This document shows, in pieces, positions 1-35,116 of a DNA stretch of 35,116 bases. Each line of letters starts with the position of its first letter. Positions within the stretch are counted from its first letter, which is position 1. Source of the DNA: Candidatus Endomicrobiellum cubanum (GTDB taxonomy: Bacteria > Elusimicrobiota > Endomicrobiia > Endomicrobiales > Endomicrobiaceae). Position numbers and translations under genes: made by a program. The notes beneath the pieces are model-generated. The model saw only the letters and a list, made by a program, of their open reading frames with translations, was not told where the DNA came from and did no database searches. Location of the stretch: NCBI GenBank assembly GCA_031269735.1, contig JAISYS010000045.1:1-35116 (forward strand), given 5' to 3'.

Positions 1-974
1 AAAAAAATGTTATCTTAACTAGAAATGCTATATGTGGAGGAGTAGAGTCCATTATAAAAGTTGAAGCAGAATTATTAGATGCTGATGTTATTGTATGTGG
101 TGGTTTAGACTATAAAGAACTAGCTCCTTTCGAATATGTAAGAGCAGATAATAGAGAAGACTTACTTAAACAGCTAGTTAATTACTCTCTAATTATATAC
201 CACTGGATACCAGATTATGCTGTAAAGGCTGTAGCTGAAACTAAAATTCCGTCTATAGAGTTTGTACATAGAACGGATACAAATGATTGTGATAAATCTG
301 TTCCTTCTGCAGTTGTTACTCATTCTAAATTTTTGGGAGAGTATATATTTAGTACATCTGGCGTTAGGTGTGATATTATTGATCATCCTATAGATACAGA
401 TATTTTTGTTCCAGCAGAATCTTTAGGTAAATATATTGGAGGAATTACAAGCTATTATGATGTAAAGGGGATTGATGTATTTATAAGAGCATGGGCGAAG
501 ATAAAGGATGAGTTTCCTAGTATTAAGGCTAGATTTTACGGTAAAGGTTTAGATTTAGAGAAATTTCAGAAATTATCTAAAAAGCTTAATGCTGATATTG
601 AATTTTTATCTGCAACAACAATGCCAGAAATTAAGTTAAGAGATTTTTGTCTTGTTGTTTGCCCATCTAGATGTGAGGGACTTCCTGTTGTAATTTTAGA
701 GGCTTTAGCAATGAATATTCCTGTTATAGCTTCGAATTTAGACGGTATGATGGAATTCAAAAAGACAGCGCAATTTCAAGGCTATGATGATATAATTACT
801 TTGACTAAACAAGAAGATCCATTAATTTTGGCGGGAGCAATGAAAAGACAATTAAAGGGAAATTATAGACAAAATACCAGAGATTTTATTAAGAAGTTTT
901 ATTCGAAAGAAAATCATATTATGGGATTAAAAAAAGTAATTGATAAAATAATAATGGCTAAAAGAGATATATAA
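1..974 (+). CDS. GT4-type glycosyltransferase, 5' end outside window
   Basis: The reading frame is open from base 3 to the stop at 972-974, so the gene starts before the window. A GGVES motif near the beginning (bases 36-50) matches the N-terminal loop of GT4/GT-B glycosyltransferases. The C-terminal Rossmann domain has the EX7E signature (E-GLPVVIL-E, about bases 674-703) that binds the nucleotide-sugar donor in this superfamily. The gene probably transfers a sugar to a surface glycan on the cytoplasmic face of the membrane; donor and acceptor cannot be told from sequence. Its stop overlaps the ATG of the next gene (taATG at 972-976), so the two are likely translationally coupled in one operon. 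No lesion is visible, unlike in its downstream neighbour. Confidence 0.88.
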   Translation, partial: KNVILTRNAICGGVESIIKVEAELLDADVIVCGGLDYKELAPFEYVRADNREDLLKQLVNYSLIIYHWIPDYAVKAVAETKIPSIEFVHRTDTNDCDKSVPSAVVTHSKFLGEYIFSTSGVRCDIIDHPIDTDIFVPAESLGKYIGGITSYYDVKGIDVFIRAWAKIKDEFPSIKARFYGKGLDLEKFQKLSKKLNADIEFLSATTMPEIKLRDFCLVVCPSRCEGLPVVILEALAMNIPVIASNLDGMMEFKKTAQFQGYDDIITLTKQEDPLILAGAMKRQLKGNYRQNTRDFIKKFYSKENHIMGLKKVIDKIIMAKRDI

Positions 975-2212
975 TGAATAAAGATATTACAAAATTTTTT
1001 GAGAATATTTTGGGAGCTAAAAATGTAGAATTACATAAAGTAGTTAGAATTTTTGGTTTAAAATTCGAGCTAAAGCTAAAGCGTTTAGAGTTACAAAAGC
1101 AAATAAAAGATCTAAGAGAAGAATTTAATAAGCTATATTTAGGATTACAACAACAGTTACAACAACAAGAAACTATATTTTGTGAATTGTTGACTAAAGA
1201 GTTTAAAAAGCACAATATTTCTCCAAAAAGCATTCTTATGGTTGAACCTAACAATTACCATGGAGAAGTTTTATCTGGATTCGTGAAATATTTCAATGAT
1301 TTGGGATACAATGTTGATTTGTTGCTAAGACCGAACAATTCAGTTGAGGATATTTTTTCTAGATGGAATACATTTCCAAAAGTTTTTTATGGTTCAGCAA
1401 ATAATATAAAAACTTTGTTAAAACTGAAAAAAGTAGAAGAGTATGACTATGTTTTCTTTTCCTCATCATGCCTATTGGTCTGATCTTTTTTGGTCTGATT
1501 CATACCTCAATTTTCTTGGTTTTATACCGAGAAGCAAATTTGGTTTATTAATGGTTGAACACAATGTTAATCCTTGTTTAAAACAATATGGAGAAGAAAT
1601 ATATCTAAAGCAAAAAAGATTGTTTACGATTTCAGGTTTTGGAAATACTCCGATGTTGAGTAATATTTTTTTTGGTAATATTAAAATTGCAAAAAAAAAT
1701 GATTTAACTACATTTATTTCTATTGCCAGAGGCAGACATGTTAGAAATCATGACATTCTTTTTGATTCTGTAAAAAAAATGATTGATAAGAAGATAAAAA
1801 ATTTTAAAGTTGTTATTGTAGGCAAATATTTTGACGATCGTTGGGTTGAAGATAATGCTGGTTCTAAAGCAGCTGAATATATAGAAACTAAAGGAGAGTT
1901 AAGTTTTGCCGATCTTTATGATAGCATAGAGAGAGCAGATTTTTTTTACCTCTATTAGATCCATTTAGTGAAGATCACAATAGATATTTAAATGGATGTA
2001 CTAGTGGTTCTAGGCAATTAATTTTGGGATTTGTCAAACCGTGTCTTATAAATGAGAAGTTTGCTAAAGAGTATGGGTTTAATAGTGGCAATTCTATTAT
2101 TTATAATGAGAACAATTTGTATAACGCAATGAAAGAGGCAATATTTATGCGGATGGAACAATATCTTGATATGCAAGAGAAATTAAAGCAAATGAAGGAA
2201 ACTATTTACTAG
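974..2212 (+). pseudogene. Second glycosyltransferase, broken by two frameshifts
   Basis: Three consecutive open segments form one protein: 974-1483 (frame 2), about 1443-1958 (frame 3) and about 1943-2212 (frame 2 again). The first has an N-terminal KVVRIFGLKFELK stretch of a type often seen in surface-glycan glycosyltransferases, followed by a Q-rich coiled coil with a 12-base tandem repeat. The middle segment carries AYWSDLFWSD and ISIARGRHVRNHD, and the last starts PLLDPFSED. The first shift lies in the T-rich stretch 1451-1462 (one base too many). The second lies in the eight-T run 1940-1947 (one T short: adding one gives ADFFLPLLDP). After the TAG at 2210-2212 the frame stays open to 2269, so a third lesion is possible. 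A GT-B glycosyltransferase is the most likely ancestor, from position and style rather than catalytic motifs. Confidence 0.72.
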
Positions 2213-2317
2213 ATATCGCTCAGCAATTTAAAAAAGGCATTAGAATATAATAATAGGGGATCTAGGTGATATATTTATGGGCGTGAGAACTTAATTTAAA
2301 AAATGGAGAAACGGCAC

Positions 2318-3118
2318 ATGCACATGATGGCTATATTTTGTAAATCTTGCAAAAAAGATATATATATTTGTGACAGAATGCTAAAGTCTTTCATTTTGCA
2401 CAATCGAGATGGCATAAAAATGTTTGTGTCAGTACCAGAAAGTGAAATAAAATATTTTCTAGAGTTTTCTCGGTTTGATAATGTTGAAGTATTAAGTGAC
2501 CAAAGTTATGCAGATAAATATATGTCTCAAAATCAGTATCATGGTTTATCTGTAGGATATGTAAACCAAGAAATATGCAAACTGTCTTTTTGGGAGACTA
2601 AATTTGCTTTGAACTATTTATGTGTAGATTCGGATGTAATTTTTCTAAGGGATTTTTTTATTACAGATTTTTTGGCAAACCAAGATATCCCTTACACAGT
2701 TCTTGTACAGGATAAGGAGTTGTCTATAGAGAAAGAGTATAGAGATTTTTGGATTTATAGGGAAAAGTTTATAAGAACCATTTATAGAGAAATTGACCTT
2801 GTGGATAAACGTTATAGAACATGCCACGGTATGCAAGTTTTGAATGCAAAAGTATTAAATTCTTTAAAAGAAGATTTTATGTTGTGTAAAAATTATACCT
2901 ACGAAAAGTTAATCAGTATAGCTCCATATGAATTTACGTGGTATAACGCTTGGTTTCAAAAATGTGGTTTGGTAGAAGAAAAGCAGGTAGAGCCTTTTTT
3001 TTATACATTTCATTATAAAAATCAACTTGAATTTTATAAGCAAAAATTGTTAACAGAAGATGATATCGCGAAAGCTTATATAGGGGTTGTATATAATTCA
3101 AACATGTACGTCTTTTAA
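2318..3118 (+). CDS. DUF6492-like glycosyltransferase-family protein
   Basis: Predicted 266 residues. The frame allows an earlier ATG at 2303, but GGAG (2305-2308) sits nine bases before the ATG at 2318, so 2318 is preferred; ATGs at 2324 and 2327 are alternatives. The centre contains CVDSDVIFLRDF, a hydrophobic strand followed by a D-x-D metal/nucleotide-sugar motif as in GT-A glycosyltransferases, and the C-terminal half has FTWYNAWF, resembling the DUF6492 family. It has no signal peptide or membrane span, so it should be cytosolic. It lies between a broken glycosyltransferase and an HprK-like gene, which supports a role in building a surface glycan. The exact reaction is unknown; the family assignment comes from recalled motifs, not a search. 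Confidence 0.68.
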   Translation: MHMMAIFCKSCKKDIYICDRMLKSFILHNRDGIKMFVSVPESEIKYFLEFSRFDNVEVLSDQSYADKYMSQNQYHGLSVGYVNQEICKLSFWETKFALNYLCVDSDVIFLRDFFITDFLANQDIPYTVLVQDKELSIEKEYRDFWIYREKFIRTIYREIDLVDKRYRTCHGMQVLNAKVLNSLKEDFMLCKNYTYEKLISIAPYEFTWYNAWFQKCGLVEEKQVEPFFYTFHYKNQLEFYKQKLLTEDDIAKAYIGVVYNSNMYVF

Positions 3119-3183
3119 ATGAGAAAGCATAGTTATTACCTTCGTTGGTTCATTACATCAATAAGAATTAAAGAGGATATGAG

Positions 3184-4029
3184 GTGAAAAGACTAGAATT
3201 TAGATTGCCATTACTAGAAGAAGTAAAAATAGAGGTTTGGGATGATCAGTTAGCTGATTTTGCTCAAAGACAATTGAAGAATTATTTAATAAATATTAGT
3301 TCGTTTAACTTAGAAGAGAAGATTTGTGTTACTATAATATGTAATAATTCAAATCTGTTAACTATAGCAAATTCTTTTTTGAATACAGACAAGATTTTTT
3401 CAAAACAATTCAGGGTTAAAAATCATAGAATGCATTTATTTAATTCAGAAATTTTTTTAGAAGATAAGTTTTTCTATAAAAGTACTAAAAATGTAGTCGC
3501 TAAATTTTATGCTGATTATCCTATTTTTTCAATGTACTCTTTAGTGGGTAACTTTTTTCTTGTTCATGGCAGCTTTGTTAAAATAGGGAATAAAAATATT
3601 TTGATTACAGGATTAGAGGGGGTCGGTAAAAGTTCTTTATCTAATGAACTTCAGAAAAATGGCTGTGAGGTACTGGCTGATAACTTTGTTCTTTTTAACG
3701 GGAAAGAAGTTTGCCCGTTAAATATGGCGATGCGATTGGATCTTTGTCAACCAACAGGGAAATTAAGAGTTTTATATGAAGACAACAATCTTAAAGAGAT
3801 TTTACCGGAATTGGTTGTGCATCAAATAATTAAACCAGATGAGATTTTGATTTTAACAATTTCTGACATTTTTGAGTTTAGAGAAGTTAAGTTAGATGTT
3901 ATGTCTCTTATATTATTTTTAAATAACGCATGTGAGATAGGAGCAGCAAATAATTTTATATCTCCTTTTTTAATAAAAGATAATGAGGGGGGTGGGGTGG
4001 GGGTGAAGGAGGCACTTTGTCTACTTTAA
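3184..4029 (+). CDS. HPr kinase-like P-loop protein, probable C-terminal frameshift
   Basis: Starts at GTG 3184 with GAGG (3173-3176) seven bases upstream. Residues about 125-165 read HGSFVKIGNKNILITGLEGVGKSS, i.e. a Walker A (GxxGxGKS) preceded by the short strand-turn seen in HPr kinase/phosphorylase and related PEPCK-type P-loop kinases. Downstream ADNFVLF and the PLNMAMRLDL segment fit the same fold. It lacks the N-terminal regulatory domain of true HprK, so it is one of the HprK-like proteins found in glycan, peptide or maturation loci, target unknown. The annotated end is doubtful: the G-rich tract 3987-4005 is followed, in the frame starting at 4011, by a plausible native C-terminus (TLKIPIFLVSIPMGQICKG) running to a stop at 4104-4106. 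That end would overlap the next gene by 11 bases. Confidence 0.7.
   Translation: MKRLEFRLPLLEEVKIEVWDDQLADFAQRQLKNYLINISSFNLEEKICVTIICNNSNLLTIANSFLNTDKIFSKQFRVKNHRMHLFNSEIFLEDKFFYKSTKNVVAKFYADYPIFSMYSLVGNFFLVHGSFVKIGNKNILITGLEGVGKSSLSNELQKNGCEVLADNFVLFNGKEVCPLNMAMRLDLCQPTGKLRVLYEDNNLKEILPELVVHQIIKPDEILILTISDIFEFREVKLDVMSLILFLNNACEIGAANNFISPFLIKDNEGGGVGVKEALCLL
3987..4005 (+). repeat. G-rich tract at the probable frameshift of the HprK-like gene
   Basis: Runs of six, four and five G separated by single T, in an otherwise AT-rich gene. A one-base change in length here would move translation from the frame ending at 4029 into the frame ending at 4106. Such tracts are prone to slipped-strand mispairing, so this may be a phase-variable site, a fixed lesion or a sequencing error. 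Confidence 0.55.
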
Positions 4030-4095
4030 AGATACCAATTTTCTTAGTTAGTATTCCTATGGGGCAGATATGTAAAGGTGCGGAGGCCTTATTAA

Positions 4096-5418
4096 ATGGG
4101 CGTTAAATATTTTGTTGATGAAAATTTAATTCCAAAAGATGGTTCAAGAGAAATAATATCAAAGTTCAATAAGGAAGTTGATTTTGATCATAACGAAATT
4201 TTCATTTATCCGGATGTTCACTACAAAAGAGGGGCTCGTGTTGTTAATGGAATGCTTATATCAAGTGATAAGCATGTTTTTCCGGCGTGTTTAGGAGTGG
4301 ATAATTGTGGGTTTACGTTTGGTAAAATCAATAACACAAATGAGTTGGAGGTACAAACAAGTTTTGAAAATTATTCAAAATTGCTTAAAGATTATGTTGC
4401 ATTTGAAAACTATTCTGAAGAATATATGTATGATTTATTTACAAAATATTTAGAAATAGACTTTATTAAAAATTCATCCTTATATAATTTTTTAAATATA
4501 AAAACCATAGATAAAGCAATTAAATTAGCAAAGAATACTTTGTCGGATAAAATTATGGCATTAGCAAGACAATCTTTAGGTTCTCTTGGCGGAGGGAATC
4601 ATTTTTTTGAGATTCATGGAATCATAGAGATTTTTGAAGATAATATAGTATTTAATAAAGGGGATTATATTTTTATTCTTCATTCAGACTCAGTGGGAGT
4701 TGGTGATCATATTAACTTGTTATATTCAAATCTTAGTGAGTGGTTCTTTCTAAAAGGATATGAAGGATTTAAAAAGCGTTTTAGCTTTAGATTTTATCAG
4801 ATTTTATGCTTTGCTTTACGCGGGCTGGTTTCGTTTGAGACATTTAAGTTGTTGTATTCTCAAACGGATTATAGAACAATAAAAGCTTATTCTAGAATTG
4901 GCAAAAGTCTTATCTTTGCGCACAATTTGGCTTCGCTTTTTGGAGAGATGAATAGAGATTTAATTATTAAGAACTGGGCTAAAACACAAAATCTAGATGT
5001 TAAAATTATATCTTCATTTAGTCATGATGGTATACGGATTGAAAATATTAACAGAATAGTTCATAGAAACGGGGTTCAATTTTTAGGAGATGCTAAGTAT
5101 TTTGTATTGCCAAGTGCTATGGGCGGATTCTCTTATATTATGGAAAATAGTTTTAATAAAAGTGCGTTTTATAGCTCAAATCATGGTGTGGGAAGAACTC
5201 AGGATAAACATATTGCTCGTGAAAATTATAATGAGAAAGATACTTGCATGGATCTTGAAGAGGGTAGGGTTAAATTGTATAGAGTTGGGGCAGGTAGTAT
5301 GGCTGAGCAAAATAAAAAAGCATTTAAAGATACTCAAAGCATAATAGATAGTATGAATAAATATAAGCTAGGTAAGAAAATAGCTAGGACAAAGCCAATA
5401 GCAATTATAAAAGGATGA
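4096..5418 (+). CDS. Divergent RtcB-like RNA ligase family protein
   Basis: 440 residues, ATG at 4096 with GGAGG (4082-4086) nine bases upstream. RtcB landmarks appear in order: YPDVHYKRG (canonical PDVHxGxG), GVDNCGF (canonical GVDxGCG), SLGGGNHFFEI, a Y-x-M/A-N-x-A-x-x-NR-like segment (AHNLASLFGEMNR), LPSAMGGFSY, NHGVGR (the HGxGR region associated with the guanylylated histidine) and a terminal IIKG matching the VKG end. RtcB seals 2',3'-cyclic phosphate or 3'-phosphate ends to 5'-OH ends using GTP and Mn2+. This copy is divergent: the D-x2-C metal spacing is reduced to D-x-C, the usual HN becomes HD (FSHDGIR), and HRKGA becomes HRNGV. It may therefore act on another substrate or be weakly active. 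The neighbouring HprK-like frame probably overlaps its start, suggesting coupling. Confidence 0.85.
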   Translation: MGVKYFVDENLIPKDGSREIISKFNKEVDFDHNEIFIYPDVHYKRGARVVNGMLISSDKHVFPACLGVDNCGFTFGKINNTNELEVQTSFENYSKLLKDYVAFENYSEEYMYDLFTKYLEIDFIKNSSLYNFLNIKTIDKAIKLAKNTLSDKIMALARQSLGSLGGGNHFFEIHGIIEIFEDNIVFNKGDYIFILHSDSVGVGDHINLLYSNLSEWFFLKGYEGFKKRFSFRFYQILCFALRGLVSFETFKLLYSQTDYRTIKAYSRIGKSLIFAHNLASLFGEMNRDLIIKNWAKTQNLDVKIISSFSHDGIRIENINRIVHRNGVQFLGDAKYFVLPSAMGGFSYIMENSFNKSAFYSSNHGVGRTQDKHIARENYNEKDTCMDLEEGRVKLYRVGAGSMAEQNKKAFKDTQSIIDSMNKYKLGKKIARTKPIAIIKG

Positions 5419-5526
5419 TTTTTGTTACCCTCAAATAATATAAAGCACCCTGCTTAAAAGCAAATTTTATTTCTCCAAAAGTACAAATATTGTTATATCT
5501 TACCGCAGGAGCAATTATTTGGCAAG

Positions 5527-5541
5527 ATTCCCCTGCCTTGA
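5527..5541 (+). repeat. Left arm of 15-bp inverted repeat around the PIG-L gene
   Basis: ATTCCCCTGCCTTGA, GC-richer than its surroundings and a perfect inverted match to 6337-6351. It lies just before the PIG-L ribosome binding site. Confidence 0.8.
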
Positions 5542-5561
5542 CCGGCAAAGTGGAGTTTATG

Positions 5562-6242
5562 ATGAAAATAATTAAAAAAATCTTTAGGTATAAGCAAGCT
5601 AAAGAAACAAAGACTCTTTATCCAAAAAAGTTTAACGTAAATCCCCAAGATAAATTTTTAATACTTTCGCCCCATCCAGATGATGAATGTATTGGTTGTG
5701 GTGGATTTTTGTTAAGTTATGGTTTTCAATGCGATGTTGTTTTGCTTACTAATGGGTGTTATGGCGACGCTTCTATTACACCTGAAAAAAATGTGCAAAT
5801 TAGGTATAGAGAGTTTGATTTGGCTATGAAGAAAGTTAATGTGGCCAAGATCTACAAGATGGATATAGAAGATACCAAATTGATTGATAACTTTAAAAGA
5901 TTTAAATTTATTATGAAAACAATAATGTATAATTGCAAGTATGATTATGTCTTCATGCCAAGTCCGAAAGATGCTCATCCTGACCATAAAGCTGTGAGTT
6001 TTCTTTTTGACAAGTTAAAATTGAGGAATTGTAAAAAAGTATACTATGAAGTATGGTCTACGCTGTACCAGCCATCACATTTCATTGATATTTCCAAGTT
6101 GCGAAAAAACAAGAGAGAACTTATAAATATTTATGAATCCCAAACAAAGCATATAGATTATGCCTCAAGAATTTTAGGACTAAACTATTTTAGAGGCATG
6201 ACTCATAACATATCTTATGAGGAAGACTATGAGTTTGCATAG
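5562..6242 (+). CDS. PIG-L family N-acetyl-sugar deacetylase
   Basis: 226 residues from ATG 5562; GGAG at 5552-5555 leaves six bases to this ATG and only three to the adjacent ATG 5559, while a TTG at 5490 extends the frame without good signal. LSPHPDDECIGCGG is the PIG-L/LmbE signature with the AHPDDE-type zinc ligands, and DAHPDH is the second conserved histidine motif. These Zn-dependent enzymes remove acetyl groups from GlcNAc-type sugars or conjugates. It has no signal peptide, so it is probably cytosolic and acts on a lipid-linked or nucleotide-linked sugar. Its place at the end of a glycosyltransferase locus supports modification of a surface glycan. It is bracketed by a 15-bp inverted repeat (5527-5541 and 6337-6351). 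Confidence 0.88.
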   Translation: MKIIKKIFRYKQAKETKTLYPKKFNVNPQDKFLILSPHPDDECIGCGGFLLSYGFQCDVVLLTNGCYGDASITPEKNVQIRYREFDLAMKKVNVAKIYKMDIEDTKLIDNFKRFKFIMKTIMYNCKYDYVFMPSPKDAHPDHKAVSFLFDKLKLRNCKKVYYEVWSTLYQPSHFIDISKLRKNKRELINIYESQTKHIDYASRILGLNYFRGMTHNISYEEDYEFA

Positions 6243-6260
6243 TACTTGATATTTCTATTT

Positions 6261-6287
6261 AGGTCTACAAAAAACTTTTTATGACCT
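6261..6287 (+). other. Imperfect palindrome between convergent genes
   Basis: AGGTC and GACCT arms enclose AAAAA and TTTTT inner arms, so the RNA could fold into a hairpin on either strand. It lies 19 bases after the PIG-L stop and about 100 bases from the end of the converging metallophosphoesterase gene. It has no T-run, so at most it is a weak bidirectional terminator. Confidence 0.35.
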
Positions 6288-6336
6288 GACTTGACCGTTT
6301 TAAGGAAAAAAAGGGGGTTTGGGGGAACCATAATAC

Positions 6337-6351
6337 TCAAGGCAGGGGAAT
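6337..6351 (-). repeat. Right arm of 15-bp inverted repeat around the PIG-L gene
   Basis: TCAAGGCAGGGGAAT, exact reverse complement of 5527-5541. The stretch before it (6307-6330) is unusually G-rich. Confidence 0.8.
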
Positions 6352-6385
6352 ACCAAAAAATATATTGTTAAAAATTTATGGGAAC

Positions 6386-7471
6386 CTATTTCTCTAAAGT
6401 AACAACAGCTATTTCGCTTGTATTAAAAAATCTCATTGGTGGTCCCCAAAGTCTAGTACCTGAAGTTATGTACATAGTGGACCCTTTATTAAAATATAAC
6501 CCATAATAATACTTCATAAAATATTTTCTAATTATTGTTGCAGGTGGAACTTGTCCAGCATGAGTATGCCCTGAAAGCTGCACTATGGTAATACCCATAT
6601 TAGAAGAATAGTCAAAAGATTCTGGTCTATGACTTAAAAACAGTACAGGGTAATTTTTATTTATGTTAGATAAAGCTTTAGCAATATTTTTAGAATTTTT
6701 ATAATCTATATCATTAATACCTGATACATTTATAATGTTGCCCATCAAAATACTTTCATTTTCTAAAACTTTAATATTAAGTTTGGCAAACATATCTAGA
6801 TAAGATTGCAATCCTGTATAATATTCATGGTTTCCTGTTACGGCAAATATCCCATATTTAGCTTTCAATTTTTGAAAACCAAAATTAAGATATCTATCAT
6901 TCTTATTAATGTCTGTATCTATAACATCGCCAGCAATAATTATTATGTCAGGATTTAGATTGTTAACCTTATCAAAAATTTTGTTTATAATTATGTGGGA
7001 TGTATATTTATCAATATGAATATCTGAAACTAAAGCTATTTTTAAAGAATCTACAGATAAGGCCGGTACTTTTATGTTTATATCTTTCACATTTAACACA
7101 AAAATGAAATCTACCAAAGATATAATACAAGCTATAATACTTAAAAATGATGTGGCCAGTGTAGAATAATATCTAAATTTTTTAATTTTAAATATGAGGT
7201 TTAAAAGATTTATAATATCGTTAGCAATAAAAAAAGTAACCATTACCTGCCCTACACCCATACACATAAAACCAAACGATGCAATATAACAAACAAAGGG
7301 AATGGTATGCCTAATATTAATAAAAGATAAAACACTTAAAAAAGCAATAAATCCAAATAAACTGTACAAATATTTTTTATACGGAGGTTTTATATTTAAT
7401 CCAAAATTTATACGCCAAGCAATATAAATAAAACTTAAACAGTATATTATAATCACTATAACAAAAAACAT
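6386..7471 (-). CDS. Membrane-anchored calcineurin-type metallophosphoesterase
   Basis: 361 residues from ATG 7471, with AAGGAG five bases upstream; a GTG two codons earlier (7477) overlaps the Shine-Dalgarno and is less likely. The N-terminal ~130 residues hold about four hydrophobic spans. The C-terminal domain has the full dimetal phosphoesterase set: DIHID, GDVIDTD, GNHEYY, LSHRPE and SGHTHAGQ. It resembles the YkuE/YaeI group, some of which hydrolyse phospholipid head groups or lipid A-linked phosphates; the substrate here is unknown. The catalytic domain should sit at the membrane surface. The ATG shares a base with the stop of the upstream DUF4416 gene, so the two are translationally coupled. 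Confidence 0.9.
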
Positions 7472-7998
7472 TAACACTCCTTAAGACGCGCTATAAGAGA
7501 CTGCCTTGCCTCAAGCAGGAATTTTGTAGCTGTATCAGAAAGATAGTCCGGATAAGACCATGGAAGTTTTGTGTATCCATTTTTTTTATATATGGTTGTA
7601 ACTTCTCCATAAATACCACTATCTAAATAAATCCTATGACTATAATCTTTTGTTGTTGCAAGGATAACATTTGCTGGAGTAATATATCCAGGGTCTATAT
7701 TTATTTGTCTTTTAGAATTTATTGCAAATGACTCTTCTAGGGAGTTTGTAAAAACTTTTATACCAGCAAGTTGTGACGACAAAATCAGCTTTTCAAAAGA
7801 AACCCATAAACGTTTTAAATTTTCTCCCATTTCTGGATTATAATAGTTTGAAAAATCAAAAAGCATAATATCACTAATAAAATCTATCTTGCCAAATTTG
7901 TTTTCTAAAACAGAAAATGCATCTTGTTTTACTTTTTCGTTTGAAAAAATTATTCCACAAAACAGTTTTACTTTTTTTGGGGATCCAATAATTCCCAC
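7471..7998 (-). CDS. DUF4416 family protein
   Basis: 175 residues, GTG start at 7998 with GAGG five bases upstream. The sequence has the DUF4416 hallmarks: [35 protein letters not shown] and a final YPDY motif. The family has no established function and occurs in Elusimicrobiota and some other Gram-negative and thermophilic lineages. No signal peptide or membrane span is visible. It overlaps the metallophosphoesterase start by one base. The coupling suggests a shared process, but nothing in the sequence says which. Confidence 0.85.
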
Positions 7999-8098
7999 AG
8001 AGGCCTCTTTATCGGCATATTTAGTTTATAAGTTTACTATAAAACATTAAAATTGTAAAATACAATTTGTATAAATTATTGCAATCAAAGGTATTATT

Positions 8099-8548
8099 GT
8101 GAAAAAATATTTTTTTATTGTTAGTGTGTTATTTTTTTTTATTTTTTGGGATGTTATATCTTACGCAAACTTTGTTGAAAATATAGACTATTCTGTAGAC
8201 TTCCAAGAGAAAACCCCGAACATGGCAGCAATTTTACATATAAATTTTATAAGCGTTTTCCCAGATGCTTATCAAGCCGAAGAAATAGTAAAGCAACAAC
8301 TAAAAAAATATGGAGTTTTAATTATACAAAGCGGTCATCTTATCTCTACTGTAAAAAAAGAAAAGCGTTACAAAAACATTATTGGTTCTGCTTGGTATAT
8401 AAATGAATTAGACCCTGCTAACCCAACTAAAATTAAATTTCAAAAGGACCTTGGTGCATACGTCTGGATTGGAAAAACAAAAACAATTGTCACTTTTTCA
8501 AAATATATGATTTTCTTAAAGAAAAATCTAAATAAACACACTAAATAA
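8099..8548 (+). CDS. Small secreted protein of unknown function
   Basis: 149 residues, GTG start with AAAGG about seven bases upstream. Residues 1-23 form a classic signal peptide (KK, then a phenylalanine-rich hydrophobic core ending around SYA), so the protein is exported. The mature part has VDFQEKTPNMAAILHINF and a lysine-rich C-terminus with an apparent beta-alpha pattern and no recognised motif. It stands alone between divergent and convergent minus-strand genes, and only four bases separate its stop from the stop of thiC. Not recognised. Confidence 0.7.
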   Translation: MKKYFFIVSVLFFFIFWDVISYANFVENIDYSVDFQEKTPNMAAILHINFISVFPDAYQAEEIVKQQLKKYGVLIIQSGHLISTVKKEKRYKNIIGSAWYINELDPANPTKIKFQKDLGAYVWIGKTKTIVTFSKYMIFLKKNLNKHTK

Positions 8549-8552
8549 AAAC

Positions 8553-9818
8553 TCACTCATCTTTCATAGAGCAAAACTCTCCACACATCGTGCACACATC
8601 TTCTTGACGTGGTGGCAACTTTGCTCTTTCTTTTGTAAATTTTTCTGGATCTAAACAAAACTCTTTTTGTTTCTCCCAGTTTCTTGCTTTACGCCACTTA
8701 GACATCTCATTATCACGTTCTTTTGCACCTTTAACACCTTTAACAATATCTGCAGCGTGTCCTGCTATTTTTGCAGAAATTACACCTTCATGGACATCTT
8801 CAATATTTGGCAACCTCAAATGTTCAGCAGGGGTGACATAACAAATAAAATCAACTCCGGAAGAGGCAGCTAACGCTCCACCTATTGCTGATGTTATGTG
8901 GTCGTATCCCGGGGCTATATCTGTAACTAAAGGACCCAAAAAATATAATGGGGCATTATGCCCCATTCTTTTTGCAAGCATAACATTTGTTTCTATCTGG
9001 TTTAAAGGCACATGCCCTGGCCCTTCTATCATAGATTGAACCCCCTCTTGTCTTGCCTTTAAAACAAGTTCTCCTAAAACTGAAAGTTCTGCAATTTGAG
9101 GGCCATCTGAAGCGTCTTGTATACACCCTGGTCTAAACCCATCTCCTAAACTTAAAGTAATATCGTACTTTTTGGCAATTGCCAAAAGTCTATCGTATTG
9201 CTCGTACAAAGGGTTTTCCTTCCCTGTTGCGTTAATACACTTAACTATGAAAGAGCCTCCTCTACTTACAACACCAGCTAAACGCCCTTGTCTATTTAAT
9301 ATTTCTACAGTAGATTTGTTAATACCACAATGAACCGTAATAAAATCTACTCCTTGTTCTGCTTGCTCTTCTATAACATCAAATAAAAGATCTCCATCCA
9401 GCTGAGATATTTTTTTACCTTTTGCAACTGTTCTACAAGCTGCTTCATAAATAGGAACTGTTCCCACTTGAACAGGGGAAGCTGCAAGAATTTCTTTTCT
9501 TATTTGTGTTAAATTTCCCCCAGTGGATAAGTCCATCACCGCATCTGCTCCAGCTTTAACTGCAATATCAAGCTTTGTAAGTTCTTCTGTGATATTTATA
9601 TGTTCTGGTGAAGTCCCAATATTGGCGTTAACTTTAGTTTTTAATCCTGCACCGATGCCGACAATTTTTTTTACGTTTCTATTTATATTTTTAGGTATAA
9701 CTATAGTCCCTGCTGCAACACCTTCCCTAATAAATTCTTCACTTAAACTTTCTATTTGAGCAACTTTCTTTATTAAATCACTTTCTTTCTTTCCCCGAAC
9801 AAGTTCAATTAACGTCAT
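8553..9818 (-). CDS. thiC: Phosphomethylpyrimidine synthase ThiC
   Basis: 421 residues, the usual length of the anaerobe/archaeal-type ThiC. It converts aminoimidazole ribotide to HMP-phosphate by radical SAM chemistry for the pyrimidine half of thiamine. Visible landmarks are GTVPIYEAA, FITVHCGI, VSRGGSF, SLGDGFRPGC, MIEGPGHVPLNQIETNV, PLYFLGPLVTDIAPGYDHI and the C-terminal cluster motif CTMCGEFC that binds the 4Fe-4S cluster. An AAAGGA-type Shine-Dalgarno precedes ATG 9818. It starts immediately after the thiD2-like gene, so the two form one operon that makes and phosphorylates HMP. No TPP riboswitch is seen upstream. Confidence 0.97.
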   Translation of the reverse strand: MTLIELVRGKKESDLIKKVAQIESLSEEFIREGVAAGTIVIPKNINRNVKKIVGIGAGLKTKVNANIGTSPEHINITEELTKLDIAVKAGADAVMDLSTGGNLTQIRKEILAASPVQVGTVPIYEAACRTVAKGKKISQLDGDLLFDVIEEQAEQGVDFITVHCGINKSTVEILNRQGRLAGVVSRGGSFIVKCINATGKENPLYEQYDRLLAIAKKYDITLSLGDGFRPGCIQDASDGPQIAELSVLGELVLKARQEGVQSMIEGPGHVPLNQIETNVMLAKRMGHNAPLYFLGPLVTDIAPGYDHITSAIGGALAASSGVDFICYVTPAEHLRLPNIEDVHEGVISAKIAGHAADIVKGVKGAKERDNEMSKWRKARNWEKQKEFCLDPEKFTKERAKLPPRQEDVCTMCGEFCSMKDE

Positions 9819-9819
9819 T

Positions 9820-10332
9820 TTATTTCCTTTTAGTATTATCTTGCCATAAAAAATTTTTATATTTTAAATAAACTGCTTTTTCTATGGTATAAGCTTCATA
9901 TCTTTGTTTTTTAAATTCTGGCGAAAATTCAGGATAAAAAATTTTGGAATATTCTTCTAAAACTCTTAAAGATTCTTGCGCTCTTTTAAAGTTAGCAATA
10001 ATTATAGACCGGAAATCTTTTTTTGAGGTTTCTGGCATTTGTCTGCCTAAATCATCAAAAGAGTTTCTTTTTTCTATAATACAGCTATAGATGTTTCTTA
10101 AAATTTTATCTGTATTGTGACGGACATCACGAATTTTTTTATAGAGTTTCCCATCATTTAAAACAAATCTTAAACTATCTTCTACAACTCTCAGCCCTTC
10201 GCGACAACGGTTTAAATTAGCATCGATAATTCTTAATACAGATTCTGAATAGGAATTATTAATAGAACAAAGATTTATTTTTTTATTGTTGATTTTATTA
10301 TCAAGGTTATTTTTACGTCTTTTTAGGTCCAT
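9820..10332 (-). CDS. ThiD2-type protein (HMP-phosphate kinase family)
   Basis: 170 residues from ATG 10332; no clear Shine-Dalgarno. After a lysine/asparagine-rich leader of about 30 residues comes RIIDANLNRCREGLRVVED, then VRHNTDKILR, DDLGRQMPE and FKRAQESLRVLEEYSKI. This is the pattern of the ThiD2 domain often fused to the N-terminus of thiamine-phosphate synthase (ThiE). ThiD2 has been described as an alternative HMP-phosphate kinase. Here it stands alone without a ThiE domain, directly upstream of thiC, giving two consecutive steps of the HMP branch. The assignment rests on motif memory and on its neighbour. Confidence 0.8.
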   Translation of the reverse strand: MDLKRRKNNLDNKINNKKINLCSINNSYSESVLRIIDANLNRCREGLRVVEDSLRFVLNDGKLYKKIRDVRHNTDKILRNIYSCIIEKRNSFDDLGRQMPETSKKDFRSIIIANFKRAQESLRVLEEYSKIFYPEFSPEFKKQRYEAYTIEKAVYLKYKNFLWQDNTKRK

Positions 10333-10452
10333 ATCTATCTACTATTGTTTCAAATTTAAAAGTGGGCCAGTATATTGTATTAAACTACAGTTATGTTAAT
10401 ATAATTTAAACACATTTTCTAAACAGTTTTATAAAGTTACTCTTTTCTTTCA

Positions 10453-12023
10453 CTAACTTTTATTTTTTGAATATAGTTTTCCAAATTTACACTTTACATC
10501 TTTTCCATTAAACGCAATACCAAGTAAAACTACCTTTTTGCTTGAATACGCTTCATAATATTTCTTGTCTTCAATCTGTTTTAATGCCTCTTCTAACATC
10601 TTTATAATAGTTTTTTTAACGCTATATTTTATTTCACAGACTACCACAAAATCTTTCCCTTTCCACACTGCGTCTATTCTTCCTTTGTTCGTTAGGATTT
10701 CTCCTTTAAAATCAAAGCCTAAAGCATTCATTGCCAGTAAAAACAATGAATGCCAATATGCTTCTTTTACTATATGCAACGGATATGGAATATTTACAAA
10801 AAGTTTTCCTATACTTTCTGACAACCCTTCCCCATCTAAATCTTGTAACTGTTGATGCGCTGTTGTTTGTAGGCCTTTTAATTCCTTTAACGGATAGTTA
10901 CTATACGCATTTAGAAGATATCTAACCAACGAATCTTTTACTTCAAAATTTGCAACATTAAGAGTATATTCTGGTACTCCTAAATATATCTTCCTTTCTT
11001 TTATCGTCAAATAGCCTGTTTGAAATAAAAGATCAATCGTGTCTATATCCCCACCATCATAACTATTTGAAGCTATATCATCTACTACTATAGGTTCAAA
11101 TATTCCAGTCAGTTGATTGTTTTTCTTTAGAAGTTCTATTAAAAAGGTAGGTGTTCCCGTACGAAACCAATAATTTTCAAATATATTTTTATCAAAGAGC
11201 ATAAGCGTTGAAAACGGATTATAAACTGACATTTCTCCATCCCAAGAATATCCGTTATACCACTCTTTTATTAAAGCAATAATCTTTTCATATTTTAAAT
11301 CTAATTTTTTGGACAATAATAAAATATAGTCTTTAAAATTCATTTCTAGTTCTTTTTGAGTATATCCACAAATAGCAGAATATCTCTCATCTACAGTAAT
11401 ATCATTGAGATTATTTAATCCTGAAAAAATAGAAACTCCTGTCATAAAAACAAACTTTAAATGGGTATCGTTGCCTTTTATAACTTGGTAGAAGTTATGA
11501 AGAATTCTTTTTACTTTATCATATACTTGTTTATCTATAATATTATCTATTATCGGTTTATCATATTCGTCTATCAATACCACTATCTGTTGACCTGTAC
11601 TTTCATGCAACTTCTCTATTAGTTCTGCAAACTTAGCATTTATAAGTCGTGTCTCTGTTTTATCTAGTGTAATATTTTCTCTTATGGCTGTGTCATCTAA
11701 AAACTTCTCAAGAGAATCTTTTAATTGTTCGACTGTTTCATATTCAATCTCGGAAAAGTCTAAATGAATAACGGGATATTTTTTAGACCAGACCCATTTG
11801 TCATATATATATATAACCCTTCAAATAATTGTTTACTTCCCTTGAACAACTCTTTGAAAGTACTTATAAGTAAAGATTTGCCAAATCTACGAGGACGTGA
11901 TAAAAAGAAAAACTTGCCTGCTTCTGTTACCATTTTGTATATATGCTCTGTCTTGTCTACGTATATACCATTTCTTTTTCTTAAATCTTCTAGTGTTTGC
12001 AAACCTATCGGTAACTTTTTCAT
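10453..12023 (-). pseudogene. AAA-ATPase-like / PD-(D/E)XK nuclease-family protein, frameshifted
   Basis: Two open segments form one protein of the AAA-ATPase-like plus PDDEXK_9 architecture. The first (12023 to about 11800) has MKKLPIGLQTLEDLRKRN, YVDKT and the P-loop-like RPRRFGKSLL. The second, in another frame and open from about 11819 to 10453, has a Walker B-like VLIDEYDKPI and the nuclease core GRIDAVWKGKDFVVVCEIKYS near the C-terminus. The join lies in the AT repeat 11803-11814: removing one AT unit restores FEGLYIYDKWVWSKKYPVIHLD without other change. GAAGGGAAAG before ATG 12023 is a good ribosome binding site. Cellular role of the family is unsettled, and copies are common in gut Bacteroidota and Endomicrobia. 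Confidence 0.85.
11803..11814. repeat. (AT)6 dinucleotide tract causing a frameshift
   Basis: Six AT units inside the AAA-ATPase-like gene. Five units would keep the two halves in one frame, so gain of one unit explains the break. Confidence 0.8.
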
Positions 12024-12128
12024 CTTTCCCTTCTTCTTTTTAATTCAAAGCTCTATTATTTAAATTAAACTACAACTATATCAACATCTTTCAAATATAT
12101 TCTAGGTAGTATCTTTAAAAAGCTCCGT

Positions 12129-12221
12129 TCAATAAAAAAATATAATATTAATTATTCTTTTTATCTGCCCTTCTTCATTTAATGCTTCATATATTCTCTT
12201 TTGGTTTAAGATATGAAACAT
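12129..12221 (-). other. Short ORF, 30 codons, doubtful
   Basis: ATG 12221 to TGA 12129 encodes a hydrophilic start (MFHILNQKRIYEALNEEG) ending in IIFFY. It begins 18 bases after the rfaE2 stop on the same strand, but has no Shine-Dalgarno. It may be the end of a lost gene or chance. The rest of 12024-12238 holds only AT-rich sequence without a recognisable element. Confidence 0.2.
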
Positions 12222-12238
12222 TTTACTATAATATTATT

Positions 12239-12733
12239 TTAAACGGCTCGCCCGCTGTATCTATCTACTATTAGATTTATTAAATTTGTAGTTGATTTCC
12301 CTTTTATAAATGGGAATCTGTACACTTTATGCACATACTCTCTGCCAACAATTTCTGAAAGCTTATAATCGCCACCTTTAACTAGAATGTCTGGACGAAG
12401 TTCTTTTAAAATTTTTGATGGTGTTTGTTCCCCAAAAACAACAACATAATCTACAGGCTTTAAAGAAAGTATAAGTTTGGCTCTATCTTTTTGGGAAACT
12501 AATGGTCTTTTAGGCCCTTTAAGACAACTCAAAGATTTGTCTGAATTTATTGCAACTATTAAAATATCGCCTAAGCTTTTTGCTTTATTAAAAAGACTAA
12601 TATGACCTAAATGCAATAGGTCAAAACATCCATTTGTAAAAACTACTTTTTTACCCTCTTTTTGAAGATTTAAAACTTCTTGCTTCATTTCTTTTATGGT
12701 TAATACTCTTTTGATATCTTTTAGATTTTTCAT
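12239..12733 (-). CDS. rfaE2: D-glycero-beta-D-manno-heptose 1-phosphate adenylyltransferase
   Basis: 164 residues, close to the usual length of single-domain RfaE2 (the C-terminal half of HldE). Nucleotidyltransferase motifs are FTNGCFDLLHLGH (with the HxGH active site), INSDKSLSCLKGPKRPL, DYVVVF and a C-terminal GKSTTNLI. It activates heptose-1-phosphate with ATP to ADP-heptose, the donor for LPS inner core, so it implies an outer membrane with heptose-containing LPS. It starts five bases after the OMP gene and is the last gene of the operon driven by the promoter at 13984-14012. Confidence 0.93.
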   Translation of the reverse strand: MKNLKDIKRVLTIKEMKQEVLNLQKEGKKVVFTNGCFDLLHLGHISLFNKAKSLGDILIVAINSDKSLSCLKGPKRPLVSQKDRAKLILSLKPVDYVVVFGEQTPSKILKELRPDILVKGGDYKLSEIVGREYVHKVYRFPFIKGKSTTNLINLIVDRYSGRAV

Positions 12734-12738
12734 AATTT

Positions 12739-13239
12739 TTATAAATAAAACCTTATACTTACGTTTGGAATATCGTCTACATCGCTTGCAAATCGAGTAA
12801 AACTATTTCCTAAAGTTAATCTAAGGCCGCATTCTGATGATAAAGATAAGTTATCTAAAACAAACCATTCTAAGCCAAGTCCTGCAATTAAGGTTACGTC
12901 TTGTTGAGAAGACTTACCTGAATGTAGTCCTACTGTAGACGATGTGTAAATCTTCAACTTTTTATACGATTTAATTATTCTTAACGCTTTTATACCAACA
13001 GCATAAGCATTACCAAACCTACCGCTATAATTACCTGAAACTGTCCTAAAACTTAAAAACCCTTCAAGGCCAATTATGTCTGTTAAATAATATCTTGCTG
13101 CTACTGCAGTGCTTCCTATCCATGTAGTATTTGTACCTAAGGCAATTCTACCTTTAAAACTATCATTCATTGTCCCTTGAGAGAAAGCAGAAATAGTAAC
13201 CATAAATGTAAATGCTATAGCTAAAGCAAATTTTTTCAT
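12739..13239 (-). CDS. Outer-membrane beta-barrel protein
   Basis: 166 residues with AAGGATC before ATG 13239. Residues 1-20 are a signal peptide (KKFALAIAFTFMVTISAFS). The rest alternates short aromatic/glycine-rich strands (GRIALGTNTTWIGST, RYYLTDIIGLEGFLSFR, LIAGLGLEWFVLDNLSL) and ends in FYL, like the aromatic C-terminal strand recognised by the BAM machinery. It fits a small eight-stranded OMP/porin-like barrel. It is co-transcribed with a TPR protein and rfaE2, i.e. with envelope functions. Exact role unknown. Confidence 0.75.
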   Translation of the reverse strand: MKKFALAIAFTFMVTISAFSQGTMNDSFKGRIALGTNTTWIGSTAVAARYYLTDIIGLEGFLSFRTVSGNYSGRFGNAYAVGIKALRIIKSYKKLKIYTSSTVGLHSGKSSQQDVTLIAGLGLEWFVLDNLSLSSECGLRLTLGNSFTRFASDVDDIPNVSIRFYL

Positions 13240-13259
13240 AAACAGATCCTTCTATAATT

Positions 13260-13892
13260 CTATTTTATTTCGTTAATTCTTTTTTGAGCTTTTTCTGCTT
13301 CTGGAGTTGCGGGAAAATTAACTAAAATCTCATTAAACGTTTTTAGCGCTTCATCTTTAGAACCTGAAAGAAGGTAATATTCCGCTAAATTTAGGTAAAT
13401 ATCTTTTATTAAAAAATGATCTGAGTATTTATTAACAAAGTCTTTTGAAGCATTTATAGCATTAAAATAATCTCGTTTCGTATCAAAAACATAAATTATT
13501 CTTACCTGAGCTAAAGGTTTTATTTTTTCAGGTTTTCCATCTTTTACAGTATCATTTAACAAATTTAGAGCTTCTTCATACACACCTAATTGGGTAGAAA
13601 TGTCTGCCTTTAAAAGTCTTGCTTGGTATGCTGCAGGCATTTTAGGGTATTTAGATATCATCTCATCTAACAATTCTATACCTTGCTTTTGATTACCTTG
13701 AGCAAAAGAAGTATAAACCAAAGCTAGTTTTGTAGAAGCCATATTACTTTGATGGCATTTAAAATATACAATAAAAATAATGGTAATTATTACCGCTAAC
13801 ATAGTACTTATAGCTGTAAAAAATTTAATTCTTTTATCTTCTTTTTGTTTTCTTAGTATTTTTGAGATTATTTCTTTTAAGTTAACCTTCAT
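13260..13892 (-). CDS. Membrane-anchored TPR protein (YfgM-like)
   Basis: 210 residues; GAGAGGG precedes ATG 13892. A basic N-terminus is followed by one hydrophobic span (about residues 25-44), then TPR-like helical repeats from about 60 to 205, including SFAQGNQKQGIELLDEMISKYP, LGVYEEALNLL, EYYLLSGSKDEALKTFNEIL and ATPEAEKAQKRI. The layout (short cytosolic N-terminus, single span, periplasmic TPRs) matches YfgM/anchored TPR proteins that help envelope assembly. It is the first gene of a second transcription unit whose promoter is at 13984-14012. Confidence 0.75.
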   Translation of the reverse strand: MKVNLKEIISKILRKQKEDKRIKFFTAISTMLAVIITIIFIVYFKCHQSNMASTKLALVYTSFAQGNQKQGIELLDEMISKYPKMPAAYQARLLKADISTQLGVYEEALNLLNDTVKDGKPEKIKPLAQVRIIYVFDTKRDYFNAINASKDFVNKYSDHFLIKDIYLNLAEYYLLSGSKDEALKTFNEILVNFPATPEAEKAQKRINEIK

Positions 13893-13983
13893 TTTGAATA
13901 ACCCTCTCTATTTAATATTTATTTCTATTGATAGACTTTATTATGGTAGAATTCTGTGCAGATAGTATAGTTATATCTGTAAA

Positions 13984-14012
13984 ATTATAACAAAGCATTT
14001 CTTTAGAGTCAA
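13984..14012 (-). promoter_or_regulatory. Sigma70-type promoter for the TPR-OMP-rfaE2 unit
   Basis: On the minus strand TTGACT (14007-14012), a 17-base spacer and a perfect TATAAT (13984-13989), about 90 bases before the TPR protein ATG. It sits in the only long gap (152 bases) of the minus-strand gene chain. Confidence 0.75.
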
Positions 14013-14044
14013 TTAAATAAACTTTTGACAAACTATTTTGATTA

Positions 14045-14422
14045 TTAAATATAAAACTGATTATCTGCAGGGACGAACGCAGACTTAATCAATTCAATTT
14101 TATCATCATATAATGCTACTACGTCAAAACGGAAGTTCGTTTTAATGTTATTTTTCTTTATATACACAATAGCAGATTTAATAATTTTTTGTTGCTTGGT
14201 GAACTTTACTGCTTCTTGAGGAGTGCCACTGCATAGCGATTTTCTATATTTTACTTCTATAAAAACCAGCGTATCTTTATCTTTTGCGATTATGTCTATT
14301 TCGCCAAACTTAGTAGTAAAATTTGTTACTAATATTTTATACTTAAGATTTTTTATGTACTTTACTGCTTCTTTTTCTTTATCAAAACCCAAATCTCTTG
14401 TAGTTTTTGTTTTAAAAAACAC
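14045..14422 (-). CDS. YraN family (UPF0102) endonuclease-like protein
   Basis: 125 residues from GTG 14422, with GGGA seven bases upstream. It has the YraN core NFTTKFGEIDIIAKDKDTLVFIEVKYRKS, i.e. the G-E-I-D...E-V-K restriction-endonuclease-like active site, and QKIIKSAIVYI further on. The family is conserved next to rnhB and often linked to DNA uptake or repair, but its biochemical role is poorly established. It follows rnhB by 30 bases in the ribosomal operon. Confidence 0.9.
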   Translation of the reverse strand: MFFKTKTTRDLGFDKEKEAVKYIKNLKYKILVTNFTTKFGEIDIIAKDKDTLVFIEVKYRKSLCSGTPQEAVKFTKQQKIIKSAIVYIKKNNIKTNFRFDVVALYDDKIELIKSAFVPADNQFYI

Positions 14423-14452
14423 AAAATAATCCCATAATATTTTTAGAACCTT

Positions 14453-15061
14453 TTAGTTGTGCATATTGCATATTGGAGCAAAAGACATTCTGTGTATTGG
14501 GCAAACACCATGTTGATTTATAGCTTCAATATGCTTCTTAGTACCATATCCTTTATGTTTATCAAAACCATATAAAGGATATTTTTTTGCATATTCGCCC
14601 ATTAAATTATCTCTTGTAACTTTTGCAAGTATTGAAGCTGCCGCAATAGCAGCACTTTTTGCATCTCCACCAACAATTGTCTCTTGAGCAATATCTAAAT
14701 CTTTTATTTTACAGTTGCCATCTATTAAACAAATATCCGGTTTTATTTCTAATTGCAAAACACTATTTTTCATAGCAAGAAGCGTAGCTTGTAAAATATT
14801 TATTTTATCTATTATATAATTGTCTACAATAGAAACAGTATAAAATAAAGCTTTTTCTTTTATTATCTTGAAAAGAAGGTCTCTTTTTTTAGGGGATAGT
14901 TGCTTTGAATCGTTTAAATCGTCAATTAGACAGTTTTTAGGAAGGATTACGGTTGAAGCTACTACAGGCCCAGCTAAAGGACCTCGCCCTGCCTCATCAA
15001 TACCAGCTACGAACTTGAGTCCTTTACAGTAAAAAAATTTATCAAAAGCAAATAAATCCAT
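14453..15061 (-). CDS. rnhB: Ribonuclease HII
   Basis: 202 residues, the normal length. Motifs are GIDEAGRGPLAGPVVAS (first two catalytic acids), DDLNDSKQLSPKKR, LIDGN (third acid) and GGDAKSAAIAAASILAKVTRD (fourth acid). It cuts RNA in RNA-DNA hybrids, including single ribonucleotides left by replication. It starts 11 bases after rplS, a common rplS-rnhB arrangement. No strong Shine-Dalgarno is visible, so coupling to rplS is likely. Confidence 0.97.
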   Translation of the reverse strand: MDLFAFDKFFYCKGLKFVAGIDEAGRGPLAGPVVASTVILPKNCLIDDLNDSKQLSPKKRDLLFKIIKEKALFYTVSIVDNYIIDKINILQATLLAMKNSVLQLEIKPDICLIDGNCKIKDLDIAQETIVGGDAKSAAIAAASILAKVTRDNLMGEYAKKYPLYGFDKHKGYGTKKHIEAINQHGVCPIHRMSFAPICNMHN

Positions 15062-15072
15062 CTATTTTTTAG

Positions 15073-15471
15073 TTACTTTGCAGAAGGTACTTGAGCTGAC
15101 TTAACTTTATTAACAACAGCAACTCTTCTTGCAGAATCTTCAGAAATTCTTGCAGCTTTACCTGAAAGGTTTCTCAGATAATAAAGTTTTGCTCTACGCA
15201 CTTTTCCGTGCCTTACAACTTCAATTTTTTCAATACGAGGGGAATTAATAGGGAAAATTACTTCTACTCCTACGCCAAAAGAAACTTTTCTTAACGTAAA
15301 AGTTTCTGAAAGGCCACTGCCTTTTATACGGATTACTATACCTTCAATAACTTGAATTCTTTCGTTTGAACCTTCAATAACTTTAAAATATACTTTCAGC
15401 TGATCGCCAGCTCTAAAAGACACACCTAAATCTTTTTTTTGTGAGGATTGAACATATTCTAACAATGACAT
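15073..15471 (-). CDS. rplS: 50S ribosomal protein L19
   Basis: 132 residues. The L19 core is complete: [57 protein letters not shown] and [13 protein letters not shown]. It binds at the subunit interface. AGGAGC lies before ATG 15471, inside the end of trmD, and the genes overlap by 13 bases, giving translational coupling. Confidence 0.98.
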
Positions 15472-16202
15472 TTGCTGCTCCTATTTAAATTTTCTAAAAT
15501 TAGCTTTTTTAATAAATCCGGTCGCCGTTTTTTTGTACGTTCATATGATTCGTTTTTCCGCCATTGATCAATTTTTTTATGATCTCCAGACAATAAAACA
15601 TCAGGCACTTTACGTCCTTTAAATATAGCTGGTCTTGTATAATGTGGATAATCTAAAAACCCGTTGTAAAAAGAATCGTTTTTTACTGAAGACTCTTCTT
15701 TTATAACTCCAGGAAGCATTCTTGCGACACTATCTACTACAACCATGGTTGAGACTTCGCCACCAGTAAGTACGTAGTCACCTATAGATATTTCTTCATC
15801 AACATAGTCAATAATACGTTCATCTATACCTTCATAGTGTCCACAAACAAAAACTAAATGTTTAAACTTTGAAAATTCTTTTACAATTTCATTATTTAAA
15901 GTCTTGCCTTGAGGTGACATATAAATTACATACGGTTTAGCATAAAAATTTTTGTAGAGGTTGTTCTTTTTTTTCACCCCGACACTCTTTATAGCATCAT
16001 ATAAAGGTTCTGGCTTTAAAACCATACCTACACCACCGCCAAACGGTTTATCATCAACCTTTTTATGTTTATCTTTAGAAAAAGATCTTATATCTGTTAG
16101 CCTTACTTCTAAAACACCTTTTCTTACTGCTTTCCCTATCAAACTTTCTAAAAAAAACCCCTGAAATATTTTCGGAAATATTGTAAGAATATCAATCTTC
16201 AT
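15459..16202 (-). CDS. trmD: tRNA (guanine-N1)-methyltransferase TrmD
   Basis: 247 residues from ATG 16202 ([10 protein letters not shown], the typical TrmD start); the frame extends upstream to 16235 but only through rimM coding sequence. Motifs of the trefoil-knot SAM site are present: [35 protein letters not shown], and the C-terminal [25 protein letters not shown]. It makes m1G37 in tRNAs reading CNN/GGG-type codons, which prevents frameshifting. It overlaps the rimM end by 11 bases. Confidence 0.97.
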
Positions 16203-16503
16203 AAACAAAATAACCGTTATACTCAAAAGTATCATCAGCCGATTTTACTTGGCCATAAATATCATCATACTCTTTGGGTAAAACAACAAAAATTTTCTTC
16301 CTTGCAATGTTAACTTCTTTTATTACATTTTTTAATGCAGGAATTAAAACTTCTTCATTATAATATTTAACAACCCAAATATCATTACTACCCGTAGATA
16401 TAACATCAGAAAGAATCCCTAATCTGTAGCCATTTTGATTAAAAACCTCAAAGCCCAAGATATCAGAGACCTTCCACTTTAAATCATTTTTTTTCAAATC
16501 CAT
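16192..16503 (-). CDS. RimM-like protein reduced to the PRC-barrel domain
   Basis: Only 103 residues, against about 165-180 for usual RimM. The segment DILGFEVFNQNGYRLGILSDVISTGSNDIWVVKY followed by VLIPALKNVIKEVNIARKKIFVVLP is the C-terminal PRC-barrel of RimM. The N-terminal RimM domain, which makes part of the contacts to the 30S head/S19, is absent, and there are only four bases before khpA, so no room for it. RimM normally assists 16S processing and 30S head maturation. Position between khpA and trmD is exactly that of rimM, so this is a shortened orthologue rather than an unrelated gene. Confidence 0.85.
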   Translation of the reverse strand: MDLKKNDLKWKVSDILGFEVFNQNGYRLGILSDVISTGSNDIWVVKYYNEEVLIPALKNVIKEVNIARKKIFVVLPKEYDDIYGQVKSADDTFEYNGYFVYED

Positions 16504-16507
16504 TATT

Positions 16508-16738
16508 TTACTCTACTACTTCAACAGTTGCTCTCTTATCAAGCTTTGCAGAAGCTGAATTTACAATAACTCTTATTGCTTTAATAATTCTTCCCTCTTT
16601 CCCAATAATTTTTCCTCTGTCTCCAGCTGCAACTTTAAGTTCTAGAACAGTAGCTTTTTCTCCAGCAACTTCTTTGACTTCAACTTGATTTGAATCATCA
16701 ACTAAAGCTTTCGCAATTAGAAGTACCAAATCCTTCAT
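16508..16738 (-). CDS. khpA: KH-domain RNA-binding protein KhpA
   Basis: 76 residues with a single KH domain: GDRGKIIGKEGRIIKAIRVIV contains the GxxG loop (GKEG) that contacts single-stranded RNA. The start (MKDLVLLIAKALVDD) and the end (KRATVEVVE) match the KhpA/YlqC family, which partners with KhpB in some bacteria and affects cell division and sRNA function. It lies 48 bases after rpsP, the family's usual neighbour. Confidence 0.93.
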   Translation of the reverse strand: MKDLVLLIAKALVDDSNQVEVKEVAGEKATVLELKVAAGDRGKIIGKEGRIIKAIRVIVNSASAKLDKRATVEVVE

Positions 16739-16786
16739 AAATCCCCCCTGTTTTAAAACAAGAACTTTAACACTGCTTGACGACTA

Positions 16787-17029
16787 CTATATTGTTTGAT
16801 TCTTTTTTATCAATGCGACAACAGTTTCAGAAGCTTTTGCTCCTATATTCAGCCAGTAATTGATTCTTTCCATATTAACATTGCATTTATTATCTTGAGC
16901 TATTGGATCATACTGCCCTAAAATCTCAATAGGTTGTCCATCTCTTTTTGCCCTTTGGTCAATAGCTACAATTTTATAATAAGGTCTTTTTGGTTTTCCA
17001 CTTCTTTGCAAACGTAAACGTACTGCCAT
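16787..17029 (-). CDS. rpsP: 30S ribosomal protein S16
   Basis: 80 residues beginning MAVRLRLQRSGKPKRPYYKI, with QPIEILGQYDPI, the S16 hallmark. It is needed for early 30S assembly. GGAGG stands seven bases before ATG 17029. It is the first gene of the operon, behind a clear promoter (17099-17127) and a leader hairpin (17057-17081). Confidence 0.98.
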   Translation of the reverse strand: MAVRLRLQRSGKPKRPYYKIVAIDQRAKRDGQPIEILGQYDPIAQDNKCNVNMERINYWLNIGAKASETVVALIKKNQTI

Positions 17030-17056
17030 CTCTGTACCTCCGTAGTACTAACTCGC

Positions 17057-17081
17057 AACTCTAAATATCAAGTCTAGAGTT
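17057..17081 (-). promoter_or_regulatory. Leader hairpin upstream of rpsP
   Basis: Perfect seven-base arms AACTCTA/TAGAGTT with an 11-base loop in the untranslated leader, between the promoter and the rpsP Shine-Dalgarno. It may affect translation or mRNA stability; no run of T follows, so it is not a terminator. Confidence 0.45.
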
Positions 17082-17098
17082 GAAGCATTAAAAAGAAA

Positions 17099-17127
17099 TA
17101 TATAATAAATACTTTTTTATTTGTCAA
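17099..17127 (-). promoter_or_regulatory. Sigma70-type promoter of the rpsP operon
   Basis: On the minus strand a perfect TTGACA (17122-17127), a 17-base spacer and TATATA (17099-17104), about 70 bases before rpsP. It should drive rpsP-khpA-rimM-trmD-rplS-rnhB-yraN. Confidence 0.8.
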
Positions 17128-17152
17128 GTTGTTGTTGACTAATAAACTAAAG

Positions 17153-17244
17153 CGGAGGGGGAGAGATTCGAACTCTCGGTACGGACTTTCATCCGTACAC
17201 CGGTTTAGCAAACCAGCGCACTAGACCAACTATGCGACCCCTCC
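17153..17244 (-). tRNA. tRNA-Ser(GCT)
   Basis: On the minus strand the acceptor arm is GGAGGGG/CCCCTCC with discriminator G, a three-pair D stem, the anticodon arm with loop TTGCTAA (anticodon GCT, reading AGC/AGT), a long variable arm (GTACGGA/TCCGTAC) and T arm GAGAG/CTCTC with TTCGAAT. The long variable arm and G73 are class II serine identity features. CCA is not encoded. Confidence 0.97.
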
Positions 17245-17342
17245 ATCCCGCATATTTGGATTATACTAAAAATATTTATACGTTGCAAAGAATTTATAAT
17301 TATTTGTAAAATATGCTATCGTTTATTAAAAAGAGGGTAATG

Positions 17343-18209
17343 ATGAGGCTAATTGATGGCAAAAAGATATCAAATGAAAAAAAAATAGAAATTAAAAATA
17401 AAATTAAAAAAATTAAACAACAAACTGGGAAAGTTCCAGGATTAGCAACAATTTTAGTTGGGGCAAACCCAGCAAGCCAAGTATATATTAAATCTAAGAT
17501 TAAAGCATGTGAAGATGTAGGTATTAAATCTTTTCATCACAGTTTAAATGAAGATACAGCTGTGGAAAATATTATCGCATTAATAAAAAATTTAAACACC
17601 AATCAGGAGGTTGATGGTATTTTATTACAATTTCCTCTCCCAAATAATCAAGATGCGCAAGAGTGTATTAATAGTATAAATCCATTAAAAGACGTAGATG
17701 GACTACACCCTTTTAATGTAGGGTTGTTAAGCATTTCAAAAAGTTGGGACGAAATTATAGAAAGAAATATTTTAGTTTCTTGTACGCCACTTGGAATTAT
17801 ACATATGTTACAAATGTCTAACATAAATATAGTAGGTAAAACTGCCGTTGTTATTGGGAGATCTAGCCTTGTTGGCAAACCTCTTTCTATGATGTTGCTA
17901 GCAAATAATGCAACTGTAATAATGGCTCATTCAAAAACTAACAATTTAAAAAATTTATGTAAAAATGCAGATACCATAGTTGCAGCTATTGGGAAACCAA
18001 AATTTATAAACAAAGATTTTATAAAAGATAATACAGTAATTGTTGATGTTGGGATTAATAGAACCTCTGAAGGTTTGTGCGGTGATGTAGATTTTGACTC
18101 CGTTAAAGATATGAATATAGATATAACGCCTGTGCCAGGTGGCGTTGGGCCCATGACAATAACAATGCTTTTAGAAAATACATTAAAAGCATTCAATAAT
18201 AAAAGATAA
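17343..18209 (+). CDS. folD: Bifunctional methylene-THF dehydrogenase/cyclohydrolase FolD
   Basis: 288 residues from ATG 17343 (MRLIDGKKIS); GAGGG at 17333-17337 is five bases upstream, while the ATG at 17313 lies before this site. Landmarks are PGLATILVGANPASQVYIKSK (substrate lysine YxxxK), QLPLP-like LLQFPLP, DVDGLHPFN, the Rossmann segment VVIGRSSLVGKPLSMMLL and the end PVPGGVGPMTITMLLENT. It interconverts 5,10-methylene-THF and 10-formyl-THF with NADP+, supplying one-carbon units. It is divergent from the tRNA-Ser/rpsP side. Confidence 0.97.
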   Translation: MRLIDGKKISNEKKIEIKNKIKKIKQQTGKVPGLATILVGANPASQVYIKSKIKACEDVGIKSFHHSLNEDTAVENIIALIKNLNTNQEVDGILLQFPLPNNQDAQECINSINPLKDVDGLHPFNVGLLSISKSWDEIIERNILVSCTPLGIIHMLQMSNINIVGKTAVVIGRSSLVGKPLSMMLLANNATVIMAHSKTNNLKNLCKNADTIVAAIGKPKFINKDFIKDNTVIVDVGINRTSEGLCGDVDFDSVKDMNIDITPVPGGVGPMTITMLLENTLKAFNNKR

Positions 18210-18238
18210 TTTTAATTATTAGTTATTTTGGAGATATA

Positions 18239-19030
18239 ATGAATTTTAATTTCATAGTAACTTTTTTTTTGCCATTTTTTGCAGGGCTTATGTATTTTTT
18301 TATGGCACTACAAGTAAATCGCACAAGCAAATTTCGTTCTATAATGTTTGGAGAAATCGGATTTAGAAAACTTGAAACTGCCTTTATATTATTTGGCATT
18401 TACTTTATTACGCGACCTCTGCAAAATATTTTAGGGTCTCACCCTTGGTCTTTAATAGTTAATTGTACAAGACAGTTTTTTTTAATGGCAGTCATTTCGC
18501 CATCTATTCTTGTAGCTATTTTTCATTGGGTGCCAACACCAAGTGGAGCACCACATTCAAGTAAATTTGCAGCTTATACAATAGGCGTATTAATGGGGAC
18601 TATATTTTCTCTTATAAATAGCATTGCCGTAACAGAGTCGAAAATTATATCCGTATGGGGCAATATTACTATTTATGATTCTATATGGTTTCATTCTGTA
18701 TCTTCAATACAGCTTGTTTTAATACATTTAATTTGCCAGCTTGTTTCTCCTGTGGGGTTTTTACTTCTTGCTGCAGCTTATGTAAGGCATAGACGACATG
18801 ATTATAAGCTTACAGATGTTTATAATCTGATACCTACAAAATGGAGATATCTTGAAGCAAGTCTTATTATATTTGGATTTGCTTTTATTATAGCTGGAGT
18901 CGCAGCTATTGCAGGAACTTACTATACCTATCTTTGGACTATTTATTTTGTTGGTGCCATTATTTCTGGAATTTTTGTAATGAGAAGTATTAATCTTCCT
19001 CCTAGACAAGCGCCCAACGACTTGAAATAA
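18239..19030 (+). CDS. Polytopic inner-membrane protein of unknown function
   Basis: 263 residues, GGAG six bases before ATG 18239, 29 bases after folD. About seven hydrophobic spans are visible (roughly residues 5-23, 42-60, 74-96, 112-134, 148-176, 207-229, 232-250), with conserved-looking loops PTPSGAPHSSKF and RHRRHDYKLTD. The N-terminus is probably outside and most of the mass lies in the membrane. The seven-span layout resembles sensor-type membrane domains, but there is no attached signalling domain. Not recognised. Co-transcription with folD looks accidental. Confidence 0.72.
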   Translation: MNFNFIVTFFLPFFAGLMYFFMALQVNRTSKFRSIMFGEIGFRKLETAFILFGIYFITRPLQNILGSHPWSLIVNCTRQFFLMAVISPSILVAIFHWVPTPSGAPHSSKFAAYTIGVLMGTIFSLINSIAVTESKIISVWGNITIYDSIWFHSVSSIQLVLIHLICQLVSPVGFLLLAAAYVRHRRHDYKLTDVYNLIPTKWRYLEASLIIFGFAFIIAGVAAIAGTYYTYLWTIYFVGAIISGIFVMRSINLPPRQAPNDLK

Positions 19031-19050
19031 ATTTTTATTTTTACTATATA
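19022..19050 (+). promoter_or_regulatory. Sigma70-type promoter of the microprotein unit
   Basis: TTGAAA (19022-19027), a 17-base spacer and TATATA (19045-19050). It overlaps the stop codon of the membrane-protein gene and would start RNA near 19057, about 70 bases before the microprotein ATG. Confidence 0.65.
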
Positions 19051-19067
19051 TTATCTGTCTATTTTAG

Positions 19068-19113
19068 CTAAAGCGTTTTGTGCTTTAGGCGAAAAACAAG
19101 GGAATCTTTTCCC
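19068..19113 (+). promoter_or_regulatory. Two leader hairpins before the microprotein
   Basis: Hairpin 1: CTAAAGC (19068-19074) pairs with GCTTTAG (19082-19088), seven base loop. Hairpin 2: GGGAA (19100-19104) pairs with TTCCC (19109-19113), four-base loop, ending five bases before the Shine-Dalgarno region. They could stabilise the mRNA or gate translation. No known riboswitch class is matched. Confidence 0.5.
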
Positions 19114-19128
19114 AAAAAGGAGCCGAAT

Positions 19129-19245
19129 ATGGCTTGTGGATGCGGGTGCAAAACAAAAAAGTCAGCCGCTAAAAAAAAGGTTGTAAAGAAAGTAGCATCT
19201 AAAACTAAAACGACAAAAAAGAAAACGACTACGAAAAAAAAGTAA
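19129..19245 (+). CDS. 38-residue Cys/Lys-rich microprotein (CGCGC head, histone-H1-like tail)
   Basis: ATG 19129 with GGAG (19119-19122) six bases upstream. The product starts MACGCGCKTKKSAAKKK and continues as a Lys/Thr/Val/Ala-only tail ending TKKKTTTKKK. The head has three cysteines spaced C-x-C-x-C, suited to bind a metal ion or form disulfides; the tail resembles the basic, disordered C-terminal arm of histone H1-like or KTT-type nucleic-acid-binding proteins. It has its own promoter, structured leader and perfect terminator, so it is very likely expressed. A role in binding DNA/RNA or metals is inference. No family recognised. The low-complexity tail means chance database hits should be treated with care. 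Confidence 0.75.
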   Translation: MACGCGCKTKKSAAKKKVVKKVASKTKTTKKKTTTKKK

Positions 19246-19260
19246 AATAAAGAGTAAAAT

Positions 19261-19294
19261 AAAAAAACCATCTATATAATTAGATGGTTTTTTT
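19261..19294 (+). terminator. Rho-independent terminator after the microprotein
   Basis: Perfect 14-base arms (seven A plus CCATCTA, paired with TAGATGG plus seven T) with a six-base loop. The A/T arms make it usable on both strands, so it may also end transcription coming from serS/dnaE on the minus strand. Confidence 0.92.
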
Positions 19295-19301
19295 ATTTTA
19301 C

Positions 19302-19481
19302 TCAAAACTGTATTTTTTTAACTAACATCCTCTTGGATTGACCGGTAATAGAGTTTTATCTTAAAAACATCTTTGTGATTATAACGGAAGAGCTTACTTT
19401 TACTACAATGTCAGCTTTGTCAGGTTTTAACTCAATATCTGTATCAAATCTTCATATTATTGTAAATTCAAAATCACCATT
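19302..19481 (-). pseudogene. Possible decayed coding remnant downstream of serS
   Basis: Reading the minus strand from 19481 to the stop at 19302 gives a coding-like sequence interrupted by two stops: NGDFEFTII*RFDTDIELKPDKADIVVKVSS and NSITGQSKRMLVKK. The amino-acid mix looks like real protein, but 60 codons with two stops can arise by chance. Not recognised. Confidence 0.3.
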
Positions 19482-19489
19482 GACCCGTA

Positions 19490-20842
19490 TCAATTTTTTG
19501 TAAGATAAACAAGCTTGCCTTTGGTGACAATTTTTTCAATTTCTGTAAATTTATTTTTCAAGTCAGAATACTTTTTTGGTTTAATAACATCAAAATTTGT
19601 ATATTTACGTAAAACTTCTGGAACCATCACAGATCCATCTTCTTGTTGATAATATTCTAAAATAGCAGCAAACGTTCTCCCCACGGCAACCCCTGATCCG
19701 TTAAGAGTATGTAAAAATTCTTTTTTCTTGTCCTTATATTTTACTTTTATGTTCATTCTTCTTGCCTGAAAATCTTTAAAATTTGAACACGACGAAATTT
19801 CTCTATATATTGAATCTCCTGAAAGCCATACTTCTAAGTCATAAGTCTTTGCTGAAGAAAACCCCATATCGCCAGTAGATAAGAGAACTACTCTATAGGG
19901 AAGTCCTAAAAGCTCTAAAACATGTCCTGCATCACAAACTAAGCTTTCTAGATGCATGTTTGAATTTTTAGCCTCTACAAATTTTACAAGCTCCACTTTA
20001 TCAAACTGATGGTTTCTTATAAGTCCTTTTGTATCTTTGCCGTAAGTCCCAGATTCCCTTCTAAAACATGATGAATAAGAAACAAAGTTTTGAGGAAGCT
20101 TAGATTCATCGAGAATATCGTCTCTATAAATATTTGTAACAGGAACTTCTGCAGTCGGTATTAGATACAAATCGTCGCCCTCACATTTAAACGCATCCTC
20201 ACCAAATTTAGGGAGCTGCCCTGTCCCTCTCATAGAAGCACTGTTTACAAGATAAGGGGTCATTATTTCTTGATAGCCTCTTTCTTTGTGAGTATCAAGA
20301 AAAAAAGAAACAATTGCTCTTTCTAAAGCACACCCTTCATTTTTAAATACTGAAAAGCGTGTCCCTGAAATTTTTGATGCTATCTCAAAATCTAAAATTC
20401 CAAGCTTTTCGCCAATTTCCCAATGATGTCTAGGTTTAAAAGAAAATTCTTTTGGGTTACCAATAAGCTTTATAACCTTGTTGTATTTTTCATCTTTCCC
20501 TATTGGGACGCTATCATCAGGAATATTTGGAAGATTAAGCAAAAAATCATCCATTTGGTTTTCTATCATTAACAATTGTTTTTCTTGTTGTTGTATTACA
20601 TTTCTCAGTTCGTTTATTTCTGCAAGTATATCTTGAGATGCTTCTTTCCCATCTCTTTTGAGGTTACCTATTTGCTCAGATTCTTTATTCCTTTTAAGTC
20701 TTAAAGATTCTAGTTCGCTTATTACAGCTTTTCTTTCTATATCCCATTTTAAAAGTTGTTCTAAGTCAACATTTTTGTTTCTAGAAAGCATTGCTTGTTT
20801 TACAAATTCAACATTTTCTCTAATAAATTTCATGTCTAACAT
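19490..20842 (-). CDS. serS: Seryl-tRNA synthetase
   Basis: 450 residues from ATG 20842 ([10 protein letters not shown]), preceded by GGGAG at five bases; the frame also has an ATG at 20854, which contains this Shine-Dalgarno. The N-terminal coiled-coil tRNA-binding arm spans about residues 30-100. Class II motifs are [44 protein letters not shown] (motif 2) and [16 protein letters not shown] ... [19 protein letters not shown] (motif 3). It charges tRNA-Ser, including the GCT isoacceptor encoded nearby. It starts directly after dnaE. Confidence 0.97.
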
Positions 20843-20854
20843 TGTATCTCCCAT

Positions 20855-23800
20855 TCAATTTGAATAGTGAAGTTCAACAGAATCTTTCCCTATATAAGCT
20901 TCAACATCATTTATAAATTTATCTGAACATTCTACAAGAAATCCTGTTTCAATAGAGAATTTCCCATGTAATAAATCTTCTAAATCTATAAAAACTCTAG
21001 ATTTTCCTTTATAATTTTCAAGAGTCTTTTTTAATTGTTCATTTAAAATATCGTCATATCGTGTAGTCGAAAATTTTATGTGTACTTCCCCACTATTAGG
21101 AGGAAACTTCTTCTTTGCTTCTTCTAGAGTTATAATATCGTCCACTATAATTTCTGGTTGTCCTTGAGATCCCATAAGACCACCCTTTACTACAACAACA
21201 TTATTAGGAACAAGATAACTACTAAACCGTTCAAAATTTTTTGGAAACATTATAGCATCTACGCTGCCATGCAAGTCTTCCATTTTAAATCTGGCATAAA
21301 GCTCTTTTCTTTTAGAAGTAAGTTTTTTTACAGAACTTATCATCCCTGCTACACGAACTATTTGCGCTGTTTTAAAATCAACATTTTCTTTAGGTTCAGG
21401 CAGTCTGTCTAATCTGAAGTTGGAATAAGCTATAAGTTCTCTTTTTAAAGGTGTAAGAGGATGCCCTGAAAAATAAAACCCTAAAACTTCTCTTTCAAAA
21501 TCTAAAGCTTCAAAAATGTCTAAAGGTTTTGATTTTTGAAGAGAAGATACACTAATAGTTTCTGCACTGTCAAACAAAAACCCCTGTGGCGAATTCTTAT
21601 CCTGTTTTATTTTTGAAGCTTTATCTACAGATGAATCTATACTAGCAATTAAGTCTGCTCTGATTTGTAGTCTTTCATTCCCAAAAGAATCAAAAGCTCC
21701 TGCTTTTGCAAGACTTTCAAGTGCTTTTTTATTTGTAGACTTTAAATCAATCTTTTGCAAAAAGTCATCCCAGTCTTTAAATTTTTGAAAAGATCCACTC
21801 ATTATCCTTGCCTTCTCTATAGACTCAGTTAAGCCTTCGCCAACATTTTTAACAGCAAGAAGTCCAAATCTTATATTTTTATCTTCTATTTTAAATTCCC
21901 CGTCACAATATTGTACATCTGGAGGCAAAATTTTAATACCAGAAATCTCTGCATCATCTAAATACATCATAAGTTTGCTTTCTTCATTGTCTTTTATTGT
22001 AGAACGTCCTATTTCGCTGTTGAGTAATGCAGTTAAATATTCTAAAGGATAATTTGCTTTTAAATAAGCTGTCCTATAAGATACTATACCGTAAGCAGCA
22101 GCATGAGATTTATTAAAACCATACCCCGCAAAAGCTGCAATATTATTAAATATTTTTTCAGATATTTTTCTATCAATACCTTTTTGTTTGGCACCATTTA
22201 TAAACTTTTCTCTTTGTTTTTCAATAACTTCAGGAATTTTTTTGCTCATTGCTTTACGTAAATTGTCTGCTTCTCCAGGAGTAAAACCTGCTAAAGCTAC
22301 AGATATTTTCATTACTTGTTCTTGATATAAAATAACACCATAAGTACTTTTTAGTATAGGTTCTTGTAAAGGATGATCATAAGTAATTGCTGTTTTCCCA
22401 TGTTTGCGATCTACAAAATCGTCTAACATACCTGACCCCATAGGTCCAGGCCGATATAAAGCAATTAAAGCTATAATGTCATCTATTGAACTTGGCTTAA
22501 GTTTTCTTATTAAATCACGCAAACCTCTACTTTCAAGCTGAAACACGCCCATTGTCTTTGCTTCATCTAGTAGTTGAAAAGTCTTATTATCATCTAAAGG
22601 AATATCATTCAAATTAAAATCTGGATTGTTCTTATGTATGAATTTAATACTATCATCAATAATAGTAAGTGTTCTTAATCCTAAAAAGTCAACCTTTAAC
22701 AGTCCTAGTTGCGGCAATACGACACCATCATACTGAGTTGTAATAATATCTTTTGATCCTTTTGCAAGCGGGGAATAATTTGTAATTTCTTCATTTGCTA
22801 TAACCATGCCAGCAGCGTGTACACCTGTATGTCTTTTTAGCCCTTCAAGTTTTCGTGAAATAGATATAAGTCTTGCAATTTTTTCATCTGATTTAACAAG
22901 TTTAGCCAAATCTATTGAAGTTTCTAGAGCATCTTTAATACTTGTATTTTGAGGTATAAGTTTTGCAATATTGTTTGATTCAGTAGGAGTAAACCCTAAG
23001 ACTCTTGCTACATCTTTTATAACAAGTCTAGCCTGCATTGATCCAAATGTTATAATTTGGGCACACTTATCTTCACCATATTTTTGGCGCACATATTTTA
23101 CAACTTCGTCTCTGCCAGAATCTGCAAAATCTATATCTAAATCAGGCATTGAACGCCTGTCCGGGTTTAAAAATCTTTCAAACAGTAAATCATAGTTTAA
23201 AGGACAAATATCTGTTATGCCTAAAGTGTATGCAACCATAGATCCGGCTCCAGAACCTCTGCCAGGTCCTACAGAAATCCCATGATCTTTAGAATATTTT
23301 ACAAAGTCTGAGACTATTAAAAAATACGAGGCAAAGCCCATTCTATTTATAACAGAAAGTTCTTGTTTTAATCTTTCTTTATGTTCTTGTTTTAAATCTG
23401 GATATCTTGTTTTAAGGCCTTGGGTACATAAAGTCTCAAGATAATCTGAATCAGATTTGTATTCTTTTGGAACAGGAAATTGTGGTAAAAGCAATTTGTC
23501 TGTGCCTATTTCAAGATTTGTTTTTTCTGCAATTACTAAAGTGTTTTTTATAGCTTCTGGCACATAAGAGAACGTTTTTATCATATCTTCTGCGCTACGA
23601 TAGTAAAAAAGATCTGAGGTAAACCTCAACCTCTTAGGATCGTTCAATTCTTTATTTGTCCCTATACAAAGCAAAATATCTTGGATTTCAGCATCCTCTT
23701 TTCTTAGATAGTGGCAATCATTTGTAGCAACAAGTGGGATATTAGTTTTCTTTGATAAATCAAGAAAATCAGGCATTATTTTCTGTTGTTCTTCAAGACC

Positions 23801-24373
23801 ATTGTCCATAATTTCTATATAAAAATTGTCTTTGCCAAAAATGTCTCGGTACTCCACAGCTATTTTTTTTGCTTTTTCAATATTAGCTCTTAATAAAGAT
23901 TTTGCAATTTCGCCAGCAACACAACCCGAAAGAGCAATTATCCCTTTACTATATTTTTTTAAAACTTCCTTATCAATACGAGGTCTATAATAAAACCCTT
24001 CAGTAAACCCTATACTAACTAGTCGCATAAGATTTTGGTAGCCTTGAAAATCTTTAGCAATTAATGTCAAATGATTATAATTATCTCCATCCTCAGAGCT
24101 TCTGTCAATACTTTTATCAAAACGCGACTTTGGAGCAACATAAACTTCACAACCTATAATTGGTTTTATCCCGCTTTGCTTTGCCGCCCAATAAAATTCC
24201 ATAGAGCCATACATATTGCCATGATCAGTAATTGCAAGTGCAGACATCTTATATTCATTAGCTGTGAGATTAAACAGCTCTCCAGGATTTCCTTTATCAT
24301 CTGTAAGCCTACACGCCCCATCAAGCAAAGAATATTCAGTATGGTTATGTAAATGTATGAATTCTTTAGCCAT
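20855..24373 (-). CDS. dnaE: DNA polymerase III alpha subunit
   Basis: 1172 residues, near the usual 1160. N-terminal PHP domain starts HLHNHTEYSLLDGA with later DHGNMYGSMEFY. The polymerase core has GPGRGSGAGSMVAYTLGIT, PDLDIDFAD (two catalytic aspartates), the KVDFLGLRTL segment and YRPGPMGSGM, with GYGFNKSHAAAYG following. The C-terminal part has the helix-hairpin-helix region and an OB fold (IVRVAGMISSVKKLTSKRKELYARFKMEDL). It is the replicative DNA polymerase. AGGTG precedes ATG 24373. The gene is uninterrupted over 3.5 kb, a useful control for the frameshifts seen in accessory genes. Confidence 0.98.
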   Translation of the reverse strand: MAKEFIHLHNHTEYSLLDGACRLTDDKGNPGELFNLTANEYKMSALAITDHGNMYGSMEFYWAAKQSGIKPIIGCEVYVAPKSRFDKSIDRSSEDGDNYNHLTLIAKDFQGYQNLMRLVSIGFTEGFYYRPRIDKEVLKKYSKGIIALSGCVAGEIAKSLLRANIEKAKKIAVEYRDIFGKDNFYIEIMDNGLEEQQKIMPDFLDLSKKTNIPLVATNDCHYLRKEDAEIQDILLCIGTNKELNDPKRLRFTSDLFYYRSAEDMIKTFSYVPEAIKNTLVIAEKTNLEIGTDKLLLPQFPVPKEYKSDSDYLETLCTQGLKTRYPDLKQEHKERLKQELSVINRMGFASYFLIVSDFVKYSKDHGISVGPGRGSGAGSMVAYTLGITDICPLNYDLLFERFLNPDRRSMPDLDIDFADSGRDEVVKYVRQKYGEDKCAQIITFGSMQARLVIKDVARVLGFTPTESNNIAKLIPQNTSIKDALETSIDLAKLVKSDEKIARLISISRKLEGLKRHTGVHAAGMVIANEEITNYSPLAKGSKDIITTQYDGVVLPQLGLLKVDFLGLRTLTIIDDSIKFIHKNNPDFNLNDIPLDDNKTFQLLDEAKTMGVFQLESRGLRDLIRKLKPSSIDDIIALIALYRPGPMGSGMLDDFVDRKHGKTAITYDHPLQEPILKSTYGVILYQEQVMKISVALAGFTPGEADNLRKAMSKKIPEVIEKQREKFINGAKQKGIDRKISEKIFNNIAAFAGYGFNKSHAAAYGIVSYRTAYLKANYPLEYLTALLNSEIGRSTIKDNEESKLMMYLDDAEISGIKILPPDVQYCDGEFKIEDKNIRFGLLAVKNVGEGLTESIEKARIMSGSFQKFKDWDDFLQKIDLKSTNKKALESLAKAGAFDSFGNERLQIRADLIASIDSSVDKASKIKQDKNSPQGFLFDSAETISVSSLQKSKPLDIFEALDFEREVLGFYFSGHPLTPLKRELIAYSNFRLDRLPEPKENVDFKTAQIVRVAGMISSVKKLTSKRKELYARFKMEDLHGSVDAIMFPKNFERFSSYLVPNNVVVVKGGLMGSQGQPEIIVDDIITLEEAKKKFPPNSGEVHIKFSTTRYDDILNEQLKKTLENYKGKSRVFIDLEDLLHGKFSIETGFLVECSDKFINDVEAYIGKDSVELHYSN

Positions 24374-24425
24374 AAAACACCTGTTACTTTAGGGTTTTTA
24401 TTAGAGACCCTTAGATTTTACAACT

Positions 24426-24720
24426 TTAGTTAATTATATCATTCTCGGAAAGAAGTTTCTTCAATTTCCCTAATGGAACAACATCAATATTCTTGTTTAT
24501 ACTCCAACTTTTATCAGGCGGAGGAACAACAAAAGAATATTCTGGAGAGAGGCCATCATTGGCTTTTGGTAAAATCGGAGAATAAGAGCTTTACATTCAA
24601 GAACAAAGCCAACTTCATCCATTTTTAGACCTCTGTACTGAGATACAAACTCTTTCATTTGAGAGAATAATCTGTTACAAAATAGAACTAAAGAAGGTTA
24701 GCACAGGCATACTTTTAATA
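24426..24720 (-). pseudogene. Remnant of an unrecognised gene next to the Nudix gene
   Basis: Two coding-like pieces in different frames on the minus strand. From about 24720 down: SLVLFCNRLFSQMKEFVSQYRGLKMDEVGF (split here: NRLFSQMKEFVSQYRG then LKMDEVGFVLEC). Then, after a shift near 24580, YSPILPKANDGLSPEYSFVV and VPLGKLKKLLSENDIIN to the stop at 24426. The 5' end is missing. No family recognised. Confidence 0.5.
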
Positions 24721-25153
24721 ACTTTTTTACCAACCAAAAAATGTAAAGTTTTTCCCTTTTAGATATTTGTTCTAAGGCAAACTTAATATAATCTATGGTA
24801 TTATCTGGCAAATTGTTTATATTAAACCAAGACAAATCATCACACTTATGATGTTCTACATTTACTATTTCACCTTGCCACTTACAACAATCAAAAAAGT
24901 AATCGATTCGTTCATCACCGTATCGATTACGATGCATAACTTGTACAACTTGTAAATCTTTATCAGTAATATCAATACCTGCTTCTTCTTTTGCTTCGTG
25001 AATCATCGCTTGTTTTGTTGTTTCTACACCATTGATCTTGCCAGCAACAAGACTATAATTTCCATCTTCATATCCAGTCTGAAATCTTCTTAACAATAAA
25101 ATCTCATTATTTTTTCTAAGTAACAAATGTGATGCAACCGGCAAATGAAGCAT
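24698..25153 (-). CDS. Nudix hydrolase, C-terminus probably frameshifted
   Basis: 151 residues as it stands; ATG 25153 with AAAGGA upstream. The Nudix box GX5EX7xEUXEEXGU is clear (GKINGVE ... HEAKEEAGI), with His in place of the usual Arg before the first Glu. Such enzymes hydrolyse nucleoside diphosphates linked to another group, often oxidised nucleotides, with Mg2+. The last ~20 residues look out of frame: deleting one A from the four-A run at about 24757-24760 (minus-strand AAAA before GGG) would give ISKGKNFTFFGW and a stop at 24727, a typical end for this subgroup. The enzyme core is intact, so it may still function. Confidence 0.85.
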   Translation of the reverse strand: MLHLPVASHLLLRKNNEILLLRRFQTGYEDGNYSLVAGKINGVETTKQAMIHEAKEEAGIDITDKDLQVVQVMHRNRYGDERIDYFFDCCKWQGEIVNVEHHKCDDLSWFNINNLPDNTIDYIKFALEQISKREKLYIFWLVKKLLKVCLC

Positions 25154-25256
25154 TTAAAAATCCTTTTTTCAATTATTAAACTAAAATTAAACCTTTTCTC
25201 CATTATATTTAAGTATAACATATTTTAATACACTATCATTTTGATAAAATATTGAC

Positions 25257-26747
25257 ATGGGGAGATACATACATCAGTCTAAATTGAACAATGGAACAAC
25301 GAAAGTCAGAATTATTAGTAAAGAAGGGAGAAAAGTTGTAAAAGTCAAACATATAGGAACAGCACATAATGAAGAAGAATTAAAAACATTAATGTTTTTA
25401 GCACAGGATAGTTTAGAAGATCCTAGACAGGGGAAATTTAAAATATTTGAACCAGGTAAGTATTTACAGACAAAAATAATGCACAAAAAGTCATACTCAA
25501 AACTTTTATTTTACACTTTAGGGAAAGTTTATGATAAATTAGAGCTTAGTAAGATATTAGACAAAACATTTCGCGAACTTGTGATAACACGAATAATAGA
25601 ACCAACTTCAAAACTAGACAGTATAAGAGTACTAAAAGAGCTGGGATTAAAATCCCCTTCAAACACCACAATACATAGATGTTTAAAAAGAATAGTAACA
25701 TTGAGTTACAGCAAAAAAGTGGCAGGTATATTTATTAAATATGCAAAATTAAATAAAGCAGCATTGTTATTATATGATGTAACAACTCTCTATTTTGAAA
25801 TAGAAAAAGAAGACGAATATAGGAAAAGGGGGCTAAGTAAAGAAAGGAGACTAGAACCACAAATAATAGTTGGACTACTAGTTAATGAAAAAGGGTTTCC
25901 GCTTGCTATAAGTTCCTTTGAAGGCAATCAAGCAGAAACAAAAACAATAATACCTGTATTGAAAGAATTTAAGCGGAATTGCGGTATTAAAAATATAACT
26001 GTAGTATCTGATGCAGCAATGTTATCAGCAGAGAATTTAGATATACTAGAGGAAGACGGATTCAAATTTATAGTAGGGTCTAGACTAGCAAAAACACCAT
26101 ACGCAATAAAAGAATATCGAAAAGCAAAAGAGTCAGAAAAACTACCAGATGGACAAATATTTGATACTACTAAAGAATTTATAAATAAAATAACCAGAAA
26201 AATTGCTATTAGAAGAGTCATTTATCAATATAAGCAACAAAGGGCAAAGCTAGATTTATTAAACATACATAAGCAAATTAAAAAAGCACAAATGCAATTA
26301 TCTGATAATTCTATGATAAAAAAATCACGATTTTTAAAAATAGTACGTTCGCATAAAGAAATAAATCAGAAATTAATAAAAGAAGCAAAACTAAAAGCAG
26401 GAATAAAAGGGTACGTAACAAATTTAGATCTAGACGAGGAGGAAATAATTAAAGCGTATCATAATCTTTTTCAAGTAGAAAAATCGTTTAGAATGGCAAA
26501 GTCAGATTTAAAAGCAAGACCTATATTTCATCAAACTAGACATTCAATAGAAGCACATTTAACTATATGTTTTACTGCACTTGCAATTTCAAGATATATT
26601 CAAGATAGAACTAATACCAGCATAAAAAAATTTGTGCAAAGATTAAAGCCATTAAGAACGGTAGTTATATCTATTGGGTCTAAAGAATATACTGCAGAGC
26701 CAGAAATTGACCAAGAAATACAAAGATTATTAGATCTGCTAAATTAA
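25257..26747 (+). CDS. IS1634-type DDE transposase
   Basis: 496 residues, intact. The first ATG is at 25257. The sequence has the IS4-superfamily/IS1634 layout: N-terminal domain, then LLYDVTTLYFE (first catalytic Asp), IITVVSDAAML-like NITVVSDAAM (second Asp), a long insertion, and NLFQVEKSFRMAKSDLKARPIFH (catalytic Glu in the Y-x-x-x-x-x-x-E-x-x-F region) followed by a hydrophobic helix (LTICFTALAISRYI). It catalyses cut-and-paste transposition. Codon use and AT content match the neighbours. The open frame suggests a recent or active copy in an otherwise decaying region. Confidence 0.93.
   Translation: MGRYIHQSKLNNGTTKVRIISKEGRKVVKVKHIGTAHNEEELKTLMFLAQDSLEDPRQGKFKIFEPGKYLQTKIMHKKSYSKLLFYTLGKVYDKLELSKILDKTFRELVITRIIEPTSKLDSIRVLKELGLKSPSNTTIHRCLKRIVTLSYSKKVAGIFIKYAKLNKAALLLYDVTTLYFEIEKEDEYRKRGLSKERRLEPQIIVGLLVNEKGFPLAISSFEGNQAETKTIIPVLKEFKRNCGIKNITVVSDAAMLSAENLDILEEDGFKFIVGSRLAKTPYAIKEYRKAKESEKLPDGQIFDTTKEFINKITRKIAIRRVIYQYKQQRAKLDLLNIHKQIKKAQMQLSDNSMIKKSRFLKIVRSHKEINQKLIKEAKLKAGIKGYVTNLDLDEEEIIKAYHNLFQVEKSFRMAKSDLKARPIFHQTRHSIEAHLTICFTALAISRYIQDRTNTSIKKFVQRLKPLRTVVISIGSKEYTAEPEIDQEIQRLLDLLN
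25257..26747 (+). mobile_element. IS1634-type insertion sequence, ends unresolved
   Basis: The element must extend beyond the transposase on both sides (somewhere within 25154-25256 and 26748-26877), but I could not find convincing terminal inverted repeats or a target duplication by eye in these AT-rich flanks. Confidence 0.6.
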
Positions 26748-26877
26748 TAATTCCATAATCCCTTGACCTTATATTTTAAATCAGTATAATTACAAAATGT
26801 TTAATATAATGAGTATTTTGTAATAATATTATAAAATTTGTATGTACACTTCTTCCTGACTTCAGCATTAATGTTTC

Positions 26878-28254
26878 CTAGCTCAATTCGCCCAAATCTT
26901 TTAAAACTAAAAAATCTGAAGTCATCTTAGATAACTCAATAAGGGTAGTTTCCCCTGACAGCACGCATATAAAATCACATTGAGCTTTTTTTGCAAGTTG
27001 TCCATCCGTATAAATCCTATCGCCAACCACAACAACTTTTTCAACACCATATCTATTGACTATGTGTTCAATTAAACTTTTATTTGGTTTACCAAAAACA
27101 ATAGATGGCTTTTTATGTGATGTTAAATTAATAAGTTCTATAAAAGAACCTATATCTGGGACATTGCCATCTTCACTTGGGCATACAATATCCATATGTG
27201 TAGCATAATATTCAACTTGGGTTTTTTTATTAAGGAGTGCTGCTATTTTCTTAAGTTTATTGTAATTAATTTCTGTATCATAAGTTAATATAACAGCTTC
27301 ATTATTACCTAAATCAAAATCTAAGTTAATATTCTCTAGTTCCGACTTTAAGAAATCGTATACTTTTTTATTTGCAACTAGATATACTGATTTAAATTTT
27401 TTTTCTTTAATTTTATTAATCAAAGAATAAAGAGGTGTTATAATATTTTTAATATTTGCTTTTATCCCAAATTTATTTAATTTTTCAACGTAATCTTTTG
27501 GTGTTTTAGAAGTATTATTTGTTATGTAATAAAAATCAAAATTATTTTGATTTTCTATAACAAACTTAATCGCATTATTTATTGGACTATCGCCAATAAA
27601 TAACGTCCCATCTAAATCACACAGAAAAGCTTGTTTTTGTTTTATATCGACTTTTGTAAATACTTTATTAGCATATAACAAGTCATCAATGTTGTCAATT
27701 TCAGCCCATTTCCTATTGCTAATGTTGAACGGCAACACTTCTATGGATTTAAGTAAAATAGATATACCTTTTTCGGTCCACTGATTTAAATCTTTATTAA
27801 TTTCAACAAAACCTTTCACAATTTCATACAACTTTTTTACAGCGCTATTTGAGTATTTATATAAGTCGATTGAAACGCCATAAAAACTTTCTGGCAAAAT
27901 GTTCTTTGATATATCAATAATCCTATTATTTTTAACCACAACTTTCATTGAGTCTTCAAAATATTTACCTACATCAACGCCTATTGCATTATTATACTTA
28001 CAATTAACAAAATCATTCATTAAATCTGATTCGTAAAGACAATCACCATTACTAATAAATAAAATATCAAAATTAAAGTTATATTTATCTAAAATAAAAT
28101 TCAACGCTAAATACAATGAATACATATTATTTGTAGTTAAATAATCTTCATTTTTTACCAACTTAACTTTAGGATAATAAGTTTGTAAAAAGTTTTCTAT
28201 GAGATTAGAATGATGCCCTATAATGTATATTATGTTTTGTAGAGAGGTAGGTAT
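26878..28254 (-). pseudogene. 5'-truncated nucleotidyltransferase-HAD phosphatase fusion
   Basis: The frame is open from codon 28254 down to 26878, with an in-frame TAA at 28255-28257 just upstream. The first good start is TTG 28161, but conserved sequence (NIIYIIGHHSNLIENFLQ) precedes it. The first ~185 codons match the middle and C-terminal part of a sugar-phosphate-type nucleotidyltransferase (LFISNGDCLY, YGVSIDLYKY); the N-terminal G-x-G-x-R/KP signature is missing. The C-terminal half is a complete HAD-IIA (NagD-like) phosphatase: FLCDLDGTLFIGD, YITNNTS, FGKPN and VVVGDRIYTDGQLAKKA. Such fusions occur in surface-polysaccharide synthesis. The phosphatase domain could survive if TTG 28161 is used. 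Confidence 0.78.
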
Positions 28255-28364
28255 TTAATAGAAACTGATGAGGATATTGATTGTTATATGTGATTGTATA
28301 TATAAAGAATGGTTTCTTTGTAAAATTAACTACACAGTGAAGTAAAATTTAATTATTAAATCTT

Positions 28365-29385
28365 TTATATGGAAAGGTTTTTGATAACTTCTTTGAGTTT
28401 ATTAGGTACATCTAGTTCAAATTTTTTATTTAATAGGCTTATTTCTACATCAATAGCTTTTGGCAAAATTTCACATATGGTTAAAATTTCTTTTTTAAGC
28501 ATTGCAAAAGAATATTCAATATTCTCGCATAACGTCTGCCAACTTTTTTTATTAATCCATCTTTTTCATAAGAAGAGTCTACCTTCATCGCCATTTTTTT
28601 GTTAGTGTAGGATATATTTCAGTAGACAAGATATCGTAGGCAGGGGCTAGTATTGGTTTGTTCTTCTTATATAGTAAAAAAAATTTTGCCATGCGTGTCG
28701 TTATTTCCAATCAAATAATTAAACATAACTATCTTAATAAAAGTTAGCTTATCTTTTGCAGGCATTTGTGTTATATCCAAAAGGTCAAAACATTGTTTAA
28801 ATCCAGATCCTCCATCAGCTTGATATTTGTTAATACTTAACACTCTTAATGCTTGGCAAAAATCTTCTTGATGGATTCGTTTAGCCTTATTTTCACTTAT
28901 TTTTCTATCATAGCATTCAATAAGTAAATATATTTTTAGCTGTTTTAATTGTAACTTCAGGAGCACTAGTCCCAGTTGTGTTTGCTAAGCGCATGTATAT
29001 ATATATTCATTTAGAGCGCTATCTTTAAGACTTTTTATTAATGGTTTTAAAATATGTGTAGATGACGCATTGTTTTTTGGGATGCAAAATCTTACCATCA
29101 ATTAAACTTATGGGTGCTTTATAGTTCCTGCCAGAGAAAGTCTAACATCATTATTCTTTGCCATAAAAAAGGAGTGTTCTGGCAGTGATGCAATATGTGC
29201 ATACAAAGATTCTTCTGTTTGCGGATAGCCGTCAAGTTCATAAAGTCTAGTTTTTTTGCTGGTTCTTCTTGAGAGTGTAATGACACAATGCCCGTGAACA
29301 GTCATGCCCTAGTGTTCTAAGAATAGCAAAATCATTATTGGCATTTATTCCATACAATATTTCCCGATCGGGAAATATTGTATGG
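28365..29385 (-). pseudogene. HipA-type kinase pseudogene, several frameshifts
   Basis: HipA pieces follow in order on the minus strand. At 29385-29305: REILYGINANNDFAILRTLGHD. At 29305-29108: ITLSRRTSKK and RLSLAG (the N-subdomain and G-loop area). Then PKNNASSTHILKPLI, ECYDRKI, RIHQEDFCQALRV and FNYLIGNNDTHGK (catalytic loop). Then, after a shift near 28683, LLYKKNKPILAPAYDILS, and after another near 28545 SFAMLKKEILTICE to the stop at 28365. HipA is a serine/threonine kinase toxin of the HipBA family. At least five lesions and a missing N-terminus make this a dead gene. It is a different lineage from the intact HipA at 31953. Confidence 0.88.
29350..29385. repeat. Perfect 36-bp palindrome
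   Basis: Two exact 18-base arms with no spacer; each begins CCATACAATATTTCCC from its outer end and they meet at CGATCG. The arm nearer the HipA remnant encodes part of HipA (REILYG on the minus strand), so the other arm looks like an inverted copy of it. Symmetry stops abruptly at both ends. No T-run follows on either side. Confidence 0.95.
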
Positions 29386-29459
29386 TTCGTATATAAAATT
29401 AGGTAAGTTTGGAAAATAAAAATTAGCTTTATGTAGTTTTAATAAGTACCTTAGAAGAA

Positions 29460-30866
29460 TTATTTAAAATATTTCCTTCCAGGTCTAATTATAAGAATTT
29501 GACCTGGTTTTAAGTACTTATGTTTTAATAAAGATGGATTATCTTTATAAATTTCTTTTGGAGAAGTTTTATATTTAGCGGCTATTTTTTCTAAATATTC
29601 ACCTCTTACAACTTTATGTTTTACAAATCCAGGAGAAGGATTTAAATCTTTAACTTTGGAAATACTTTCTAAAAATATATCTTTGCTGTCATAAGGTATT
29701 TTCAATGCAAAGTTTGGGTATCCTAAAGGAGTGCTCCAAGCTTGCAAAGCAGGGTTTAACTTTTTTATTTCTTCTAACGTTGTATTTGCACACCTTGCGA
29801 CAATTTTTAAATCTATAACTTTGTCAGTATGGTAGATGTCATATTTTATAGGTTGGTCATATTTGAGATCATTAAAGCCATAAGACTCTAAATTGTTGGC
29901 GATTGTTGCTGCTGCTATAAATTGTGGAACATAATTCTGTGTTTCTTTTGGTATAGCATTTCTACTAACCATTTCAGAAATATTTGAAGCGTTAGAGAAT
30001 TTCATATCTCTAATAAGTCCATATTCTCCTCTGTTATATGCGGCGAGTGCCAAATGCCAATCATTTAACATAAGATATAACTGCTTCAAATATAAACATG
30101 CAGCTTTTGTAGCTTTTTCTGGGTCTTTCCGTTCATCTATCCAATAATTAATTTGAAGTCCTAAAGCTCTGCCCCTGTGTGCCATAATTTGCCAAATCCC
30201 TACTGCTCCTGTTCCAGATACAGTGTTATTGTTATATAAACTTTCAACTATAGGTAAATATAATAATTCTTCTGGCAAATTCATTTCTCTTAAAGTTTTT
30301 AAAATAATATCTTTATATGCCCCACTTCGCTCAAAAGCAAGTTGTACTCTTTCTTTAGCAGGTTTAGAAGAATATATAGAGATATACTTTTCTACAAGAG
30401 AATTATCTTCTGCAGACATAGCAATAGAGTACTCTTTAGTAATTGGTGTTATTGTAGTTGTTGTAGAAGAATATATACTATTTAATTGTTTTATAATTTC
30501 GCCTAAATTATCAAAAATAAAAAAATATAAGGAAGGGTCAATATCAGCAGACTTTAAAGTGTCTAAAAATAAATTAAAATTTTTCTTTGCATTTTTTAAA
30601 TGATTGGCTTTAAATGCGTCATAAGATTTTTGATAATAAACTTGTGCTAAAATAATCTTAGATTTTGTTTCAGAATCATTAGCAGCTTCTTGTAAAGCTT
30701 TTGATGCTTTAGATATATTCGAATTGTCTTCAAAACTTGTAGAAGGGATTGGAATATCTTGAGTTATAATATTTTGTTTATTTAGAAGCATGTCTTCTTT
30801 TTGAGCATTTGAGATAGAATACACAAAAAGTATTAAGGTAATAAATAGGATTTTATATTTACTCAT
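29460..30866 (-). CDS. MltD-like lytic murein transglycosylase with LysM
   Basis: 468 residues from ATG 30866 (MSKYKILFITLILFVYSISNA, a clean signal peptide); ATGs at 30890 and 30899 are possible but would bury it. No Shine-Dalgarno is clear for any. The SLT domain (about residues 185-330) has LPEELLYLPIVESLYNN with the catalytic Glu, GAVGIWQIM and AAYNRGEYG. A C-terminal LysM domain (KVVRGEYLEKIAAKYKTSP ... YLKPGQILII) binds peptidoglycan. It cleaves glycan strands to 1,6-anhydromuropeptides in the periplasm. It is intact, unlike the genes on both sides. Confidence 0.93.
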   Translation of the reverse strand: MSKYKILFITLILFVYSISNAQKEDMLLNKQNIITQDIPIPSTSFEDNSNISKASKALQEAANDSETKSKIILAQVYYQKSYDAFKANHLKNAKKNFNLFLDTLKSADIDPSLYFFIFDNLGEIIKQLNSIYSSTTTTITPITKEYSIAMSAEDNSLVEKYISIYSSKPAKERVQLAFERSGAYKDIILKTLREMNLPEELLYLPIVESLYNNNTVSGTGAVGIWQIMAHRGRALGLQINYWIDERKDPEKATKAACLYLKQLYLMLNDWHLALAAYNRGEYGLIRDMKFSNASNISEMVSRNAIPKETQNYVPQFIAAATIANNLESYGFNDLKYDQPIKYDIYHTDKVIDLKIVARCANTTLEEIKKLNPALQAWSTPLGYPNFALKIPYDSKDIFLESISKVKDLNPSPGFVKHKVVRGEYLEKIAAKYKTSPKEIYKDNPSLLKHKYLKPGQILIIRPGRKYFK

Positions 30867-30926
30867 AGGAATACTATACCATGTTTTCATATATATCATT
30901 ATTTGATCAAAAACTGAACTGATTAA

Positions 30927-31880
30927 TTATAAATTTTTAATTACTTTTAAACAAGTTTCAAGAGGAGTTTCTCTATTAGATGATTTTATGTCTAGGATGG
31001 TTCCAATCTCAGCATTACATGTGCCATCAGGATTTATACTGTAATCTAAAGAGTATCGCAAAATCATTTTTGAATTTGGTAACATAATTAGGACGGGATT
31101 GAGTATACATCCATCTATAAGAGCCATTTCCTATAATTGTTGCTGTTTATCTAGACTTAAGAGTATCAAAATTCAAAAATTCGTCTATCAAATGAATTTC
31201 TTTCAATGCTTCTTTGATAAAAGCCACTACGTGATTTCTAATTTTAAATAAGGCTATAGAATTTATGTAATATTCTTCCTTAAAGATAGGTAGAATATAT
31301 TCTAAACATAATTACTTGACCCACCACCATTTTCAGTGATATCAATAATTAAATGGTCATAATTTTTACGTAAGCAATTCTGTTAGATTTAATAAATATT
31401 GTTATTTTGTAATACTTCTTGATCTATATCTTTTTGGATGTCATTTTGTTTCTTTTTATTTTTGAAATTAAAATAAAGTTTATGATTTCTTATTGTTGGA
31501 CTCATTAGACAATATTTTAGACCAATTTTGACGGTTAGGTATGTCTCTATAGGCTTTATACCAATACGCTATGTCACCTAGAAAAAGTCCATTATGGGCT
31601 GGAAGTAATTTTGAAAACTCGTAGATCAATGTTATTTGTTCAAAATTATTATTAGATCTTGAAATTTTTTCGCGATATTTTTTATATTGGTTATCAAAAT
31701 TTAGGCCATTTCGTTCAGCAACACAAACCAATGGACTGTTTTAACACTGTATAAAGATAATCAAAATCATCAAGAATTTTTTTGTTGTTTAAGTGAAGAA
31801 AATTCTGTTCCTCAGTTGAAAATAGTTTTTGAAATAAATTTAATTTATAGCCCAAGATAATCATTAACAAAAAAACTAAC
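30927..31880 (-). pseudogene. S41 (C-terminal processing/tricorn-type) peptidase pseudogene
   Basis: Minus-strand pieces line up with an S41 peptidase. About 31880-31740: STEEQNFLHL and DDFDYLYTVLKQS. 31731-31480: KKYREKISRSNNNFEQ and IYEFSKLLPAHNGLFLGD. About 31360-31310: NYDHLIIDITENGGGSSNYY, the conserved D-x-R/T-x-N-x-GG strand. 31127-30927: LNPVLIMLPNSKMILRYS and INPDGTCNAEIGTILDI, the family's C-terminal end. Between 31127 and about 31200 only DEFLNFDTLK and TATIIGN remain, so the strand-turn carrying the catalytic serine (K-x-x-VLVD...SS-x-E) is deleted. The gene is dead. Confidence 0.8.
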
Positions 31881-31952
31881 ATTATTTTTTATATTTAATA
31901 TATTTTCTACCTAGCAACCTCATGTAAATATTGTAAAAATAAATGGTTTTTA

Positions 31953-33068
31953 TTATCTTTTAAAGTATTTCTGGATATTTGATTTGTATATGTGAGTTTT
32001 TGTTGTACTAAGGATATGTTTAGCTCTATTTAAATTTAGTCCTACCTTTTCTGCAACATTAATTATATCTGTTTCATTTGGGTTTTTACCTTCTCCATTA
32101 ATTGAAGTAGCATGCTCTCCACCTATTCCTTCTGCATACACAATGTCATAAGCAGGAGATACAATCCAACTGTTATTATCGTATAAAAATGAAAAGTTTT
32201 TAGAATGATCGTCCTGATTATGGGTAAAAACATTAAAACACATAATCCTAAACATTTTTTCCACTTCTGCATAGCTTTTTGTTAATTTTAAGGTTGCGTT
32301 GAGTAAATCAACATAGTCAAGTGTAGGATAACGGTGCGAGGTCTCCAATAATCCACTTGCTGAGACCATAAAAACTTTTTCTCCATTTGGTTTGCGGTCA
32401 AATCGTTTTACTCCAAAGTATTTGTTTTTGAAGAGGCATGTTTCAGGCATATTTATACCACATTTTTTTGCTGTTATAGAATATTCATATTCTTGTTTTC
32501 CTATATTTTTAGGATCACTTAATGCATAGAATTTTATAAGCCAACTTTCATTATTTATTCTCAACAAAACTTTTGGACGTGTACCACCTGAAGCTCCTCC
32601 TAGTTTTAAAAGATCGTCAAGTGCGTTTTCTGTGTATGTGGTTTCATTTAGCATATTATGTGCTTCTTCGGCTAGTTTGTTTATATCGTTTGTTGTTATA
32701 GGAGTTGTAGTTAAATTTGTTTCAGGTTTGTATTCCAGCCCTCCCATTCCATTGGTTCCTACAATTGAGAGTCTGTCTAAAATCGATACTTGTGCAGGAT
32801 TGACCCCCTTTTTTATAAGCATACGGTCTATAAGCATTTTACCCCAACCATCAGGTAAGCTATCATTAAATACACCAAAGTTTCCATCAAAAGGTTCTAG
32901 ATTTGCTATAAAAACTTTTTTTTCAATAGGTAGTTTAAAAGGAGATATGGAAAAACCATTAGACAACCATGTTCCGTCATATTCAAAGGCACAACAACGC
33001 GTGTCTGTCATGGCTAAACGTCCTACTTTATTCCCGTGATAAAATACATTTATAAGCTTATTTTGCAT
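31953..33068 (-). CDS. hipA: HipA family serine/threonine kinase toxin
   Basis: 371 residues, intact. The N-terminal subdomain has VFYHGNKVGRLA, FGVFNDSLPDGWGKML and DRLSIVGTNGMGGLEY; the kinase part has GGASGGTRPKVLL (G-loop region), WLIKFYAL (ATP-binding lysine), FGVKRFDRK, NVFTHNQDDHSKNFSFLYD (catalytic loop with D and N) and SPAYDIV (metal-binding Asp). HipA kinases phosphorylate glutamyl-tRNA synthetase or other targets and cause growth arrest. It overlaps hipB by 11 bases, the usual antitoxin-toxin coupling. The second, dead HipA lies 2.6 kb away. Confidence 0.92.
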   Translation of the reverse strand: MQNKLINVFYHGNKVGRLAMTDTRCCAFEYDGTWLSNGFSISPFKLPIEKKVFIANLEPFDGNFGVFNDSLPDGWGKMLIDRMLIKKGVNPAQVSILDRLSIVGTNGMGGLEYKPETNLTTTPITTNDINKLAEEAHNMLNETTYTENALDDLLKLGGASGGTRPKVLLRINNESWLIKFYALSDPKNIGKQEYEYSITAKKCGINMPETCLFKNKYFGVKRFDRKPNGEKVFMVSASGLLETSHRYPTLDYVDLLNATLKLTKSYAEVEKMFRIMCFNVFTHNQDDHSKNFSFLYDNNSWIVSPAYDIVYAEGIGGEHATSINGEGKNPNETDIINVAEKVGLNLNRAKHILSTTKTHIYKSNIQKYFKR

Positions 33069-33318
33069 TTATTATTTCATCTAAGTTTTGGTAATTTTTA
33101 CGTACAAAAAGTTGGTTGAAATCTGCTTCATAGCCAAGAATAACAGCAATGCGCAAAAGAGAAGATAATGATATTTCTCCACTTCGCTCAAATCGTTTGA
33201 TAGAGCCAAGAGATACTTGTGATTTCTCTGCTAGCATAAACTGTGACAATTTAATTTCTTTGCGTCGTTTGCGAACACGATTCGCCAGACTCTGTTTAAT
33301 AGTTAATATAGTATCCAT
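33058..33318 (-). CDS. hipB: HipB-like XRE-family antitoxin
   Basis: 86 residues from ATG 33318 (MDTILTIKQS); a TTG at 33339 would add seven residues. A helix-turn-helix of XRE type is clear: LANRVRKRRKEIKLSQFMLAEKSQVSLGSIKRFERSGEIS (helices around residues 9-45). It should bind HipA and repress its own promoter. Only a weak AAAGAA-like Shine-Dalgarno is present. Palindromic sequence in the promoter (33344-33355) is a candidate operator. Confidence 0.88.
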   Translation of the reverse strand: MDTILTIKQSLANRVRKRRKEIKLSQFMLAEKSQVSLGSIKRFERSGEISLSSLLRIAVILGYEADFNQLFVRKNYQNLDEIINAK

Positions 33319-33343
33319 TTTTATTCTTTTTATTAGCAAGTGT

Positions 33344-33371
33344 ATAATATATTATCTTATTTTTTATACAA
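33344..33371 (-). promoter_or_regulatory. Candidate hipBA promoter with overlapping palindrome
   Basis: On the minus strand TTGTAT (33366-33371), 16-base spacer and TATTAT (33344-33349). The 12-base palindrome ATAATATATTAT (33344-33355) overlaps the -10 element and could be the HipB operator. AT-rich context lowers confidence. Confidence 0.4.
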
Positions 33372-33394
33372 ACACAACTGATAATATATATAAA

Positions 33395-33422
33395 TGTAAA
33401 TTTATCTTTTTATAAATTTACA
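33395..33422. promoter_or_regulatory. 11-bp inverted repeat between SPL gene and hipBA
   Basis: TGTAAATTTAT and its perfect inverted copy ATAAATTTACA separated by six bases. It lies 23 bases past the SPL-gene stop and about 80 bases before hipB. It may be a weak terminator for the SPL gene (no strong T-run) or an upstream operator. Confidence 0.55.
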
Positions 33423-33444
33423 TACAGTTAGCATAAAAAATGAT

Positions 33445-34779
33445 TTAGCTGTTAAAAACTGTTTTCCATATATTATTATCTTCCATACACAAATAAACAA
33501 TAGTTTTTGATTTTTTGGATTTAATGTATTTAGTTAAATGTTTGTAGATTTCAATTCTTAAATTATCATCGTATCTTAACTTAAAATCTTTGCCTAAAAG
33601 TAGTTCTCCATTAAGAATTTCTGTTTGAGGAAAACGATTTTCAATGATTGGTTTTTGTATAGAGGGCATTCTAAGTGTGCCAATACTTATCCATTTGATG
33701 CTATTATTTGGTACAAAATCAAAAATCATATCTATTATATCTTGATAATCTCGTCTCCAATCTTGATAATAAATTACCGGATCAAAATGAAAAGCTGTAC
33801 TAAAGCCAGCTAATGCACATTTTTTTGCTGCAAGCAATCTGTCTTGAATGGATGGTGTTTTAAATTCATTTTCAGCAGTTATTTTTTTTGTATTAACACT
33901 CCAAGCTGCTACAATATTTTCTACGCCTCCACAAGATAGAAGGTTATGGATGTTAGTACTTTTTGTTTTAAACTCAAAATAAATGCCTTTTTTTAGTTTA
34001 AAATAAGCAATAATTTTTTGAGAAAAATTTGTAATATTGTCAAAAATCAAAGAATCTGTAAATTCACCACTACCAATTCTTTTATAATTAAAAAAGCCTT
34101 TTTCAGCCGCTACAATTTTGTTATCGACTAAATAATCATCTATATTATAAGGGATAATAATTCCCTCTACATTTTGATAACTTTGTAAAAAACAATAACT
34201 ACAATCATAAATACATCCTATGCCTAAGTTCATAATAGAATATCCACAATTTACTACGCTTTGTGAACAGGGGCATTTCTTAAAGAAATCGTATTTTTCT
34301 TTAACTAAAAATAAGGTATTGCATCTATTATTGTAGTCTTTTAAAGTAAAATGATGTTCTTTAATAAAGGTTTTTAAAGAACTTATTTCTTTAAAGTCCG
34401 ATTTTTTAAACAGTACTTTAATTTTTGAAAACAGTTCGCTTTTAGCCGTATCGTGTTCATAGTAGATATTTTTTGGATAAAACTTTTTTTGTGAAATATC
34501 TGCCATTTTGGAAGGATCAAATTCATATTTTGGCAAATAATATGAATTTAAAGAATTTTTATGGAAAGTTTTAGGATATCTACGCTGTAATAGAGTACTT
34601 TTTAAAGTTTCATAGTCATGTGTTGTTAAAAGGTTTAAAAATGTGTTAAATGGCATTTTTTCGATTTTGGAAATTTCATTGATAAGCCTAAATATTTCCC
34701 TGGATTTGTTTGTTCCGAAATATGGGAATTGTTTTTGAAAAACTTGCAATAATTTTGAAGTGCCGGGACTTCTATTCAT
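33445..34779 (-). CDS. Spore photoproduct lyase-family radical SAM protein
   Basis: 444 residues from ATG 34779. The radical SAM motif CxxxCxxC is seen as GCIYDCSYCFLQ (around residue 186), followed by SGEFTDSLIFDNIT, FEFKTKSTNIHNLL, AAWSVNTKKITAENE, RLLAAKKCALAGFSTAFHFDPVIYY and SIGTLRM, which are all SPL (SplB) family blocks. SplB repairs the spore photoproduct, a thymine dimer, using SAM and a 4Fe-4S cluster. The N-terminal ~170 residues form a helical extension, with KCPCSQSVVNCGY just before the core. No sporulation genes are seen here and a non-sporulating host is likely, so the substrate is uncertain. Confidence 0.88.
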   Translation of the reverse strand: MNRSPGTSKLLQVFQKQFPYFGTNKSREIFRLINEISKIEKMPFNTFLNLLTTHDYETLKSTLLQRRYPKTFHKNSLNSYYLPKYEFDPSKMADISQKKFYPKNIYYEHDTAKSELFSKIKVLFKKSDFKEISSLKTFIKEHHFTLKDYNNRCNTLFLVKEKYDFFKKCPCSQSVVNCGYSIMNLGIGCIYDCSYCFLQSYQNVEGIIIPYNIDDYLVDNKIVAAEKGFFNYKRIGSGEFTDSLIFDNITNFSQKIIAYFKLKKGIYFEFKTKSTNIHNLLSCGGVENIVAAWSVNTKKITAENEFKTPSIQDRLLAAKKCALAGFSTAFHFDPVIYYQDWRRDYQDIIDMIFDFVPNNSIKWISIGTLRMPSIQKPIIENRFPQTEILNGELLLGKDFKLRYDDNLRIEIYKHLTKYIKSKKSKTIVYLCMEDNNIWKTVFNS

Positions 34780-34921
34780 TTTATTACATCCTAAATCTAA
34801 AAAATTTCTATATTACTTTTGTAGAATCTTATAAAATATTAAATTTAGATATTTAAAAGAGAAAAAGTATAGTTAAGTAGGAATTGATAATTTAATCCTT
34901 TGTGATATTTTCAGTATTATA

Positions 34922-35116
34922 CTAAATCATGCAATCTCTAATACATTCATTTGTTTTAGTATGTGTATTAAATTTAGCATTAACAAAATTAACGTAATTA
35001 TTTTCAGTAACAATATTATGGATAATAGAATTTTGAGAATAGGAACTAGTATTAACTAAATAAACAGAAGTAGTTGACAAATCAATATCAGAGGAAGTAA
35101 AAGAAAGGGTGTTGTT
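34922..35116 (-). CDS. C-terminal end of an unknown Asn/Ser/Thr-rich protein
   Basis: The minus-strand frame is open from the window edge to TAG at 34922, giving 64 residues (ending HTKTNECIRDCMI). It is rich in Asn, Ser and Thr, as in extracellular or repeat-bearing surface proteins, and has two Cys near the end. No start is inside the window. The stretch 34780-34921 between it and the SPL gene shows no other feature. Confidence 0.5.
   Translation of the reverse strand, partial: NNTLSFTSSDIDLSTTSVYLVNTSSYSQNSIIHNIVTENNYVNFVNAKFNTHTKTNECIRDCMI

Follow-up and report, generated by a model that had tools for sequence, protein, structure and literature searches.

The locus and its transcription unit

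The window, that is, the whole stretch of 35,116 nucleotides analyzed here, comes from Candidatus Endomicrobiellum, a genus of Elusimicrobiota living in termite-gut flagellates (PMC11257099). It holds a 38-codon open reading frame, preceded by folD and a gene for a 263-residue hydrophobic protein and followed by the convergent serS gene. The product, MACGCGCKTKKSAAKKKVVKKVASKTKTTKKKTTTKKK, has 38 residues, of which the first seven form a head with three cysteines arranged as CxCxC, and carries a net charge of +16 without any Arg, Asp, Glu or His. An earlier note on this DNA described the tail as consisting entirely of Lys, Thr, Val and Ala; these residues are indeed its main constituents, together with two Ser. 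AlphaFold returns a helix at low confidence (mean pLDDT 64, pTM 0.26). Taken together with its recurrence in relatives, the sequence indicates that this lysine-rich microprotein is a real, previously uncatalogued protein of termite-gut Endomicrobia. The features of the locus are collected in Table 1.

Table 1. Coordinates of the microprotein gene and its flanking signals in the window.
Feature	Position	Strand	Basis
Probable -10 element, TATATT	19047..19052	+	TATAAT at the equivalent place in relatives; window copy lacks a convincing -35
Leader hairpin 1, CTAAAGCG-TTTTG-TGCTTTAG, 8 pairs, one of them G-U	19068..19088	+	Folding; hairpin in 36/36 leaders, with changing arms
Leader hairpin 2, GGGAA-TCTT-TTCCC, 5 pairs, just 5' of the Shine-Dalgarno sequence	19100..19113	+	Folding; 35/36 leaders
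Shine-Dalgarno sequence, AAGGAG	19117..19122	+	AAAGGAG invariant across the leader alignment
ORF of 38 codons, Cys-Gly-Cys/lysine-rich microprotein	19129..19245	+	Translation and conservation in relatives
Terminator, perfect 21-bp palindrome, bidirectional, probably common to convergent serS	19254..19301	.	Arms 19254-19274/19281-19301

The leader hairpins, Shine-Dalgarno sequence, ORF and terminator bear out the proposal of the earlier note that the gene forms a self-contained transcription unit, with the promoter as its weakest element. A consensus scan of the window returned no promoter on the forward strand. Among the relatives, the best -10 element matches at least five of six bases in 33 of 36 cases (window copy counted) and reads exactly TATAAT in 21 of 36, counts that come from a best-of search in AT-rich DNA. 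The terminator palindrome spans 21 bp, more than the 14-bp stem first described, and is flanked by T-runs on both strands, so that it probably ends serS as well. Because the next gene is serS, convergent and behind the terminator, with no co-directional gene 3' that could be regulated, a leader peptide or attenuator was excluded.

Compared with dinucleotide shuffles, the fold of the transcript starting at 19057 is better by 5.2 SD, and for the 62 bases 5' of the Shine-Dalgarno sequence the mean folding z across 34 leaders is -2.48. Leader conservation, whose absence would have counted against the earlier note, is seen for both hairpins (Table 1). The second keeps its pairing through the arm variants GGGAA/TTCCC, AGGAA/TTCCT, TGGAAAT/GTTTCCA, GGGAC/GTCCC and TGCC/GGCA. 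When arms are swapped between relatives, complementarity drops from 0.92 to 0.49 for hairpin 1 and from 1.00 to 0.59 for hairpin 2, a contrast that is partly built in since the arms were picked by folding. The structural assignment combines single-sequence folds against shuffles with the arm-swap test; RNAalifold found no structure in the MAFFT alignment of the leaders, as hairpins of unequal length misalign. At the gathering score, an Rfam search of the window returned only tRNA, with sub-threshold chance matches mostly on the terminator.

The leader is also specific to this gene. The hairpin-2 and Shine-Dalgarno pattern GGGA-N-TTCCC-N-AAAGGAG has 19 matches in the 42 genomes of the genus, every one at the microprotein gene (control 0). 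In four other genera it takes a GCC-NNNN-GGC version, which no genome has more than once and which also lies at the microprotein gene. In another Elusimicrobiota family (L205-L213), rplL, encoding L7/L12, lies behind a leader of similar design, a G+C hairpin followed by AAAA and GGAG; this arrangement was read in nine genomes, in one of which Pfam confirmed it. By analogy with this leader, we infer that the hairpin leader would provide a high-output start of translation, not a specific switch. The compact cassette would also fit the abundant small mRNA suggested in the earlier note.

Two other genes of the window were recorded. The 263-residue hydrophobic neighbor (18239-19030) is found in 58 of 77 Endomicrobiaceae genomes, covering all 14 genera, and matches no Pfam or NCBIfam family; like the microprotein, it decays in the reduced genomes G065, G019 and G011. 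Positions 25257-26747 hold an intact-looking 496-residue ORF with a DDE transposase domain.

Conservation, variation and loss across Endomicrobiaceae

A protein search placed the microprotein in other Candidatus Endomicrobiellum genomes. A profile search for related loci returned nothing, whereas a DNA pattern of Shine-Dalgarno sequence plus MACGC recovered copies. The pattern AAGGAG-N(3-10)-MA(C/Y)GC gave 33 forward matches in 32 of the 77 Endomicrobiaceae genomes, which are mostly metagenome-assembled, against 0 in the reversed control. Pattern searches miss divergent heads, some of which are recovered by synteny; once heads beyond the pattern are counted, namely MACGSGC (G017), MACC (G301, G307) and Cys-less forms (G315, G310, G299), the carriers number 38 of 77, among them three whose tails are frayed. 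For 12 independent pairs taken together, pS is 0.27 and pN is 0.067, giving a pooled pN/pS of 0.25, with noisy single-pair values of which two exceed 1. Two checks suggested by the earlier note, recurrence of the ORF in relatives and an excess of synonymous over non-synonymous change, therefore came out in its favor, and the substitution pattern indicates that the microprotein is under purifying selection. A chance low-complexity ORF is ruled out by the pattern matches against an empty control, the genus-wide leader and Shine-Dalgarno matches, and the pN/pS value.

One genome, G025, carries two copies of the cassette (C8:2263-2346 and C16:36691-36786), each beside its own copy of the 263-residue gene, which reflects either duplication or a mixed bin. 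Other ORFs of the family's genomes that start with lysines were set aside as members: those beginning MAPKK are ribosomal protein L11 by eye, and one of 9 codons sits in an apparent tmRNA.

The members range from 22 to 51 residues and share a Lys/Ala/Val/Thr/Pro composition with almost no Arg or acidic residues. Net charge in all those compared lies between +10 and +23 and is provided by Lys, which makes up 31-56% of residues, with a single Arg across the whole set. Repeats include KKAAPKKKVAAKK, KKPVAKKPVAKK and KKPVAKKPVAKKK. The microprotein thus has the composition of a histone H1 tail, being low-complexity, rich in Lys, Ala, Pro and Val, and highly positive.

Where cysteines are present, the head takes the forms CGC, CGCGC, CGSGC, YGCEC or CC. 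It occurs in Endomicrobium and Endomicrobiellum and is kept in most members of that sub-clade, which argues that it has a function there. Orthologues without any cysteine occupy the syntenic place after the 263-residue gene in genera g28 (G315, MAAKKKVVKKKAAPKKKAAAKKKKK) and g21 (G299, MPTKKKPAVKKAVKKVAKKPVAKKPVAKKK), while in genus g24 (G310) a Cys-less form, MAAKKKAAKKPVKKAAVKKAAPKKKK, lies on a different contig with its own Shine-Dalgarno sequence and terminator. In a tree of the neighbor gene, g21, g24 and g28 form a supported group with g26 (95/93), and genera g29-g32 form a separate group in which no microprotein copy was seen wherever the locus was inspected. The orthologues that lack Cys yet share the locus or the kind of cassette suggest that the Lys/Ala/Pro/Val tail is the constant part of the protein and the Cys-Gly-Cys head a clade-specific, variable one, either gained once or lost once.

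Presence of the gene follows genome size. Within Endomicrobiellum, the median estimated genome size is 1.32 Mb for the 22 genomes with an intact copy and 0.95 Mb for the 20 without (Mann-Whitney p = 4e-5, with lineages that are not independent); the sizes are estimates that combine rounded assembly size with completeness, and some absences may be assembly gaps. Stages of decay are visible as well: a hairpin-1-like stretch persists without an ORF in G065, a 1.1-Mb genome in four contigs, start and head are mutated in G007, and tails are frayed in G063, G011 and G019. HU-family genes are found in 37 of the 42 genus genomes, G065 and G007 included. Judging from these assemblies, the smallest Endomicrobiellum genomes have lost the microprotein or carry it in decayed form, with HU usually kept, and its loss while HU is retained suggests that it is accessory. 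Since the family runs from a free-living genome, probably a cultured one, through intermediate symbionts to highly reduced ones with a decaying gene, the role of accessory chromatin proteins during genome reduction becomes directly testable.

Possible functions of the microprotein

We consider it probable (roughly 0.58) that the microprotein is a well-expressed, free-standing, histone-H1-tail-like polycation that binds nucleic acid, mainly DNA. Its presumably disordered chain would attach to the chromosome by non-specific charge contacts and act as an accessory to HU; RNA or polyphosphate are less likely targets. The leader hairpins would stabilize the short mRNA and leave its ribosome-binding site accessible, yielding much protein. 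A thiol function may be added in Endomicrobium and Endomicrobiellum by the N-terminal Cys pair, which would bind metal or join two chains through disulfides and so tune this activity without creating it. Several lines of evidence favor this reading: the conservation, the purifying selection and the Lys-based charge of every member compared; the Cys-less orthologues that keep tail and cassette (G315 and G299 at the locus, G310 elsewhere); the repeats, along with scores below threshold against HC2 and H1-like profiles; the gene-specific leader design resembling that of L7/L12 elsewhere in Elusimicrobiota; the presence of HU-family genes; and the loss of the microprotein from the smallest genomes. 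In addition, the H1-like tail of AlgP, which is of such composition and has been compared with the tail of histone H1, binds DNA (PMC9239181). Against it stand profile scores that are far below the cut-offs and come from the longest relative only, 22-residue members that are small for chromatin proteins, the low-confidence helix as sole structural prediction, and a Cys head whose upkeep in most of its sub-clade points to a function that the tail model does not cover. Composition and conservation support the nucleic-acid-type tail proposed in the earlier note, and it is from these that we infer an H1-tail-like working mode; such a likeness is distinct from family membership.

The joint function put forward there, a metal-binding head with a nucleic-acid tail, is not supported as stated, given the orthologues without any Cys. 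In a rival reading as a metal- or redox-handling microprotein, an N-terminal Ala-Cys-Gly-Cys, exposed upon Met removal, would ligate Zn, Ni, Cu or Fe-S through its thiolates, with the Lys tail as a mere tether to nucleic acid. Cys-Gly-Cys is a metal-ligand motif, for instance in the A-cluster of acetyl-CoA synthase, and nearly every member of the sub-clade with Cys heads retains a Cys pair; however, a head that is variable and partly absent argues against metal binding as the core function, two Cys alone without His make a weak site, and no metal-related gene lies among the neighbors, so we regard this reading as unlikely. A metallothionein-like protein would have a Cys or Cys/His cluster in all members, whereas this family has Cys-less orthologues and otherwise two or three Cys. 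It is also unlikely that the Cys-Gly-Cys head is a thiol switch whose thiolates bind metal or pair as disulfides, dimerizing H1-tail chains and coupling chromosome compaction to the metal or redox state; if true, the symbiont lineage would have a minimal, switchable bacterial chromatin protein of fewer than 40 residues. Small basic ribosomal proteins are similar to the microprotein in size and charge, and its leader is like that of L7/L12, but a small ribosomal accessory or RNA chaperone instead of a chromosome protein also seems unlikely: unlike ribosomal proteins, the microprotein is missing from part of Endomicrobiaceae and lost in reduced genomes, its repeats are of the H1-tail type, and a solved-structure search with a relative gave no match.

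Other readings are less probable still. Lys-only tails would suit a polycation that binds polyphosphate or organizes its granules, and AlgP, with its KPAA/KPVA tail, associates with polyphosphate granules (PMC9239181); because AlgP has a separate folded domain and the main Endomicrobia paper makes no mention of polyphosphate, we hold this role to be distinctly improbable. The strong structure, small size and genome-unique leader could also mark a dual-function or regulatory RNA in which structured leader and terminator outweigh the peptide. Selection at the protein level (pooled pN/pS 0.25), arm sequences that vary unlike an antisense seed, and the lack of an Rfam match make this very improbable. 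Least probable of all is a secreted cationic antimicrobial peptide or effector: the product is cationic and Cys-containing and its bearers are host-associated, but it has no signal or leader peptide, no adjoining exporter or immunity gene was recognized, and the gene is present in G304, the single-contig 1.6-Mb genome of a probable free-living isolate, and lost in the smallest symbiont genomes.

Mobile-element origins were set aside as well. The MACGC matches on viral contigs are other proteins, and no plasmid match was found; a role in anti-phage defense found no PADLOC match. On the viral contigs, the short MACGC-headed proteins of L092, L094, L096, L097 and L099-L103 have a CDGSH-like motif, for which Pfam zf-CDGSH gives an E of 0.0018, short of the cut-off, and L093, L095 and L098 encode a 36-residue Cys-rich, metallothionein-like protein.

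Comparison with known systems

Searches of Pfam, NCBIfam, PHROGs and Rfam gave no family match at threshold, in agreement with the earlier statement that no named family covers the protein, and we found nothing in the literature on such a protein in Endomicrobia. In a scan of approximately 85,000 genomes for a Shine-Dalgarno sequence followed by MACGC, Endomicrobiaceae and two Omnitrophota genomes were the sole sources of comparable Lys-rich products; matches elsewhere, one of 16 codons and some of 11, look like chance. The Omnitrophota ORFs, at L059 (4540-4632, MACGCKKTKKKVAKKTVKKAVKKVAKKKKR) and L085 (6521-6580, MACGCCGKKKKAKKKSKKK), share the MACGC head, Lys richness, strong Shine-Dalgarno sequence and a terminator-like hairpin, whereas no comparable two-hairpin leader was seen. 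A search of 384 Omnitrophota genomes added no carrier beyond G341, one of the two already found, and the likeness may reflect shared ancestry, transfer or convergence.

Among characterized proteins, the chlamydial Hc2/HctB (PF07382) resembles the microprotein in its Lys/Ala/Val-rich low-complexity repeats, a length that varies by repeats, and the absence of an apparent folded domain. Hc2, at 165-237 residues (PMC2848022), is much longer than the 22-51 residues seen here and has no Cys head. The window protein does not match PF07382, and the longest relative scores 12 bits (E 0.23) against a cut-off of 40. The Burkholderia-type H1-like model NF038053 is similar to the tail in composition but much longer, at 195 positions; again the window protein has no match, and the longest relative reaches 13.5 bits (E 0.065) against a cut-off of 80.

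The tails of AlgP and PhaF in Pseudomonas are of the KPAA/KPVA type, and the G299 form described above (MPTKKKPAVKKAVKKVAKKPVAKKPVAKKK) is of the same kind. AlgP, however, has 352 residues with a helical N-terminal domain, and the 38 residues of the microprotein do not hold a folded N-terminal domain joined to a KPAA tail; the microprotein corresponds to the tail alone or to the tail with a Cys head. The case also shows that current family libraries overlook genes as small and as biased in composition as this one, and many annotations probably do too. Set beside these systems, the family would add to bacteria a class of H1-tail-like protein that is uncatalogued, very short and free-standing, with a Cys head in part of its members.
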